Source: an uncultured Magnetospirillum sp.
GTDB lineage: Bacteria > Pseudomonadota > Alphaproteobacteria > Rhodospirillales > Magnetospirillaceae
Direction: 5' to 3'
Assembly: GCF_903853455.1 (NCBI RefSeq)
Contig: NZ_CAINTR010000064.1
Coordinates: 1 to 64,000 of the forward strand
Length of the DNA stretch: 64,000 nt
Shown here: piece by piece, positions 1-64,000 of the stretch
How the letters are laid out: each line of letters starts with the position of its first letter
Position numbering within the stretch: position 1 is the stretch's first letter
Made by a program: the position numbers and the translations under genes
Notes under the pieces: model-generated
Database searches by the model: none
Seen by the model: the letters and a program-made list of their open reading frames with translations, nothing else
What the model was told of the DNA's origin: nothing

Positions 1-22
1 CAGATAAAGATCCACGGGCTTC

Positions 23-538
23 ATGCTCCCGCCCTTCGTCATCATCAGAAACGAAGGGCATATCACTGGCCGACTTTTACGCCGCCCTCAGCACCACAAC
101 GGCGCCGATCCGTGGCCTACTTTCTCTCCGGCGCGCACATACGCCGGTCTGGGGTCGGGGGCTCTGCTGGTGGAGATCGCCAAGAACGATCACATCGCCT
201 TCAAGCGCCGGGTGCTGGACGGCGTCCTGGGGCGCACCGACCTCAAGGCGGACGGCGTGCCCGACCATCACGGCTGTCGCCTGGGCAAGTGGTACGACGC
301 CATCACTGACCAGTCCGTGCTCGGCAATTCCGCCTACACCTGCCTCGTCAATCCCCATCAGCAGGTTCACGCCGCCGCCAAGGCGGCCCTCACTCATGCG
401 GGCGAGGGCCGGGTGAAAGAGGCGTTCGACGCGCTGGAAGAGATGAACAAGGCCTCGGTCAGCGTCGTGACCATGCTGGAGAACCTGGCCGCCGAACTGA
501 ACGCCATGGAAGAGACCCGCCTGCTGGCGGCGGGGTGA
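23..538 (+). CDS. CZB-domain protein, probable chemoreceptor remnant
   Basis: From about residue 50 the protein matches the chemoreceptor zinc-binding (CZB) domain. His57 lies in DHIAFKRRVLDGVLGR, Cys85 in HHGCRLGKWYD, and further His residues follow near 110-116. CZB domains bind zinc through a His3/Cys set and usually sit at the C-terminus of methyl-accepting chemotaxis proteins or on diguanylate cyclases. The first ~45 residues resemble nothing I recognise and a stop lies just upstream (position 5), so the natural start may be the in-frame GTG at 170. That would leave a bare CZB domain, or the decayed end of a chemoreceptor whose signalling part is lost or frameshifted. The domain is clear; the start and intactness are not. 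Confidence 0.6.
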   Translation: MLPPFVIIRNEGHITGRLLRRPQHHNGADPWPTFSPARTYAGLGSGALLVEIAKNDHIAFKRRVLDGVLGRTDLKADGVPDHHGCRLGKWYDAITDQSVLGNSAYTCLVNPHQQVHAAAKAALTHAGEGRVKEAFDALEEMNKASVSVVTMLENLAAELNAMEETRLLAAG

Positions 539-544
539 GCGGGT

Positions 545-1567
545 CTACCCGCCGATGACGTTGCGCAACAGGCCGATCTCGGCGATCTCGGTTTCCATGA
601 CGTCGCCCGGCTTCAGCACCTCTTGCGGATTGCGGGCGTAACCGACGCCCGGAGGGGTTCCGGTGGCGATGATGTCGCCCGGTTCCAGCGTCAGGCCCGC
701 CGACAGTTCGGCGATGATCCGCGGCACCTTGAAGTACATCTGGTCGGTGCTGGCATCCTGCTTGACCACCCCGTTGACGCGGGTGGTCAGGTGCAGATTG
801 CGGTAATCGAGATCGCTGGCGGCGACGATCCACGGCCCCATCGGCCCATGGCCGTCGAGGCTCTTGCCCTTGAACCACTGGCCGCCGTGCTTCTTCTGTT
901 GCAGGTCGCGGGCGGTGGTGTCGTTGATGACACAGTAGCCGAACACATGCGAGAGCGCGTCGGCCTCGGCGATATTCTTGCCCTTCTTGCCGATGATCAC
1001 CGCCAACTCGCACTCCCAGTCGATGGCGGTCGACACGGCCGCGTCGTAGGGAATGGGATCGTAGGGGCCGTTGACCGCGTTGACGGCCTTGGTGAAGAAC
1101 ACCGGATGCTCGGGCAGTTCCGCCGTCTTGAGGCGCATGGCCTCGCCTTCCTTGAAATGCTCGAGATAGTTCCAGCCCACCGCGTAGACGTTACGGGTGG
1201 GAGCCATGATGGGGGCGAACAGGCGGACATCTGCCACCAGAGGGCCATCCTCGGGGCCTTCCTGCATCAATTGCCGCGCCTGCGCCACCGCGAAGTCGCC
1301 GGCGGCGATCAGCGACACCATGCTGACGGGATCGAACGACAGGGCCATGCCCCGCGCCTTGGCCGCCGCCCCGAGATCGACGACACGACCACTGGTCTTG
1401 ACCGCGCCGACGCGGGGCGTGCCGCCTTGGTACGAATAGCTGACCAGACGCAACGCCCCGGCGGCGGCATTGGGAATGGGGCCGCCGGCTCCCGCCGCTT
1501 TCGGGAGCAACGCCCCCATGGCGACAGTGGCTCCGATGGTGATGAACTGACGACGCGACTCATCCAT
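545..1567 (-). CDS. Tat-exported fumarylacetoacetate hydrolase (FAH) family protein
   Basis: A 340-residue FAH-fold protein. Residues ~95-340 carry the family core, including the metal-binding acidic cluster in DWECELAVIIGKKG, then VFGYCVINDTTARDLQ and the C-terminal PGDIIATGTPPGVG. Family members hydrolyse or decarboxylate acylpyruvate-type substrates with Mg2+ or Ca2+. The N-terminus is a twin-arginine signal (SRRQFI, a hydrophobic stretch, then AAGAGG near residue 28), which is odd because FAH enzymes are normally cytoplasmic. The start is supported by GGAGGG eight bases upstream. The gene is convergent with the CZB fragment and stands alone; its substrate cannot be read from the sequence. 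Confidence 0.88.
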   Translation of the reverse strand: MDESRRQFITIGATVAMGALLPKAAGAGGPIPNAAAGALRLVSYSYQGGTPRVGAVKTSGRVVDLGAAAKARGMALSFDPVSMVSLIAAGDFAVAQARQLMQEGPEDGPLVADVRLFAPIMAPTRNVYAVGWNYLEHFKEGEAMRLKTAELPEHPVFFTKAVNAVNGPYDPIPYDAAVSTAIDWECELAVIIGKKGKNIAEADALSHVFGYCVINDTTARDLQQKKHGGQWFKGKSLDGHGPMGPWIVAASDLDYRNLHLTTRVNGVVKQDASTDQMYFKVPRIIAELSAGLTLEPGDIIATGTPPGVGYARNPQEVLKPGDVMETEIAEIGLLRNVIGG

Positions 1568-1667
1568 GGCAGGCCCTCCAGGCGAATTGGTAGGACCACG
1601 ATAACGCCAATAGGGGACCGAGTCAGGTGCGGATTTGCGCCCGCGCTCCGACGTCGTCAGTCTGGAA

Positions 1668-3452
1668 TTACATCTTTTCCAGCTCGTCGATGAAGCCGAT
1701 CACCACGTCGAGCCCTTGGCGCCAGAAATCGGGATTCCCGGCATCGAGACCGAACGGCGCCAGCAGTTCCTTGTGCCGCAGGGTTCCGCCCGAGCGCAGC
1801 ATGTCGAGATACTTGGCCGGGAAGCCGGGCACGCCGCCCTTGGCGTAGACCGAATACAGCGAGTTCACCAGGCAATCGCCGAAGGCGTAGGCGTAGACGT
1901 AGAACGGCGAGTGGACGAAGTGCGGGATGTAGGTCCAGAAATGGCGATATCCCTCGTCGAAACGCAAGGCCGGACCCAGGCTTTCCGACTGCACCTTCAT
2001 CCACAGGGCGCCGATGCCTTCCGGCGACAGCTCCCCCCGGCGGCGCTCCTCGTGCAGCAGGGATTCGAACTCGTAGAAGGCGATCTGACGGACCACGGTG
2101 TTCAGCATGTCCTCCACCTTGGAGGCCAGCATGATCCGGCGGCTCTTGGCCGAGGTCTCCCGCTCCAGCATGGCGCGGAAGGTCAGCATCTCGCCGAACA
2201 CCGAGGCGGTCTCGGCCAGGGTCAGCGGCGTGTCGGCCATCAGCGGCCCCTGCCCGCCCGCCAGCACCTGGTGCACCCCATGCCCCAACTCGTGGGCCAG
2301 GGTCATGACGTCGCGGGTCTTGCCCTGGAAATTGACCAGCAGGTAAGGATGAACCGACGGCACCGTCGGATGGGCGAAGGCACCGGGCGACTTGCCCGGC
2401 CGTACCGGGGCGTCGATCCAGTTGTTGTCGAAGAACCGCCGCCCCACCGCCGCCATCTCGGGCGAGAACGCCTCATAGGCCCCCAGCACGGTGTCGCGGG
2501 CCTGCTCCCAGGTGTATTTGCGGTCGTCGTCGTCAGGCAGCGGCGCGTTGCGGTCCCAGTAGTCCAGTTGATCGACCCCGAACCATTTGGCCTTCAGGGC
2601 GTAATAGCGATGGGACAGCGGCCCGAAGGCGCCCTTGACCGCCGCGACCAGGGCATCGACCACATGATCCTCAACCTGATTGGACAGGTTGCGATAGGAT
2701 TGCGGCCGGGGATAGTTGCGCCACTTGTCGTCGATCTCCTTTTCCTTGGCCAGGGTGTTGGTGATCAGCGCGAACAGCGGCGCGTTCTCCTCCAGCACCT
2801 TGCCCAGCGACAGGGCGGCGGCCTTGCGCTTGGCGCCGTCGGTGTCGGACATCAGGTTCAGCACCTCGGCCGAGGTCAGGATCTGGTCGTCCACGGGAAA
2901 GCGCAGCCGCGCCATGGTCTCGTCGAACAGCCGGTTCCAAGCGGCGGTGCCGACCACATGCAGCTCGTGCAGCATCTTTTCCAGCTCGTCCGACAACTGG
3001 TGCGGCCGGAACACGCGCACATCGCGCAGCCACGAGGCGTAATGCGCCGCCTCGGGCGCTTGCAGCAGCTCGGCCAGCCGCTCGTCGGCCAGGCGGTTGA
3101 TCTCCAGGGTGAAGAACAGGGTATGGGTCGAGATCTCGGTGACCCGCTCATGCATGCCCTGATAGAACCGGCCGCTCTCGGGATCGGACACATTGGCCGA
3201 ATAGAGCAACTGGGCATAGGACATGGCCCGGTAGATGCTTTCGCTGATGCTCTCGTACTCGGCGATGGCGCGGCCGAAATCCCGGCCCGTCAGCGCGTCC
3301 AGCTTGCCGGCATAGGCTCGCTCGAACGCCTTGGCGACATCGCCGGCGGCGACCAGATCGGATTCCAGGCTCGGTGAGTCCGGCGACGGATAAAGGTCGG
3401 AAAGATCCCATTCCGGAACGACACCCAGATCGGCCTTAGCGTGAAGATTCAT
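1668..3452 (-). CDS. pepF: M3 family oligoendopeptidase F
   Basis: A 594-residue zinc metallopeptidase of family M3B. The zinc motif HELGH lies near residues 387-391 (AHELGHGVHQVL), followed by the C-terminal FDEGYRHFWTYIPHFVHSPFYVYAYAFG block typical of oligoendopeptidase F. These enzymes cleave peptides of roughly 7-17 residues in the cytoplasm. I chose the ATG at 3452 (MNLHAKADLG) because AAGGAG lies seven bases upstream. A longer frame reaching 3581 would add 43 atypical residues and overlap the divergent ligase gene. No signal peptide is seen. Confidence 0.92.
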   Translation of the reverse strand: MNLHAKADLGVVPEWDLSDLYPSPDSPSLESDLVAAGDVAKAFERAYAGKLDALTGRDFGRAIAEYESISESIYRAMSYAQLLYSANVSDPESGRFYQGMHERVTEISTHTLFFTLEINRLADERLAELLQAPEAAHYASWLRDVRVFRPHQLSDELEKMLHELHVVGTAAWNRLFDETMARLRFPVDDQILTSAEVLNLMSDTDGAKRKAAALSLGKVLEENAPLFALITNTLAKEKEIDDKWRNYPRPQSYRNLSNQVEDHVVDALVAAVKGAFGPLSHRYYALKAKWFGVDQLDYWDRNAPLPDDDDRKYTWEQARDTVLGAYEAFSPEMAAVGRRFFDNNWIDAPVRPGKSPGAFAHPTVPSVHPYLLVNFQGKTRDVMTLAHELGHGVHQVLAGGQGPLMADTPLTLAETASVFGEMLTFRAMLERETSAKSRRIMLASKVEDMLNTVVRQIAFYEFESLLHEERRRGELSPEGIGALWMKVQSESLGPALRFDEGYRHFWTYIPHFVHSPFYVYAYAFGDCLVNSLYSVYAKGGVPGFPAKYLDMLRSGGTLRHKELLAPFGLDAGNPDFWRQGLDVVIGFIDELEKM

Positions 3453-3519
3453 GCACTGACTCCTTGCCCATGAACGGAATATAGATATGACTGACGGGAA
3501 CGAACAGGGAGATTGATGC

Positions 3520-5322
3520 ATGGTCGACATTCGCGCCTGCGCCAGCCTGCCGGCCATGTTCCTGGAGCAGGCCGAGTCCATGGGCCAAAACCCGTTCCTG
3601 TGGGCCAGGCGGGCCGGTCAATGGCAGTCCATGTCATGGCAGGAGGTTGCCGGCGAGGTTCTGGCCCTGGCCGCCGGATTGCGGGTGCTGGGACTGGAAC
3701 CCGGCGACCGGGTGGCGCTGATCTCGGAGAACCGGCCGGAATGGGTGATCGCCGACCTCGCCATCATGGCCGCCGGTGGCGTCACCGTCCCCGCCTACAC
3801 CACCAACACCGTCGCCGACCACCTGCACATCCTGGACAATTCCGGCGCCCGGCTGGCCATCGTCTCCACCCGGCAACTGGCGGAGCGGGTCCTGACCGCC
3901 GCCACCCGCGCCGACCGCCAGCCGGGAGTGATCGCCATGGAACCGCCGCCGCTGTCGCAGTCGGCCGGCGTGGACATGCATTCCTGGAGCGTGGTGACGG
4001 CCACGGGCCGCGACGCCGACCTTGACAGTTCGATCCGGCAAACGGTCGCCGCATTGGCGCGCGACGCCACCGCCTGCCTGATCTACACCTCCGGCACCGG
4101 CGGCGTCCCCAAGGGCGTCATGCTGTCGCACGGCGCCATCTTGCACAATTGCCAAGGCGCGGTCGGGGTGCTGGCGGAACTCGGCCTGGAGGACAACGTC
4201 TTCTTGTCGTTCTTGCCGCTGTCGCACGCCTACGAGCACACCGCCGGCCTCCACTTCCCCGTCTCCATCGGCGCCCAGATCTACTACGCCGAAAGCATCG
4301 AACATCTGGCAGGCAACATGGTGGAGGTGCGGCCGACCATCATGACGGCGGTGCCACGGCTATACGAGAGCATGCGCGCCCGTATCCTCAAAGGGCTGCC
4401 CAAGATCAGCCCGTTGCGCCGCAAGCTGTTCCTCGCCGCCTTGGCGCTGGGCACACGCCGCATCGAACACGGCCGGCTGGGACCGCTGGACAGCGTCGCC
4501 GACCGGGTGCTGGAGCGCCTGGTGCGCGACAAGGTCCGGGCCCGCTTCGGCGGCCGGCTCAAGGCCTTCGTCTCGGGGGGCGCGCCGCTGCCGCCGGAGA
4601 TCGGCACCTTCTTCACCGCGCTGGGGGTTCGCATCCTGCAAGGCTACGGCCAGACCGAAACCGCCCCGGTGGTCAGCGTCAACCGCCCCGGCAGCGTCCG
4701 CATGGACGCGGTCGGCCCGCCCATGGACGGGGTCGAGGTCCGCATCGCCGCCGACGGCGAAATCCTGATCCGGGGCGAACTGGTCATGCAGGGCTACTGG
4801 CGTGACCCCAAGACCACCGCCGCCGCCATCGACCCCGAGGGTTGGCTGCATACCGGCGATATCGGCGTCGTCGATCCCGACGGCGCCATCCGCATCACCG
4901 ACCGCAAGAAGGACATCATCGTCAATTCCGGCGGCGACAACATCGCGCCGCAGCGAATCGAGGGCTTCCTTACCTTGCAGCCCGAGATCGCCCAGGCCAT
5001 GGTCCATGGCGACCGCCGGCCGCATCTGGTGGCCCTGATCGTACCGGACCAGGAGTGGGCGGAGGGCTGGGCCAGCGCCAATGGCCGAACCGGCCTTGAC
5101 GGCCTGACCCAGGATGCCGACTTCCGCCGCGCCATCTCCCAGGCGGTGGATCGGGTCAACGCCCAGTTGTCGGCCATCGAAAAGGTCCGCCGCTTCGCCC
5201 TGACCGCCGATCCGTTCTCGGTGGAAAACGGCATGCTGACCCCAACCCTCAAGATCCGCCGCCACAAGATTCGCGAGGGCTTCGGCAGCCTCCTCGAAGG
5301 GCTCTACGAAGACAGGAAGTAA
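3520..5322 (+). CDS. AMP-forming long-chain acyl-CoA synthetase
   Basis: A 600-residue ANL-superfamily ligase of the eukaryote-like FAA1 class. The P-loop signature LIYTSGTGGVPKGVMLSHG is at about 187-205, the GYGQTETAPVVSVN acyl-binding motif near 385, the hinge TGDIGVVDPDGAIRITDRKKD near 447, and the C-terminal lysine region follows. It activates a fatty acid to acyl-AMP and then acyl-CoA, feeding beta-oxidation or lipid synthesis. It is divergent from pepF with a 67-bp gap. No transmembrane segment stands out. Chain-length specificity cannot be deduced. Confidence 0.92.
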   Translation: MVDIRACASLPAMFLEQAESMGQNPFLWARRAGQWQSMSWQEVAGEVLALAAGLRVLGLEPGDRVALISENRPEWVIADLAIMAAGGVTVPAYTTNTVADHLHILDNSGARLAIVSTRQLAERVLTAATRADRQPGVIAMEPPPLSQSAGVDMHSWSVVTATGRDADLDSSIRQTVAALARDATACLIYTSGTGGVPKGVMLSHGAILHNCQGAVGVLAELGLEDNVFLSFLPLSHAYEHTAGLHFPVSIGAQIYYAESIEHLAGNMVEVRPTIMTAVPRLYESMRARILKGLPKISPLRRKLFLAALALGTRRIEHGRLGPLDSVADRVLERLVRDKVRARFGGRLKAFVSGGAPLPPEIGTFFTALGVRILQGYGQTETAPVVSVNRPGSVRMDAVGPPMDGVEVRIAADGEILIRGELVMQGYWRDPKTTAAAIDPEGWLHTGDIGVVDPDGAIRITDRKKDIIVNSGGDNIAPQRIEGFLTLQPEIAQAMVHGDRRPHLVALIVPDQEWAEGWASANGRTGLDGLTQDADFRRAISQAVDRVNAQLSAIEKVRRFALTADPFSVENGMLTPTLKIRRHKIREGFGSLLEGLYEDRK

Positions 5323-5542
5323 ACTGACGATAACCCCCAAACGTCACAGCGATAAACAGATTGTGAATATACAGTAAACGCAGAGGAGGGCTGCGCCATT
5401 TGCAAAATATAGCCAAGCTTCATGTTGCAATTCACCGCCGGCCTGCCCTAAATTCCGCATTCCGTAGGCCTTGACGCATACTGCCGTTCATGGTGCCCCC
5501 ATGAACATTGCCATATGGATTTTGCCTTTTACCCGGATACCC

Positions 5543-6454
5543 ATGGCCGATCTCGCCCCCAAGTTTCCCACCGCCGTACCGCAGCCTCCCCTAGACCTGT
5601 CGCGGGTCAAGGCGCTGGTCTGCGAGCCGAGCGGCCTGATTCGCCAGGGCATCCGTCTGGCGTTGAACAACGTGGGCATCCGCACCATCAACGAGGCGAA
5701 CACCTTCCTGGCCGCCCACAAGGCGTGCGAGGAGGGTGAGCATGATTTTCTGGTCCTGAACCAGGAGATCGAAGCCAATGACTCCACCTATCTCCTCCGG
5801 GAAATGCGGGCCGGCAATCTGGGCAAGGACCCGTTCGTCGTTTCGGTGATGCTGCTGTCGTCGCGCGAAGAACCTGTGGTTCGCGCCGCCATGGATTGCG
5901 GCCCCGACGATCTGCTGCTGATCCCGTTCTCTCCCGATCAGTTGATGAACCGCCTGAAGGTCCTGGTGGACCGCCGCAAGCCCTTCGTCGTCACCCACGA
6001 CTACATCGGCCCCGACCGCCGCAGCGCCGCCCGCCCCGGCGCCACCTCGGCCGCCCAGTTCCATGTGCCCAACCCCATGCGCGCGCGCGGCCAGGGCACC
6101 CCCAGCGATCGCTACCAGAAGCATATGCAAGAGACGCTGTCCGCCATGGCGGTCGAGCGGATCAAGCGGCTGGCCGCCACCATCGACTGGGAGTGCAACG
6201 CCCTGACCGTCAGCTTTCGCGAAGGTCGGGCGACGTCGGAAACGACCTTCCGCAGCCTGGTCAAGCTGGACTCGGTCAGCGAGGAACTATCGGGCCGGGT
6301 CAGCAAGACGCTGGGGCACACTACCGATATTATCAAAGGATATCTTTCGGACATCCGTAAATTCAAAAACACGCCCAGCCAAGTCTCATTCTCCGATGTC
6401 GAGATGTTATCTATGAATGGACGTAAAATATCTGGGACGTATACGTCACGGTAA
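5543..6454 (+). CDS. Degenerate response-regulator receiver protein
   Basis: A 303-residue protein with a receiver fold at about residues 15-130. The acidic pair normally found after beta-1 is replaced by CEPSG and the phospho-acceptor aspartate by asparagine (HDFLVLNQEI), so it probably cannot be phosphorylated. The receiver is followed by a YIGPDRRSAARP segment that recurs in alphaproteobacterial receiver proteins, then a helical C-terminal region without a recognised output domain. The start is uncertain: ATG 5543 is chosen, but 5501 or 5471 would add up to 24 residues. It lies just upstream of a receiver-GGDEF gene, suggesting a shared signalling role. Confidence 0.7.
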   Translation: MADLAPKFPTAVPQPPLDLSRVKALVCEPSGLIRQGIRLALNNVGIRTINEANTFLAAHKACEEGEHDFLVLNQEIEANDSTYLLREMRAGNLGKDPFVVSVMLLSSREEPVVRAAMDCGPDDLLLIPFSPDQLMNRLKVLVDRRKPFVVTHDYIGPDRRSAARPGATSAAQFHVPNPMRARGQGTPSDRYQKHMQETLSAMAVERIKRLAATIDWECNALTVSFREGRATSETTFRSLVKLDSVSEELSGRVSKTLGHTTDIIKGYLSDIRKFKNTPSQVSFSDVEMLSMNGRKISGTYTSR

Positions 6455-6567
6455 GTATCAACCCTACCATCAGTATGCCCTCTTCCCGCCATTGGTACCA
6501 TGGCGATATTGTCGCGTAACTGGTAGATTGTGATTCCCTCGGAACGCCGGCAGGGAGAATCACCTGA

Positions 6568-7521
6568 ATGCTGATCAGCCGAACCGATTCCGCCACCTTC
6601 CAGGATCCAGAGGAAGTCTGCTCGAAATCACCGTTTCGGGTGCTGGTGGTCGAGGACGATCTGGTTCACTTCACCTATTGTGAATATATCCTGCGATCCA
6701 TTTATGGCGACAAGCTGGTCCTGGAGCGCGCCATCGATTGCCGGACCGCCATCGACAAGCTGAACAGCCAGGAATTCGAGATCTGTCTGTTGGACTATCT
6801 GGTCAAGGACGGCAACGCCAAGGACGTGCTGGCCCGCGTGGATTTCGGCCACGTCGTCACCCCCATCATCGTCGTCAGCGCCTTCGACGACCGCGACTTC
6901 GTGCTGGAAGCCCTGCGCCACGGCGCCGACGACTACGTCATCAAGGGCAAGTTCAACGACAACGAACTGCATCAGGCCATCCAGTACGCCATCTATCGCA
7001 AATACAAGGAATTGCGGCTGCGGCAACGCGCCCTGTACGATCCGCTGACCGGTCTGGCCAACCGCCACCTGCTGTTCGACCGGCTGGAGGAGGCGCACCG
7101 CTTCTCCGCCCGCCACAACGAGAAGTTCGCGGTCATGGTGGTGGACCTGGACAAGCTGAAACTGGTCAACGACACCATGGGACACGAAGCGGGAGACCGC
7201 CTGATCCAGTGCTCCGCCAATGCCTTGGTCGGCAGCATGCGGGCCTGTGACACCGTCGCCCGGGTCGGTGGCGACGAGTTCGTCGCCATCTTGAAAAACG
7301 TTCGGGACAAGAGCGGGCTGGCGCGCCTCAGCGACACCGTGCGCCAGACGATCGAAACCAGGGCCGCGTCCGAGATCGGACTGGCGGAGACCGTCACCTG
7401 CAGCATCGGCCTTGCCGTCTTCCCCGATGACAGCACGTCGCCGGCCGAGATGCTGCGCCTTGCCGACAACGCCATGTATGTCGTCAAGCGCGACGGCGGC
7501 GGCGGCTTCAAGTTCGCCTGA
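6568..7521 (+). CDS. Receiver-GGDEF diguanylate cyclase
   Basis: A 317-residue response regulator. The receiver domain (24-140) keeps the VEDD acidic pair and phospho-acceptor Asp76. A GGDEF domain (~155-315) follows, with an intact GGDEF signature at about 234-238 and an RACD inhibitory I-site five residues before it. It should make cyclic-di-GMP from GTP when its receiver is phosphorylated, with product feedback. No membrane segment is present. It is tail to tail with a second receiver-GGDEF gene only 6 bp away, and the degenerate receiver gene lies upstream on the same strand. Confidence 0.93.
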   Translation: MLISRTDSATFQDPEEVCSKSPFRVLVVEDDLVHFTYCEYILRSIYGDKLVLERAIDCRTAIDKLNSQEFEICLLDYLVKDGNAKDVLARVDFGHVVTPIIVVSAFDDRDFVLEALRHGADDYVIKGKFNDNELHQAIQYAIYRKYKELRLRQRALYDPLTGLANRHLLFDRLEEAHRFSARHNEKFAVMVVDLDKLKLVNDTMGHEAGDRLIQCSANALVGSMRACDTVARVGGDEFVAILKNVRDKSGLARLSDTVRQTIETRAASEIGLAETVTCSIGLAVFPDDSTSPAEMLRLADNAMYVVKRDGGGGFKFA

Positions 7522-7527
7522 CGGCGG

Positions 7528-8862
7528 TCACTCCGCCTGTTCGACCCGATTGCGGCCTTGGGCCTTGGCCCGGTAGAGAGCGGCGTCGGCGCGGCTCAGA
7601 CACGCTTCCAGCCCTTCGCCATCCTTGACCTTGCACTCGGCGACGCCGACGCTGGTGGTCAGGCGCAGCGGCGCGCCGCCGCCGACCGTAATATCCAGTT
7701 GCCCCAGCCGGTTCCGCAGGCGATCAGCGACGATGATGCCGGCCTCCAAGGTGGTTTCGGGCAGGGCGATGGCGAATTCCTCGCCCCCCATGCGGCCGAT
7801 GATGTCCTGGTCGCGCAGCACGTCGCGGGCGAGAATGACGAACGCCTTCAACGCCTCGTCACCGGCGGCGTGGCCACGCTCGTCGTTGACGCGCTTGAAG
7901 AAATCAAGATCGAGCATCAGCAGCGCCATCGGCCGGCCATAGCGGCCGGCGCGCTGGATCTCCGCCCCGGCGGTCTGCATGAAATGACGGCGGTTGTAGG
8001 CCGCGGTGAGAAAGTCGGTAGTGGCCAGTTGCACCAGTTCCTTCTGGACGCAGGCCCGTTCCAACGCCTGACCGACCCGGCGGGCCAATTCGCGCACCAG
8101 CTCGCGTTCCGAGCTGGCAAAGGCCTCGTCCCCTTCGGCCGGACGGCTTTCTGGCCAGCAGATCTCGATCCGCCCGGCGGGACGCGAGCCGGCGAAGACC
8201 TGAGCCTCCAGCCGCCAGGGAGTCTCCTCGAACCCGGCGGTCTCGACAAAACCGCCAGGGATCAGGCCGTTGAGGCAGGTCAGCCGCACGCCGATGGTCT
8301 CCGGCCGCAGCCAAGCGGCGGGAATCAGGCCGACCACGTCCGCCAGCGCCACCTGCAAGGGCAGTTCAAGCGATTCAAGGGCGCGGGAAACCCCGTACAG
8401 GCATTTGATCTGGCGCATGCGCCGCTCCAACTGCCGATTGGCCTCCAGCGCTTCGTCCCGAGCCTCGCGCACCAGGATCTCGGCGCGCTTGCGATGAATG
8501 GAATAGCGCAGCGACCGCGACAGCGAGGCCGCGTCGATGCGGGCCTTCAGCATGTAGTCCTGCGCGCCTTGCTCCAACGCCTGGATCGCCTGCTCGTCGT
8601 CGTCGTGGTTGGTCAGAACCACCACCGCCAGCTCCGGGGCGGCGCCGCAGAACCGCCGCACCGTCTCGTCGCCAACCGAATCGGGCAGGGTCAGGTCAAG
8701 GAACACCACGTCGAAGCGTGTCTTCGCGATGGCCTCCAGCGCCGCCGCCAAGCTGATCGCGTGCTCGACCGTGACGCCGGGGAGCTTTTCCAATTCCGCA
8801 AGGGTAAGCAGGGCCTGGGTTGGACTGTCCTCGACCAGAAGAGCGTGTTGAAGTGCGGTCAC
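7528..8862 (-). CDS. Receiver-GGDEF diguanylate cyclase with a central GAF-like region
   Basis: A 444-residue response regulator. The receiver (1-125) has VEDS and phospho-acceptor Asp56. A helical linker (125-160) leads to a central region (~165-280) of GAF-like size with no clear ligand motif. The GGDEF domain has its active site as GGEEF at 359-363 and an RDQD I-site just before. All catalytic features are intact, so it is likely an active cyclase under phosphorelay control. It is convergent with the preceding cyclase, so the two are not in one operon. The central region could instead be a PHY-like or purely structural spacer. Confidence 0.93.
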   Translation of the reverse strand: MTALQHALLVEDSPTQALLTLAELEKLPGVTVEHAISLAAALEAIAKTRFDVVFLDLTLPDSVGDETVRRFCGAAPELAVVVLTNHDDDEQAIQALEQGAQDYMLKARIDAASLSRSLRYSIHRKRAEILVREARDEALEANRQLERRMRQIKCLYGVSRALESLELPLQVALADVVGLIPAAWLRPETIGVRLTCLNGLIPGGFVETAGFEETPWRLEAQVFAGSRPAGRIEICWPESRPAEGDEAFASSERELVRELARRVGQALERACVQKELVQLATTDFLTAAYNRRHFMQTAGAEIQRAGRYGRPMALLMLDLDFFKRVNDERGHAAGDEALKAFVILARDVLRDQDIIGRMGGEEFAIALPETTLEAGIIVADRLRNRLGQLDITVGGGAPLRLTTSVGVAECKVKDGEGLEACLSRADAALYRAKAQGRNRVEQAE

Positions 8863-9026
8863 GGAACGGCTTTCCCCTCGAATGGCTCGTCTACGGTCCT
8901 TACTCTAGCGCATAACGCCCCGTGCAAGCATCTGTCGAATGCCATATCATCGCCCCAATTCTGAGGAACACTCCCAATATCCCCCGCGACAAAGCCTGTG
9001 TTCGCGATTCCACCGGAGGAAAAACC

Positions 9027-9656
9027 ATGCGCCGCCTGCCCGCCATACTCACCATCCTTGCCAGCGGTCTTGCCCTGGCGGCGTGCCAGAAGGTGGACAA
9101 CACCGCCGGAGCGCCGACCGTCTACATCGACCCCGGCAGCTCCGGGCCGGTCAAGGGCGTCGGCATCGAAAGCCAGGACATCGTCGGCATGACCGACCAG
9201 ATGCTGCGCGACATGCTGAGCCAACCCCGACTGGCCAACGCGGCGACGCCGCCCAACGTGATCATCGATTCAGAGTATTTCTACAATGAAAGCTCGTCGC
9301 GCCTGAACAAGAACTCCATCACCGACCGTCTGCGGGTGGGTCTCAACCGGGCGGCCCTGGGCCGCATGCAGTTCGTCGGGCGCCACTATGCCGACATGGT
9401 GGCCAAGGAGCGCGAGCTGAAGCGCCAAGGCACCGTCGACCAAGCCACCCTGCCGGCCGCCAAGGCCCAGAAGGGCGGCGACTACCGCCTGGGCGGCCGC
9501 ATCACCTCGCTGGACTCGCGCGACCCCAGGACCGGCATGATGCAGCGCTACAGCCAAATCATCTTCGAGATGGTCGATCTCGAAACCTCGGAAATCGTCT
9601 GGAGCGGCATCTACGAATTCGGCAAGGCCGCCCAGGACGACATCATCTATCGCTGA
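9027..9656 (+). CDS. lpoB: LpoB-type penicillin-binding protein activator lipoprotein
   Basis: A 209-residue lipoprotein: signal peptide with lipobox LAAC at about residues 17-20, then the LpoB domain (GMTDQMLRDMLSQPRLANA, RLRVGLNRAALGRMQFVGR, YRLGGRITSLDSRDPRTGMMQRY, FEMVDLETSEIVWSGIYEF). In enterobacteria LpoB is an outer-membrane lipoprotein that reaches through the peptidoglycan to activate PBP1b. ATG 9027 has GGAGGA six bases upstream; an upstream extension is rejected because it would bury the signal peptide. It is the first gene of a four-gene envelope operon. Confidence 0.88.
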   Translation: MRRLPAILTILASGLALAACQKVDNTAGAPTVYIDPGSSGPVKGVGIESQDIVGMTDQMLRDMLSQPRLANAATPPNVIIDSEYFYNESSSRLNKNSITDRLRVGLNRAALGRMQFVGRHYADMVAKERELKRQGTVDQATLPAAKAQKGGDYRLGGRITSLDSRDPRTGMMQRYSQIIFEMVDLETSEIVWSGIYEFGKAAQDDIIYR

Positions 9657-9680
9657 TCCGGCCCAACAAGGAACGCGGCC

Positions 9681-11066
9681 ATGGCCGTCAGGGGAAAACA
9701 TCGCGGGGGCGCACGCCTTCTCGCTTCGGCCATGGCGGCGGCCATGCTCGGCGGCTGCGTCACCGCCCGCGAGCAGGAGGCCAGCCTAGACGCCGGAATC
9801 GTGCACGCCTATATCGACGACAAACCGCAGGAGCTGCGCCGCCACTTCGTCGTCGCCCAGGCCCAGGGGCAACGCAACCGCGTCCTCAACGACATGCGCC
9901 TCGGCCTCGCCACCTTCGCCATGGAACGCAACCCGTTGGCCGAAACGCTGTTCGACGACGCCCTCCAGGGCATCGAGGCGGTCTATGCCGACAACGAGGA
10001 GGCCAAGAAGTCCCGCAAGCTGTTCGTCAAGGAGCAGAACAAGGACTTCAAGGGCGAACCCTACGAACGGGTCATGGCCTATTATTACCGGGGACTGCTC
10101 TATATGCGGGCCGGCGATTACGAGAACGCCCGGGCCAGCTTCAAGGGCGGCATGCTGCAAGACGCCTTCGCCGAGGAAGAGCAGTACCGGGCCGACTTCG
10201 CCTTGATGCCGTACCTCCAAGGCTGGGCCGCCCATTGCTCCGGCAACGCCTCGCTGGCCGCCGAGGACTTCAAGGAATTCCGCGACCTCAACAAGGACAC
10301 GCCGCTGCCGCGCGAGCACGACACCGTGCTGGTGCTGGTGGAGACCGGCGCGGCCCCGGTCAAGGTCTCCGACGGCCCGCGCCTGCGGATCCGCCGCAAC
10401 GGTGCCGCCGAAGCCGCCCGGATCCAGTGGAGCGATCCCCGGCACCCCAAGGACCACGCCCAGGACGACACCACCTTGCTGGAAGACATCTACCGGCAAG
10501 CCTCCACCCGTGGCGGTCGCCCGTTCGACGCCATCCTGGAAGGCAAGGCGGAATTCAAATCGACGGCGGACACGGTGGGCAACGTCGCCTTGGCCGGCGC
10601 CGCCGTGGCCGGTCAGGTCGCCGTCGGCAGCACCCCGCACCGTGGCGCCAGCAAGCAGGAGCGGCAACGCCAGGAAGAGGTCCAGCGCGACGCCGCCATG
10701 GTGGGGGGCGCCCTGGCCCTGATCGGGCTGGCGTCCAAGGCGACCGCCTATGCCATCGAGTCCGCCGCGGACACCCGTTATTGGGACAATCTGCCCGACC
10801 GCGTTCTCGGCGTGACGCTGGCCCTGCCCGACCGCGTCCCGGCGATCCGGGTAGACATCCTCTCCTCCGGCGGCGATCCGTTGCGCTCCACCGAAGTTCC
10901 GATCATCCGGGCCGGACGGTGCGGGATCGCCTGGGTCCGCGACGGCGCCACCCTGCCCCGCAACCCCCGCGCGCCCAACAGCGTCCCCCCCGAGGTCATG
11001 GCCAGTCCGGTGATCATCCCGGCCATCCCATCTCGCCCCGTGCAAAGCGCGGAAACGAAGGAGTAG
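9681..11066 (+). CDS. COG3014-type lipoprotein
   Basis: A 461-residue protein with a signal peptide and lipobox LGGC near residue 25. A helical repeat-rich region follows (LAETLFDDALQGIEAVYADNEEAKK, YYRGLLYMRAGDYENARASFKGG) that reads like TPR units. A hydrophobic alanine/glycine-rich stretch lies near 295-315, and there is a beta-rich C-terminal part. It resembles the uncharacterised COG3014 family. It lies 24 bp after lpoB and 5 bp before the YcfL-like gene, so co-transcription is likely. A periplasmic envelope-assembly role alongside LpoB is inferred from context only. Confidence 0.75.
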   Translation: MAVRGKHRGGARLLASAMAAAMLGGCVTAREQEASLDAGIVHAYIDDKPQELRRHFVVAQAQGQRNRVLNDMRLGLATFAMERNPLAETLFDDALQGIEAVYADNEEAKKSRKLFVKEQNKDFKGEPYERVMAYYYRGLLYMRAGDYENARASFKGGMLQDAFAEEEQYRADFALMPYLQGWAAHCSGNASLAAEDFKEFRDLNKDTPLPREHDTVLVLVETGAAPVKVSDGPRLRIRRNGAAEAARIQWSDPRHPKDHAQDDTTLLEDIYRQASTRGGRPFDAILEGKAEFKSTADTVGNVALAGAAVAGQVAVGSTPHRGASKQERQRQEEVQRDAAMVGGALALIGLASKATAYAIESAADTRYWDNLPDRVLGVTLALPDRVPAIRVDILSSGGDPLRSTEVPIIRAGRCGIAWVRDGATLPRNPRAPNSVPPEVMASPVIIPAIPSRPVQSAETKE

Positions 11067-11071
11067 AACCC

Positions 11072-11539
11072 ATGAGACGCCTGCTTGCGACCACGTTCGG
11101 CCTGCTGCTTCTCGGCGGATGCACCACCATGGAGCCGGCGCCCTTCTGCGACATGGGACGGGTATCGAGCCAGCGCGCTCTGGTGCCGGGACCGACCATG
11201 GTGCCGGATGAAAGCTCGCCGCTGAAGGAAATGCCGCTGAATTCGGCCAACATCACCGATGCGAACATCATCAACAAACTCTATATCCGCGCCATCACCG
11301 CCCGACGCACCGGCACCGGCACGGTGGAGGTGGTGGCCCAGGTGGTCAACTGCACCGACTTCCCGCTGAACGCCGAGGCGCGCACCCAGTTCTTCGACGC
11401 TGCCAAGGCCCCGTCCGAGCCGGTCAGCGCCTGGAAGCGCTTTCAGCTGCCGGCCAGGACGGTGAACAACTATCAGGAATTCTCCATGGGCGCCCAGACG
11501 GTGGACGCCTACCTGATCGAGATGAGGGAAACCCGATGA
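11072..11539 (+). CDS. YcfL-like lipoprotein
   Basis: A 155-residue lipoprotein with lipobox LGGC near residue 17 and a beta-sandwich-like domain (NKLYIRAITARRTGTGTVEVVAQVVNCTDFPLNAEARTQFFD). This resembles the YcfL/DUF1425 family. In Escherichia coli ycfL lies next to lpoB, so finding it in an LpoB operon here supports both calls. It begins 5 bp after the COG3014 gene, and its TGA overlaps the ATG of the next gene (ATGA), which implies translational coupling. The molecular function is unknown. Confidence 0.72.
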   Translation: MRRLLATTFGLLLLGGCTTMEPAPFCDMGRVSSQRALVPGPTMVPDESSPLKEMPLNSANITDANIINKLYIRAITARRTGTGTVEVVAQVVNCTDFPLNAEARTQFFDAAKAPSEPVSAWKRFQLPARTVNNYQEFSMGAQTVDAYLIEMRETR

Positions 11540-12753
11540 CCCGCACTCCGCTTTCCGTTCTGCTGGCGGCGGCGCTGCTGCTGCCCGCTGCCGCCATCGG
11601 CCAGACCGTCGGCGGCACGGTGCCGCCCTATCAGGCGCCGGCCAAGGTCGCCCCACCGGTCCGCGACGGCCAAATCCCCGAATCCGCACCGCGCCCGGAT
11701 CCGTTCAAGCCGCGCGACGAGTTGGTTCAGAATTTCGCCGGCGCCTATGACAGGGGGGGGCGGCCACGTCTGGCCTTCTACTGGAATCGCCAGCTCACCG
11801 ACACCCTGGCCCAATGGTACAGCGACAGCCGCGTCGTCACCTCCGGCAAGACCACCAACGCCACCGAAGGCGACCTGACCCTCAAGCAATCGGGCTCCAG
11901 CCAGAACACGGTGGAAACCCAGCGCCGCACCATGACGGACTCCCCTCGCCGACCATTGGCGGAAACCTGGGAGTGGGAGTTCCAGGACGGCTTCCTGGCC
12001 CCCTTCCTTCAGGCCAACGCGGTCGTGGTCGACCGCACCGCCATCCTGCGCATCATGGGAGCCGGGGCCGAGGAGATCGAGCCCCGCACCGTCGAGATCA
12101 TGGCCTTGCAGAACATGGCCGACCTGCTGGTGGAAGTGCTGGTGGCCGCGTCCCCCCAGGCCACCACCGGCTATGAATTGCGCGCCCGCATCCTCGACGT
12201 CAGGACCGGACGCATCGTCGCCATGGTCAACAGCCGTGGCCTCCGGGAATGGCAGCGGCAGGACCGGGCGGTGGCGACCTCGCACGGCTTCGACCTGCCC
12301 GACGACGACGACGAGGGCTTCGGCCCCGAGCGGGCCGACCAGCGCTACAAGGCTACCTCCAGCGGCTTCGAACGCCGCCGCAAGCCCCCCAAGCCGAACG
12401 TGATCGCCCAAAATCTGGCCTACAACGTCATGACCGGCATGATCCCCCGGTTGGAAAGCGGCCCTCCTCCGGCACCGCCGGTGGCCACCGTTCCGCCGCC
12501 TCCCGTCACGACTCCCCTGGCCAAGGTCGAGCCGCCGGCGGCGGCCGTCCCACCGCCACCGGCCGAGACGGCACCGCAGCCGCTTGTTCCAACTCCCGAA
12601 GCGGCGGCGGCCAAGCCGGCTCCCAATCAAAGCGCGGTGCCGTTGCCCGATGTGGACGCCAAACCCCTCCCCGCCCCCACCAAGGCGGCGGCCTCCGAAC
12701 CGCCGCCGCCGGCCGGGGAAGAACCGCCCATGCCGCACCCGACCAAGCAGTAG
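11536..12753 (+). CDS. Secreted proline-rich protein of the LpoB operon
   Basis: A 405-residue protein with a cleavable signal peptide (hydrophobic run to about residue 22, no lipobox). A conserved-looking globular part (40-300) includes LADLLVEVLVAAS-type helices and RARILDVRTGRIVAMV, which recalls the CsgG/LpoB-like fold where a second protein reports assembly state. A low-complexity Pro/Ala tail runs from about 305 to 405. The tail suits spanning the periplasm or peptidoglycan. It is coupled to the YcfL-like gene by a 4-bp overlap and is the last gene of the operon. I do not recognise a named family for the globular part. Confidence 0.7.
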   Translation: MTRTPLSVLLAAALLLPAAAIGQTVGGTVPPYQAPAKVAPPVRDGQIPESAPRPDPFKPRDELVQNFAGAYDRGGRPRLAFYWNRQLTDTLAQWYSDSRVVTSGKTTNATEGDLTLKQSGSSQNTVETQRRTMTDSPRRPLAETWEWEFQDGFLAPFLQANAVVVDRTAILRIMGAGAEEIEPRTVEIMALQNMADLLVEVLVAASPQATTGYELRARILDVRTGRIVAMVNSRGLREWQRQDRAVATSHGFDLPDDDDEGFGPERADQRYKATSSGFERRRKPPKPNVIAQNLAYNVMTGMIPRLESGPPPAPPVATVPPPPVTTPLAKVEPPAAAVPPPPAETAPQPLVPTPEAAAAKPAPNQSAVPLPDVDAKPLPAPTKAAASEPPPPAGEEPPMPHPTKQ

Positions 12754-12760
12754 AAAGGAC

Positions 12761-14149
12761 TCAGCAGCCGAACGCGAACGCCGTTTCGGTGCCCTCGTCC
12801 CAGCCGTCCCACAGGTAGTCGGAGGCCGTGCCGTCGGCGATCAGGCGGAAGGCATAGCGCGCCTGTTCCAGATAGAAGCCGCAATAGGCTCCGATCTGAT
12901 CCATGCCGCCATTGGCCTCATGCGCCTCGGCCGGACAGGGCGAGCCGCAAAAGTGACGGACCGGACAGGGCGCGCAAGCGGCGATGTCCTCGACCTTGCG
13001 CCCGGTCACCTTGCGGAAGGCGGGGCTGTTCAGCACGTCCTCGAGCCGGTCGGTGAACAGGTTGCCGCCGGCGAAGGCCGGCAGACCGATGAACTCGCTG
13101 CACGGAAACAGCGAGCCGTCGGGGGCCAGGGCGAAGAAGCTGCGACCGCCGCCACAGGGCGAAATGTCGCACATCAGCCGTCGCGCCGTCGGCGCCAGGA
13201 TCGAGATCAGGATATTGGCGAAATTGGCCACCACCAGCTTGCGGCCGGTCTGGCGGAACAAGTCGTGGGAGCGATCCAGCGCCGCCAGATAGGCCTTGGC
13301 CACCGCCGCGTCCTCGACCCAGGCGTCACGGCCGCCCGGCTGGGTACAGCGCACCACGTTGAGCATGCAGGTCGGCACCTCGTGGGCGTGGAGGAACTCC
13401 ACCATGGGAGTCAACTGCTCTAGATTCTCCCGATTCATGGTGCAGATGACGCTGTAGCCGGCATAGCCCTTCAGCCGTTCGATGGCGTCCACCGTGGAGG
13501 CGAAAACGCCGTCGCCATTCCAGCGCTTGCGCGAACGCCCCGCCACCTCGGGCGACGGCGCGTCCAGGGACAGGCCGATGCTGACGCCCCGGACCATCAG
13601 GAAATCCAGCGTCCCCACATCCAGCATGGTGGCGTTGGTCTGGACCCCGAAGCGGAACCGCTCGCCATAGGCGTCGATGGCGGCGAACATGGCGTCGCGG
13701 TTCAACAGCGGCTCGGCGCCGTGGAAGATGATCTGCGGCTGGCGTCCTTCCGGCATGGTCCGGGCGAAATAGTCGTCCAGCCGCGCCATGGCGTCGAGCA
13801 GCCTGTCCCGGCTCATATGCTCGCCGTTGCGCCGCATGTCGCGCGGAATATAGCAATAGGAACAGTCGAGATTGCAGCGTTCGGTCGGGTTGAAATAGAC
13901 CGCCGACGGGGTGAGGTGGAAGCGCAGCATCTCCATCTCGCGAAGAAACTCGGCGCGCCGGCTTTGCCATTCCGCCACGATCATTTCACGTTCATGGGGG
14001 GCCGCGCGCTCGTCGGGCTGGTCCCGCCGCTCCAGCGCCCAGAAGGCGGTGTCGGGATCGATCAGGGCGGTGTAGTCGGCATGGCCGATGTCGAACCGCT
14101 GGAGGCCGTCGAAAAGACGGCCCCCGATGATGGGGGCCGTCTGGTTCAA
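12761..14149 (-). CDS. cbpB: Peptide-modifying radical SAM/SPASM maturase (CbpB-like)
   Basis: A 462-residue radical SAM enzyme. The SAM-cluster motif is CNLDCSYCYI (CxxxCxxC) near residue 105. A C-terminal SPASM cysteine set follows (CDISPCGGG, FPCSEF, CAPCPVRHFCGSPC, YCGFY) that would bind auxiliary Fe-S clusters. Such enzymes crosslink or epimerise a short precursor peptide. The matching precursor gene lies immediately upstream behind a cobalamin riboswitch, as in the CbpA/CbpB pair known to me from TIGRFAM naming; recalled, not searched. The only plausible start that keeps the conserved-looking YTALIDPDTAFWAL segment is the TTG at 14149, which overlaps the precursor stop (TTGA). A strong hairpin covers codons 3-12. 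Confidence 0.82.
   Translation of the reverse strand: MNQTAPIIGGRLFDGLQRFDIGHADYTALIDPDTAFWALERRDQPDERAAPHEREMIVAEWQSRRAEFLREMEMLRFHLTPSAVYFNPTERCNLDCSYCYIPRDMRRNGEHMSRDRLLDAMARLDDYFARTMPEGRQPQIIFHGAEPLLNRDAMFAAIDAYGERFRFGVQTNATMLDVGTLDFLMVRGVSIGLSLDAPSPEVAGRSRKRWNGDGVFASTVDAIERLKGYAGYSVICTMNRENLEQLTPMVEFLHAHEVPTCMLNVVRCTQPGGRDAWVEDAAVAKAYLAALDRSHDLFRQTGRKLVVANFANILISILAPTARRLMCDISPCGGGRSFFALAPDGSLFPCSEFIGLPAFAGGNLFTDRLEDVLNSPAFRKVTGRKVEDIAACAPCPVRHFCGSPCPAEAHEANGGMDQIGAYCGFYLEQARYAFRLIADGTASDYLWDGWDEGTETAFAFGC
14115..14142 (-). terminator. Strong hairpin between precursor peptide and maturase
   Basis: Perfect 11-bp stem (14115-14125 with 14132-14142) and a 6-base loop, followed on the minus strand by TTTTCGAC. 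The U-run is short, so it may act as a partial terminator or as a block on maturase translation rather than a full stop. Attenuation at this point would give excess precursor over enzyme, a common arrangement in RiPP clusters. It lies inside the first codons of the maturase if the TTG start is right. Confidence 0.5.
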
Positions 14150-14298
14150 CGCTTCACCTGCTTGTCCATCAGGACGTAGTGCGACAGGCCGGTGCCTTCG
14201 GCGTCGCAGGTCTTGCGGGTGGCGATGATCGCCGGGCGGGTCTTGGCTGTCGGCTTGGTGGTGACGTCCTCGGTCTGGGTCATGGGGGGCTTGGTCAT
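14146..14298 (-). CDS. cbpA: Modified-peptide precursor (CbpA-like)
   Basis: A 50-residue peptide. The leader (1-28) is Thr/Lys/Pro-rich and the core ends in TCDAEGTGLSHYVLMDKQ plus VKR. One cysteine, the GTG turn and the SHYV segment are the likely modification region. ATG 14298 follows a GGGAG-type ribosome site; a second in-frame Met at 14283 is possible. The gene lies about 100 bases downstream of the cobalamin aptamer, and its stop overlaps the start of the radical SAM gene. Together these mark a RiPP precursor. The fold, final product and function are unknown. Resemblance to the named CbpA family is from memory of the family description. Confidence 0.78.
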   Translation of the reverse strand: MTKPPMTQTEDVTTKPTAKTRPAIIATRKTCDAEGTGLSHYVLMDKQVKR

Positions 14299-14394
14299 AG
14301 GGGTCGAACTCCCGTTGATCGGGGCATCGGCAAGGACGCGCGAGCGCCATCGCCGAAACCCTTTTCCATCGGATTTCGCCCCGAGATGAACCAT

Positions 14395-14580
14395 GTCCAG
14401 CAGGTCTTCTGGCTTTCGGATCAACCACGAAACCACACCTTCCCGGCAGCGTACCGCCAGTGGTCGGGCTTGGCAGCCCTTGTGGTCCGTGTCCCCGATT
14501 ACAGCGGCGGGACCGCCACGGAATTGCACCGTGTTCCGGGATGCAGGACAACAGCGGCTTTACGCTGGCCGGGCGTCACC
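14395..14580 (-). promoter_or_regulatory. Cobalamin riboswitch
   Basis: Reading the minus strand, the conserved cobalamin aptamer blocks appear in order. CGGTGCAATTCCG is at 14531-14519, TCCCGCCGCTGTAATCGGGG near 14513-14493, CCACTGGCG at 14463-14455, CCGGGAAGGTGTGG at 14446-14433, and the B12 box CCAGAAGACCTGCTGG at 14412-14397. Downstream, TCGGGGC near 14387 can pair with GCCCCGA just before the GGGAG ribosome site of the peptide gene, which would suit translational control. Known B12 riboswitches turn genes off when coenzyme B12 binds. The 5' edge touches the stop codon of the upstream histidine kinase gene. Confidence 0.93.
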
Positions 14581-14581
14581 G

Positions 14582-15991
14582 TCAAGCCGAAGATGAACTC
14601 TTGGGCTCTTCCGTCATACGCGTGAACTCCAGCCGGACCCTGAGACCGGGCTGGTTGTCGCCCAGCGTCAGACGGGCGGTGTGCAGCCGCGCCACCGCCT
14701 GAACCAGCGACAGCCCCAATCCATTGCCGGGGGTGGTGCGGGTGGAATCGAGCCGCACGAAACGTTCCAGCACGGCGTCACGCGATTCCTCGGGAATTCC
14801 CGGCCCGGAATCATCCACCGTCAACTCCACCGCGCCGGATTCGGCGGCGCTGACCGAGACGGTGACGCAACCGCCGGCCGGGGTGTATTTGACGGCGTTG
14901 TCCACCAGATTGGCCACCGCCTGGAACAGCAGGTGACGATCGCCCTTGACCATCTGGTCCGACGCGGCGCGGCAGACCAGGCTGACATCCTTTTCCTCGG
15001 CCAGCGGCTCGTAAAGCTCGACCGCGTCGGCGGCCAGGGTGGCAAGGTCGACCGGCTGGAACCGCTCCAGCCGCGCCGCCGATTCGGCATGGGAGATGGT
15101 CAGGATGGCGCTGAACGTGGCCAGCAGATTGTCGGCCTCGGCCATGGTCTCTTCCAGGGTGCGGCGATAGGCGTCGCAATCGGGCGTCCCCAGCAGCACC
15201 AGGTCGATGCGCGAGCGCAGGCGGTTCAGCGGCGTGCGCAGGTCGTGGGCGATATTGTCAGACACGGTGCGGATTCCCTCCAGCAGCCGTTCCAACTCGT
15301 CCATCATCTCGTTGAAGCTTTCGGCCAGCGAGTCGAATTCGTCGTTGGTGCCGGACAGCGTCATGCGTTGGCTCATGTCGCCGCCGAAGATGCGCCGGGC
15401 GGTGCGGCTCATCTCCTCCACCCGCTGGAGCATGTGGCGGCTGGTGAAATAGCCGCCCACCACGCCGAGCAGGATGGTCAGCGCCAAGCCCCAGCCCAGA
15501 GCCCGGTTGATGGCCGACTTGACCCGCTTGGCGTCGGCCAGCGACCGCCCGACCAGCAGGCGGTAGTCGTCGGCCAGTTCGTAAGCATGGGCCAGAACCT
15601 CGACCCCGGGACCGACTCCGCCCATGGGCAGGACGCTAAACCGCACCCAGCCCAACATGTCGCTGACCTCCGACGGCCAGTCGCTCAGATTGCCGGCCAG
15701 GGGATGGCCGTCCAACCCCATCACCAGATAGCTGGCGCGACCCTCGATGTCCTGGCGCGAGCGCTGGGTGATGATCTCGGCCAGACCGGTGAGGCCGCGA
15801 TCGCGATAGACCTCGGACAGGCCGGTGGCCTCGGCCTCCACCGTCTCTTGCACCTGCCACTCGATGAACATGGTGGTGCTCCACGACACCAGCGCCAGCA
15901 GGGCGATGGCCGAGACCGTGAAGATGCCGAGATAACTGAGCGCCAGCCGAAAGGTGGTGGTGCCGAGAAGGCTGGCGTTAGCGGGCCGCAC
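14582..15991 (-). CDS. Membrane sensor histidine kinase
   Basis: A 469-residue kinase. There is a transmembrane helix at about 12-40, a periplasmic sensor region to about 160, a second membrane helix (LGWGLALTILLGVVGGYF), then a HAMP linker (RTARRIFGGDMSQRM). The HisKA domain has phospho-acceptor His near 249 in NIAHDLRTPLNRL, and the HATPase domain shows the N box (NLVDNAVKYTP), DDSGPGIP and NGLGLSLV. It starts with GTG and overlaps the response regulator gene by 14 bases, so the two are co-translated. The sensed signal is not evident. Confidence 0.93.
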   Translation of the reverse strand: MRPANASLLGTTTFRLALSYLGIFTVSAIALLALVSWSTTMFIEWQVQETVEAEATGLSEVYRDRGLTGLAEIITQRSRQDIEGRASYLVMGLDGHPLAGNLSDWPSEVSDMLGWVRFSVLPMGGVGPGVEVLAHAYELADDYRLLVGRSLADAKRVKSAINRALGWGLALTILLGVVGGYFTSRHMLQRVEEMSRTARRIFGGDMSQRMTLSGTNDEFDSLAESFNEMMDELERLLEGIRTVSDNIAHDLRTPLNRLRSRIDLVLLGTPDCDAYRRTLEETMAEADNLLATFSAILTISHAESAARLERFQPVDLATLAADAVELYEPLAEEKDVSLVCRAASDQMVKGDRHLLFQAVANLVDNAVKYTPAGGCVTVSVSAAESGAVELTVDDSGPGIPEESRDAVLERFVRLDSTRTTPGNGLGLSLVQAVARLHTARLTLGDNQPGLRVRLEFTRMTEEPKSSSSA

Positions 15992-16655
15992 GAAGCGTGT
16001 ATCCCGCGCCGCGAACCGTATGGATCAACGGCAACTCGAAATCCTTGTCCACCTTCTGACGCAGCCGGCTGATATGGACGTCGATCAGATTGGTCTGGGG
16101 ATCGAAATGGTATTCCCAGACATTCTCCAGCAACATGGTCCGCGTCACCACCTGGCCGGCATAGCGCATGAGATATTCCAGCAGGCGGAATTCGCGCGGC
16201 TGAAGATCGATGCTGTGGCCGCCGCGGCTGACACTGCGGGCCAGCAGATCCATCTCCAGATCCTCGACCTTGAGCCGGGTCTCCGGCTGTGCCGCCGAGA
16301 CCCGGCGCGACAAGGCCTCGATGCGGGCCAGCAGTTCGGCGAAGGCATAGGGCTTGACCAGATAATCGTCGCCACCGGCCTTCAACCCCCGTACCCGGTC
16401 ATCGACCTTGCCCAGCGCCGACAGCACCAGCACCGGCGTGGTGTTGCCGGCGGCGCGGATGGCCTGGATGATGGCCAGACCATCCAACCCCGGCAGCATG
16501 CGGTCGATGACCATGGCATCCCAGCGTTCGGAGGTCGCCAGGAACAGGCCATCGGTACCGGTGGCGGCGTGATCCACCACGTGTCCGGCCTCCTTCAGTC
16601 CCTTCGCCATATAGGCGGCGGCTTCGCTATCATCCTCGATCAGCAGGATTCGCAT
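15978..16655 (-). CDS. OmpR-family response regulator
   Basis: A 225-residue regulator. The receiver domain (1-115) has the EDD acidic cluster, phospho-acceptor Asp near 51 in MVIDRMLPGLDG and the switch lysine in LVKPYAF. A winged-helix DNA-binding domain follows (LDLQPREFRLLEYLMRYAGQVVTRTMLLENVW, ISRLRQKVDKDF). It pairs with the overlapping kinase. No ribosome site is obvious before ATG 16655. The operon reads toward the cobalamin riboswitch, so read-through into the peptide cassette is possible. Confidence 0.93.
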   Translation of the reverse strand: MRILLIEDDSEAAAYMAKGLKEAGHVVDHAATGTDGLFLATSERWDAMVIDRMLPGLDGLAIIQAIRAAGNTTPVLVLSALGKVDDRVRGLKAGGDDYLVKPYAFAELLARIEALSRRVSAAQPETRLKVEDLEMDLLARSVSRGGHSIDLQPREFRLLEYLMRYAGQVVTRTMLLENVWEYHFDPQTNLIDVHISRLRQKVDKDFELPLIHTVRGAGYTLRAAR

Positions 16656-17064
16656 TTGGGTATCCGGTTATGTCTGGTGGCGACCTTACAGTCTTCGGTT
16701 AGAACGGAAAAGCCCTCGCGCCAGGGGGGAGGACGCGAGGGCCTTTTTTTTCCAGTCGCCGGTCGCGGGGGGACGCTTCCGGTGAAGACACACCTGCTTG
16801 GGGGGCAAGCGGCGCATCCGTCGGCGGGGAGTTCAAGTCCGCCGGGTCTGAGAGGCGCTGGCAGGGAGCGCAACCTAACTGCCCAACCGCCTTCTCCAAC
16901 CTTACAAGCCAGAGCATGCCAGCAGCGAGATTACCGCAGCATTTCGGCGCGATTAACCTTTGGTAATGATCAACACCCACCATCGCCGGTGGCGCCCGAA
17001 AATGCCAATAACAAATTGAAACTCAACGTTATTTTCATGTTTCGGCAACGGCGCCCTGCGGACG
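16656..17064. other. Gene-free 409-bp region with several hairpins
   Basis: No convincing reading frame. Reading the minus strand from about 16905 toward the response regulator, successive hairpins can form: GGGCAG/CTGCCC-type near 16881-16860, GGCGG/CCGCC near 16845-16822, GCTTG/CAAGC near 16810-16796, CCGGTCGCGG-type near 16760, and finally a GCCCTCGCG/CGCGAGGGC stem (16742-16712). This could be the structured 5' leader of the response regulator or a small RNA. I could not match it to 6S RNA, tmRNA, SRP RNA, RNase P RNA or a riboswitch class I know. Only the absence of a gene is firm. Confidence 0.4.
16712..16750 (+). terminator. Rho-independent terminator-like hairpin
   Basis: A 9-bp stem (GCCCTCGCG at 16712-16720, CGCGAGGGC at 16734-16742) with a 13-base loop. 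It is followed on the plus strand by a run of eight T and on the minus strand by TTTTCC. No plus-strand gene ends nearby, so it either ends an unannotated plus-strand RNA or works on the minus strand after the LysR gene or its leader. Confidence 0.65.
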
Positions 17065-17928
17065 CTAAGAGCCTGCCCGACGAATCAGACGGTCACGGAG
17101 GTGATCGGCGAGAAACCGGGCGGGCTCTCCCGCCGTTGGCGCGAAGGCGACGGCCAGTTCCACTTCGCCCAGCGGCGGCAGGCCGGCGTTCTGGATCGCC
17201 ACCAGATCCCCGGTGACTGCTTCGCTCGGCATGGCCCCGACCCCCAGCCCGGCCAGGAGGGCGGCGCGGACGCCCTCGGCGCTGGGGGAGGCGAAAACCA
17301 CCCGCCACGCCATCCCCGCCTGCTCCAGCGCCGCCAGGGCCAGCCGCCGATAGGCACAGGCGTTGGGAAACAGCACCAACGGCAGCGGCCGATCCGCATC
17401 GGGAGCGGCGGCGCGGTTACCGCACCAGACCACCTGCTGGCGGGCGATGGTGCCGCTCTCGCCCTCCCCGGCCGGACGCTTGAAGAAGGCGACGTCCAAA
17501 CCGCCTTGACGCAGCCGGTCCCGCAGGGCGTCCGACACATCGGACATCACTTCCAGCTCGACACCGGGATGGGTGAGTTGGAAGCGCTTCAGCAGATCGG
17601 GAAAATCCATCTGAAGAAAATCGGCAGGAACGCCCAGCCGGACTCGCCCTGCCATGGTGGGAACCGCAACCGCCCGCCATGCCGACTCGTTGAGTTCGAC
17701 CATGCGGCGGGCATAGGGCAGCAAGATGCGGCCCTCGTCGGTCAGCCCGTCCACCCGGCCCTGGCGGCGGCGAATCAGCGCCTTGCCGATCTGCCGTTCA
17801 AGCCGGGCCAATTGCAGGCTGACCCCGGATTGGGTCCGGCCGACCACGTCGGCCGCCTTGGAGAAGTTCATGGTCTCGACCACCGCCACGAAGGCGCGCA
17901 GGCCGTCCAGGTTGAGTGAATGCGTCAT
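17065..17928 (-). CDS. LysR-family transcriptional regulator
   Basis: A 287-residue regulator. The N-terminal winged helix-turn-helix (LRAFVAVVETMNFSKAADVVGRTQSGVSLQLARLERQIG) is followed by a periplasmic-binding-like effector domain (~90-285). It is divergent from the alpha/beta hydrolase gene across a 101-bp gap, the classic arrangement for a LysR regulator controlling itself and its neighbour. The effector is unknown. Confidence 0.92.
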   Translation of the reverse strand: MTHSLNLDGLRAFVAVVETMNFSKAADVVGRTQSGVSLQLARLERQIGKALIRRRQGRVDGLTDEGRILLPYARRMVELNESAWRAVAVPTMAGRVRLGVPADFLQMDFPDLLKRFQLTHPGVELEVMSDVSDALRDRLRQGGLDVAFFKRPAGEGESGTIARQQVVWCGNRAAAPDADRPLPLVLFPNACAYRRLALAALEQAGMAWRVVFASPSAEGVRAALLAGLGVGAMPSEAVTGDLVAIQNAGLPPLGEVELAVAFAPTAGEPARFLADHLRDRLIRRAGS

Positions 17929-18029
17929 GATAATGACGATATCGAATTATGAGGCACCTCAAAACTCGTTTTTATGATTAAGCCGGCCGCGCCATCCTGT
18001 CTCCCTTTCTTCTCGAACCGGAGACCGTC

Positions 18030-18899
18030 ATGGAGACCCCTGCCATCACCCGCCGCGCCCTGCTCATGGGCGGGGCCGCTCTCTCGCTTGCCGCTTGCAC
18101 CACTCCACGCGACGGTCTGGCCGATGGCCTCGGCCATATCCGCCAGGGCCACGGACCGGAGGCGGTGGTCGTCCTGCACGAATGGCTCGGCGACCACCAC
18201 AACTATGATCCGGTCCTGCCCTATCTGTCAGACGACACCTACAGCTACGTCTTCGCCGATCTGCGTGGCTATGGCCTGTCAAAGGGCCTGACCGGCGAAT
18301 ACTCGGTCAAGGAAGCCGCCGCCGACGTCCTGGCGCTGATGAGCAGCCAGGGGCATTCGCGCTTTCATGTGGTTGGTCACTCCATGTCGGGAATGATTGC
18401 CCAGTATCTCGCCGTGATCGCTCCCGAGCGGGTGAAAAGCGTCGTGGTGATCTCGCCCGTGCCGGCGTCGGGATTCAAGACCGACGAGGCGGGACTCAAG
18501 CGCCTGGCGGCGGTGATCGATGACGACGAAGCCGCCCGGGCGGCCATCGATGCCCGAACCGGCAAACGCTACTCGCGCGCGTGGCGGGACCGCAAACTGG
18601 CCCTGGCGCGGCAAGCCGCCACCCGCCCGGCCATGATCGGCTACCTCGCCATGTTCACCGGCACCGACTTCTCGGCCCAAGTGACGGGCCTGACCACCCC
18701 CGTCACCGCCATCGTCGGCGAGCATGACATCCCGCTGTACCGCCAGGACTCGGTCCAGAAGCTACTGGGGGCCGCCTTCCCCAATTTCGCCGTGACCGTC
18801 GATCACGAAGCCGGCCACTACGCCATGCTCGAAACGCCGGTGCTGCTGGCGGCGCTGGTCGAGCGGGCCTTGGCCAATCCGGCGTCGGGCAAAAGCTGA
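18030..18899 (+). CDS. Exported alpha/beta hydrolase lipoprotein
   Basis: A 289-residue alpha/beta hydrolase. The N-terminus has a twin-arginine-like TRRALLMGG followed by lipobox LAAC at about residues 23-26, so it is probably a Tat-exported lipoprotein. The nucleophile elbow is GHSMSG near 116, the acidic residue lies in VGEHDIP and the catalytic His in DHEAGHYAML. The ribosome site CGGAGA precedes ATG 18030. Substrate unknown; likely regulated by the divergent LysR gene. The 221 bp after it hold no gene and only AT-rich promoter-like sequence for the next receptor. Confidence 0.87.
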   Translation: METPAITRRALLMGGAALSLAACTTPRDGLADGLGHIRQGHGPEAVVVLHEWLGDHHNYDPVLPYLSDDTYSYVFADLRGYGLSKGLTGEYSVKEAAADVLALMSSQGHSRFHVVGHSMSGMIAQYLAVIAPERVKSVVVISPVPASGFKTDEAGLKRLAAVIDDDEAARAAIDARTGKRYSRAWRDRKLALARQAATRPAMIGYLAMFTGTDFSAQVTGLTTPVTAIVGEHDIPLYRQDSVQKLLGAAFPNFAVTVDHEAGHYAMLETPVLLAALVERALANPASGKS

Positions 18900-19120
18900 C
18901 GTCACAACCACAACCGGAAACACCATCCAGACTTTTTCCCTATGGCTTATAGACTCCGACCTTCCGCCTTCACATTCCATACATACTTTGCCCATAATGT
19001 AGTCAGCGCAAAGGTTGCCGTCTAATTGTTGGGCACGGAGGGGCGGATGTCGGGGACGGTCAGCATGGGAAACCGGGAACGAAGGGCATGTGCGATATCC
19101 CTGGGCACGGGGAGGCGCGC

Positions 19121-20242
19121 ATGTCCCTGATCAAAGCCTCCGACGCATCGCCGCGCCGCCTCCTCGCCGTCATGAAGCGCGTCATCGGCCATATCGAGAC
19201 ATTCGGCAAGGCGCAGGTGCAAAACGCCAGCCAGACCCGGATGCTGGCCCTCAACGCCACCATCGAAGCCGCCCGAGCCGGCCAGGCCGGCATGGGCTTC
19301 GCCGTGGTGGCCAACGAGGTCAAGAATCTGGCAACCACCGCTTCGACCAACCAGGCGGCGTTCCAGAATTCGGTTCAGGCCAACATCCAGCTTGGCATGA
19401 CCATGGTCGAGGCGCTGGTTCAGCAGGTCGAGGGCGAGCGGCTGTCCGGCATTGCCCTCATGTGCGTCCAGCTCATCACCCGGAATCTGTACGAACGAAC
19501 CTGCGACGTGCGGTTCTGGGCGCGGGACGCCGCCCTGTGGTCGGCGCTGAACGAACCGAATCCGGAGCGGATCAGCCACGCCACCACCGTACTGGAGAAC
19601 CTCAACAGCGTCTATACCGTCTACGAAAATCTGATGATGGCCGACCGGGACGGCGTCGTTGTCGCCGTGTCCAACCCTCGTCATGGCGGACTGATCGGAA
19701 CATCGGTGGCAAGTACGGCTTGGTTCCGCGGCGCCATGGCCACCGCCACCGCCGACGACTACGTCTCCGATCCGGTCAAGCCGGACCCCGTTCACGGCGG
19801 CCACAGCGTCGCCCTATATGCCGCCGCCATCCGGCACAGCGGCGCGCAACGCGGCGACATCCTGGGCGTTCTCGGCATCGCCTTCGACTGGGAGAAACAG
19901 GGCAACAGCATCGTCAAGGACGAAGCCGGCTTCGATGCGGAGGAATGGGGGCGGACCCGCGTCTTGTTGCTGGATGCGGACAAGCGGGTGATCGCCGCGT
20001 CCGACGGCCACGATCTCTGGCAACCCTTCGCCCTGGAGACGCGGGGCAATCGCGGCGACCATGTGGGGAGAAACGACCAGGTGATCGCCTATGCGCGAAC
20101 CATCGGTTACGAGACCTTCGACGGCCATGGCTGGTACGGAGTCGTGATTCAGACGCCGGAATCGGACTCATCCATCACCGTCGCCCTCGACTCGCTCAAC
20201 AGCGTCTCCCATGCCGGCGCCGGAAGCCTCGCGCTGGGGTAG
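19121..20242 (+). CDS. Soluble chemoreceptor with minimal signalling hairpin and C-terminal Cache-like domain
   Basis: A 373-residue protein with reversed domain order. Residues ~10-80 contain the tip of a methyl-accepting signalling domain ([32 protein letters not shown]). A helical stretch follows, then from about 115 a sensor domain of dCache/PDC type ([67 protein letters not shown]). No membrane helix is present. ATG 19121 has GGGGAGG six bases upstream. The signalling tip is intact but its coiled-coil arms are very short, so it may modulate receptor arrays rather than act as a full receptor. Confidence 0.82.
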
Positions 20243-20307
20243 CCGATAAAAAGTGTTGCCTCTTTGTACTCGCATGTTCTACTGTTGTTCTAATGGAGGA
20301 TCAGCAC

Positions 20308-20508
20308 ATGGAACATTCATTGGAATACGCCGCTCGCGAGATGGTCGCCCATTTCGGCAGTCAGGCCGTGGACGTCGCCACCCGCCGCGCGGTGGATTTG
20401 GCGCGGCGCGGCGACTGGCGGGCTCAGGACCGGGCCATGATGATGTTGAGCCGGATCGAATCCCTGACCTCCCGCTGCATGCGGGACGAACAGGTGGGCT
20501 GCCTGTAA
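20308..20508 (+). CDS. Small hypothetical protein upstream of a DUF3572 gene
   Basis: A 66-residue, charged, helical protein (EYAAREMVAHFGSQAVDVAT, RGDWRAQDRAMMMLSRIESL). ATG 20308 has GGAGGA seven bases upstream. Its TAA overlaps the ATG of the DUF3572 gene by one base (TAATG), so the two are translationally coupled. I do not recognise a named family. Length, ribosome site and coupling all support a real gene. Confidence 0.7.
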   Translation: MEHSLEYAAREMVAHFGSQAVDVATRRAVDLARRGDWRAQDRAMMMLSRIESLTSRCMRDEQVGCL

Positions 20509-20885
20509 TGGGGCGGGACAGCGGACCAAGCCGCGAACAGGCGGAGGTCGTCGCCCTGCGGGCCCTGGCATGGCTGGTCGCCGACGAGGACCTTGCCGGC
20601 CGCTTTCTCGCCATGACCGGCTGCGACGGCGAAACCCTGCGTCAGCGGGCGGGGCTGCCGGAGGTTCTCGGCTCGGTCCTGGACTTCCTGCTGGAGAACG
20701 AGCCGGTGCTGCTTGACTTCACCCAATCGGCCGACATCGCCCCCGACACCATCGGACGGGCCAGGCGCTGGCTGCCGGGGGCCATGACCGAATGGCAGCC
20801 CGCCCCCCCAGGCAAAGACGCGAACCGGTTGCGAACATCGTTGAATCATCCCACCGACAACGGCCACAATGCCGGGCGCGGATAG
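20508..20885 (+). CDS. DUF3572 family protein
   Basis: A 125-residue protein matching the alphaproteobacterial DUF3572 pattern: ALRALAWLVADEDLAGRFLAMTG, then LRQRAGLPEVLGSVLDFLLENEPVLLDF. Usual family length is about 90-110, and the extra residues are a loose C-terminal tail. It is coupled to the upstream 66-residue gene. Function is unknown in the family. A membrane or regulatory role cannot be read from the sequence. Confidence 0.75.
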   Translation: MGRDSGPSREQAEVVALRALAWLVADEDLAGRFLAMTGCDGETLRQRAGLPEVLGSVLDFLLENEPVLLDFTQSADIAPDTIGRARRWLPGAMTEWQPAPPGKDANRLRTSLNHPTDNGHNAGRG

Positions 20886-20894
20886 GAGATGGGG

Positions 20895-21794
20895 ATGATG
20901 TTTCGGATCGGGGCCAAAGTCGTTGCCATGGGGATAGTCGCCATCGGCGTGCTTGGCGCCCCCACCATGGGGTGGTGTTCGGACGCTCATGCCACGGCTC
21001 CGGCGGATTCCCATGCGCCCCCCCCGGCGGCCGACGGGCCGATCCAGGCCAGCGTCGCGGTCAACAGTTTCGCCCTGGTGGATCGGGCGCCGGTCCGCAA
21101 CGGCTTCGCCCCCTTCAGCATCGAGGCCACCGGCCTGCTGCCGGCGCCGCGCAAGCGTGAAAGCTTCACTCCCAGCGAGGACGAGCATTTCTACACCTTG
21201 CGCCGCACGGTCGAACGCTTTCTCCAGCGCAAGGAAATCCCCGTCGGCTGGTCGAACTCCAACGAGGCCAAGATCGGATTCGGCACGGAACTGGCCCGCT
21301 TTCGCGCCCCCGACGGCATCGCCTACGCGGTGGAGGGCGAACTGGTGGTGCGCGGCACCAGCGTCATCCCGCTGGGGCTGCGACTAGAGGCGCCGGCGGA
21401 CGGCACCGTTTTGCGCTATTCCGCCGGCCTGATCGTCGCCGACCAGGTGGTGATGATGAAGGAAGGCCTGCTGGACCAGGCCACCCGCAAGGTCGGTTGG
21501 ATGGTGGCGCTACGCCCCAGCGGTGCCGACGCTGCCATTCCGGTTCGGGCCGTCTTCGCCGTCCGGGCCGAAGGCGACGATCCCGAGGCCAACCGCAAAA
21601 CTCTCGCCGCCCTGGTGGCGATCCTCACCGGATCTGGCGATGGCCGCCCGGCCACGGCGGAACGCGCCAACGACGCCAGCGAGTGGCTGAAACCGGCGGA
21701 GGTCTTCATCAAGCCGGGTCAGCCTCCCGGCGACGTGAAGCCGGAGCATGGCGGCAAGGCGGAAAAGAAAGCCGAGGGTGGCGGCCATCACTGA
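20895..21794 (+). CDS. Hypothetical secreted protein
   Basis: A 299-residue protein with a signal peptide (cleavage near residue 28 after MGWCSDA-type sequence), an Ala/Pro/His-rich stretch to about 50, a globular central region (60-255) and a charged Lys/Glu/Gly/His tail ending HH. ATG 20895 is favoured because AGGAG lies at proper spacing; 20889 is also possible. It follows the DUF3572 gene closely. No family recognised; predicted periplasmic. Confidence 0.65.
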   Translation: MMFRIGAKVVAMGIVAIGVLGAPTMGWCSDAHATAPADSHAPPPAADGPIQASVAVNSFALVDRAPVRNGFAPFSIEATGLLPAPRKRESFTPSEDEHFYTLRRTVERFLQRKEIPVGWSNSNEAKIGFGTELARFRAPDGIAYAVEGELVVRGTSVIPLGLRLEAPADGTVLRYSAGLIVADQVVMMKEGLLDQATRKVGWMVALRPSGADAAIPVRAVFAVRAEGDDPEANRKTLAALVAILTGSGDGRPATAERANDASEWLKPAEVFIKPGQPPGDVKPEHGGKAEKKAEGGGHH

Positions 21795-21797
21795 GGG

Positions 21798-23528
21798 TCA
21801 AATATACGCCAATCTCAGCGCCCCCCAATGGCGGCCGTTGACGGTGATCGGCGCCGAGACGTCGAGCATCAGCGCCTGCTTGCCGCCACCCATGTCGCGG
21901 CGATAGCTTTGCACCGTGAAGGGATCGGTCGAACGCGCCGCCTTGAGGCCGACGGCGTCGTCGAAGATGCGGCGGTTGCGGCAATTGGCGGCATTCCACG
22001 CCGGATCGCCCCCCTGGGGCTGCGAGAACTTGGCGTTGTGGGTCGGAAGGTAGCCGTTGCGATCAACGGCGGCGCAAAACACGATGCGGTCATTGGTAGC
22101 CAAGGCAGCCTCCAGAATTGACGGCAGCACCCGGTCGGTGAACGCGGTGAAACGCGTGGTCTGCTGGAGCGGGTCGGTGCCGGCCACCGGTCGATACTGG
22201 TCGTCGAACAGGTCGTCGAGGGACATGTCGCCCTGGGCGACCTCGCGCTCGAACAGGGCGGAAATCTCGCGGGCGCCGTCGCGAACCTTGGCCACGAAGG
22301 GCGTCTCCGGGGTTTCGATCCCGGCCTGGGCGGTCAGCACCACCAGCCGCTCGCCCGCTCCCAGCAGATCCTGAAGCCGCGCCCGCGCGTCGTCCAGGCG
22401 CCCCCGGAACGCGTCCAGTCCCGCCGCCGCCGTGTCGATTTCGGCGATCATCTCCGACGAACGGTCGTGGATGGCGGAGGCGTCGTCGGCCACCAGCCCG
22501 ACCCGGCTGGTCATATCGGACAGCGACAGGCGGATGCTGTCGATGGTGTCGGCGATGGCGGTGGTCTCGGCGGTCAGGCCGCTGGCCCGGTCGGCGCTCT
22601 CGTCGCCCTGCTCCACCAGCCGGCCGGCGGTGGCGGTCAGCCCTTCCAGGGTCTTGCGGATTTCGGCGCTGGCGGCCCCGGCCTTGCGCGACAATTCCTT
22701 GACCTCCCCCGCCACCACGGCGAACCCCTTGCCATGCTCGCCGGCCCGCGCCGACTCGATGGTGGCGTTGAGCGCCAGCAGGTTGGTCTGGCGGGCGATG
22801 TGGCCGATCCCCTGGGCGACGCCGACCACATTGCTCATGGCATTCTGCAATTCCAGCAGCAGGCCGCGACCATCGGTGACCATGCGAACCACCTCGTCGA
22901 TGTCGCCCAGCGAGCCGCGCACCCGGTTCTGCGAGGACTCCGCTTCCGACGACGCGGCCCGCGCGCCGCTCAAGGTGTCGCCCACCGCATCGACGATGCG
23001 TTCGTTGCTGGCCGACAGCTCACGGATGCCCCGCTGCAGATCGGCCAGCAGGGCGTGCTGGCCGGCGATATTGGTGGCGACCTCGTCGATATCCTCGGCG
23101 ATCTCGATCATCTGCTTGCCGATGCCGCCGGTTTCACGGGCGAAGGAGGCGACGATCTCCGTCTCCTCCTGGCGGATGCGCAGCAGCGAGGTGACGCAGA
23201 AGCGGACGATGCGGGCCAAGGGACGCACCGTCTCCAACGGTCCGGCAATGCCGAAATTGATCAGCCGCTGGCCCTCGAAATCGACGCCCATGTTGACGCC
23301 TTCCCGCATGCCGGTGGACTTGGCCGCCTCCTCCTTGGTGACGCCGTACTCCTCCATCTCGCCGCGCATGATACGCGCCGCGATGGCGTGGATGGTGCCG
23401 ATACGTTCGCGCACATTGGACGCGACGATCCGGCCTTCCTCGCCCATGAAGCTGCACACCAGCCCCAACTCGCTGGAGAACACGTCGCACAGCTCCTGTC
23501 CGAACCGGACATCGAATTCAATGCTCAT
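21798..23528 (-). CDS. Soluble methyl-accepting chemotaxis protein with sugar-diacid-type sensor
   Basis: A 576-residue receptor. Residues ~5-115 resemble the CdaR sugar-diacid recognition domain ([28 protein letters not shown]-type, then [17 protein letters not shown]). A methyl-accepting signalling domain follows, with tip [35 protein letters not shown] near 250-285. A C-terminal domain (~440-576) ends in [19 protein letters not shown] and [17 protein letters not shown], a region found at the C-terminus of other soluble receptors. No transmembrane helix. The ATG at 23528 has GGAG seven bases upstream. Intracellular sensing is likely; ligand unknown. Confidence 0.87.
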
Positions 23529-23672
23529 GGTCTTCTCCACCTCGGCTGGCGCGCGCTATCAAAGCGTATAGTCCGCAGCATCAACGGTGGTCAAGTAATT
23601 TTACCACTGCTCGCTTATGCAGCAAAATACCTTGCCATGCCTCGCCGAAGGCATGGTGGTACAGTGAGGATC

Positions 23673-23873
23673 ATGGAGACGAAGAAACAGTCCGGCGAGC
23701 GTGGCGCCCCGCCCCGCCCGACTCGCGCCGAACCGCCGGAGGATTGCCCGGTGAAGGATCGCTGCCGCCGTGCCCGTGCGGCGGTATGCCTGGATTGCGG
23801 CGCCAAACCGCCGCCGCGGAAGAAAAAGGCGGAGGCTAGTCCACCGAAATCTTGTCCAACTGACCCACGATGA
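23673..23873 (+). CDS. Small cysteine-rich hypothetical protein
   Basis: A 66-residue basic protein with CPVKDRC and CLDC cysteine pairs about 15 residues apart, suggesting a small zinc-binding knuckle, between Pro/Arg/Lys-rich ends. ATG 23673 has GTGAGGA a few bases upstream. Its 3' end overlaps the convergent membrane-protein gene by 38 bp, and a further cysteine lies in the overlap. No family recognised. Confidence 0.55.
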   Translation: METKKQSGERGAPPRPTRAEPPEDCPVKDRCRRARAAVCLDCGAKPPPRKKKAEASPPKSCPTDPR

Positions 23874-24210
23874 AGCCGACGATGATCAGCACGAACGGCA
23901 CCACGAACAGCGCCCAGACGATGGCGTGAATCATGCGGTCCCGCAGGGTGTTGTCCTGTTCGACATAGGTGACCGAAGCCGTCGGCCGGGCTGCCTCGAG
24001 CCTGGGGCGCAGGACCACCCAATAGGCTCCGGCCAGCGCGGCGCAGGCCAGCACCGTCACACCGACGATGTTGGCCCCGATCCCGGCGGCGCGGTCCAGC
24101 CTCACCCCCATGACCATCAGCCAGATCGGAGCGGTCAGGCCCACGCCGGCGGGAACGATCACGGCGCACAGGGTGGCGAAGACGGCAAGCGGAGACCTGG
24201 GAAGACGCAT
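23836..24210 (-). CDS. Small integral membrane protein
   Basis: A 124-residue protein with three predicted membrane helices: residues ~10-35 (LAVFATLCAVIVPAGVGLTAP), ~45-65 (IVGVTVLACAALAGAYWVVL) and ~98-118 (IVWALFVVPFVLIIVGFIVG). A short soluble loop lies between the second and third. GAGGAT precedes ATG 24210 at good spacing. It lies between the receptor and the formate dehydrogenase region. No family recognised. Confidence 0.65.
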   Translation of the reverse strand: MRLPRSPLAVFATLCAVIVPAGVGLTAPIWLMVMGVRLDRAAGIGANIVGVTVLACAALAGAYWVVLRPRLEAARPTASVTYVEQDNTLRDRMIHAIVWALFVVPFVLIIVGFIVGQLDKISVD

Positions 24211-24273
24211 GGGATCCTCGACAAGATGACGTGACGGCGGGGCGGACAGTAGCAGCATCGGCTGGCGTTAGCA

Positions 24274-26304
24274 TTACTCCTTCTTCTGGTCGCGCTCGCG
24301 CAGATAGTCATCGGTGGTGCGGGTCAGCCTCGGCGCCGCGCCGGCCAAGGGACGCTTGCCGTCCTCCATTTCGTACTGGGCCACCACCCGGCAATCCTCG
24401 CACATCTTGATCAGGTCGAGCTTGCCGGGAGCGGCGAACATGGAATGGCCGCTCATGCGCTCGACCATGCGTTCGATCACCGATTTGGAGGCGAAGGGCT
24501 TGCCGCAACGGATACAGGGATAGGGCTCCTCCTCCTTCAGGGTCCGCCGAACCCGGGCGTCGGCGGCGAAGGACAGGCGCGGCACCAGACTCACCGCCTT
24601 TTCCGGGCAGGTGACGCGGCACAGGCCGCACTGGACGCAGTTGACCTCCAGCAGCCCCAGCGACGGCTTGTCGGGATGGCCCGACAGCGCCTTGGTGGGA
24701 CAGACCGGGACGCAGGCCATGCACAGGGTGCACTTGGCCGCATCGACCACGATGGCGCCGAACGGGTCGCCCGCCGCCAGATCCAGCATCTCCACCGGCC
24801 GGGGGGCGTGGCGATGCAGATGAGCCAGCGCCAGGGCCAGGGTCTGCCGCTTGCCGCCCAGCACCAGGAATTCCGCCGCCGGCTCCACCGGCACCGGCAC
24901 CGGCACCGGCTCGGCCAGCGCCGCCGCCAAGCCGGCAGGATCGGCCTCGGCCAGCACCGCCACGGTCGCCGACCAGCCCAGACCACCGGCCACCCGGTTG
25001 GCGAGAGCGGCGGCGGCCCGCAGCGGCTCCAGATCCACCTGCCGCTCCGGCCGGGCCAGCAGCACCAGCCGCGCCGCCCCCTTGGCCAAGGCGGTCAGCA
25101 GGAAATCCGGTCCCAGCGCCGCCACCGCCGGCACCGCCAGCGGCAGCACAGCCGCCGGCAGACCGTCGCCGAACCGGGCCAGGGCGGCGATCAGGTCGTC
25201 CCCGTGCTCGCCGTCATGGATCAGCAGCACCGGCCGTTCGCCGCCGCCGGCCCGATAAGTCTCCAACAGCGCGGACAGCCGCTTGAACACCCCGTTGCCG
25301 GCGGGAACGTCGAACCGGATGGCGCCGGTGGGGCAGGTGCTGGCGCAGGGACCGTGACCGCCGCACACATGGGCGTCCACCGAAGCCGCGTCGCCCAGTG
25401 GCGTCAGCGCCCCCGACGGGCAAACATCGAGGCAGCGGGTGCAGGCGACTTGGCCGTTGCGGGAATGGGCGCACAGCCCGGCGTCAATCTTGATCCAGCG
25501 CGGCTTCTCGAACTCGCCCACCAACCCGCCGATCTCGGCCAGCGCCCGCTCCAGCGCCACCGTGTCGCCGGGAGCGACCGCCACCCAGCCGTCGCGCGGC
25601 GCCAGCAGCGGCGGCGCGCCGGTGAGATCGAGCACGACGTCGCAAGACAGCGACCGTTCGCCCACCGCCGCCTCGAAGGCCAGGGCCCCCCGCGCCGAGG
25701 GCGAGGCCCCCGCCAGATCGGCCAGGGTCAGTTTGAAGGCGCCGAGATGGCCCGAGGCCGCCACCGGCCGTCCCCGGAACAGGCCGAGCGACCGCACCGC
25801 CGGCGGGATCAGGTCGCCATCGTGACCGGGCAGCAGCACGCAGGTCACCGCTTGGCTCCCCCCCAGGCGCTTGGCGGCATCCAGCACCGCCTGACCGCGC
25901 CCCAGGATCACCACGCTGCCCTGCGAGGTCAGGGTGACCGAAGGCGTCGCCGCCGGTTCCAGCACCGCCTCGGCCAGCAGCGCCGCCATCTTGGGCGCCG
26001 CTTGGCCGGCCTCGGCCGACCAGCCGGCGCGGTCGCGGATATCGACGCAGAGCGGCGGCTCAGCCTCGACCAGCCCGGCCAATTCGCCGAACAGCGGCGC
26101 CTCCTGGCCACAGCAGACCAGCAGCGGCTCGCCGCCCGACAGGGCGGCGCGATAGGCGTCCACTTGGGCCCGGCAAAGCTGGAAATAGACCGGCTCCGGC
26201 GTCTCGCCCCCCAGCGCCGCCGCCACCGCCTTGGGATCGAGCGGCATGGTGCCCTCGCACGAACACATCAACACCCGCCGACCGCCAAGCTTCATCCCGA
26301 ACAT
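24274..26304 (-). CDS. Multi-cluster 4Fe-4S protein of the formate dehydrogenase region
   Basis: A 676-residue cytoplasmic iron-sulfur protein. The N-terminal VLMCSCEGTM segment is followed by a long non-ferredoxin region. Near 280-330 there is a ferredoxin pair (CTRCLDVCPSGAL, then CGGHGPCASTCPTGAI), and near 515-570 a second pair (CTLCMACVPVCPTKAL, CVQCGLCRVTCPEKAV). A final zinc-ribbon-like part has CIRCGKPF and CEDCR. It probably carries four [4Fe-4S] clusters and could pass electrons or help FDH assembly. It is divergent from fdhD across 69 bp, so both share a promoter region. ATG 26304 or 26295 may be the start. Confidence 0.8.
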   Translation of the reverse strand: MFGMKLGGRRVLMCSCEGTMPLDPKAVAAALGGETPEPVYFQLCRAQVDAYRAALSGGEPLLVCCGQEAPLFGELAGLVEAEPPLCVDIRDRAGWSAEAGQAAPKMAALLAEAVLEPAATPSVTLTSQGSVVILGRGQAVLDAAKRLGGSQAVTCVLLPGHDGDLIPPAVRSLGLFRGRPVAASGHLGAFKLTLADLAGASPSARGALAFEAAVGERSLSCDVVLDLTGAPPLLAPRDGWVAVAPGDTVALERALAEIGGLVGEFEKPRWIKIDAGLCAHSRNGQVACTRCLDVCPSGALTPLGDAASVDAHVCGGHGPCASTCPTGAIRFDVPAGNGVFKRLSALLETYRAGGGERPVLLIHDGEHGDDLIAALARFGDGLPAAVLPLAVPAVAALGPDFLLTALAKGAARLVLLARPERQVDLEPLRAAAALANRVAGGLGWSATVAVLAEADPAGLAAALAEPVPVPVPVEPAAEFLVLGGKRQTLALALAHLHRHAPRPVEMLDLAAGDPFGAIVVDAAKCTLCMACVPVCPTKALSGHPDKPSLGLLEVNCVQCGLCRVTCPEKAVSLVPRLSFAADARVRRTLKEEEPYPCIRCGKPFASKSVIERMVERMSGHSMFAAPGKLDLIKMCEDCRVVAQYEMEDGKRPLAGAAPRLTRTTDDYLRERDQKKE

Positions 26305-26373
26305 CCCCGTTTTCGTTGCCACCCATTGTAGGTCGGGCGGGGCCGTCATACTGTAAAGGTCTGGAGGCCGAGA

Positions 26374-27255
26374 ATGAAAGAGCAAGACATGCTGGTGCGT
26401 CCCGACCCCGAGGACGCGCGGCTTTATCAGATCGTCGCCGGCATCGACCAGAACGGCGCGGCGGTGGACGCCGCAATCATCAACGAACGCCCGCTGACCA
26501 TTTTCCTCAATGGCCGCGAGATCGTCACCGCCATGACCATCGGCGACCATCCCGACTATCTGGCGCTGGGCTACCTGCTGAACCAGAACATGCTGCGCCC
26601 CGACGACGAGGTGCGCGCGGTCGAATACGATGCCGAGATCGAAACGGTGGTGGTGCGCACCAATCGCCAGACCGACTACGAGGAAAAGCTGAAGAAGAAG
26701 ATCCAAACCTCGGGCTGCGCCATGGGCACGGTGTTCGGCGACGTCATGGAAAAGTTCGAGACGGTCAGCCTGGACACCACCGCCCGTTTCCACACCTCGT
26801 GGCTCTATGCCTTGCAGAAGTCCATCAACACCATGCCCAGCCTCTATCTCAAGACCGGCGCCATCCACGGCTGCGTGTTGTGCGAACAGGACCGGCCGCT
26901 GATCTACATGGAAGACGTCGGCCGCCACAACGCCATGGACAAGATCGCCGGCTACATGTTTCGCCATGGCCTGTCCTCCGCCGGCAAAAGCCTCTACACC
27001 ACCGGGCGGCTGACCAGCGAGATGGTGATCAAGACGGTGCAGATGGGCATTCCGGTGCTGCTGTCGCGCTCGGGCTTCACCGCCTGGGGAGTGGAGCTGG
27101 CGCGCAAGGCGGGGCTGACCCTGATCGGCCGCGCCAAGGGCAAGCGCTTCGTCGCCCTGGCCGGGGCCGAGCGCATCGTGTTCGACGCCGACCCGGCCTC
27201 GGTCCTCGACGAACCCGGCCACCTGTCGCGCAAGGGGAGCCGGGATGATGAGTAG
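26374..27255 (+). CDS. fdhD: Formate dehydrogenase accessory sulfurtransferase FdhD
   Basis: A 293-residue FdhD. The family passes sulfur from a cysteine desulfurase to the molybdenum cofactor of formate dehydrogenase. Conserved parts include LGYLLNQNMLR, MEDVGRHNAMDKIAGYMF, and TTGRLTSEMVIK followed by SRSGFTAWGVELARKAGLTLIGRAKG. The sulfur-relay loop, CxxC in E. coli FdhD, here has a single cysteine (TSGCAMGTVFG, near 112), and another pair occurs later as GCVLCEQD near 168. GGAGG precedes ATG 26374. It overlaps mobA by 11 bp. Confidence 0.93.
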   Translation: MKEQDMLVRPDPEDARLYQIVAGIDQNGAAVDAAIINERPLTIFLNGREIVTAMTIGDHPDYLALGYLLNQNMLRPDDEVRAVEYDAEIETVVVRTNRQTDYEEKLKKKIQTSGCAMGTVFGDVMEKFETVSLDTTARFHTSWLYALQKSINTMPSLYLKTGAIHGCVLCEQDRPLIYMEDVGRHNAMDKIAGYMFRHGLSSAGKSLYTTGRLTSEMVIKTVQMGIPVLLSRSGFTAWGVELARKAGLTLIGRAKGKRFVALAGAERIVFDADPASVLDEPGHLSRKGSRDDE

Positions 27256-28384
27256 TTATGTCTCCCCCCCCATTGCCGGCCTGATCCTGGCGGGCGGATT
27301 GTCACGGCGCATGGGAGGCGGCGACAAGGCGCTGATCGAGGTGGAGGGCCAAAGCCTGCTGGACCGCACCATCGAGCGACTGAGCCCCCAGGTCGGCCCC
27401 ATGATCCTCAACGCCAATGGCGACCCCACCCGCTTCGCCGAATTCACCCTGCCGGTGGTGCCCGATGTGATCGAGGGCTATGCCGGCCCGCTGGTCGGCA
27501 TACTGACCGGTCTGGAATGGCTGCGCGACCACTCCCTGGGGGTGGAGTGGATGGTCAGCGTCGCCGCCGACACGCCGCTGTTTCCGCTGGATCTGGTGGA
27601 GCGGCTGCACCGGGCGGCCATGGAGGAACAGGCCGACATCGCCATCGCCTGCACCGGCTCGCGCACCCATCCGGTGTTCGCCCTGTGGCCGACCCGGCTT
27701 GCCGCCGAGCTGCGCGCCGCCGTGGTCGCCGAAGGCATCCGCAAGATCGAGGCCTGGACCGACCGCTACAAGGTCGCCCGGGTCGATTGGCCGGCCAAAC
27801 CTGTCGATCCCTTCTTCAACGTCAACGCCCCCGAGGACGTGGTGCGGCTGCGCATGATCCTGGCCGGCACCCTGCCGGCCGAGCCACCGCTGTCCGCCCG
27901 CGCCGAGGTGGCGGTGGCGGTCGAGCGCCGCGACAGCGCCACCGCCTGGATCACCGAGTCCTGGCGGCCGCTGGAGGTGATCGCCGAACCACCCGCCGCC
28001 GCCCAGCCCTGGGTTCTGCTGCGGCGCGGCGACGGTTTCGAGCATTATCTGGCCTCGGGTGTTCCGCTGGAACTGCATCGCTCCGATCTGGCCAGCTATC
28101 GCTATAATCTGGGCGGCAACGAGCCGCGCCTCTATGTGGTGCTGCGCCGGACCGGCGACGCCGCCCGGCCGGTCGCCGTGGTGCTGGCCACCGCCGCACC
28201 CGATCAGGCCCAGGCCATGAGCGAAAGCGGCGAGGACGTGGTCGATGGCCTGCCCATGCCGGAAGCCCTGCGCGCCTGGATCGAGATGTTCTGCGCCTGC
28301 CATCCCGCCGACGAGCCCCTGCGCAAGCGCAGGCGCGACACCATGGACACGGACGGCGCCTTCGCCGCCAAGGCGCGACCATGA
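27245..28384 (+). CDS. mobA: MobA molybdenum cofactor guanylyltransferase fused to DUF3305
   Basis: A 379-residue fusion. Residues 1-205 are MobA, with the nucleotide-binding LILAGGLSRRMGGGDKALIEV and VAADTPLFPLDL; MobA links GMP to molybdopterin to make the bis-MGD cofactor that FDH needs. Residues ~218-355 match DUF3305 (VAVERRDSATAWITESWRP, RSDLASYRYNLGGNEPRLYVVLR, AWIEMFCACHPADEP). DUF3305 is usually a separate protein beside DUF3306, which follows here with a 4-bp overlap. GGGGAG precedes the start; 27248 is an alternative ATG. Confidence 0.9.
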   Translation: MMSSYVSPPIAGLILAGGLSRRMGGGDKALIEVEGQSLLDRTIERLSPQVGPMILNANGDPTRFAEFTLPVVPDVIEGYAGPLVGILTGLEWLRDHSLGVEWMVSVAADTPLFPLDLVERLHRAAMEEQADIAIACTGSRTHPVFALWPTRLAAELRAAVVAEGIRKIEAWTDRYKVARVDWPAKPVDPFFNVNAPEDVVRLRMILAGTLPAEPPLSARAEVAVAVERRDSATAWITESWRPLEVIAEPPAAAQPWVLLRRGDGFEHYLASGVPLELHRSDLASYRYNLGGNEPRLYVVLRRTGDAARPVAVVLATAAPDQAQAMSESGEDVVDGLPMPEALRAWIEMFCACHPADEPLRKRRRDTMDTDGAFAAKARP

Positions 28385-28794
28385 GCGAGCCTTTCTTATC
28401 GCGCTGGTCCAAGCGCAAGCAGGAGGCCAAAGCCCCGCCGGCTCCGGTCTCGGAGGCAGTGCCCCCCCTCCTCCCGGAGACGGAAGAAGACCCGCCTCCG
28501 GAACTCCCCACCCCCGATCTTCCCAGCATCGAATCGCTGGGCAAGGAGTCCGACTACTCGGGCTTCCTGAAGCCGGGCGTCCCGCCCAATCTGCGGCAAG
28601 AAGCGCTTCGAAAGCTGTGGGCCTCCGACCCCACCCTGATGGCGCCGGAAACCCTGGATCTCCACATGGGCGACTATTCCACCCCGCCGGGGGCCGAAAT
28701 GGTCAAGACCGCCTGGAGACTGGGCAAGGGCGTACTCGACGCAGCCCAATTGGTGGCCGAGGAGGAGGCCAAGCCGACGGAGTCGGAGGATTAG
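28381..28794 (+). CDS. DUF3306 family protein
   Basis: A 137-residue acidic protein of DUF3306 type: FLSRWSKRKQEAK at the N-terminus, a Pro/Glu-rich linker, then FLKPGVPPNLRQEALRKLW and LDLHMGDYST. It is coupled to the MobA-DUF3305 gene by ATGA. DUF3305/DUF3306 pairs accompany FDH3-type formate dehydrogenases in alphaproteobacteria, so a maturation role is likely but unproven. The 278 bp after it carry no gene; they are AT-richer and probably hold the promoter of the structural FDH operon. Confidence 0.87.
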   Translation: MSEPFLSRWSKRKQEAKAPPAPVSEAVPPLLPETEEDPPPELPTPDLPSIESLGKESDYSGFLKPGVPPNLRQEALRKLWASDPTLMAPETLDLHMGDYSTPPGAEMVKTAWRLGKGVLDAAQLVAEEEAKPTESED

Positions 28795-29072
28795 GATGGC
28801 TCCCGTTATGACGGACAGACGCGGGCGGAACGATTTGTTAATTTTGTTGTTTTTACACAGCATCGGGATTATGCCGTAAAATTCACACACGCCAGCAACA
28901 CCCAAATATGCATGCTGCAAAGCACAAATGCTTACCCACAAGAACTATGTAGACAATAAAACCTATTCTTCCGTTATTCTTGACTGGTCAGACCAATGCG
29001 AGGATGATCAACCTGTCACTTACCTCAAGTGACCAAGGTTACGGCGACAGATCCGAACCATTGGGAGACCTC

Positions 29073-29678
29073 ATGCCGGCGAAATCCGCCCCGAATGCCG
29101 TCGCAGACGAAGATTTCCTGCGGGCTCGCTTCTACGGACTGCTGGCCGCCCTGTTGGCCGCGCCGCCACCGGATGATTTGCTCCGTCGCATCGCCGCCTT
29201 GAAGCCCGACCCGACGCCGCTGGGCAGCGCCCTGGGCGAGTTGGCCCTGGCCGCCATGGCCGCCGATGCCGACAGCGTCGCCGAGGAATTCCAGACCCTG
29301 TTCATCGGGGTCACCGGCGGCGACCTGATACCCTATGCCTCGTGGTATCTCACCGGCTTTCTCCAGGAAAAGCCGCTGGCGGCGTTGCGCGACGACATGG
29401 CCCGCCTGGGCGTCGAGCGCTCGCCCGACATCCCGGAGCCCGAGGACCACGCCGCCTCGCTGTTCGAGATCATGCAGGGGCTGATCACCGGCCTGTTCGA
29501 CGCCCCTCTGCCCCTGCCGGCCCAGAAGGCCTTCTTCGCCACCCATATGGAAAGCTGGATGCCCCGCTTCCTGGCCGATCTGGAAAAGGCCGAGGCGGCC
29601 CGCTTCTACCGCGCAGTGGGCAAGGTTGGCCGCGTTTTCCTCGACATCGAGACCCAAGCCTTCGCCATGGTGGACTGA
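29073..29678 (+). CDS. TorD/DmsD-family molybdoenzyme chaperone
   Basis: A 201-residue all-helical protein. Signature parts are ARFYGLLAALLAAPPPDDLL, EFQTLFIG, YASWYLTGFLQEKPLAALRDDM, EPEDHAASLFEIMQGLI and FFATHMESWMPRFLADLEKAE, the E-x-D-H core of TorD-like chaperones. These bind the Tat signal and apo-form of molybdoenzymes so that cofactor is loaded before export. GGGAG six bases before ATG 29073 fixes the start. It is the first gene of the structural FDH operon. Confidence 0.88.
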   Translation: MPAKSAPNAVADEDFLRARFYGLLAALLAAPPPDDLLRRIAALKPDPTPLGSALGELALAAMAADADSVAEEFQTLFIGVTGGDLIPYASWYLTGFLQEKPLAALRDDMARLGVERSPDIPEPEDHAASLFEIMQGLITGLFDAPLPLPAQKAFFATHMESWMPRFLADLEKAEAARFYRAVGKVGRVFLDIETQAFAMVD

Positions 29679-29688
29679 GGAGAGTTCC

Positions 29689-29892
29689 ATGACCGACCGG
29701 TCAGACATAATTGCCCTCGACCGCCGCGCCTTCCTCCGCGGTATCGGTCTTTCCGCCGGAGCCGCCGGAGCGGCGGCGGTCGGCGTCGTCGCCACCCAGG
29801 CCGACGCCAAGGCGAAGGCCGGCGCCACCCAAGGGACCGGCTATCAGGAAACCGAACATGTCCGCCGCGCCTACGAGGCCGCCGGATTCTGA
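29689..29892 (+). CDS. Formate dehydrogenase region Tat-signal peptide protein
   Basis: A 67-residue protein that is mostly a twin-arginine signal (DRRAFLRGIGLSAGAAGAAAVG) plus a short tail ending VRRAYEAAGF. Small proteins of this form recur just before fdhA in FDH3-type operons (the FDH-region Tat target family). AGGAGAG precedes ATG 29689. It may be a small membrane-attached or exported FDH subunit; its actual role is unknown. Confidence 0.87.
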   Translation: MTDRSDIIALDRRAFLRGIGLSAGAAGAAAVGVVATQADAKAKAGATQGTGYQETEHVRRAYEAAGF

Positions 29893-29910
29893 CATTCGGA
29901 GAGACGCGCC

Positions 29911-32790
29911 ATGCTGATCAAGAAGCGTGAAGGCTCGACCGCCCCGAGCCGCCTGTCCGAAACCCTCGCCGCGGTGGCCGGCGCCACCGTCGACCGCCGC
30001 GCCTTCCTCAAGCGTTCGGGACTAGCCGCCGGCGGCGCCGTCCTGGCGGGAGGACTGGCGGCCGGTACGGTGCGCCGCGCCGAGGCGGTGCCCCAGGCTC
30101 CCGACGCCAGCACCGTGACCAAACGGGCGATCTGTACCCACTGCTCGGTGGGCTGCACCGTCAATGCCGAGGTTTCCAACGGTGTCTGGATCGGCCAGGA
30201 ACCCGCCTTCGACAGCCCGATCAACCTGGGCAGCCACTGCGCCAAGGGCGCGGCGGTGCGCGAACACGCCCATGGCGACCGCCGCCTGAAATACCCCATG
30301 AAGCTGGAGGGCGGGAAGTACAAGCGCATCAGTTGGGATCAGGCCATCGACGAAGTCGGCGACCGGCTGCTGAAGATCCGCGACACCGCCGGTCCCGATT
30401 CGGTCTACTGGCTGGGCTCGGCCAAGTTCTCCAACGAGCAGGCCTACCTCATGCGCAAATTCGCCGCGCTGTGGGGCACCAACAACGTGGACCATCAGGC
30501 CCGCATCTGCCACTCCACCACCGTCGCCGGCGTCGCCCAGACCTGGGGCTATGGCGCCATGACCAATTCCTACAACGACATCCACAATTCCAAGGCCATG
30601 TTCTTCATCGGCTCCAACGCCGCCGAGGCTCATCCGGTGGCCATGTTGCACATCCTCAAGGCCAAGGAGCAGAACCACGCGCCGCTGATCGTCTGCGACC
30701 CGCGCTTCACCCGCACCGCCGCCCATGCCGACGAATATGTGCGGCTACGCCCCGGCACCGACGTGCCGCTGATCTGGGGCATCCTCTACCACATCTTCGA
30801 GAACGGCTGGGACGACAAGGAGTACATCCGCAAACGGGTCTGGGGCATGGATCAGGTCCGCGCCGAGGTGGCCAAATGGACCCCGGAGGAGACCGAGCGG
30901 GTCACCGGGGTGCCCGGCATCCAGGTCAAGCGGGTTGCCGAAATGCTGGCCAAGAACCGCCCCGCCACCGTGGTGTGGTGCATGGGCGGCACCCAGCACA
31001 CCGTCGGCAACAACAATGTGCGCGCCTACTGCATCTTGCAGTTGGCCCTGGGCAATATCGGCGTGGCGGGCGGCGGCACCAACATCTTCCGTGGCCACGA
31101 CAACGTCCAGGGCGCTACCGACATGGGTTTGGATGTGACGACGCTGCCGGCCTATTACGGCCTCGCCGCCGGCGCCTGGAAGCATTGGGCGCGGGTCTGG
31201 GGCCTCGACTACGACTACCTCAAGAGCCGCTTCAAGAGTCCCGAACTGATGGAAGCGCCCGGCATCCCGGTGTCGCGCTGGTTCGACGGCGTCAATGAGG
31301 CCAAGGAGAACATCGCCCAGCCCGAGCCGATCAAGGCGATGATCTATTGGGGCCATGCGCCCAATTCCCAGACCCGCCAGCCCGAACTGAAGAGGGCGAT
31401 GGAAACGCTCGACACCCTGGTGGTGATCGATCCCTATCCCACCGTCTCGGCGGTGCTGCACGACCGCACCGACGGGGTCTATCTGCTGCCGGCCGCCACC
31501 CAGTTCGAGGTGGACGGTTCGCGCACCGCCTCCAACCGTTCGATCCAGTGGAGCGAGCGGGTGATCAAGCCCATGTTCGAGTGCAAGTCCGACCACGAGA
31601 TCATGTATCTGTTCGCCCGGAAGTTCGGCTATGCCGCCGAGCTATTCAAGAACATCAAGGTCGAGGGCACCGAGCCGCTGGTCGAGGACATCCTGCGCGA
31701 GATCAATCGCGGCGCTTGGACCATTGCCTATACCGGTCAGTCGCCCGAACGACTGAAGGCGCACATGGCCAACCAGCAGACCTTCGACAAGACCACGCTG
31801 AGGGCGGTGGGCGGGCCTTGCGACGGCGAGTATTACGGCCTGCCCTGGCCGTGCTGGGGCAACGCCGCCATGAAGCATCCCGGCACTCCCAACCTCTACG
31901 ACACCTCCAAGCCGGTCAAGGACGGCGGGCTCAACTTCCGCGCCCTGTTCCCGGAATACAAGGGCGAGAGCCTGCTGGCGGTGGACTCGTGGCCGGAAGG
32001 CTCGGAGCTGCCCGCCGGCCATCCCGGCGTCACCTTCGGCATGCTGAAGAAGCTGGGCTGGGAGGCCGACTTCACCCCCGAGGAGATGGCGGTCATCAGC
32101 AAGATCGGCGGCGAGAAGATCGACGAGGTGGCCTGGACGGTGGACCTGTCCGGCGGCATCCAGCGCGTCGCGGTCAAGCACGGCCTCGCCCCGTTCGGCA
32201 ACGCCAAGGCTCGCGCCGTGGTGTGGAACTTCCCCGACCCGGTGCCCATCCACCGCGAACCGCTCTACACGCCGCGCCGCGACCTGGTGGCCCAGTACCC
32301 CACCTATGCCGACAAGAAGATGATGCGGCTGCCCTTCCTCTATAAGACCATCCAGGACAAGGACGTCTCCAAGGACTTCCCCATCATCCTGACCTCCGGC
32401 CGTCTGGTGGAGTACGAGGGCGGCGGCGACGAGACCCGCTCCAATCCCTGGCTGGCCGAGTTGCAGCCCGACATGTTCGTCGAGGTCAACACCTTCGACG
32501 CCAACAATGCCGGATTGCGCAACGGCGAGTTCGCCTGGGTGTTCGGCCCGGAAGGCGGCAAGGTCAAGGTCAAGACCCGGATCACCGAACGGGTGGGGCG
32601 CGGCGTCGCCTTCATGCCGTTCCACTTCGGCGGCTGGTACCAGGGCAAGGACCTGCGGTCCAAATACCCCGAAGGCGCCTCGCCCATCGTATTGGGGGAA
32701 AGCACCAACACCGCCCAGACCTATGGCTACGACGCGGTCACCGCCATGCAGGAAACCAAGGTCACCCTGTGCCGCATCGAGAAGGCGTGA
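29911..32790 (+). CDS. fdhA: Formate dehydrogenase catalytic (alpha) subunit
   Basis: A 959-residue bis-MGD molybdo- or tungstoenzyme. Tat signal with Arg29-Arg30 (DRRAFLKRSG). The [4Fe-4S] binding region (ICTHCSVGCTVNAEV, then GSHCAKGAA) is near 70-115. The metal ligand is Cys200 in HQARICHSTTV, so no selenocysteine is needed. Further MGD-binding segments include FFIGSNAAEAHPV and the C-terminal ITERVGRGVAFMPFHFGGWYQG. It oxidises formate to CO2 and passes electrons to FdhB. After cofactor loading it should be exported with its beta subunit to the periplasmic face. Operon context supports the call. Confidence 0.95.
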   Translation: MLIKKREGSTAPSRLSETLAAVAGATVDRRAFLKRSGLAAGGAVLAGGLAAGTVRRAEAVPQAPDASTVTKRAICTHCSVGCTVNAEVSNGVWIGQEPAFDSPINLGSHCAKGAAVREHAHGDRRLKYPMKLEGGKYKRISWDQAIDEVGDRLLKIRDTAGPDSVYWLGSAKFSNEQAYLMRKFAALWGTNNVDHQARICHSTTVAGVAQTWGYGAMTNSYNDIHNSKAMFFIGSNAAEAHPVAMLHILKAKEQNHAPLIVCDPRFTRTAAHADEYVRLRPGTDVPLIWGILYHIFENGWDDKEYIRKRVWGMDQVRAEVAKWTPEETERVTGVPGIQVKRVAEMLAKNRPATVVWCMGGTQHTVGNNNVRAYCILQLALGNIGVAGGGTNIFRGHDNVQGATDMGLDVTTLPAYYGLAAGAWKHWARVWGLDYDYLKSRFKSPELMEAPGIPVSRWFDGVNEAKENIAQPEPIKAMIYWGHAPNSQTRQPELKRAMETLDTLVVIDPYPTVSAVLHDRTDGVYLLPAATQFEVDGSRTASNRSIQWSERVIKPMFECKSDHEIMYLFARKFGYAAELFKNIKVEGTEPLVEDILREINRGAWTIAYTGQSPERLKAHMANQQTFDKTTLRAVGGPCDGEYYGLPWPCWGNAAMKHPGTPNLYDTSKPVKDGGLNFRALFPEYKGESLLAVDSWPEGSELPAGHPGVTFGMLKKLGWEADFTPEEMAVISKIGGEKIDEVAWTVDLSGGIQRVAVKHGLAPFGNAKARAVVWNFPDPVPIHREPLYTPRRDLVAQYPTYADKKMMRLPFLYKTIQDKDVSKDFPIILTSGRLVEYEGGGDETRSNPWLAELQPDMFVEVNTFDANNAGLRNGEFAWVFGPEGGKVKVKTRITERVGRGVAFMPFHFGGWYQGKDLRSKYPEGASPIVLGESTNTAQTYGYDAVTAMQETKVTLCRIEKA

Positions 32791-32804
32791 GGAGGAGAGA
32801 GGCC

Positions 32805-33395
32805 ATGGCCCGTATGAAATTCCTCTGCGACGCCGAACGCTGCATCCATTGCAGCGGCTGCGTCACCGCCTGCAAGAACGAGCACGAGGTGCCCTGGGGC
32901 ATCAACCGCCGCCGGGTGGTCACCCTCAACGACGGCAAGCCGGGACAGCGATCCCTGTCGGTGGCCTGCATGCACTGCTCCGACGCGCCCTGCATGGCGG
33001 TCTGTCCGGTGGACTGCTTCTACCAGACCAACGACGGCATCGTGCTGCACAACAAGGATCTGTGCATCGGCTGCGGCTATTGCTTCTACGCCTGCCCGTT
33101 CGGAGCGCCGCAATACCCCTCCACCGGCAATTTCGGCGGTCGCGGCAAGATGGACAAGTGCACCTTCTGCGCCGGCGGTCCCGAGGTCGATCACTCCAAG
33201 GCGGAGCTGGAGAAATACGGCCGCAACCGCATCGCCGAGGGCAAGCTGCCGTTGTGCGCCGAGATGTGCGCCACCAAGGCCCTGCTGGCCGGCGACGGCG
33301 ACATGGTATCGACCATCTACCGCGAGCGGGTGATGGCGCGCGGCTTCGGGTCGGGCGCCGCCGGCTGGGGGCAGGCCTATGGCAAGAAGGGCTGA
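32805..33395 (+). CDS. fdhB: Formate dehydrogenase iron-sulfur (beta) subunit
   Basis: A 196-residue ferredoxin-like electron-transfer subunit of FDH3 type. Four clusters are expected from CIHCSGCVTACKNEHEVPWG, CMHCSDAPCMAVCP, CIGCGYCFYACPFGAPQYP and the CTFCAGGPEVDH/CAEMCATKAL set. It links FdhA to the cytochrome b subunit. GGAGGAGAGA precedes ATG 32805, which lies 14 bp after fdhA. It has no signal of its own, so it would be co-exported with the Tat-tagged alpha subunit. Confidence 0.95.
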   Translation: MARMKFLCDAERCIHCSGCVTACKNEHEVPWGINRRRVVTLNDGKPGQRSLSVACMHCSDAPCMAVCPVDCFYQTNDGIVLHNKDLCIGCGYCFYACPFGAPQYPSTGNFGGRGKMDKCTFCAGGPEVDHSKAELEKYGRNRIAEGKLPLCAEMCATKALLAGDGDMVSTIYRERVMARGFGSGAAGWGQAYGKKG

Positions 33396-33399
33396 GGCG

Positions 33400-33657
33400 A
33401 TGAAGCCGCTGGCCGTTCTCCTGGGGCTGATCCTGCTGGGCGGTTGCAATGCCGAGGAACGTAGCCATGTGGTCAAGCTGGAGAAGGGCGGCTATACGGG
33501 AACGGCCGACGGCGTGCTGTCCGACGCCACCCGCCTCACCCTGCGTCAGCGGATGGCTTGGCTGACCGACGGCCCCGCCGAGGTCGCCGCCGGCGACGGG
33601 CCAGCCCCCACCGCCACCGCGACGGTGAGCGGCCGCATCACCGGTCAGAATTATTGA
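33400..33657 (+). CDS. Small lipoprotein of the formate dehydrogenase operon
   Basis: An 85-residue protein with a lipobox (LGGC near residue 16). A short segment GGYTGTADGVLSDATRLTLRQ recalls the Y-x-G-x-x-D-G-x-x core of peptidoglycan-binding repeats, and an Ala/Thr tail follows. It lies 4 bp after fdhB and 14 bp before fdhC, clearly inside the operon. No standard FDH subunit of this kind is known to me. It may attach the complex to, or sense, the envelope. Confidence 0.7.
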   Translation: MKPLAVLLGLILLGGCNAEERSHVVKLEKGGYTGTADGVLSDATRLTLRQRMAWLTDGPAEVAAGDGPAPTATATVSGRITGQNY

Positions 33658-33671
33658 GGAGGACGAGCGTC

Positions 33672-34652
33672 ATGCGCTGGACCACCATCCTCGCCACCTT
33701 GATGATCGCCACTCTCTGCTGGGCCAGCCCGGCGCCGGCCGCTTCGTCAGATGACGACATTCCCTCCGCCGCCCAGTCGGGTCAGGTCACCCTGCCCGAT
33801 ACCTGGCGCGCCGTCCGCCAGGGCGAAGCCGGCTTCATCGCCGGCCAGCCGGCGTCGCGCGGGGTGCTGATCCAGTCGGAGGGCGAGACGTGGCGGGCGG
33901 CGCGCAACGGCAAGCTGGCCTGGTATGGCGGGCTGGCCCTGGTGGGGGTGACGCTGGCCATCGGCGCCTTCTACGTCATCCGCGGCAAGATCATGCTGGA
34001 AGGGGGGCCGTCGGGAACATCCATCCTGCGCTTCACCAAGCTGGAGCGGGTCGGCCATTGGTTGACCGCCGGCTCGTTCCTGGTGCTGGGCGTCACCGGG
34101 CTGAACATGCTGTTCGGGCGCTGGCTGCTAGAGCCGATCATCGGCAAAACCCTGTTCTCGTGGCTGACCTGGGCCGGAAAATGGCTGCACAATATCGGCG
34201 GCTTCTTCTTCATCGCCGGGATGGTGCTGATCTTCGTGCTGTGGGCCAGGGACAACCTGTGGGACCGCTACGACTGGGGCTGGATCAAGGATGGCGGCGG
34301 CCTGCTGAAAAAAGGAGTCCATCCCCCCGCCGCCAAGTTCAACTTCGGCCAGAAGACCCAGTTCTGGATGGTGATCGTGGTCGGAACCCTGGTGGCGTCC
34401 ACCGGATTGAACCTGCTGTTCCCCTTCACCCTGGGCGACATTCACCTCATGCAGGTGATGCAGTTGGTCCATGCCGGTCTGGCGGTGGTGATGGTGCTGT
34501 TCATCCTGGGCCACATCTATATCGGCACCATCGGCATGGAAGGCCCCACCAGCGCCGTCACCACCGGCTACGTGGACCGGGAATGGGCGCGCCAGCACCA
34601 CTCGGTCTGGGTCGCCGAGGAAGAGGGCAAGACCGCCAAGCCGGCGGAATAG
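33672..34652 (+). CDS. fdhC: Formate dehydrogenase cytochrome b (gamma) subunit
   Basis: A 326-residue membrane subunit. There is a signal-like N-terminus to about residue 24, a periplasmic segment to ~85, then four or five helices including LALVGVTLAIGAFYVIRG, the haem-ligand-bearing LERVGHWLTAGSFLVLGVTG, WLHNIGGFFFIAGMVLIF and MQLVHAGLAVVMVLFILGHIYIG. It is the quinone-reactive b-type cytochrome of FDH. GGAGGA precedes ATG 33672. It is the last gene of the operon. Confidence 0.92.
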   Translation: MRWTTILATLMIATLCWASPAPAASSDDDIPSAAQSGQVTLPDTWRAVRQGEAGFIAGQPASRGVLIQSEGETWRAARNGKLAWYGGLALVGVTLAIGAFYVIRGKIMLEGGPSGTSILRFTKLERVGHWLTAGSFLVLGVTGLNMLFGRWLLEPIIGKTLFSWLTWAGKWLHNIGGFFFIAGMVLIFVLWARDNLWDRYDWGWIKDGGGLLKKGVHPPAAKFNFGQKTQFWMVIVVGTLVASTGLNLLFPFTLGDIHLMQVMQLVHAGLAVVMVLFILGHIYIGTIGMEGPTSAVTTGYVDREWARQHHSVWVAEEEGKTAKPAE

Positions 34653-34679
34653 CCGCATCGTCTTCCTCAGGGAGAGGGA

Positions 34680-35294
34680 TTACTTAGGCCGATGCCGGGT
34701 CAGGTCCTGGGGCCAGATGGCGCTGGGGTCCATGCTCTCGCGCCCCGGCTCGGGCTCGGTCAACGGCTGGCACGGCTTGAGGCTGTCCAGGCACTTGGCC
34801 GCCAGATTCTGGTAGGCCTGGGTGCCACGGGTCTTGCGGGCGATCTCGTTGTCGCTGAGTTCGCGCACCACCTTGGCCGGGATGCCGGCGACCAGGACGC
34901 GCGGCGGGATGATCATTCCGGCCGGCACGAAGGCCATGGCCGCCATGACGGAGTTCTCGCCCAGCTCGGCACCGTCATAGATGGCGCTGTTCATGCCCAC
35001 CAGCCCGTTGCGCCGGATGAGGCAGCCATGCACCACCGAACCGTGGCCGATATGGCCGTCATCCTCGATAACGGTATGGAAGCCGGGGGTTCCGTGCAGC
35101 ATGCAGTAGTCCTGGATATTGCAGCCGGCGCCGATGATGACGCTGGAAAAATCGGCCCGCAAGGACGCGCCGGGACCGATATAGCAGCGCGGGCCGATGC
35201 GCACGTCGCCGATCAGGACGGCGGTGGGATGCACGAAAGCGGTGGGGTGGACGACCGGGATCATCCCCTCGAACGAATAGCACAGGCCGCTCAT
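34680..35294 (-). CDS. PaaY/CaiE-like hexapeptide-repeat protein
   Basis: A 204-residue left-handed beta-helix protein with hexapeptide repeats from about residue 15 to 150 and the histidine set HIGHGSVVHGC of the gamma-carbonic anhydrase superfamily. The C-terminal extension (LDSLKPCQPL) matches PaaY-like members, some of which hydrolyse CoA thioesters. Its ATG overlaps the stop of the thioesterase gene (ATGA), so it belongs to the hydroxybutyrate dehydrogenase operon. A CoA-thioesterase or metal-hydratase role is plausible; phenylacetate genes are absent here. Confidence 0.82.
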   Translation of the reverse strand: MSGLCYSFEGMIPVVHPTAFVHPTAVLIGDVRIGPRCYIGPGASLRADFSSVIIGAGCNIQDYCMLHGTPGFHTVIEDDGHIGHGSVVHGCLIRRNGLVGMNSAIYDGAELGENSVMAAMAFVPAGMIIPPRVLVAGIPAKVVRELSDNEIARKTRGTQAYQNLAAKCLDSLKPCQPLTEPEPGRESMDPSAIWPQDLTRHRPK

Positions 35295-35740
35295 GTGGTC
35301 CTCCGATGGCGCTCGAACACGGCGCGGACGTCGTCAGGTATGGGGACCGGCCGCTGGGTCTGCCGATCGACGAAGACGTGAATCCAATGGCCCTCGGCGG
35401 CGGCCTCGTCGCAGCCCTGCTCGAACAGGGCCAGGCCGTAGCGGGCGCTGGTGCGGCCCATCTGGTCGATGCGCAGGCCAGCCACCACCCCGGCGGGATA
35501 GGACAAGGGCCGCAGGAACTTGCAGTGGCTTTCGGCGGCGAAGGTGATCACCGGCGCCTTCATCAGGTCGATGCCGCAAGCATCCCGCAGGAAGGCCACC
35601 ACGATGTGCTCGAAAAAGCGCTGGTACAGCACATTGTTGACGTGCCCGAACATGTCGTTGTCGGACCACCGGGTCTGGATGTCCAGCCGGTAGGGATAAT
35701 CGGCCTGACGGCCGATCTCCTTCTTGTGTTTCTCGCTCAT
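35291..35740 (-). CDS. 4HBT-family acyl-CoA thioesterase
   Basis: A 149-residue hotdog-fold protein. The catalytic-site segment is TRWSDNDMFGHVNNVLYQRFFEH (aspartate and HVNN), then SYPAGVVAGLRIDQMGRTSARYGLALF. It hydrolyses acyl- or hydroxyacyl-CoA esters. ATG 35740 overlaps the stop of the dehydrogenase gene, and its own stop overlaps the next start, so three genes are translationally coupled. A start at 35806 would intrude into the dehydrogenase gene. Confidence 0.9.
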   Translation of the reverse strand: MSEKHKKEIGRQADYPYRLDIQTRWSDNDMFGHVNNVLYQRFFEHIVVAFLRDACGIDLMKAPVITFAAESHCKFLRPLSYPAGVVAGLRIDQMGRTSARYGLALFEQGCDEAAAEGHWIHVFVDRQTQRPVPIPDDVRAVFERHRRTT

Positions 35741-36519
35741 TGCGCCGTCCATCCGCCTTCCACCGGTAGGCTGGTTCCGGTGATGTTGGCGGCGGCGGGC
35801 GAGCACAGGAACACCGCCAGCCCTCCCAATTGCTCGGTGGTGGTGAAGGCCTTGGTCGGCTGCTTCTCGCTCAGCATCTCGGCCCTGGCCTGGGCCGCCG
35901 GGATGTCCCGCTCGGCGGCGCGGGCGTCGATCTGAGCCTGGACCAGCGGCGTCAGCACCCAGCCGGGACAGATGGCGTTGCAGGTGACACCGCTCTCGGC
36001 GGCTTCCAGCGCCACCGTCTTGGTCAGGCCGACCACGCCGTGCTTGGCGGCGATGTAGGCCGCCTTATTGACGGAGGCGACCAGGCCATGGACCGAGGCG
36101 ATGTTGACGATTCGGCCCCAGCCGCGCGCCTTCATGCCGGGAAGGGCGGCACGGATGCCGTGGAACACCGCCGTCAGGTTGATGGCGATCACCGCGTCCC
36201 AGCGGTCCAGCGGAAAGCCCTCCACCGGCGACACATGCTGGATGCCGGCATTGTTGACCAGGATGTCCACGGCGCCCAGCCGGGCCTGGGCATCGCGCAC
36301 CACCGCGCCGCCGCCATCGGAAAGGGCGAGGTCGGCGCCGTTATACCGCACCCGGACACCGAATTCCCGCTCGAGGCCGACCCGCAAACTCTCGATCTCG
36401 GCGGCATCGCCGAAGCCGTTGAGCATGACGTCGGCCCCCTGCCCCGCCAGGGCGCGGGCGATGCCCAGACCGATCCCGCTGGTCGAGCCGGTCACGACCG
36501 CCGTCTTTCCCTTCAGCAT
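35737..36519 (-). CDS. bdhA: 3-hydroxybutyrate dehydrogenase
   Basis: A 260-residue short-chain dehydrogenase: GSTSGIGLGIARALA for NAD+, NNAG near 90, catalytic Ser in NIASVHG and YxxxK in YIAAKHG. The HVSPVEGFPLDRWD and GWVLTPLVQAQI segments fit D-3-hydroxybutyrate dehydrogenase, which interconverts hydroxybutyrate and acetoacetate in poly-hydroxybutyrate turnover. It is the first gene of the operon with the thioesterase and PaaY-like genes. Other SDR substrates are possible but less likely. Confidence 0.88.
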   Translation of the reverse strand: MLKGKTAVVTGSTSGIGLGIARALAGQGADVMLNGFGDAAEIESLRVGLEREFGVRVRYNGADLALSDGGGAVVRDAQARLGAVDILVNNAGIQHVSPVEGFPLDRWDAVIAINLTAVFHGIRAALPGMKARGWGRIVNIASVHGLVASVNKAAYIAAKHGVVGLTKTVALEAAESGVTCNAICPGWVLTPLVQAQIDARAAERDIPAAQARAEMLSEKQPTKAFTTTEQLGGLAVFLCSPAAANITGTSLPVEGGWTAQ

Positions 36520-36582
36520 GATGGTTCTCCTGACTCGACTGATTGGTCATACCGCGCCGGAAATACGCAATCAAGTACCGTT

Positions 36583-36765
36583 TTACCGTTTGAAGAACGC
36601 CTCGGCCCCGGCCCGGACTGATTCCTTGCGTTTGATCGCCTCGCCCGCCCGCGCGATCTCGGCTTCCAGCGCGGCGATATAGTCGCGCAGTTCCTCGATC
36701 GACATGGGGTCGAGGGACCGAAGGGTGGGGGCCGCCTTGCGCGGCTCCAGATCGTCACTGTCCAT
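36583..36765 (-). CDS. DUF1192 family protein
   Basis: A 60-residue protein of the alphaproteobacterial DUF1192 type: LDPMSIEELRDYIAALEAEIARAGEAIKRKES, a short amphipathic coiled coil. GAGGAAGG lies upstream of ATG 36765. Divergent from the quinone reductase gene across 76 bp. The family has no known function. Confidence 0.82.
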   Translation of the reverse strand: MDSDDLEPRKAAPTLRSLDPMSIEELRDYIAALEAEIARAGEAIKRKESVRAGAEAFFKR

Positions 36766-36841
36766 GGCGATGCCTTCCTCTCTTGCCTTCACGGTTCGAA
36801 CGTACCAGATTGACCACATCATCGACAAACAGGGGTTGAGA

Positions 36842-37834
36842 ATGCTGCCCGACAGCATGACATGCGTCGAAATCACCAAACCCGGCCCGCCCGAGGTGTT
36901 GTGCCCCGTTACCCGGCCGGTGCCGCAGCCGCGCCCTGGCGAGGTGGTGATCAAGGTCGCCGCCGCCGGCATCAACCGCCCCGACGTATTGCAGCGCCAG
37001 GGTGCCTATCCGGCGCCGCCCGGCGCCTCGGACCTGCCCGGCCTGGAAGTGGCGGGAATCATCGCCGCCCTGGGCGACGGCGTCACCGCTCCTGCCTTGG
37101 GAGAGGCGGTCTGCGCCCTGGCCCCGGGCGGCGGCTATGCCGAATACTGCGCCGTCGACGCCAGACTGTGTCTGCCGCTTCCCGCCGGTTACGACATGGT
37201 GCGCGCCGCCGCCCTGCCCGAAACCTTCTTCACCGTCTGGCACAACGTGGTCGAGCGCGGCCAGTTGAAGGCGGGGGAAAGCTTCCTGGTCCATGGCGGC
37301 GCCGGCGGCATCGGCACCACCGCCATTCAACTGGCCAAGGCGCTGGGCGCCACCGTTTTCGCCACCGCCTCGGGTGCCGCCAAGTGCAAGGCCTGCGCCG
37401 ACCTGGGGGCCGACCACGCCATCGACTACACCACCTCGGACTTCGTCGAGGTGGTCAAGGCCGCCACCGGCGGCAAGGGCGTCGACGTCATCCTCGACAT
37501 GGTGGGCGGCGACTACATCGCCCGCAACATCAAGTCGCTGGCCACCGAAGGCCGGCTGGTCTCCATCGCCTTCCTGCGCGGCTCCTCCGCCGAGTTGAAC
37601 CTGATGCCGGTGATGCTGAAGCGCCTCACCCTCACCGGCTCGACCCTGCGGCCCCAGTCCAACGACGCCAAGGCCCGCATGGCCAAGGGATTGCGCGAGA
37701 CCGTCTGGCCGCTGCTGTCAGCCGGACGCATCGCCCCGCTGATCCACGCCACCTTCCCGCTGGCCCAGGCCGCCGAGGCTCACCGGCTGATGGAGGGCAA
37801 CACTCATATGGGCAAGATCATCTTGACGGTTTGA
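36842..37834 (+). CDS. NAD(P)H quinone oxidoreductase (PIG3-like MDR family)
   Basis: A 330-residue medium-chain reductase lacking the zinc ligands of alcohol dehydrogenases. Signatures are AAGINRPDVLQRQGAYPAPPG, the PETFFTVWHNVVERGQLKAGE segment, HGGAGGIGTTAIQLAKALGA for NADPH, and LTGSTLRPQSNDAKARM, which points to the PIG3/TP53I3-like subgroup. It likely reduces quinones with NADPH. ATG 36842 is chosen; 36857 is also possible. Confidence 0.9.
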   Translation: MLPDSMTCVEITKPGPPEVLCPVTRPVPQPRPGEVVIKVAAAGINRPDVLQRQGAYPAPPGASDLPGLEVAGIIAALGDGVTAPALGEAVCALAPGGGYAEYCAVDARLCLPLPAGYDMVRAAALPETFFTVWHNVVERGQLKAGESFLVHGGAGGIGTTAIQLAKALGATVFATASGAAKCKACADLGADHAIDYTTSDFVEVVKAATGGKGVDVILDMVGGDYIARNIKSLATEGRLVSIAFLRGSSAELNLMPVMLKRLTLTGSTLRPQSNDAKARMAKGLRETVWPLLSAGRIAPLIHATFPLAQAAEAHRLMEGNTHMGKIILTV

Positions 37835-38043
37835 CCAACGCGAAGATCACCCATATAAGTATCGGCACATTCCAAAAGATTGTCGCCGCCCGCCTCGTGG
37901 CCCTCTGGGACCGGGCGGGCATTTCGCAAAGCTTTGCGGGGGAGTTCCCGCCCCGTCCCAACCGGGACGGAGGGGCGCATCCCCGCCGGAGCCGCCGGCC
38001 GTCTCGTGCCGGAAGGCCCAGGTAGAATATTACAGGAGGTTAC
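37835..38043 (+). promoter_or_regulatory. Structured leader region upstream of trcR
   Basis: A 209-bp gap dense in small inverted repeats: GCAAAGCTTTGC near 37928, GGGGAGTTCCCGCCCC near 37938, CCGTCCCAACCGGGACGG near 37952 and GCCGGAGCCGCCGGC near 37984. It ends with a strong ribosome site (AGGAGGT) six bases before the trcR start. The 5' half is AT-richer and probably holds the promoter. Whether the hairpins are a regulatory leader or an inserted repeat is open. Confidence 0.4.
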
Positions 38044-38619
38044 ATGGCCCTGCCGCTCATGCCCAAGGCGACCGCCGTCTGGTTGGTCGAGAACACCGCC
38101 CTCACCTTCGAGCAGGTCGCCGATTTCTGCGGCCTGCATCCGCTGGAAGTCCAGGCCATCGCCGACGGTGAAGTGGCCGTGGGGATCGTCGGCCTCGACC
38201 CCGTCGCCAACAGCCAGGTCACCCGCGCCGAGATCGAGCGCTGCGAGGCCAATCCCGATGGCCGCCTGAAGCTGACCATCACCGACATCCCCCAATCCAA
38301 CGCCAAGCCCAAGGGCGCGCGCTACACCCCGGTGTCCAAGCGCCAGGACCGCCCCGACGCCATCGCCTGGATCATCAAGCACCACCCGGAACTGTCGGAT
38401 GCCGGCATCTCCAAGCTGATCGGCACCACCAAGCCGACCATCCAGTCGGTGCGCGACAAGAGCCACTGGAACGCCAGCAACATCAAGCCGCGCAATCCGG
38501 TCACGCTGGGCATGTGCTCGGAAGCCGACCTGGAGAAGGCGGTGGCGCTGTCCGGCCGGTCACGCAGCCATCACGACATCGCCGCCGAAAAGCCGGCGGA
38601 AGCGCACCACGACGAGTAG
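38044..38619 (+). CDS. trcR: DUF1013 cell-cycle transcriptional regulator TrcR
   Basis: A 191-residue DUF1013 protein: MPKATAVWLVENTALTFEQVA, FCGLHPLEVQAIADGEVAVGI-type helix-turn-helix region, then RQDRPDAIAWIIKHHPELSDA with SKLIGTTKPTIQSVRDKSHWN, a second helix-turn-helix-like segment. In Caulobacter the DUF1013 protein TrcR travels with RNA polymerase and affects cell-cycle transcription. It is nearly universal in alphaproteobacteria. AGGAGGT gives strong translation. It stands alone with a terminator after it. Confidence 0.9.
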   Translation: MALPLMPKATAVWLVENTALTFEQVADFCGLHPLEVQAIADGEVAVGIVGLDPVANSQVTRAEIERCEANPDGRLKLTITDIPQSNAKPKGARYTPVSKRQDRPDAIAWIIKHHPELSDAGISKLIGTTKPTIQSVRDKSHWNASNIKPRNPVTLGMCSEADLEKAVALSGRSRSHHDIAAEKPAEAHHDE

Positions 38620-38639
38620 AGTGTTTCACTTCCCTTAGC

Positions 38640-38668
38640 GCCCGCCGGAGACATCATCCCCGGCGGGC
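38640..38668 (+). terminator. Hairpin terminator after trcR
   Basis: A 9-bp stem GCCCGCCGG (38640-38648) and CCGGCGGGC (38660-38668) with an 11-base loop, followed by GTTCTGATTCT, a weak T-rich tract. It lies 20 bases after the trcR stop. Confidence 0.6.
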
Positions 38669-38698
38669 GTTCTGATTCTGGAGCGCCCCCCTCTTTTC

Positions 38699-38803
38699 GT
38701 CATGCGCGGGCTCGTCCCGCGTATCCACGCGGTGCGGCAAGGCTCGAACGATTACGGCGCGGAATGGCGTGGATGCCCGGAACACGTCCGGGCAAGACGC
38801 TGA
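38699..38803. repeat. Dispersed palindromic intergenic repeat
   Basis: About 105 bp with nested inverted repeats: CGCGGG-CTCGT-CCCGCG at the left, GCCCGGA-ACACG-TCCGGGC at the right, and TCCACGC pairing with GCGTGGA between them. It resembles the abundant alphaproteobacterial element whose ends read GTCATGC-CGGGC-TCGTCCCG-GG. It lies between trcR and the scaffold gene and contains no gene. Confidence 0.6.
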
Positions 38804-38834
38804 AAGTGGCTCGATTCAGTCACAGCCCGAAACC

Positions 38835-39236
38835 TTACCGCCCCAAGGCCTTGGCCAGCGCCTTGAACGGCAGCAGGACGCAGCCGTGACGGCTTTTATG
38901 CGGCCGCACCGCCAGGAAGGCCGCCAGGGCGGGCAAGGGCGGTTCGGCCCCCTGCTTGAGCATGGCGCCCACCCGGTCGGCCAGCGCCACCGCAGTCTCC
39001 GCCTCCAGCCCGACCGCCGCTTGCGCGACCACGGTGGCGGCGGCCTTGCACAGCAGGCAGCCCTTGGCGCCATGCCCCAGCGCCGCGACCCGGCCCTGGC
39101 TCAGCCGCAGATCCAGACTCACCGTGTCGCCGCACAGCGGATTGTCCAGGGTCGCGCTGGCATCGGGCGCCTCCAGCCGCTGGGAGGCCTCGGCGGCGAG
39201 ATCCTTGATCGCCTGCTGGTACAACTCCTCGCTCAT
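38835..39236 (-). CDS. IscU/SufU-like iron-sulfur scaffold protein
   Basis: A 133-residue scaffold with the three conserved cysteine segments: NPLCGDTVSLDL, GCLLCKAAATVV and HGCVLLPFKAL. These hold a nascent Fe-S cluster or accept persulfide from a cysteine desulfurase. It is the last gene of an operon with a SufS-type desulfurase, a Moco nucleotidyltransferase and two molybdenum-hydroxylase subunits. Its ATG overlaps the stop of a 25-codon repeat mini-ORF, whose GAGGGG supplies the ribosome site eight bases upstream. It may serve Fe-S assembly or persulfide transfer for Moco. Confidence 0.85.
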   Translation of the reverse strand: MSEELYQQAIKDLAAEASQRLEAPDASATLDNPLCGDTVSLDLRLSQGRVAALGHGAKGCLLCKAAATVVAQAAVGLEAETAVALADRVGAMLKQGAEPPLPALAAFLAVRPHKSRHGCVLLPFKALAKALGR

Positions 39237-39310
39237 TGTTCATGCCCCTCAAGCGCCGGGCGCCCACATCCGTGGGCTTGGCTCCCGCGCTCGGCTGACG
39301 CCTCACTCAT
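39233..39310 (-). repeat. Repeat mini-ORF linking desulfurase and scaffold genes
   Basis: A 25-codon frame beginning MSEASAERGSQ and ending GRPALEGHEQ. Its ATG overlaps the desulfurase stop (39307-39310) and its TGA overlaps the scaffold start (39233-39236), both as ATGA. It contains a hairpin GCCCAC/GTGGGC (39262-39277) and the GAGGGG ribosome site for the scaffold gene. It shares its first nine residues and its RPALEG tail with the tandem repeats at 53.6 kb, so it is a repeat insertion that preserves translational coupling. Whether the peptide is made is unknown. Confidence 0.75.
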
Positions 39311-40506
39311 CGCAACACCCGGATCGCGTGGGCCAGACCATCCAGCAGCGCCTGCACATCGGCGCGATTGGTGTAGGGCGCCAGACTGGCCCTGACACAG
39401 CCCTCCTCCAGCCCCAGTGCCACCATCAGCGGCCGGGCGCAGTGAGCGCCGCCGCGCACCGCCACGCCGCGCTCGCCCAGCAGATGCGACAGATCGTGGG
39501 GATGACAGCCCGCGACCACGAACGACACCACCGGCAGGCGCGCCTCCAGGTCCGGCGGCCCCACCACCCTGACACCGTCCAGGCCGGCGAGGCCGGCCAG
39601 CAGGCGGCGGGTCAGTTCCTTCTCGGCCGCATGGACCGAAGGCCAATCCAGACCGCACATCCATTCCAGCGCCACGCCCAGGCCCACCGCCTGGGCCACC
39701 GGCGGCGTTCCGGCTTCGAAGCGCTCCGGCGGATCGAGCGGTTCGGCGTCGGTGGGACCGACCACGCCGACCATGCCGCCGCCCCACAGCACCGGCGGCA
39801 GCTCCGCCAGCAGTTCGCGCCGTCCCCACAGCACCCCGATCCCGGTGGGGCCATAGGCCTTGTGGCCGGCGAAGGCGTAGAGATCGGCCCCCAGCGCGCG
39901 CGGATCAACCGGCCCGTGCGGCACCATCTGGGCTCCGTCCACCACCAGCTTGGCTCCCACGGCGTGGGCGGCCTCGGCCAGCCGGGGAATGTCGGTCACA
40001 GCGCCGGTGACGTTGGAGGCATGGGTCACCGCCACCACCCGGCAGCGCCCGTCGATCAGAGACAGGTCGTCCAGCCGCAAACGGCCGTCGCCGTCCACCG
40101 GCAGGCTGACCACCTCGAAGCCCTTGCGCTGGGACAGCATCAGCCAGGGCAAAAGGTTGGAATGGTGCTCGGCCGCCGACACCACCACGCGGTCGCCCGG
40201 TCCCAGCTTCTCTCCCAAGGCCAGGGCGGCGATGTTGAGCGCCAGGGTGCAGCCGCCGGTGAACACCACCTCGTCCGCCTCGGCCGACAGGAAGCGGGCG
40301 ACCCTTTGGCGGGCTCCGTCATAGGCGTCGTCGGCGCGGCGCGCCAATTCGTGCAGACCGCGATGGACATTGGCCCGGGCGCTCAGGTCGTGATGGGCCA
40401 CCGCTTCCACCACCGCGCTGGGCAATTGCGCCATGGCGGCGCTGTCCAGGTAGTGGAATCCGGCGCGGGCCAGCACCGGAAAGGCGTCGCGGATCGGGGC
40501 GGTCAT
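39307..40506 (-). CDS. SufS-type cysteine desulfurase
   Basis: A 399-residue PLP enzyme of aminotransferase class V. The PLP lysine is in FAGHKAYGPTGIG near 224, THASNVTGAVTDIP is present, and the sulfur-carrying cysteine is in RGGAHCARPLM near 360, on a short loop as in SufS. It draws sulfur from cysteine as persulfide. It overlaps the Moco nucleotidyltransferase gene by ATGA. In Rhodobacter a desulfurase (NifS4) sulfurates the cofactor of xanthine dehydrogenase; a similar role is inferred from the operon here. Confidence 0.9.
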   Translation of the reverse strand: MTAPIRDAFPVLARAGFHYLDSAAMAQLPSAVVEAVAHHDLSARANVHRGLHELARRADDAYDGARQRVARFLSAEADEVVFTGGCTLALNIAALALGEKLGPGDRVVVSAAEHHSNLLPWLMLSQRKGFEVVSLPVDGDGRLRLDDLSLIDGRCRVVAVTHASNVTGAVTDIPRLAEAAHAVGAKLVVDGAQMVPHGPVDPRALGADLYAFAGHKAYGPTGIGVLWGRRELLAELPPVLWGGGMVGVVGPTDAEPLDPPERFEAGTPPVAQAVGLGVALEWMCGLDWPSVHAAEKELTRRLLAGLAGLDGVRVVGPPDLEARLPVVSFVVAGCHPHDLSHLLGERGVAVRGGAHCARPLMVALGLEEGCVRASLAPYTNRADVQALLDGLAHAIRVLR

Positions 40507-41081
40507 GAACCACCATCCAGCGCCTTGAGGTCCTCGGGCGTGTCCACATCGATCAGAACGGACTCATCCATCTCGACCTCCACCACCGCGTCGCCATACT
40601 GGAACAGCAGCCCTCGGGCACCCTTGTCCCCGGTCAAGCCCTGCATCTCGGCGAAGAACCGCCGTCCCAGCAGCACCGGATTGCCCCGGCGGCCGCCCGA
40701 GACCGGCACCACGATCTCGCGGCCCAGCGCTGGAGCGTAGGCCGCCGCCAGTGCCGCCACATGGGAGGCGGTCACGCGCGGCATGTCGCCCAGCAGCACC
40801 ACCGCCGCCGCACTGTCGGCGGACAAGGCGGCGGTTCCCAGCGCCAGCGACGACGCCATGCCGCGCTCGGGGGCGGGATTGACCACCACCACCACATCGG
40901 GCGGCAGCACGCTCAACGGCTCCGGCCCGGTCACCACCACCACCGGGTCGAGGCCGGCCTCCAGCGCCGCCCGCACCGCCAGCACCACCATGGGCACGCC
41001 GTCGATTTCGGCCAGCCGCTTGTCGCGTCCCATGCGTCGTGCCCGCCCCGCCGCCAGAACGATGCCGGCGATGGCGGTCAT
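40503..41081 (-). CDS. MocA-like molybdenum cofactor nucleotidyltransferase
   Basis: A 192-residue NTP-transferase: GIVLAAGRARRMGRDKRLAEIDG at the N-terminus, LLGDMPRVTASHV near 95, and GRRGNPVLLGRRFFAEMQGLTGDKGARGLL, typical of MocA (CTP:molybdopterin cytidylyltransferase). MocA makes the MCD cofactor used by molybdenum hydroxylases such as CO dehydrogenase. It overlaps CoxM and the desulfurase at both ends by ATGA. Distinct from the MobA fusion at 27 kb, which serves bis-MGD enzymes. Confidence 0.85.
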   Translation of the reverse strand: MTAIAGIVLAAGRARRMGRDKRLAEIDGVPMVVLAVRAALEAGLDPVVVVTGPEPLSVLPPDVVVVVNPAPERGMASSLALGTAALSADSAAAVVLLGDMPRVTASHVAALAAAYAPALGREIVVPVSGGRRGNPVLLGRRFFAEMQGLTGDKGARGLLFQYGDAVVEVEMDESVLIDVDTPEDLKALDGGS

Positions 41082-41869
41082 GACCGGCCACCACAGCCTT
41101 CGACCGCGCGGCGCGCCAGCACCCCGATCAGATGGGCGCGATATTCGGCGGTGGCGTGCAGGTCGCGGTTGAGGTCGTCGGCCGGCACCATGAGCCCGGC
41201 CAGCGCCGCCGGGCTGAACTCGTGGCTCAGCGCGTCCTCGAATTCAGGCAGGCGAAAAACGCACGCTCCGGCCCCGGTCACCGCCACCCGCATGCCGATA
41301 TAGGTCTCGGCAACGAAGACGCCGACCACCGGATAGCCCGAGGCGGGATTGCGAACCTTGGCGTAACCGGCGCGGCGCGGCAGCGGATAGGCGATTTCGA
41401 CGATCACCTCGCCCGGCTCCAGCGCGGTCTCGAACATGCCGACGAAGAAGGCGTCGGCCGGAATGACGCGGCGGTCGGTGCGGATCTCCGCCCCCAGCCC
41501 CAACACCCCGGCGGCATGGTCGCCAGCCGGATCGTTGTTGGCCAGCGAACCGCCCAAGGTCCCCATGTTGCGCACCTGCAAATCGCCGATGGAGCCGGCC
41601 AGTTCGGCCAGCGCGGCGATCTCCACGCCCTCGGCCATCTCGGCATGGGTGGAGGCGGCCCCCACCACCAGCATGTCGCCGTCGCGGCGAATGCCGCGCA
41701 GTTCCGGCAACCGGGCGATGTCGATCAAGGCGGAGGGCGACGCCAGCCGCAGCTTCAACGCCCCCAGCAGGCTCTGGCCGCCGGCCAGATAGCGCGGATC
41801 GCCATCCTGGCCGTAAGCGGCGACGGCCTCGGCCAAGCCGGTGGGGCGGACATAGTCGAACGGAAACAT
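41078..41869 (-). CDS. coxM: Molybdenum hydroxylase FAD subunit (CoxM-like)
   Basis: A 263-residue flavoprotein: PRYLAGGQSLLGALKLRL and NMGTLGGSLANNDPAGD are the two FAD-binding segments, with the CO-dehydrogenase FAD C-terminal domain after about 170 (AYAKVRNPASGYPVVGVF-like). It passes electrons from the Fe-S subunit to an acceptor. ATG 41869 overlaps the CoxS stop (TGATG). No catalytic CoxL gene lies next to it, so the partner must be encoded elsewhere or absent. Confidence 0.9.
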   Translation of the reverse strand: MFPFDYVRPTGLAEAVAAYGQDGDPRYLAGGQSLLGALKLRLASPSALIDIARLPELRGIRRDGDMLVVGAASTHAEMAEGVEIAALAELAGSIGDLQVRNMGTLGGSLANNDPAGDHAAGVLGLGAEIRTDRRVIPADAFFVGMFETALEPGEVIVEIAYPLPRRAGYAKVRNPASGYPVVGVFVAETYIGMRVAVTGAGACVFRLPEFEDALSHEFSPAALAGLMVPADDLNRDLHATAEYRAHLIGVLARRAVEGCGGRS

Positions 41870-42339
41870 CAGCCGCCTCCCTGGCGGGCGCGGATGCCGT
41901 CGGCCACCGCGTCGATGATGGGACGATAGCCGGTGCAACGGCACAGATTGCCCGACAGCCCGTCGCGGATGGAAGCCTCGTCCGGCCGCTCCAGATGCTC
42001 GACCAGATCCAGCGCCGTCATCACCATGCCCGGCGTGCAAAAGCCGCATTGTAGGGCGTGGCGGTCGCGGAAGGCCTGCTGCACCGGATGCAGGGTCTCC
42101 CCGTCCGCCACACCTTCGATGGTCAGAACGGAGCGGCCATCGGCCTGGGCCGCCAGGATCAGGCAGGATTTGACGGCGCGGCCATCCAGATGGACGGTGC
42201 AGGCCCCGCATTGGCCGGTGTCGCAGCCCACATGGCTGCCGGTCAGCCCGAGATGCTCGCGCAGCAACGTCACCAGCAGAAGCCGGGGTTCAATCTCGGC
42301 TTCGACCGGCTTGCCGTTGACCTTGAGCGAAATACGCAT
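41869..42339 (-). CDS. coxS: Molybdenum hydroxylase 2Fe-2S subunit (CoxS-like)
   Basis: A 156-residue protein with a plant-type [2Fe-2S] site ([16 protein letters not shown]) and a second helical [2Fe-2S] site (CGFCTPGM, then CRCTGYRPI). It is the electron-transfer small subunit of the xanthine dehydrogenase/CO dehydrogenase family. First gene of the five-gene minus-strand operon; divergent from the Panacea-domain gene across 103 bp. Confidence 0.93.
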
Positions 42340-42442
42340 ATATCCCCCTTCTCCAAGTCCATCATCTCAAGGTGATGCTCATCCCGGCAATGGTCAATGG
42401 GATTGCCGGGCGCTATCATCGGGCCTCCACCAAGGAGACGAC

Positions 42443-43018
42443 ATGGCCATCGCGGTGAAATCCTGCCTCGACGTGGTGTTCTGGCTGTCGGACCAGGCGC
42501 TCAATGATCGGGAATATATCCAGCCGCAGAAGCTGCACCGCCTGCTCTACCTGTCGCAGGCCTATTTCGCCGTGGCCTATCACGGGCGCAAGCTGATGCC
42601 CGCCACCTTCGTGACCGACGCGTTCGGGCCGGTGGAACCCACCGTCTTCCACGCCTTCGCCTATGGCCGCCCGAACATGATCGAGGGCAACGCGCTGAGC
42701 GAGCAGGTCAGCCATTTCCTCGACGGCATCTGGCGCCGCTTCGGCCAGTACACCGCCGACCAGCTCACCAAGAAGGTGGCCGAACACGCCCCGGTGGCCC
42801 TGGCCATGGCCAAGGGCGTCAACGAGGAGATTCCCTTCGACGAGATGGTGACGTTCTACACCTCGGAAGCCGCCGCCCGCAGCGCCAAGACCCCCGGCAG
42901 CGGGGTCGACCATGTGGATCAGGTGGTCAAGCCCCGCGTACTCCGCTCGCAATCGGGCAAGCCGGTCAGCGTCGTCACCTGGAAGCCCAAGGCCGTCACG
43001 GTCAAGAAAGAAGAATGA
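42443..43018 (+). CDS. Panacea-domain (SocA/GepA-like, DUF4065) protein
   Basis: A 191-residue protein with the Panacea signature: PQKLHRLLYLSQAYFAVAYHGRKLMPATFVTDAFGPVEPTVFHAF (read in pieces), followed by a helical half and a basic tail. Panacea domains act as antitoxins, including SocA, the adaptor antitoxin of Caulobacter, or occur as phage-associated GepA proteins. AAGGAGA precedes ATG 42443. It overlaps a GH25 lipoprotein gene by ATGA, an unusual partner. No classical toxin is visible, so the role is open. Confidence 0.8.
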   Translation: MAIAVKSCLDVVFWLSDQALNDREYIQPQKLHRLLYLSQAYFAVAYHGRKLMPATFVTDAFGPVEPTVFHAFAYGRPNMIEGNALSEQVSHFLDGIWRRFGQYTADQLTKKVAEHAPVALAMAKGVNEEIPFDEMVTFYTSEAAARSAKTPGSGVDHVDQVVKPRVLRSQSGKPVSVVTWKPKAVTVKKEE

Positions 43019-43854
43019 TCACTCGCCGCACCCTGCTTGCCGGCGGCCTCGCCCTGGGGCTGGCCGGCTGTTCCACGCCGCAATCCCCGGCTCCCCGCGT
43101 CACCCTGCCGCCCCGCCCCAAGGCGACCCCCGGTCTGGTGGACGATCCCGCCTTGCTGGGGCTGAACGCCGTCATCGACATCCACCACGGCAACCGGGTG
43201 CGCAGTTTCGCGGCGGCTCGCGACGACAGCGGCATCCTGGGAGTGATCCACAAGGCCAGCGAAGGCGATTGGCTGGACCCTCTCCACGACGAGCGCCGGG
43301 CTCAGGCCGAGGCCGCCGGGCTGTTGTGGGGCTCGTACCATTTCGGCACCGGCCAGCATCCCGGCGCGGCCCAGGCGCAGATGTTCCTTGCCGCCGCCCG
43401 CCCCGATCCCGCCACGCTGCTGGTGCTGGACCTGGAACTGAACGAGCGCGCCCCGGCCAATTCCATGGGAATCGATGCCGCCGAGGATTTCGTGCGCGAG
43501 ATCGTCAGCGCCACCGGGCGGCTGCCCCTGCTCTACGTCCATCCCGCCTGGGCCGACGGCGATCCCTTGCGCGGCCGCACCTTGGGCGGGAACATCCAGC
43601 CGGGCTCGCTGCTGGCCGCCTGCGACCTGTGGCTGGCCGATTATCGCTACGAGCCGGAGCTGCCCCGCGCCTGGGGACAGCGGGGCTGGACCATGTGGCA
43701 GTTCGCCGGCGACGACGCCAATTCCGGCGGACCGTTCCGCGATCAGGCCCGCATGGTCAAGGGCGTCGACCGCTGCGACCGCTCGGTCTTCGCCGGCGGT
43801 CGCGACGACCTGATCCGCTACTGGACCGCCGCGGCGGGGCGCACCGGCTCCTGA
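43015..43854 (+). CDS. GH25 lysozyme-like lipoprotein
   Basis: A 279-residue protein with a Tat-like start (TRRTLLAGG), lipobox LAGC near residue 19, and a glycoside hydrolase 25 domain from about 45: AVIDIHHGNRVRSFAAARDDSG, IHKASEGDW, GLLWGSYHFGTGQHPGAAQAQMF, and VLDLELNE with the catalytic acids. GH25 enzymes cut peptidoglycan between MurNAc and GlcNAc. Coupled to the Panacea gene. Its 3' end overlaps the convergent deacetylase gene by 37 bp. Confidence 0.88.
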   Translation: MITRRTLLAGGLALGLAGCSTPQSPAPRVTLPPRPKATPGLVDDPALLGLNAVIDIHHGNRVRSFAAARDDSGILGVIHKASEGDWLDPLHDERRAQAEAAGLLWGSYHFGTGQHPGAAQAQMFLAAARPDPATLLVLDLELNERAPANSMGIDAAEDFVREIVSATGRLPLLYVHPAWADGDPLRGRTLGGNIQPGSLLAACDLWLADYRYEPELPRAWGQRGWTMWQFAGDDANSGGPFRDQARMVKGVDRCDRSVFAGGRDDLIRYWTAAAGRTGS

Positions 43855-44579
43855 CCCGACGGCCTAGGGGTCGGGCTGGGATTGGCGGCGCGGTACTGGG
43901 CGATGGTGACGAAGTGGCAGCCCCGGCCTTTCAGATCATCCAGCACGCCCCCCATGGCGGCGATGGTGCTGTCGTGGATGTCGTGGAACAGGAAGATGCC
44001 GTGCGCCCCCTGCCCGACCGGCAGGATGTTGCTCTCCAGGGCCGAGACGGTGTGATAGCGCCAATCCTCGCTGTCGCGCGACCACAGCACCACTTCGAGA
44101 CCGTCCTTGCGGGCCAGGGCCACCAGGGACGGATCGTAGGACCCATAGGGCGGCCGGAAGAACTTGGGATCGGCGCCCAGGCTCCTCAACTGCGCCACCG
44201 TGTCCTCGATTTCCTTCTGGCGGGCCGCCTCGTCCAGTTTGCGCATGTCGGGATGATCCCAGGAATGGTTCTCGACCTCGTGACCATCGACCACCATGCG
44301 GCGGATCATCTCGGGGTACCGCCGCGCATGCTCGCCCAGCACGAAGAAGGTGGCCTTGACCTGCCGCTCCGCCAGCAGGTCCAGAAGTTTGGTGGTGTGC
44401 TGGCCGGGACCGTCATCGAAGGTGATGGCGCAATCGCCGGTCTTGCCGCCGAAATCCAACGGCGGCGGCCGGTCGGCGGGAATGCTCTTCGGAGATTGCG
44501 CGCCGCCCAGCCAGGACGGCCAAGCCTCCGCCGACATGGGAAGCATCAACAGCACGACCGCGCACGCCAACCAACGCAT
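43818..44579 (-). CDS. Secreted polysaccharide deacetylase
   Basis: A 253-residue NodB-homology protein with a signal peptide (to about 19). Catalytic and metal residues are in AITFDDGPG, NHSWDHPDM, FFRPPYGSYDP and IFLFHDIHDST. Such enzymes remove acetyl groups from GlcNAc in peptidoglycan or other glycans. Convergent with the lysozyme-like gene; both act on the wall, but opposite strands mean separate expression. Confidence 0.9.
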   Translation of the reverse strand: MRWLACAVVLLMLPMSAEAWPSWLGGAQSPKSIPADRPPPLDFGGKTGDCAITFDDGPGQHTTKLLDLLAERQVKATFFVLGEHARRYPEMIRRMVVDGHEVENHSWDHPDMRKLDEAARQKEIEDTVAQLRSLGADPKFFRPPYGSYDPSLVALARKDGLEVVLWSRDSEDWRYHTVSALESNILPVGQGAHGIFLFHDIHDSTIAAMGGVLDDLKGRGCHFVTIAQYRAANPSPTPRPSGQEPVRPAAAVQ

Positions 44580-44626
44580 TCACCATCCCCCCCGGACAAT
44601 TCCTCAAGGGGAGATTTGGACTGATT

Positions 44627-45088
44627 TCAACCCGCCTGTCCAGCCCCGGCCCGCGTCGGCACCAGCAGATTGGTCTGCAAGGTCTGAACCGCCTGCCCCT
44701 CGCCGTCCAGGGTGACCACCCGGAATTTGGCGAGGCCGAGGCCGGGCCGGGAGCGCATCTCGCGGGTCTCCAACACCTCGATCCGCACCGTCAGCACGTC
44801 GCCGGGCCGCACCGGCCGATGCCAGGCCAGGGATTCCAGACCGGTTCCGATCACCCCCAGCGGCAGCTTCATCTCGCTGGTGACGATGAGACGCATGGTC
44901 GCCGCCGCCGTGTGCCAGCCCGAGGCCGCCAGCCCCTCGAAGAACGAGTCCTTGGCGGTTTCCTCGTCGAGATGGAAATGCTGCGGGTCCCAGGCGGCGG
45001 CAAAGCCCTTGATGTCCTCGACCGTCACGGTATAGCTGGGCGAACTGAAGGTTTGGCCGGGTGTCAGGTCTTCCAGATAGTGGGTCAT
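44627..45088 (-). CDS. MaoC-family hydratase
   Basis: A 153-residue hotdog protein: FAAAWDPQHFHLDEETAKDSFFEGLAASGWH carries the Asp-His hydratase motif, then LAWHRPVRPGDVLTVRIEVLE. It likely hydrates an enoyl-CoA or acts on a related acyl substrate. ATG 45088 overlaps the MFS transporter stop (ATGA), so the two are co-expressed, perhaps as uptake and first step for an organic acid. Confidence 0.88.
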   Translation of the reverse strand: MTHYLEDLTPGQTFSSPSYTVTVEDIKGFAAAWDPQHFHLDEETAKDSFFEGLAASGWHTAAATMRLIVTSEMKLPLGVIGTGLESLAWHRPVRPGDVLTVRIEVLETREMRSRPGLGLAKFRVVTLDGEGQAVQTLQTNLLVPTRAGAGQAG

Positions 45089-46365
45089 GCGACTTCTCCC
45101 TCGGCGACCGGCACGGTGACGGGGGCCATTCCCCCCTTGCGACCGACCATCAGCGCCATGGCCGCCGCCACCAGACAGGCCAGTCCGGCGGCTATGAAGG
45201 CCATCTGGTAGTCGCCCAGGTCGGTGCGGATCCATCCCGCCAGGAAGGCGGCGGTGGCGGCGCCCAGTTGGTGGGCTCCGAAGATCCAGCCGAACATCAC
45301 CCCGGCCCGCTCGCGGCCGAAGACGGCGGCGGTCAGCTTGACCGTCGGCGGCACCGTGGCGATCCAGTCCAGCCCATAGAACACCGCGAACAGCCACAGG
45401 CCGAACACGTCGGGGCCGAACGCCCAGTCGAGGAAGATCAGCGAAATGCCGCGCAGGCCGTAATACCAGAACAGCAGCTTGCGGGAATCCCAGCGGTCCG
45501 ACAGCCAGCCCGACAAGGTGGTTCCCACCATGTCGAAGACGCCCATGGCGGCCAGCAAGCCGGCGGCCTTGACCTCGGGAATGCCATGGTCGAAGCAGGC
45601 CGGAATCAGATGGGTGCCGATCAGGCCGTTGGTGGACAGGCCGCAGACGAAGAAGGTTCCGGCCAGCAGCCGGAAATCCCGTGACCGCATCCCGTCCTTC
45701 AGCGCCATGATCGCCGCCACGGCGGGATTGCCGGCCCGCACCGGCGCCGGCGGCGCCTGGGTGGCGCCCACCGGCCACAAGCCCAGATCGGCGGGACGGT
45801 CGCGCATGAAGATCCAGATGATCGGCATCAGGATAGCTGCGGCTCCGGCGATCAGCAGCACCGCCGCCCGCCAGCCGAAGCGTTCCACCGCCATGGCCAT
45901 CTGGGGCAGGAAGACCAACTGCCCGGTGGCAGTGGCCGCCGACAGCACCCCCATCACCGTGCCGCGATAGGCGTCGAACCAGCGGCTGACCACGGTGGCG
46001 CCCAGCACCATGGCGATGGTTCCCGAACCGCCGCCCACCACCACGCCCCACAGCAGCACCATGTGCCAAGGCGCGGTCATGGTGGTGGTGGCGGTCACGC
46101 CCACCGCCAGCACACTCAGGGCCAGCACCATGGTCCGGCGCAGACCGATGCGGTCCATCACGGCGGCGGCGAACGGCGCCATCAGCCCGTAGAGGATCAG
46201 GTTGACCGACACCGCCGCCGAGATGGTGGCGCGGCTCCAGCCGAACTCGGCCTCCAGCGGCACCATCATCACCCCAGGCGCCGAACGGATGCCCGCCGCC
46301 ACCAGCAAGGTGACGAAGGTCAGTCCGGCGGCGATCCAACCGTAGTGCAATCTGCGTGCGGGCAT
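45085..46365 (-). CDS. MFS transporter, monocarboxylate-type
   Basis: A 426-residue, 12-helix major facilitator protein. The loop 2-3 signature MDRIGLRRTM and the later WLSDRWDSRKLLFWYYGLRG are in place, and the first helix pair resembles the monocarboxylate/oxalate group (HYGWIAAGLTFVTLLVAAGIRSAPGV). GGAGGG precedes ATG 46365. Promoter and TetR operator are probably in the 210-bp gap before the divergent TetR gene, which also holds one repeat copy. Confidence 0.88.
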   Translation of the reverse strand: MPARRLHYGWIAAGLTFVTLLVAAGIRSAPGVMMVPLEAEFGWSRATISAAVSVNLILYGLMAPFAAAVMDRIGLRRTMVLALSVLAVGVTATTTMTAPWHMVLLWGVVVGGGSGTIAMVLGATVVSRWFDAYRGTVMGVLSAATATGQLVFLPQMAMAVERFGWRAAVLLIAGAAAILMPIIWIFMRDRPADLGLWPVGATQAPPAPVRAGNPAVAAIMALKDGMRSRDFRLLAGTFFVCGLSTNGLIGTHLIPACFDHGIPEVKAAGLLAAMGVFDMVGTTLSGWLSDRWDSRKLLFWYYGLRGISLIFLDWAFGPDVFGLWLFAVFYGLDWIATVPPTVKLTAAVFGRERAGVMFGWIFGAHQLGAATAAFLAGWIRTDLGDYQMAFIAAGLACLVAAAMALMVGRKGGMAPVTVPVAEGEVA

Positions 46366-46446
46366 GGCGCCCTCCGTGGGAAATGATACCAATCTGTCTC
46401 ATTGCTTTTGTACAGACAGGTCTGTATCATTGTCAATTATGATTAC

Positions 46447-46572
46447 AGCCCCTCAATCGCCGGGCGGGATGCGTCCCGCATCCCTTGGCTTTCGCCGCAC
46501 AAGCGGCGCCGGCCGTTGGCCGCAACTCCGGAGCACTGAACTCGTTCAGTGCTCCGTCGGTTGAGGGTCAAA
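46447..46572 (-). repeat. Four-hairpin dispersed repeat, copy A
   Basis: Minus-strand reading. HP1 stem 46530-46541 with 46544-46555; HP2 CGGCC/GGCCG 46510-46522; HP3 CGCCGC/GCGGCG 46493-46508; HP4 GGGATGCG/CGCATCCC 46466-46484. The connectors GGAGTTGCGG, AAAGCCAAG and CGCCCGGCGATTGAGGGG are shared with copies B and C. It sits between the divergent MFS and TetR genes and ends a few bases before the TetR start. Confidence 0.8.
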
Positions 46573-46575
46573 CGT

Positions 46576-47184
46576 ATGAACAAGCCAAAACCCGTTCTTG
46601 ATCCCCCCGACAAGCTATCGGCCCGCGACCGCATCCTGGCCGCCGCCAACGAGCTGTTCTACAAGGAGGGCATCCGCGCCATCGGCATCGACACGGTGAT
46701 CGAGAAGGCCGGCGTCGCCAAGATGAGCCTGTATCGCGCCTTTCCCTCCAAGGACGACCTGATCGCCGCCTTCATGGAGATGCGCGACAAGATTTACTGG
46801 GAATGGTGGGACGGCGTCGTCGCCCGCCATCCCGGCGACCCGCGCCGGCAGCTCGGCGCCCTGTTCCTGGCCCTGGCCAAGCGCACCTCCAGCCCCAGCT
46901 ACCGGGGTTGCCCCTTCGTCAACACCGCGGTGGAATTCCCCGATCACAGCCATCCCGGCCGCGCCGTCGCCGAAGGCAACAAACGCGAGCTGCGCCGCCG
47001 GGTGCGCGGTCTGGTCGATGGCCTGGGCGTGGCCGCGCCGGCCCTGCTGACCGACCAGTTGCTTCTGCTGATGGAAGGGGCCTATTCCGCCGGCAACACC
47101 TTGGGGGCCGACGGCCCCTCCGCCGCCGTGGCCTCGGCCGCCGAAGCCATCATCGATTCCCACCTGCGAGAGGACCGGACATGA
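46576..47184 (+). CDS. TetR-family transcriptional regulator
   Basis: A 202-residue repressor with N-terminal helix-turn-helix (RILAAANELFYKEGIRAIGIDTVIEKAGVAKMSLYRAFPSKDDL, read in pieces) and a C-terminal ligand domain containing YRGCPFVNTAVEF, as in many TetR proteins controlling reductases. It overlaps the flavin oxidoreductase gene by ATGA, so regulator and enzyme are co-translated. It may also control the divergent MFS/MaoC operon. Confidence 0.92.
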   Translation: MNKPKPVLDPPDKLSARDRILAAANELFYKEGIRAIGIDTVIEKAGVAKMSLYRAFPSKDDLIAAFMEMRDKIYWEWWDGVVARHPGDPRRQLGALFLALAKRTSSPSYRGCPFVNTAVEFPDHSHPGRAVAEGNKRELRRRVRGLVDGLGVAAPALLTDQLLLLMEGAYSAGNTLGADGPSAAVASAAEAIIDSHLREDRT

Positions 47185-48305
47185 CCCAACCGAATCTGTT
47201 CCAGCCCCTGAGTCTGCGCGGTTTGACCCTTTCCAACCGCGTCGTCGTCGCCCCCATGTGCCAGTACAGCGCCATCGACGGAATCGCCCAGGACTGGCAT
47301 CTGCAGCATTACGGCAGCTTCGCCGCCTCCGGACCGGGGATGATCGTCATCGAGGCCACCGGCGTGTCGCCCGAAGGCCGTATCTCTCCCCGCTGCCTCG
47401 GCCTCCACAACGAGGCCACCGAGGCGGCCTTCACCCACCTCGTCGGCGCCTTGAAGAGCTTCGGCGCCAGCGCCAGTCGCAGCGCCATCGCCGTTCAGCT
47501 CGGCCATGCCGGCCGCAAGGGCGGCGCCGCGCCGCCCTGGGAAGGCGGCAAGCCCGCCAAGGACGGCTGGCAGACCCTGTCGGCCTCGGACATCCCCTTC
47601 GACACCGACTGGCCGGCCCCCAAGGCGGCCACCGCCGACGACCTCGCCCGCCTGAAGCAGTGCTTCGTCGATGCCGCCAAGCGGGCGTTGCGCGTCGGCT
47701 TCGACGCCATCGAGCTGCACTCGGCCCATGGCTATCTGCTGCACCAGTTCCTGTCGCCGCTGTCCAATCGCCGCACCGATTCCTATGGCGGTTCGCTGGA
47801 CAACCGCATGCGCTTCCCGCTGGAAGTGGTCGAGGCCCTGCGCGCCGCCTGGCCGGCCGACAAGCCGCTGGGCATCCGCATCAGCGCCACCGATTGGGTC
47901 GAGGGCGGCTGGACCCCGGACGAGGCGGTGGTCTACGCCAAGGCGTTCCGCGCCGCCGGCATCGACTATGTCTGCGTCTCCTCCGGCGGGCTGGTGCCCT
48001 ATGCCAAGGTCCCCGTCGCTCCCGGCTACCAGATCGAACTGGCGCGACGCATCCGCGCCGAGGCCCAAATCCCCACCCGCACCGTCGGCCTGATCGTCTC
48101 GCCGCATCAGGCCGAGGCCGCCCTGGCCGATGGCGCCGCCGACATGGTCGCCATCGGGCGCGGCTTCCTCGACAATCCCCGCTGGGTCTGGCACGCCGCC
48201 GAGGAACTGGGCGCCGAAATCGCCTATCCGCCGCAATTCATGGCCGTGCGCGGAAAAATCTGGCCGGGAGCCACCCTGGCGCGCCCCCGGGCCGCGGCCG
48301 AATAG
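47181..48305 (+). CDS. Old Yellow Enzyme, YqjM-like NADH:flavin oxidoreductase
   Basis: A 374-residue FMN ene-reductase: VVAPMCQYSAIDGIAQDWH (the Cys of the YqjM class), VQLGHAGRKG, AIELHSAHGYLLHQFLSP with the substrate-binding histidines, NRRTDSYGGSLDNRMRFPLEV, and AIGRGFLDNPRW. It reduces activated C=C bonds with NAD(P)H. Control by the overlapping TetR gene is likely, possibly in response to electrophiles. Confidence 0.92.
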   Translation: MTQPNLFQPLSLRGLTLSNRVVVAPMCQYSAIDGIAQDWHLQHYGSFAASGPGMIVIEATGVSPEGRISPRCLGLHNEATEAAFTHLVGALKSFGASASRSAIAVQLGHAGRKGGAAPPWEGGKPAKDGWQTLSASDIPFDTDWPAPKAATADDLARLKQCFVDAAKRALRVGFDAIELHSAHGYLLHQFLSPLSNRRTDSYGGSLDNRMRFPLEVVEALRAAWPADKPLGIRISATDWVEGGWTPDEAVVYAKAFRAAGIDYVCVSSGGLVPYAKVPVAPGYQIELARRIRAEAQIPTRTVGLIVSPHQAEAALADGAADMVAIGRGFLDNPRWVWHAAEELGAEIAYPPQFMAVRGKIWPGATLARPRAAAE

Positions 48306-48313
48306 CAAAGATA

Positions 48314-48343
48314 AAGCCCGCCCCACGGTCGTGGGGCGGGCTT
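48314..48343. terminator. Bidirectional hairpin terminator
   Basis: Perfect 13-bp stem AAGCCCGCCCCAC (48314-48326) and GTGGGGCGGGCTT (48331-48343) with a 4-base loop, between the convergent oxidoreductase and dctA genes. The flanking A and T runs are short on either strand, but its position fits termination from both sides. Confidence 0.75.
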
Positions 48344-48360
48344 GGTCCGGCTTAGAAAGC

Positions 48361-49608
48361 TCAGGCCAGGACCTCTTTCATCTTTTCCTGGTCCAGTTCC
48401 TTCTCCCACTTGGAGATGACCACGGCGGCGACGCCGTTGCCGATGAAGTTGGTCAGGGCCCGGGCTTCCGACATGAAGCGGTCGATGCCGAGGATCAGCG
48501 CCAGACCGGCCACCGGCACCGACGGAACCACCGCCAGCGTCGCCGCCAAGGTGATGAAGCCGGCACCGGTCACGCCGGAGGCCCCCTTGGAGGTCAGCAT
48601 GGCGACACCCAGCAGGGTCGCTTCCTGGGTGACGGTCAGTTCGATGTCCAGCGCCTGGGCGACGAACAGCGCCGCCATGGTCAGGTAGATGTTGGTGCCG
48701 TCGAGATTGAAGGAATAGCCCGAGGGGATCACCAGACCCACCACCGACTTGGAGCAGCCCATGTTCTCCAGCTTGCGCATCAGCGGCACCAGGGCCGATT
48801 CCGAGGACGAGGTGCCGAGCACGGTCAACAGTTCCGCCATGATGTATTTGATGAACTTGAAGATGCTGAAGCCGGTCATCCGCCCGATGATTCCGAGGAC
48901 GATCACGATGAACAGGACGCAGGTCAGGTAGAAACTGCCCATCAGGAAGGCCAACGGCTTCAACGCCGCGACGCCGTACTTGCCGATGGTGAAGGCCATG
49001 GCTCCGCCGGCGCCCAGCGGCGCCACCTTCATGATGGTGTTCATCATGGCGAAGAAGATGTGCGAGCATTCCTCGATGAACAGATGCACGCCCTGGCCGG
49101 CACGCCCCATATGGGTCATGGCATAGCCGAACAGAATCGCCACCAGCAGGACCTGAAGCAGGTCGCCGTTCCCCGTGAAGGCGTCGACCAGGGTCTTGGG
49201 AATGATGTGCAGGAGGAAGTCGATGGAGCTCTGCTCGGTGGCCATCTTGGCGTAAGTGGCGACCGCCTTGGCGTCGAGCGAAGCCGGATCGGCGTGAAAG
49301 CCGTCGCCGGGCTTCAGCACATGCATCACCACCACGCCGATGACCAGGGCGAAGGTGGACACCACCTCGAAATAGAGCAGCGCCTTGCCGCCAACCCGGC
49401 CCACCTTCTTCATGTCGCCGGCGCCGGCGATGCCCAGCACCACGGTACAGAAGATCACCGGGCTGATCAGCATCTTCACCAGGGCGATGAAGGCGTCGCC
49501 CAACGGCTTGAGCTTGACCGCGAATTCCGGCTCGAAGTAGCCCAGCGTGCCGCCGATCACGATGGCAACCAACACCCAGAAATAGAGATGACTCGTCAGG
49601 CGCTTCAT
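48361..49608 (-). CDS. dctA: C4-dicarboxylate:cation symporter DctA
   Basis: A 415-residue DAACS transporter. Helical hairpin signatures include [18 protein letters not shown], the [19 protein letters not shown] motif and GGAMAFTIG. DctA takes up succinate, malate and fumarate with protons or sodium. [20 protein letters not shown] fits the usual DctA start. It stands alone; its promoter is in the 175-bp gap before the next gene. Confidence 0.94.
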
Positions 49609-49783
49609 GATTTCGATCCTCCCAGATTACGACGCCGCTGCGCTCTGTCTTATATTTAGGGATTAGGGCCGGTGAAGTCGATTGTGGCTTTCCGATGGTT
49701 AGGAACAAACACCATCGCGCAAACCGTTGACGGGCGCCCCCTGGTGGGAAATGGTGTGGTCCTGGCCAACCGGTGGGGCATCC

Positions 49784-51022
49784 ATGTCCGGCAGAGATGA
49801 CAATAGCGCTGCGACACCGGTCTTGCGAGTGGTTCTGCCATTCGCGGCGGGCTACTTCCTGTCCTACCTCTATCGCACCGTCAACGCGGTGCTGGCCCCG
49901 GAAATCGGACGGACCATACCGCTGGACGCCGCCGATATCGGCCTGATGACCGGCATCTATTTCATCACCTTCGCCGCCGCCCAACTGCCGCTCGGCCTTC
50001 TGCTCGACCGTTTCGGGCCGCGGCGGGTCGAGGCCGTGATGTTGGTCTTCGCCGCCGCGGGTGCGCTGGCTTTTTCCCTGGCCGAATCCGTTCCGGCCCT
50101 GGTGGTGGGACGCGCCCTGGTGGGCTTCGGCGTGTCCGCCTGCCTGATGGCGGCGCTGAAGGCCAATGTCCTGTTCTTTCCCCCGAACCGGCTGCCCCTG
50201 ATGAACGGCGTCATCCTGGGAGCCGGCGGCCTGGGAGCGGTGGCGGCGACGGCGCCGGTCCAACTGGCGCTTCAGGTGATGGACTGGCGCGGCGTCTATG
50301 CCGGGGTCGCCGCCCTGACCCTGCTGTCGGGACTGGCGATCTGGCTGACCGTGCCCGAGCGCCCCGGTTCCGCCGGGACCGGCAGCCTGGGCGCCCAGTT
50401 GCGCGACGTGGCCGAGATCTTCCGCAATCCCACCTTCTGGCGCATCGCCCCCGCCAGCATGGCCTCGCTGGGCAGCTTCATGGCCATCCAAGGCCTGTGG
50501 GCCGGCCCCTGGCTGCGCGACGTCGCCGGCCTGTCGGTCGCCGAGACCGCCAGCGGCCTGTCGCTGATGGCCGCCGGCATGGCCCTGGGCTATCTGTCCA
50601 TCGGCGCCATGGCGGAAGGATTCGAGCGTCTCGGCATCCCCGCCGCCACGTTGGGGGCCATGGGCATGACCCTTCACGCCCTGGCCCTGGCCGCCATGGC
50701 GTTCGGCTGGATTGCCGCGCCGCTGACCCTGTCGGCGATCTACGGGTTTACCGGCGCCTCGAGTTCGATTAATTACGCTGTGCTGACGCGACGGTTTCCG
50801 GCGCGGCTGGCGGGACGGGTCAACACCAGTCTCAATCTGCTGATCTTTGTCGCCGCCTTCTCGCTGCAATGGGGGCTGGGCTGGGTGATCGGCCGTTGGG
50901 ACAAGGTGGACGGCCACTGGCCCGCCGTCGCCTGGGCCGTTTCGCTTGGCATTCCCTTGGTGGCGACGCTGGCCGGGTTGGCTTGGCTGGCGCCCAGTTG
51001 TCGGGCCGAAAAGACACCATGA
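49784..51022 (+). CDS. MFS transporter
   Basis: A 412-residue 12-helix transporter of the NarK/ACS-like group: FLSYLYRTVNAVLAPEIGRTIPL, LLLDRFGPRRVEAVML and a later YGFTGASSSINYAVL. ATG 49784 follows GGTGGGG. Overlaps the next gene (TonB-like) by ATGA, so the two are coupled. Substrate unknown. Confidence 0.87.
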   Translation: MSGRDDNSAATPVLRVVLPFAAGYFLSYLYRTVNAVLAPEIGRTIPLDAADIGLMTGIYFITFAAAQLPLGLLLDRFGPRRVEAVMLVFAAAGALAFSLAESVPALVVGRALVGFGVSACLMAALKANVLFFPPNRLPLMNGVILGAGGLGAVAATAPVQLALQVMDWRGVYAGVAALTLLSGLAIWLTVPERPGSAGTGSLGAQLRDVAEIFRNPTFWRIAPASMASLGSFMAIQGLWAGPWLRDVAGLSVAETASGLSLMAAGMALGYLSIGAMAEGFERLGIPAATLGAMGMTLHALALAAMAFGWIAAPLTLSAIYGFTGASSSINYAVLTRRFPARLAGRVNTSLNLLIFVAAFSLQWGLGWVIGRWDKVDGHWPAVAWAVSLGIPLVATLAGLAWLAPSCRAEKTP

Positions 51023-51732
51023 CCGCCGCTTCCCGGGAAAACCGGACCACGTTGAACTGGGGCCTTGCGCTGTCCCTGCTGCTGCATCTGGTGTTCACCA
51101 TTTTGTCGCAGTTCGACAGCCTGCCCGATGTCAACCTCCACCTCCCCGAGCAGGTGATGGAGGTCGAGGTGGTGCGGGAAAAGCCGCCACCGCCGAAAGC
51201 CATAGAGCAGTCTCCTCCTGCGCCGCCGCCGCAGCGGCCGGAACCGCCGCCACAGCAGCAGCCGGCCAAACCGGTCGCGCCCCCCCAGTTGCAGCACGCC
51301 CCCATCGCCGAGCAGTCCTCCGCCCCCAAGCGGCCGGCGGCGCAGGACCAGGGCATATCGTTCGAACGCCGGAACACGCCTCCGCCGAAGGTGGGAGAAC
51401 TCACCCAGAGCGCCCAGGACTTCATCCTCGCCCAGGTGCTGCGCATGTGGCGGTTCGACACCTCCATCCTCAAGGGAAGCGACCTCACCCTCAGCATGAC
51501 CATCCTGATCGAGCGCGACGGCACCCTGAGCGACACACTGAACAAGAACGCGCCCTGGAACCCCAGCGCGGTCATCCGTGGTTACGACCAGATGCCGGAC
51601 GGCACCATAAAGCGCTCGCTGGAAAGCATGATGCTGGCCCTGAGAATGGCCCAGCCGTTGCAACTCCCCCCCGACGACGGCAAGGGATGGCCGCGCCGCA
51701 TGATCATCCGCTTCCGCCCCGGCGATCTTTAA
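51019..51732 (+). CDS. TonB/TolA-like single-span protein
   Basis: A 237-residue protein: a short N-terminal cytoplasmic tail, one membrane helix (WGLALSLLLHLVFTILS, residues 14-30), a Pro/Gln-rich periplasmic rod (~55-105), then a C-terminal domain (~130-237) with VLRMWRFDTSILKGSDLTLSMTILIERDGTLSD, which resembles the TolA/TonB C-terminal fold. It probably spans the periplasm. No ExbB/ExbD or receptor is nearby. Coupling to an MFS transporter is unusual. Confidence 0.72.
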   Translation: MTAASRENRTTLNWGLALSLLLHLVFTILSQFDSLPDVNLHLPEQVMEVEVVREKPPPPKAIEQSPPAPPPQRPEPPPQQQPAKPVAPPQLQHAPIAEQSSAPKRPAAQDQGISFERRNTPPPKVGELTQSAQDFILAQVLRMWRFDTSILKGSDLTLSMTILIERDGTLSDTLNKNAPWNPSAVIRGYDQMPDGTIKRSLESMMLALRMAQPLQLPPDDGKGWPRRMIIRFRPGDL

Positions 51733-51737
51733 ATTGT

Positions 51738-51850
51738 CCCTCACGCGCCGGGCGGGATGCGTCCCGCATCCCTTGGCTTTCGCGCCATGAGGCGCGCCGG
51801 GCCTTGCCCGCAACTCCGATCGAATGAACGCCTTCATTCGTTCGTCGGGA
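51738..51850 (-). repeat. Four-hairpin dispersed repeat, copy B
   Basis: Minus-strand reading. HP1 CGAATGAA/TTCATTCG 51821-51840; HP2 CGGGC/GCCCG 51798-51810; HP3 CGCGCC/GGCGCG 51781-51796; HP4 51754-51772. Shared connectors match copies A and C. It lies between two plus-strand genes (TonB-like and argC), so it is antisense to any read-through transcript. Confidence 0.8.
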
Positions 51851-51926
51851 TGCCTCAGCCTTTGACCCCGTTGTCGCTGGCGGCCGGGGCTGCTATCGTC
51901 CGCGTCCCATCATGGAGAAGGTCGTC

Positions 51927-52967
51927 ATGAACGAGGTAAAGGTCGCGATCCTGGGCGCCAGCGGTTACACCGGGGCCGAGTTGGTGCGCCTGCTGGCGCT
52001 GCACCCCAACTTCCGCATCACGGCCATGACCGGCGACCGCAAGGCCGGCCAGCCCATGTCGGCGGTGTTTCCCCATCTGGCCACCCTGGCCCTGCCCGAT
52101 CTGGTCGCCATCGACCAGGTGGATTTCGCCGCCGTGGACGCGGTGTTCTGTTGCCTGCCCCATGGCACCACCCAGGAGGTGATCGCCGGCCTGCCCGCCC
52201 ATGTGCGCATCGTCGATCTGTCGGCCGATTTCCGGCTGTTCGACGTCGCCAGCTATGCCCAGTGGTACGGTCACGAACACCGGGCGCCGGACTTGCAGAA
52301 GGAGGCGGTCTACGGCCTGACCGAGATCGCGCGGGCCAAGATCGCCACGGCGCGGCTGGTGGCCAATCCCGGCTGCTATCCCACCTCGGTGCAGCTGCCG
52401 CTGATTCCGCTGCTGGAACGGGGCCTGATCACGGCCGAGGACATCGTCATCGACGCCAAGTCGGGCGTATCGGGGGCCGGCCGCGCCGCCAAGGAAGCCA
52501 ACCTGTTCACCGAGGTCACCGAGGGCATCCACCCTTACGGCATCGCCGGCCATCGCCACGCACCCGAGATCGAGCAGGGCCTGTCCGACGCTTTCGGCAA
52601 GCCGGTGCTGGTGACCTTCACCCCCCATCTGATCCCCATGAGCCGGGGCATGCTATCGACCATCTACGTCAAGCTGACCGGCGCCAACACCGCCGCCTCC
52701 CTGCGCGCCGCCCTGGCCGAGCGTTTTCATGGCGAGGCCTTCGTGCATGTGCTGCCCGAAGGGGTGGTGCCGGCGACCCGGCATGTGCGCGGTTCCAACT
52801 TCTGCCTGATCAACGTCTTCGACGACCGCGTCAAGGGCCGGGCCATCATCACCGCGGTGATCGACAATCTGGTCAAGGGCGCCTCGGGTCAGGCGTTGCA
52901 GAACATGAACCTGATGTTCGGATTCCCCGAAACGCTGGGGCTGCAACAGCAGCCCATGTTCCCGTGA
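51927..52967 (+). CDS. argC: N-acetyl-gamma-glutamyl-phosphate reductase
   Basis: A 346-residue arginine-biosynthesis enzyme: VAILGASGYTGAELVRLLALHP for NADPH, the active-site cysteine in ANPGCYPTS near 147, GVSGAGRAAKEA, and HRHAPEIEQ. It reduces N-acetylglutamyl phosphate to the semialdehyde. ATG 51927 has GGAGAAGG upstream; 51912 is an alternative. The gene lies 8 bp before the gamma-carbonic anhydrase gene. Confidence 0.95.
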   Translation: MNEVKVAILGASGYTGAELVRLLALHPNFRITAMTGDRKAGQPMSAVFPHLATLALPDLVAIDQVDFAAVDAVFCCLPHGTTQEVIAGLPAHVRIVDLSADFRLFDVASYAQWYGHEHRAPDLQKEAVYGLTEIARAKIATARLVANPGCYPTSVQLPLIPLLERGLITAEDIVIDAKSGVSGAGRAAKEANLFTEVTEGIHPYGIAGHRHAPEIEQGLSDAFGKPVLVTFTPHLIPMSRGMLSTIYVKLTGANTAASLRAALAERFHGEAFVHVLPEGVVPATRHVRGSNFCLINVFDDRVKGRAIITAVIDNLVKGASGQALQNMNLMFGFPETLGLQQQPMFP

Positions 52968-52974
52968 GGCATCT

Positions 52975-53496
52975 ATGACCACCGGACATATCATGGCTTA
53001 CAAGGGCGTTCTGCCCACCATCGCCGCCGACGCCTTCATCGCTCCCACCGCCACGGTGATCGGCGACGTGGTGATCGGCGACGGCACCAGCGTGTGGTTC
53101 AACTGCGTCATTCGCGGCGACGTCCACGAAATCCGCATCGGCAGCCACACCAACATCCAGGACGGCACCATCATTCACGTCACCGGCGGCAAGCTGGGGA
53201 CGTATATCGGCTCGGGCATCACCATCGGCCACGGCGCCATCCTGCACGCCTGCACATTGGAAGACGGCTGTTTCATCGGCATGGGCGCCATCGTCCTGGA
53301 CGGCGTCGTGGTGGAATCAGGGGGCATGGTGGCGGCCGGCGCGGTGGTGACGCCGGGCAAGCGGGTCAAGGCCGGCGAGCTGTGGGGCGGCAATCCCGCC
53401 AAGCTGCTGCGCGAGCTGTCCGAGCAGGATCGCGCCTTCTTCCCGGTCTCGGCGGCCAACTATGTCGCCCTGGGACAGACCTATCGCGCCGAGTAG
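52975..53496 (+). CDS. Gamma-carbonic anhydrase family protein
   Basis: A 173-residue left-handed beta-helix protein: SVWFNCVIRGDVHEIRIGSHTNIQDGTIIHV and TIGHGAILHACTLEDGCFIGMGAIV hold the histidine ligands of the family. Bacterial members are often inactive or act as metal-dependent hydratases. Start 52975, or 52993 (MAYKG). Likely co-transcribed with argC. Confidence 0.88.
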   Translation: MTTGHIMAYKGVLPTIAADAFIAPTATVIGDVVIGDGTSVWFNCVIRGDVHEIRIGSHTNIQDGTIIHVTGGKLGTYIGSGITIGHGAILHACTLEDGCFIGMGAIVLDGVVVESGGMVAAGAVVTPGKRVKAGELWGGNPAKLLRELSEQDRAFFPVSAANYVALGQTYRAE

Positions 53497-53548
53497 CTTG
53501 CCCCCCGGCCGTGTCGCTCCTATTCTTGCGCGCAGGAGTGGACGCGCC

Positions 53549-53787
53549 CGCCCGGCGCTTGGGGGGCTTCATCAATGAGCGAGGCGGTAGCCGAGCGCGG
53601 CGCCATTGCGGCGCCCGGAGCGCAGCGGAGGAGCCAAGGGGCCGTGAGGCCCCGCCCGGCGCTTGAGGGGCTTGAACAATGAGCGAGGCGTCAGCCGAGC
53701 GCGGCGCCATTGCGGCGCCCGGAGCGCAGCGGAGGAGCCAAGGGGCCGTGAGGCCCCGCCCGGCGCTTGAGGGGCTTGAACAATGAG
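53549..53787 (+). repeat. 104-bp tandem repeat of overlapping mini-ORFs
   Basis: Two full units (53549-53652, 53653-53756) and a third partial unit (53757-53787), period exactly 104 bp. Each full unit encodes a 35-codon frame, at 53575-53682 and 53679-53786. These start MSEAVAERGAIAAPGAQRRS and MSEASAERGAIAAPGAQRRS and both end RPRPALEGLEQ. Each TGA overlaps the next ATG, the last being the ATG of the downstream gene at 53783. GAGGGG lies eight bases before the ATGs at 53679 and 53783. Each unit contains hairpins GGCGCC/GGCGCC and GGGGCC/GGCCCC. The units differ at only a few bases, so the duplication is recent. Confidence 0.88.
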
Positions 53788-55432
53788 CCGGAAGCGGCCC
53801 AGGGACGGTCTGCTGTCCAGACTGGCGCGGCCGTTCTCGGCTCTGGGCCGGCTGGTAGGCGGTCAGGAGGAGTCCTCCGACATCGCCATCCCCACGGATG
53901 CCGGCGATACCTCCGACAACGTGGTCGAGGATTCCTTCACCCTCGCCCTTGAGACACTGCTGATCGAGGACGAAGGCAAGTTCCAGACCAAGCTTCAGGT
54001 CATTTCCCTGGTGGAATTCCGGGAAGCGGTCGGCGACAAATGGTACCGCCTGTCCGAAAAGGTGATGATGATCGCCGAAGGCGTCATCAACCTGCATATT
54101 GGCGCTGGCAATGTGTTCGGCCGCCGGGGGCAGGACTTCTTCGTCTTGCTGTTTCGTAACGTCCCCACCGCCGAAGGGCGTCGCCGCGCCGTTCAGATCG
54201 CCCAGGAGCTGGGCACGCGGCTGGTGGGAGCCCAGTTCATCGGCCATGAGCGGCCGCTGGCGCTGGCCACGGAAATCGCGCTGGGCGACGCCATCGGCCC
54301 CGATGGCGCCCTTGACCTCGCCGCCATTCACGACGCCGTCGGCGAGATGCGCGCCCTCATCGCCCCGGCCCCACCCGCCCGCACCGGCTACCGTCCCCAT
54401 CTGACCAAGCTCGCGGCCGAGGAAGACCTGCCGATCCACCACTCCTCCCTGCCGCCGCCCTTGCCCGAACAGGGGGATCTGCGCGCCCATCTGCGGCCCA
54501 GCAAGCTGTCGGCCAAGGAGTTCATCCCCCGCCGCTCCATGCTGCCCAGCCAGGGACCGGCCAAGACCGAAAGCGCCCCCCGGCAGGTGGCTGCCCCGAC
54601 CTGGAAAGCGGTGGCCATGGACGACCGCAACAAACCGGCCGACGACGGTGTCGGCGGGGCTCCGCCCATGCCGGGCGACGCCAAGCTGTCGCTGGTGTGG
54701 CGGCCGACCTGGATGGCGGCGGGCGAGATCATCGGCGCCTACAAGGCTCAGCTCAACCGGGTGGACACGCCGGGCCAGTTTCCCTACGAAGGGTGCCATG
54801 CCTATCCCGGCGACGGCGGCGAAACCGCGCTGACCCTAGACCGCTTCGTGATCGGCGCCACCGTGCGTGAGATGCGCACGGCCGAGACCGCCGCCAGCCG
54901 CTCCGTCATCGTGCTGCCGCTGCACTGGGCTTCGGCCAGTTCGCCGCAACGGCTGTCGCTGCTGGCGCCGCTGGGCGACCTGTCCGAGGATGTGCGTGGC
55001 AATCGCCTGATCATCGATCTGTTCGGAATCCCCGACGGAGCCGCCGACGGCCGGTTGGCCACCACCGTCCAGGCGTTGCGGCCGCTGTGCAAGGAAGTGA
55101 CGCTGCGGGTGCGTCTGGCCTATCCGCGCGCGCCTCGCGCCGCCGATTGCGGCGTCACCACCATCGGCATCGATCTCGCCGAACTGCCCCCCGGCGAACG
55201 GAGCGACGACGATACCTTGCTGGATTCCTTGGCTCGGCTGCATCAGAATGCGGATGCCGTCCGGCTGGGAGTCTATGCCTGGGGCATTCGCCGCCGCGCC
55301 GTGGTGGTCGGCACCGTGTTGGGAGGCTTCGCCATGATCGACGGCCCCGGCCTGATGAAGGATCTGGCCCGTCCGGCCAAGGTCCTGCCGGCACCGCGGT
55401 CACGCCTTGCCGGAGACGCCAAGAAACCATGA
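53783..55432 (+). CDS. Degenerate GGDEF/EAL-like signalling protein
   Basis: A 549-residue cytoplasmic protein. Residues ~45-150 look like a decayed GGDEF domain: GRRGQDFFVLLFRNVPTAEGRRRAVQIAQ stands where an active cyclase has GGDEF. After a Pro-rich linker (~200-295) the C-terminal ~250 residues (SLVWRPTWMAAGEIIGAYKAQLN, GNRLIIDLFGIPDG, VTTIGIDLAEL, LGGFAMIDGPGLM) resemble a decayed EAL domain without the EAL motif or metal ligands. It may bind c-di-GMP or a partner but should be catalytically dead. Its start follows the mini-ORF repeats, and it overlaps the AsmA gene by ATGA. Confidence 0.65.
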   Translation: MSRKRPRDGLLSRLARPFSALGRLVGGQEESSDIAIPTDAGDTSDNVVEDSFTLALETLLIEDEGKFQTKLQVISLVEFREAVGDKWYRLSEKVMMIAEGVINLHIGAGNVFGRRGQDFFVLLFRNVPTAEGRRRAVQIAQELGTRLVGAQFIGHERPLALATEIALGDAIGPDGALDLAAIHDAVGEMRALIAPAPPARTGYRPHLTKLAAEEDLPIHHSSLPPPLPEQGDLRAHLRPSKLSAKEFIPRRSMLPSQGPAKTESAPRQVAAPTWKAVAMDDRNKPADDGVGGAPPMPGDAKLSLVWRPTWMAAGEIIGAYKAQLNRVDTPGQFPYEGCHAYPGDGGETALTLDRFVIGATVREMRTAETAASRSVIVLPLHWASASSPQRLSLLAPLGDLSEDVRGNRLIIDLFGIPDGAADGRLATTVQALRPLCKEVTLRVRLAYPRAPRAADCGVTTIGIDLAELPPGERSDDDTLLDSLARLHQNADAVRLGVYAWGIRRRAVVVGTVLGGFAMIDGPGLMKDLARPAKVLPAPRSRLAGDAKKP

Positions 55433-57669
55433 CCGCACTCCGCCCCCTTCCCACTTCGACCCCGGCCATCGCCGCCGTCGCATTCGTCGCCGCCGTGATC
55501 GGCCTCACCCTGGTGGTGCCGGGGCTGATGGATTGGAACCGGCTGCGGCCCCGGATCGAGGCGGCAACCTCCAGGGCCATGGGCCGCCCGGTGACGGTTT
55601 CAGGCCCCATTTCCGGGCGGGTGTTTCCCAACCCCGTCCTCATCGTGGGCGGTCTGACCATGGGCGACGCCTCCGCCGAAAGCCTGCTGGTGGGGCTGCG
55701 GCTGCTGCCGCTGCTGGTGGGGCGGAACGAAATCGACCACCTGACCCTGAGCGGCGGCAAGCTCGGCCCGGTGGAGGGGATCGAAGCCCGCTTCGATCCC
55801 TCCGGCGAGACCTCCGCCACCGGACGGCTGACCCTGCCCAATGGCACCGCCGCCACCCTGGCCTTCGAAGGCTTCACCGACTTCAGGAATGCGTCCGGCA
55901 AGTTGCGCCTGTCCGCCGCGCAACTGACGGCGGAAAGCTCGGTGTCGCTGTCACCGGACGAAGCCAACCTGCCGGACGTGATAGTCACGCTCGGGCAATC
56001 CCGTGCCACGGGCAGCATCGTCGCCAGCTTGAAGGCCTCGCCCATCCAGGTCGACGCCACGGTGAAGGCCGGCGACCTTGATCTGGACACGCTGGCGCCC
56101 CCTTCGCCCGTGGCCTCCCAACCCACGCCGCCCGAACCGGTACCGCCGGTTCCCGCGTCGCCGGAGCCGACGCAGGCCCAAGCGCCGGCCCAGCCTGCTT
56201 CCGGCGGATTCGCCCTGCCGCGCAACGTCACCGCCAACCTCGCCTTCACCGCCGGGTCCCTGCATTGGCGCGGCATCACCCTCGGCCGGCTCGAGGTCAA
56301 CGCCTTGCTGGACAACGGCGTCCTCAGCCTCGGCCATGCCTCGTCGGACGTTCAAGGTGTCGGCCTCGCCGAACTGACCGGCACCCTGGCCGCCAAGGGC
56401 GGGCAGCCGAGCTTCGATGGCAACTTGCGCGCCACCACCAGCCGCGCGGGCTTGAGCAGCCGGGTGACCCTGCATGGGTCCCAGCTTCTGCTGTCGGCCT
56501 TGACCCTGGCCATGGACGACATCCATGCCACCGGCGAGGCCACCATCACCCTGGACAATCCGGTGGCGGTCAAGGCCCGCATGTCCGCCCTCGGGCTGGA
56601 TGCCGGCTTCGACGGCCGCATGGACGGAGCCCGCGCCAGCGGCGCCGCCTCCCTGCATGCCGCCAGCTTCGCCCAGGCGGCACGGCTGTTTTCCGGCTCC
56701 TACCGCCCCCGTGGCGGTGGCCCCCTGGCCGTCACCGCCCATCTGAATGCCGAGGGCGACACCGTCGCCTTCGATCAGTTGGAAGCGCGGCTGGGCGAGG
56801 CCGTGCTGAACGGCCAGGGCAAGCTGGTCTGGGGCATCAGCCCCAGCCTCGCCGCCGACCTGAGCAGTCCCGGCCTCGCCCTCGCCCCGTTCCTGCCGGC
56901 CGAGGCCAAGCCTTTCGCCCTGAACGCCTGGAGGCTGGACAAGGCCAGCGCCCATCTCGCCCTCGCCGACGGCACGGCGACGCTGGAGCGCCTGTCCGGG
57001 CGACTGCTGGGCGGCGACCTGAGCGGAACCGCCAAGGCCACCGCCGCCGGCATGGCCGGAACCTTCGCCATCCGGGGGGCCGATATCGGCGGCCTGGGGC
57101 TGGGCGCCGGCGGCATCAAGGCCACCAAGGGCCGCCTGGATGGACAGGCGAAACTGTCCATGTCGCCCCAGCAGCTGACCACCCTGACCGGTGACGGACG
57201 GTTCGAGGTCAAGGATGGCGTGGTCGAAGGCTTCGATCTGGCGGCCATGGACGCCCAGATGCATCGGCTGGAAAATCTCGGCAGCATGCTGGGACTGGTC
57301 CAGACCGCTCTGTCGGGCGGCAGTTCGCGGTTCTCGTCGCTGTCGGCCAGCTTCCGCGCCGAGCGGGGCGTGGTGACCAGCCGCGACGTCAAACTGGACG
57401 CCGAGGGCGGCGGCGCCACCGGAACCGCAATCATCGACCTACCCAAGGACAGCATCGACGCCCGCTTCGCCTTCAAACTGGCCACCCCCGACGCGCCGCC
57501 GCTGGGGCTGCGCCTGGAGGGCAAGCTGGGAGCGCCCAACAAGATCATCGACGTCAACGCCATGCAGCGCTATCTGGTCGAGCACGGCCTTGGCAAGGCG
57601 CTGAAGGGCAAGAACGGCGGCCTGATCGAGACCCTGCTGGGCGTCAAGCCGCGCGAGAAGAAGCAGTAG
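55429..57669 (+). CDS. AsmA-family envelope protein
   Basis: A 746-residue protein with one N-terminal membrane helix (IAAVAFVAAVIGLTLVVPGL) followed by MDWNRLRPRIEAATSRAMGRPVTVSG, the AsmA start, and a long beta-rich periplasmic region ending in the AsmA C-terminal block (LTTLTGDGRFEVKDGVVEGFDLAAMDA, LRLEGKLGAPNKIIDVNAMQRYLVE). AsmA proteins bridge the periplasm and help move phospholipids or assemble the outer membrane. A Pro-rich linker interrupts near 225-260. Coupled to the degenerate GGDEF/EAL-like gene. Confidence 0.88.
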   Translation: MTALRPLPTSTPAIAAVAFVAAVIGLTLVVPGLMDWNRLRPRIEAATSRAMGRPVTVSGPISGRVFPNPVLIVGGLTMGDASAESLLVGLRLLPLLVGRNEIDHLTLSGGKLGPVEGIEARFDPSGETSATGRLTLPNGTAATLAFEGFTDFRNASGKLRLSAAQLTAESSVSLSPDEANLPDVIVTLGQSRATGSIVASLKASPIQVDATVKAGDLDLDTLAPPSPVASQPTPPEPVPPVPASPEPTQAQAPAQPASGGFALPRNVTANLAFTAGSLHWRGITLGRLEVNALLDNGVLSLGHASSDVQGVGLAELTGTLAAKGGQPSFDGNLRATTSRAGLSSRVTLHGSQLLLSALTLAMDDIHATGEATITLDNPVAVKARMSALGLDAGFDGRMDGARASGAASLHAASFAQAARLFSGSYRPRGGGPLAVTAHLNAEGDTVAFDQLEARLGEAVLNGQGKLVWGISPSLAADLSSPGLALAPFLPAEAKPFALNAWRLDKASAHLALADGTATLERLSGRLLGGDLSGTAKATAAGMAGTFAIRGADIGGLGLGAGGIKATKGRLDGQAKLSMSPQQLTTLTGDGRFEVKDGVVEGFDLAAMDAQMHRLENLGSMLGLVQTALSGGSSRFSSLSASFRAERGVVTSRDVKLDAEGGGATGTAIIDLPKDSIDARFAFKLATPDAPPLGLRLEGKLGAPNKIIDVNAMQRYLVEHGLGKALKGKNGGLIETLLGVKPREKKQ

Positions 57670-57778
57670 CGGTCAAGGCCGCCGGTTGGTTCTCGCGTCG
57701 GCGCAGTCTGTACGCTTTGTGGCAACTACGCTCCACGGTCATCCCGTTGCTGATGCTGGGGGCCGCGTCCTTCGGGAG

Positions 57779-58417
57779 CTATTGGACACGGGTGGCGGCG
57801 ACGGCCTCGGCAGGCGGGGCCGGCACGTTGCGGCAGGCCTGGGCCAGATGTTGCACGCGTTCGCGGTCGAGATGCCCCTGGTGATGGAAGCTGTCGGCCG
57901 TCTGTTGGGTGATGGTCAGGAAGACACGGTTGCCACGGGTCTGCATGGCGATGTCGATCACCCGTTCGGTGACGCCGGCCTCGCGCAGCACGGCGACGTC
58001 CTCGGCAATCACTTCTTCGACCAACTCGGGACCGAAGCCGGCGCGATCAACTCCCACCAGATAGGGCCGGTGCAAGCCGAGATAGCCGTCGATGCGTCGC
58101 CGTGGCGCGCCAAGGGCGGCGATGGCTGCGGCGGAATAGGCCGAGGCGCCTTTAGGAATCACCACCTCTAGGTCAGCCCAACCGAACAGGCGGCCGATCT
58201 GCGCTCCTGCCCAGGCGTCGCCTCCGGGCGAATCGATGCGGGCGCGGCGAATGTCGGGATGAACGTCCAGCAGGGTGGCAACGGAGCATTGCTCCAGGGG
58301 CCGGATGGTGCCTTCGATCACCAGCACGTCACCGTCCAGCCGAACTGCAGCTATGGCGGCGGCAGGGGCGGCGATGGACAGCACGCCCGCCAGGACGAGA
58401 ACGGGGCGCAGGGCCAT
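57779..58417 (-). CDS. Periplasmic ClpP-like (COG3904) protein
   Basis: A 212-residue protein with a signal peptide (to about 23) and a ClpP/crotonase-like fold: IDSPGGDAWAGAQIGRLFG and GASAYSAAAIAALGAPRRRIDGYLGLHRP, where a serine stands at the nucleophile position. Family members are predicted periplasmic proteins of unknown function. The region from 58418 to 58706 (289 bp) before it has no gene; an AT-rich stretch at 58510-58545 is a promoter candidate for this gene. Confidence 0.78.
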   Translation of the reverse strand: MALRPVLVLAGVLSIAAPAAAIAAVRLDGDVLVIEGTIRPLEQCSVATLLDVHPDIRRARIDSPGGDAWAGAQIGRLFGWADLEVVIPKGASAYSAAAIAALGAPRRRIDGYLGLHRPYLVGVDRAGFGPELVEEVIAEDVAVLREAGVTERVIDIAMQTRGNRVFLTITQQTADSFHHQGHLDRERVQHLAQACRNVPAPPAEAVAATRVQ

Positions 58418-58706
58418 GGCGGGCCTCTGTCGCCTGGGGGATGAGTGGATGGACGGACCGGGTTGGATTGGCATGACACTCGCCCGCACAAAAGGCATAG
58501 ATCTCACCGTCAAAACTAACCCAAAGTATTATATATGTGGTTCCTTCTCCAGGCACTTTGAAGGGATTTTGACGCTATGATTGAGATGGCAGGGTTGCAC
58601 TCCCAGCATGGGAAGAAGACACACTGGGGGCTTACGTATGTCTCTTGTGGGTCAGAACCGGTCATTCCGCGACGGTCGAATCCGTTCGATAGTCACCCCG
58701 GCCGCG

Positions 58707-59480
58707 CTACACCAGGCACATGGACAGGTTGACCAGGAAGCCACCGATCAGGTGATGGGGATCGGTCCCGAACTCCTTGCGGAACGCCACGTCGTCCTTG
58801 CGCGGCAGGTCGGTCAGCGGATCGAACAGGGCGTGGAAGAACATGCAGAATTCGCGCTCGCCGAACACCAGCGGCTCCTCGTTGGGATCATGCTCGCGGG
58901 TGACGAAGGCGTTGGAGGCGAGGCTGACCGTCGATGGCCGGTACTGCATCAGCTTGATGAACCAGTCCTTGCGCAGCTCGTAGCGTTTGAACGACGCCGA
59001 GATGTGAACCAGGGTATGCCACAGCACCAGCTTGGCCTCGGCATCCTCGTAGAACAGATCCCAGGTGAATTGCTCGCCCCGGTCCTCCTTCAGCGCGTGG
59101 ACGATGTCGTTGCAGCGCTTGGAGTAAACTTCGGCCTCGTCGCCCAGCACCAGATGCAGAAACGAGAAGATGTTGGTCACCAGGGCGCGGTCCAGCGACT
59201 CGTCATGAAACAAGGGGCTGAGCGGGTGCACCACCAGACGGCCGAACGCATTGCTGCGGCGCAGCTCGTGCTTCTCGCTCTCGACGATGTCCATCATCTC
59301 GCGGTAGGAGCGATGGTAGAAGTCGTCGAAACTGAGCGAGACTTTCAGCTCGGAAACAATGCTTTCCAGCAAAGGCATGCTGAGCGGCTGGCCGTGACCG
59401 GCCTGTTCCACCGCCAAGACCAAGGCGTCGAGAACCACGTTGGTGGTCTTGCGCAGATGATGCGGACCTCTCGCCCCCAT
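58707..59480 (-). CDS. Conserved-looking hypothetical helical protein
   Basis: A 257-residue, charged, mostly helical cytoplasmic protein (FYHRSYREMMDIVESEKHELRR, FSFLHLVLGDEAEVYSKRCNDIVHAL, WHTLVHISASFKRYELRKDWFIKLMQYRP). No signal peptide, membrane helix or known motif. Codon use is like its neighbours. It is divergent from the RNase T2 gene across a 185-bp AT-rich gap. Family not recognised. Confidence 0.65.
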   Translation of the reverse strand: MGARGPHHLRKTTNVVLDALVLAVEQAGHGQPLSMPLLESIVSELKVSLSFDDFYHRSYREMMDIVESEKHELRRSNAFGRLVVHPLSPLFHDESLDRALVTNIFSFLHLVLGDEAEVYSKRCNDIVHALKEDRGEQFTWDLFYEDAEAKLVLWHTLVHISASFKRYELRKDWFIKLMQYRPSTVSLASNAFVTREHDPNEEPLVFGEREFCMFFHALFDPLTDLPRKDDVAFRKEFGTDPHHLIGGFLVNLSMCLV

Positions 59481-59665
59481 GACGGACCTCTTGACCTATC
59501 CTTGGCCGAAAATTATCGGCAGTTCCTTAGACAATATGGATCGCGTGGAGATTGTTTTCCAGTCCGCATTCACGCCACGACGAGACATCGCCCCCGAATC
59601 GTCATGGCGCAAATTTATCCTAATGCGGTACAATCTAATATTTCATGCTACATATGGGTGTCCGA

Positions 59666-60322
59666 ATGAAAACTATCCGACTTTTGATGCTAGCGCTGCT
59701 TGCCGCGACGACAGCCACGGCAGCATGGGCCGACCAATGCGGCCCGGTTAAAGGCACCCCTGGAAAGTTCGACTATTACCTGCTGAGTCTGTCCTGGGCG
59801 CCGGCCTACTGCGCCACCCCGTCGGGCAAGTCCAACACCCAGGAATGCGGTCCCGGCACCAATTACGGCTTCGTCGTCCACGGCCTGTGGCCGCAATTCA
59901 CCAATGGCACCTGGCCGCAATGCTGCCAGGCGGTGGCGCCGGTCGCCAACGACCCGGTGCTGACCAAACTGTCCGCCGTGATGATCGGCGACAGCCTGCA
60001 CCAGCACGAATGGGAAAAGCACGGCTCGTGCGTCACCACGGTTCAGGACGATTATTTCGGCAAGATCCAACAGGCGGCGGACACGTTCGGTCTGGCTCCC
60101 GGCTTGTCGCCGGACAGCTACAGCCAAATCAAGGTGTCGGATCTGAAGGCCTTCTGGCCGGTGGCCCCGACCGGTTCCATCACCACTCAGTGTTCGGGCA
60201 AGGGCAAGACGCTGAGCGAGGTCCATATCTGCCTCGACGGCACCTTGGCGCCGATTCCCTGCCCCGCCGCCGAGGTCAAGGCCGACAATTGCGCCGGCTC
60301 GGTGGTGTTACAGGGGCGCTAA
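59666..60322 (+). CDS. Secreted RNase T2 family endoribonuclease
   Basis: A 218-residue enzyme with a signal peptide (to about 23). The two catalytic sites are GFVVHGLWPQF (CAS I) and HEWEKHGSC (CAS II), each with the catalytic histidines, and cysteines suited to disulfides surround them. RNase T2 enzymes cleave single-stranded RNA via 2',3'-cyclic phosphate in the periplasm or outside. ATG 59666 is chosen so the signal peptide starts MKTIRLL. The 3' end overlaps the convergent hydrolase gene by 15 bp. Confidence 0.92.
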   Translation: MKTIRLLMLALLAATTATAAWADQCGPVKGTPGKFDYYLLSLSWAPAYCATPSGKSNTQECGPGTNYGFVVHGLWPQFTNGTWPQCCQAVAPVANDPVLTKLSAVMIGDSLHQHEWEKHGSCVTTVQDDYFGKIQQAADTFGLAPGLSPDSYSQIKVSDLKAFWPVAPTGSITTQCSGKGKTLSEVHICLDGTLAPIPCPAAEVKADNCAGSVVLQGR

Positions 60323-61006
60323 CCACGCCGCCAACGCGCCGGTCACCGCCTCCGGCTGTTCCATGGGCGACAGGTGGCCGCACGTCTCCACCGTCACCAA
60401 CCGGGCACCGTTGATCGCCGCCACCATCTCCTGGTGGCGGTCGACGGGCGTCAGGGTGTCCTCGGCCCCGCACAGCACCAGGGTCGGACAGCGGATGGCG
60501 GACAGGAAGGGCCGCGAATCCGGCCGCCCCATGATGGCGGTCTGCTGGCGGATGAATGCGTCCTTGCCGACGGTTCGGGCCATGTCCTTGGCCAGACCGG
60601 TGATGGCGGCGTCGGCCAGCGAAGCGGGAGCCAAGAGATTGGGCAGCATGGTCGGCATGATCTTGTCGAAACTGCCGGCGCGGGCGATGGCGATGGCATC
60701 GGCGCGGCGGATGCTCTGCTCTCCGGTGTCGGGACGGGCGGTGGTGTCGAGCAGGGCCAGACGCTCGACCCGCTCGGGCGAGCGTCGCATGATCTCCATG
60801 CAGACATAGCCACCCATGGACAGCCCCGCCAGGGCGAAGCGCGGCGGCGCCACCGCCAGCACCCGCTCGGCCATGGCGCCCAGGCTGTCGTCCTGAGTCA
60901 GGTCGGCCACCAGAACCTCCAGGGTCGCCGACAGGGTGCGGGCCTGATGGGTCCACAGCCGCCCGTCGGTGAGCAGGCCGGGCAGCAGGATCAAGGTCGT
61001 GGACAT
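60308..61006 (-). CDS. Alpha/beta hydrolase
   Basis: A 232-residue cytoplasmic hydrolase: LILLPGLLTDGRLW, nucleophile elbow GLSMGG near 63, CGAEDTLTPVD acid region and the C-terminal histidine in ETCGHLSPMEQP. Substrate unknown; small size and lid suit an esterase or lactonase. AAAGGAG precedes the start. Repeat copy C lies between this gene and the isochorismatase-like gene. Confidence 0.88.
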   Translation of the reverse strand: MSTTLILLPGLLTDGRLWTHQARTLSATLEVLVADLTQDDSLGAMAERVLAVAPPRFALAGLSMGGYVCMEIMRRSPERVERLALLDTTARPDTGEQSIRRADAIAIARAGSFDKIMPTMLPNLLAPASLADAAITGLAKDMARTVGKDAFIRQQTAIMGRPDSRPFLSAIRCPTLVLCGAEDTLTPVDRHQEMVAAINGARLVTVETCGHLSPMEQPEAVTGALAAWLAPL

Positions 61007-61022
61007 GGCGTTTCTCCTTTAG

Positions 61023-61181
61023 TCCCTCAAGCGCCGGGCGGGATGCGTCCCGCATCCCTTGGCTTTCGCGCCATGAGGCGCGCCGGGCACCCGCGCGCAG
61101 GCGCGAATCAAATATATCTGCCGGCGAAGCCGGCGGGCCCGCAACTCCGATCGAATGAAACCCTCATTCGATCGTCGGTCC
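61023..61181 (-). repeat. Four-hairpin dispersed repeat, copy C with enlarged HP2
   Basis: Minus-strand reading. HP1 CGATCGAATGA/TCATTCGATCG 61148-61174; HP2 CGGGC/GCCCG arms at 61084-61088 and 61137-61141, enclosing a 48-bp AT-rich-centred insert with its own GCCGGC hairpin; HP3 61067-61082; HP4 61040-61058. It lies in the same direction as both flanking minus-strand genes, from the isochorismatase stop to 17 bases before the hydrolase start. Confidence 0.8.
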
Positions 61182-61723
61182 TACTTGATCAGCGCCGACA
61201 ATTCCTTGAACTCCGGCGTCCCGGCGCGATGCAGCCACTCGAAGATCACCATCTCCACCGTCACGATCTGGATGCCGGCGGCGGCGAGGCGCAGCATGGC
61301 GGTCTGGTAGCTGGCGTCGGTGCGCGACGAACAGGCGTCGGCCACCACCGCCGGCTCGAAGCCCTCGGCCTTGAAGCCCAGCGCGCTTTGCAGCACGCAG
61401 ACATGGGACTCGATCCCGGCGATCACCACCTGCTTGCGCCTGAACTGCCGGAACCGTTCAAGAATGGCGGGGTCGGAAGCGCAGGAAAAATGCAGTTTCT
61501 CCATCACCGATCCCTCGGGGGCGAGTTCGGCCAACTCGCCCATGGTATGGCCCAGCCCCTTGGGATACTGCTCGCTCACCACCAGCGGCACCCCCAGCCG
61601 GACCGCTGCCCGCATCAGCAGGCCACAGCCGCGATAGACCCGGCGCGGCTCCGCCATGACCGGGGCCAGCCCCTGCTGGACATCGACGATAAGCAGACTG
61701 GAACACTCGGCTTGAATCAGCAT
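61181..61723 (-). CDS. Isochorismatase-family cysteine hydrolase
   Basis: A 180-residue hydrolase of the YcaC/isochorismatase-like family. The catalytic triad is Asp in LIVDVQQGLAP, Lys in MEKLHFSC and Cys in GIESHVCVLQSA. Substrates in the family include small amides and isochorismate. ATG 61723 has GGAG seven bases upstream; an extension to 61804 adds 27 unlikely residues. Confidence 0.9.
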   Translation of the reverse strand: MLIQAECSSLLIVDVQQGLAPVMAEPRRVYRGCGLLMRAAVRLGVPLVVSEQYPKGLGHTMGELAELAPEGSVMEKLHFSCASDPAILERFRQFRRKQVVIAGIESHVCVLQSALGFKAEGFEPAVVADACSSRTDASYQTAMLRLAAAGIQIVTVEMVIFEWLHRAGTPEFKELSALIK

Positions 61724-61852
61724 CGGAAGCTCCGCTCGGACTGGACGGGAAGCGTATCGGTCGGAGAACAACGACACAATCCTCTCTCTAAAGAACATTG
61801 TCACCCGATCCGAGTTGACTTAGGCGCATGAACCCCTATTATCCCGCCGCAT

Positions 61853-63601
<1,749 letters not shown>

Positions 63602-63643
63602 CGGGCGGGCTTCGGCCCGCCACCCAATCAGGGAGATGCAGCG

Positions 63644-63883
63644 ATGCAGACCATCTTCGTCCAGGTGAAATGCGAACTGGGTCGCGCCTATCTGGTCGCC
63701 GACGAAGCCGTCGATATCGAGCAGGTGTCGGAGGTGCATTCCATCTCCGGCCAGTACGACCTGATGCTGAAATGCTATCTCGACGACGGTGTCGATCTCG
63801 GCCAGTTCGTGGTCGATACCATCCAGAAGCTGCCCGGCGTCAAGGACACCTTCACCCTGATCGCCTTCAAGGCCTTCTCCTGA
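63644..63883 (+). CDS. Stand-alone Lrp/AsnC ligand-binding (RAM) domain protein
   Basis: A 79-residue protein consisting only of the RAM domain: MQTIFVQVKCELGRAYLVADEAVDI, the ISGQYDLMLKCYLDD ligand loop and DTIQKLPGVKDTFTLIAFKAFS. No DNA-binding part. Such proteins form ring oligomers and may sense amino acids. GGGAGATG precedes ATG 63644. It lies 42 bp after the helicase gene and may be co-transcribed. Confidence 0.9.
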   Translation: MQTIFVQVKCELGRAYLVADEAVDIEQVSEVHSISGQYDLMLKCYLDDGVDLGQFVVDTIQKLPGVKDTFTLIAFKAFS

Positions 63884-63896
63884 TCGAATTCTTTTC

Positions 63897-63930
63897 CCTC
63901 GTCACTCCCGCTTTCGCGGGAGTGACGAGG
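63897..63930. terminator. Perfect 15-bp hairpin
   Basis: CCTCGTCACTCCCGC (63897-63911) pairs with GCGGGAGTGACGAGG (63916-63930) across a TTTC loop. It has no T-run on the plus strand, so it may be a dispersed palindrome that also ends the RAM-domain transcript. The remaining ~70 bp of the window hold nothing recognised. Confidence 0.55.
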
Positions 63931-64000
63931 GGTGGGAAACCGTCAACAGCCCCCCCTGCCCTCCGCCGCCCCGTCCGGGTGGACCCTAACCTATCCACAA

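Follow-up and report, generated by a model that had tools for sequence, protein, structure and literature searches.

A short dispersed repeat of Magnetospirillum and its relatives that lies at stop/start overlaps of genes and may keep them translated

The window, by which we mean the whole 64,000-nt stretch analysed (positions 1 to 64,000 of contig NZ_CAINTR010000064.1 from an uncultured Magnetospirillum sp.), contains a tandem array at 53547-53788, for which TRF reports a 104-bp period, 2.3 copies and a 96% match. The array consists of two 104-bp units and a 28-nt partial unit, placed directly before the gene that starts at 53783. The features of the locus, together with a second element of the same kind elsewhere in the window, are as follows.

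52975-53496, plus strand: upstream gene, encoding a hexapeptide-repeat (gamma-carbonic-anhydrase-like) protein (Pfam PF00132)
53547-53574, plus strand: partial (third) unit, a right-end module, in which GGGGGG (53561-53566) precedes the first ATG (repeat search, TRF)
53575-53682, plus strand: mini-ORF of unit 1, 35 codons and a TGA overlapping the ATG at 53679 (model R1 match 53577-53671, 93 bits)
53599-53615, no strand assigned: palindrome A of unit 1, covarying (GGCGCC-ATTGC-GGCGCC), helix 1; unit 2 copy at 53703-53719
53638-53653, no strand assigned: palindrome B of unit 1, covarying (GGGGCC-GTGA-GGCCCC), helix 2; unit 2 copy at 53742-53757
53665-53670, plus strand: GAGGGG lying 14 nt ahead of the ATG at 53679, for which it may be the ribosome site (sequence, spacing statistics)
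53679-53786, plus strand: mini-ORF of unit 2, 35 codons and a TGA overlapping the ATG at 53783 (model R1 match 53681-53775, 94 bits)
53769-53774, plus strand: GAGGGG lying 14 nt ahead of the ATG at 53783, for which it may be the ribosome site (sequence, spacing statistics)
53783-55432, plus strand: downstream gene, 549 aa, without a Pfam family, conserved in the genus
39233-39329, minus strand: second relay-type element in the window, a short unit between two genes with a clean ATGA relay; the uninserted ortholog has ATGA in 5/5 relatives

An earlier note on this DNA had described two 104-bp units and a partial third before the gene at 53783, and TRF and translation bear this out. Translation likewise agrees with its 35-codon frames, in which the TGA of each full unit overlaps the next ATG as ATGA: unit 1 reads MSEAVAERGAIAAPGAQRRSQGAVRPRPALEGLEQ and then stops, unit 2 reads MSEASAERGAIAAPGAQRRSQGAVRPRPALEGLEQ and then stops, and the TGA of unit 2 overlaps the real start codon, that of the 549-aa gene. 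The note's arithmetic also holds, the period of 104 being 36 codons (108 nt) minus the 4-base overlap. The upstream gene ends at a TAG (53494-53496), 78 nt ahead of the ATG of the first mini-ORF, and the first ATGA of the array is therefore not joined to it. The window locus is the exception within the family described below, in that its array stands at a start codon instead of a stop/start overlap; in relatives the gap at this site is 11-150 nt, and a DTGA overlap is found in none. The two full units are nearly identical and the third is partial, which points to recent duplication. For this reason, and because arrays of one to six units occur at other loci, the array might be a putative copy-number switch that tunes translation of the 549-aa protein, but we think this improbable, since no relative carries an array at the window locus (it is absent from 20/20 other genomes in which the gene pair could be aligned).

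The array matches 42 places in its own genome by BLAST, with 18 hits above 80 bits by the model, and it has matches in 24/40 relatives. This recurrence at tens of loci in its own genome and in relatives argues that the architecture of the array is not due to chance. A DNA pattern taken from the core names as hosts Paramagnetospirillum caucaseum, Paramagnetospirillum marisnigri, Paramagnetospirillum kuznetsovii, Magnetospirillum sp. SS-4 and Magnetospirillum moscoviense, with further records of the same core pattern in Phaeospirillum, Telmatospirillum and Terasakiella. A catalogue of copies was compiled from the BLAST hits, the model hits and the fetched stretches. Among 100 fetched loci from 14 genomes there were 161 units in 110 arrays (80 single, 30 with 2-6 units), numbers which are biased toward intact junctions and units because the loci were gathered by similarity to an ATGA-containing array, and which are not fully independent because the copies are related by descent. 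Plasmid and phage collections contained no match to the element, and carriage on plasmids or phages was rejected accordingly. Neither did Rfam give a match up to E = 1 over 51000-56000, so that a known structured RNA family was also rejected. A literature search found no paper on such repeats in Magnetospirillum, which is weak evidence, as most subscription journals lay outside the search. As part of the best explanation taken as a whole, we consider it very probable that the window array arose by tandem duplication of one copy of a dispersed, non-autonomous element, which is short at about 98-110 nt.

The element lies in the direction of its neighbouring genes. With genes called by a codon-usage model and not from annotation, both flanking genes ran in the direction of the element in 88/110 arrays, or 88/103 when only arrays with both flanks evaluable are counted, and antisense flanks were rare. 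In 33/88 arrays the upstream gene stopped precisely at the TGA within the first ATGA of the element. A strict chain of -1 overlaps, from upstream stop through the mini-ORF or mini-ORFs to the downstream start, was present in 64/88 evaluable arrays; with looser spacing a relay was found in 73/88, and 15/88 had none even then. When one, two or three random bases were inserted in the element, the strict relay rate became 18%, 9% and 72%, respectively; the relay thus depends on frame. In a few cases (L136, L141, L156 and others) the copy is continuous in frame with the gene that follows, and a few intergenic copies exist (e.g. L076, in minus orientation, and L081). Insertion without regard to frame or start codon, which the earlier note had named as the outcome that would speak against its reading, is not what related genomes display; the unit is placed in them strictly by frame and start codon.

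The same dependence on frame is evident in the lengths of the units. Those with DTGA at both ends (65 units) measure 98, 101, 104, 107, 125 or 140 nt, with three odd lengths (97, 99 and 103), of which 97 (L125) reflects a mis-picked ATGA. In 61/65 of these units (62 with L125 read correctly) the mini-ORF closes precisely at the 3' DTGA, and the other two frames contain stops in 59/59 and 51/59 distinct units. Three segments within the unit vary in length by non-multiples of three, yet the total is 2 mod 3 in 53/54 distinct units, against a mean of 24/54 and a maximum of 38 in 20,000 shufflings of the segment lengths. Tandem copies keep the relay rule by the same means: at ATGAGC-type overlap junctions the period is 2 mod 3 (101, 104, 107, 119, 134, 149), with one diverged unit (L096) as the exception. 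Junctions without such an overlap mostly have a period of 0 mod 3 (90, 93, 99, 102, 105, 111, 132, 135), usually with the frame open across the junction. Arrays therefore keep either relay or read-through, the period rule being broken by four junction sets (L111, L113, L100, L096).

Two side observations concern altered units. Nested insertions are present in L107, L070, L138 and L115, with totals (140, 149, 125 and 134 nt, respectively) still at 2 mod 3. At the rdgB junction of one relative (L195, genome G011) lies a 59-nt decayed relic, ATGATCGAGGCAAAGCC...CCCAAGCAATGA, which has an exact mini-ORF and still closes as ATG...CAATGA; decay of this copy appears to respect the frame.

Sites without the element were identified in relatives for 13 sites of the own genome, the same gene pair being located in six relatives with a concatenated query that served as locator only. 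At 12/13 sites the uninserted relatives have DTGA, in 55/56 cases (ATGA in 50, GTGA in 5), compared with 90/286 (31%) of element-free co-directional gene pairs. Eight further cases at the tested sites contained other inserts or long gaps. At ruvA-ruvB, aroK-aroB and one other junction (L178, L171, L202, L210), relatives carry a different structured insert at the same DTGA sites, and these are recurrent hot spots for more than one type of element. An alternative to target choice is random insertion followed by selection that retains only those copies which preserve coupling. Strong frame selection is indeed visible in the indels and periods, and the few intergenic copies would fit. However, copies at neutral intergenic or convergent sites should then survive too, yet ATGA-ended copies are nearly absent there, and 12/12 non-window sites are DTGA against the background of 31%. 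We therefore regard the absence of any target choice as unlikely, while DTGA targeting and selection for coupling are not exclusive causes. The element has ATGA on both sides, and in 5/5 units in which the left junction is GTGA or TTGA the right one is ATGA; this makes a plain target duplication doubtful, and the element itself may contribute the right ATGA. In the window, the repeat search gave no inverted repeats over 53300-54100.

It was of interest whether the mini-ORF product matters in its own right. Units keep the frame strictly, and MSEAKPKRG...RPALEG recurs in many of them, as would be expected of a functional basic microprotein conserved for its own sake. Against this, there are units that read the same DNA in a different frame (..SAGALSAPERSGGAK..ARRLRDK) and close nonetheless. 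The same core is translated as ..ERGRIERPGAQRRSQ.. or ..SAGALSAPERSGGAK.. in different units without loss of closure, and at the middle box of the element all three frames occur. In frame, the synonymous fraction does not exceed that of shifted frames, and the internal stem sequence changes freely. Because frame usage varies among units, a microprotein function was rejected and is, in our estimation, extremely improbable. The pattern points to maintenance of translation itself, and the peptide is not conserved.

The two palindromes covary: 90% of cells are paired, 74 cells have both sides changed, and the covariation score is 0.442, compared with 0.101 when shuffled and at most 0.15 when slid. 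Tandem G-A mismatches replace the two central pairs in eight units in helix 1 and in four units in helix 2 (alignment A1, helices 24-29/35-40 and 67-73/78-84). Only two G-U cells occur in the palindromes, which suggests that the constraint acts on DNA and not on RNA. Single-strand folding of whole units did not go beyond composition (z between -1 and 0.1), so that the structure is visible only through covariation. The idea that structure hides the SD sequence until translation of the mini-ORF opens it was unsupported, the predicted accessibility of GAGGG being 0.48 in untranslated and 0.55 in cleared RNA.

A family of sister repeats provides an internal control. In the own genome, about 120 weaker relatives were detected with a covariance model, which also gave hits in 52/150 genomes of the order and 12/190 of the class sample; these weaker relatives share the right module and have other left halves. 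A strict relay was present in 0/42 distant sister arrays and in 2/20 weak own-genome arrays, and orientation was mixed in the distant arrays, although gene calls are less reliable in distant genomes, since Magnetospirillum-type genes served to train the codon model. In the window itself, the segments 46448-46547, 51736-51821 and 61022-61113 (all minus strand) score only 26-36 bits; they are related to the element more weakly, through the right module, and are probably plain intergenic repeats of the sister family. The GAGGG box is invariant in sister repeats outside any relay. The earlier note had taken GAGGGG for the ribosome site of the following ATG, and this part stands to the extent that the box lies 14 nt before the ATG in both full units; the partial unit has GGGGGG in its place. 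Given its retention in relay-less sister repeats, the box was probably borrowed as a ribosome site, a role that would be secondary.

Such sister repeats, which share the right module and are plain intergenic sequences without orientation bias, would be consistent, as would the covarying palindromes, with an ordinary structured intergenic repeat of the REP/BIME or ERIC class that has no translational role and whose open frames are a by-product of GC-richness. Such a repeat does not account for the destruction of the relay by frame shifts, for two of the three frames being full of stops, for the compensating indels that hold the total at 2 mod 3, or for uninserted sites that are DTGA, and we judge it very improbable. 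We conclude that a subfamily, placed at DTGA junctions and kept translated, probably arose from a structured intergenic repeat.

Our working hypothesis, which we hold to be very likely on the sequence evidence, is of a non-autonomous element that acts in a MIRU-like way, inserting at DTGA junctions and remaining translated. The positions, frame rule, uninserted sites and covarying palindromes are observed: copies lie in gene orientation at a DTGA stop/start overlap or, as in the window, at an ATGA start codon. After insertion ATGA is present at both ends, the left ATGA ending the upstream gene and opening a mini-ORF across the element, and the right ATGA ending this mini-ORF as the start of the next gene, with the GAGGG box 11-17 nt upstream as putative ribosome site. 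At junctions without ATGA, where the period is usually 0 mod 3, one long frame runs through. Since the mini-ORF would hand over at both ATGA ends, ribosomes would presumably take this relay path and translation of the operon would be uninterrupted, with less loss of downstream translation and less Rho-dependent polarity; the benefit would lie in the avoided polarity or decoupling, and spread would be by transposition into DTGA. Polarity has been explained by the action of Rho on untranslated RNA (PMC12548453). The earlier note had proposed a repeat that spreads by copying translational coupling: copying does preserve coupling, but as the element mostly enters junctions that are already coupled, it preserves coupling and does not spread it.

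MIRUs form tandem arrays, as does the element described here. To our knowledge, mycobacterial MIRUs are the only elements reported to insert in this way, at coupled start codons. A 2025 review (PMC12548453), citing Supply et al. (1997), presents MIRUs as mobile sequences that enter start codons and bring an ORF whose coupling at -4 nt likely limits the effect on the gene; the element is similar in being a short dispersed repeat, apparently mobile, found at start codons and carrying an ORF with the same -4 nt coupling. The likeness is one of mode of action: tens of dispersed copies, start-codon or DTGA sites, gene orientation (88/103) and relay (61/65 units; 64/88 arrays). The hosts differ, being alphaproteobacterial (Magnetospirillum/Paramagnetospirillum and relatives) and not mycobacterial, and the element also differs in its two strongly covarying palindromes, its 0 mod 3 read-through arrays and its relay-less sister family. 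By this analogy the element would work like a MIRU, and we do not file it as one.

Other repeat classes share some of its properties. Like REP/REPIN sequences with RAYT (Y1_Tnp), the element is a small palindromic dispersed chromosomal repeat with stems kept by compensatory change. In contrast to them, its orientation and frame are fixed by flanking genes, and PF01797 (Y1_Tnp) has no match in the own genome (G000) or in the high-copy genomes G001 and G002, so that a RAYT/Y1 transposase was rejected as mover. ERIC/MITE-type elements are non-autonomous, about 100 bp long, structured and found inside operons. The present element shares these features, but no long terminal inverted repeats were found for it in the stretch searched, 53300-54100, and it is bounded by DTGA start/stop junctions. 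Rickettsia palindromic elements (RPE) are palindromic and compatible with host-gene translation, giving in-frame peptides inside genes. The element, too, is palindromic and compatible with translation; unlike RPE, it mostly forms its own ORF between genes, though a few copies are fused in frame downstream.

It is tempting to speculate further that this is a class of mobile repeat that arose independently of MIRUs, whose only selected product would be uninterrupted translation, whatever the frame and with the peptide irrelevant, in which the palindromes might guide insertion beside DTGA and translation would be kept by either of two solutions, ATGA relay or in-frame read-through; we advance this tentatively, as a possibility with the balance somewhat against it. 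Where these genomes have annotated proteins of 33-37 aa, the ORFs concerned may be mere translation bridges. The same logic as in mycobacteria is seen here in another phylum. Numerous uninserted sites, the compensating indels and a control family within the same genomes make it directly testable whether an element can live in operons because it keeps ribosomes moving. On this reading, invasion of an operon could leave the following gene translated.
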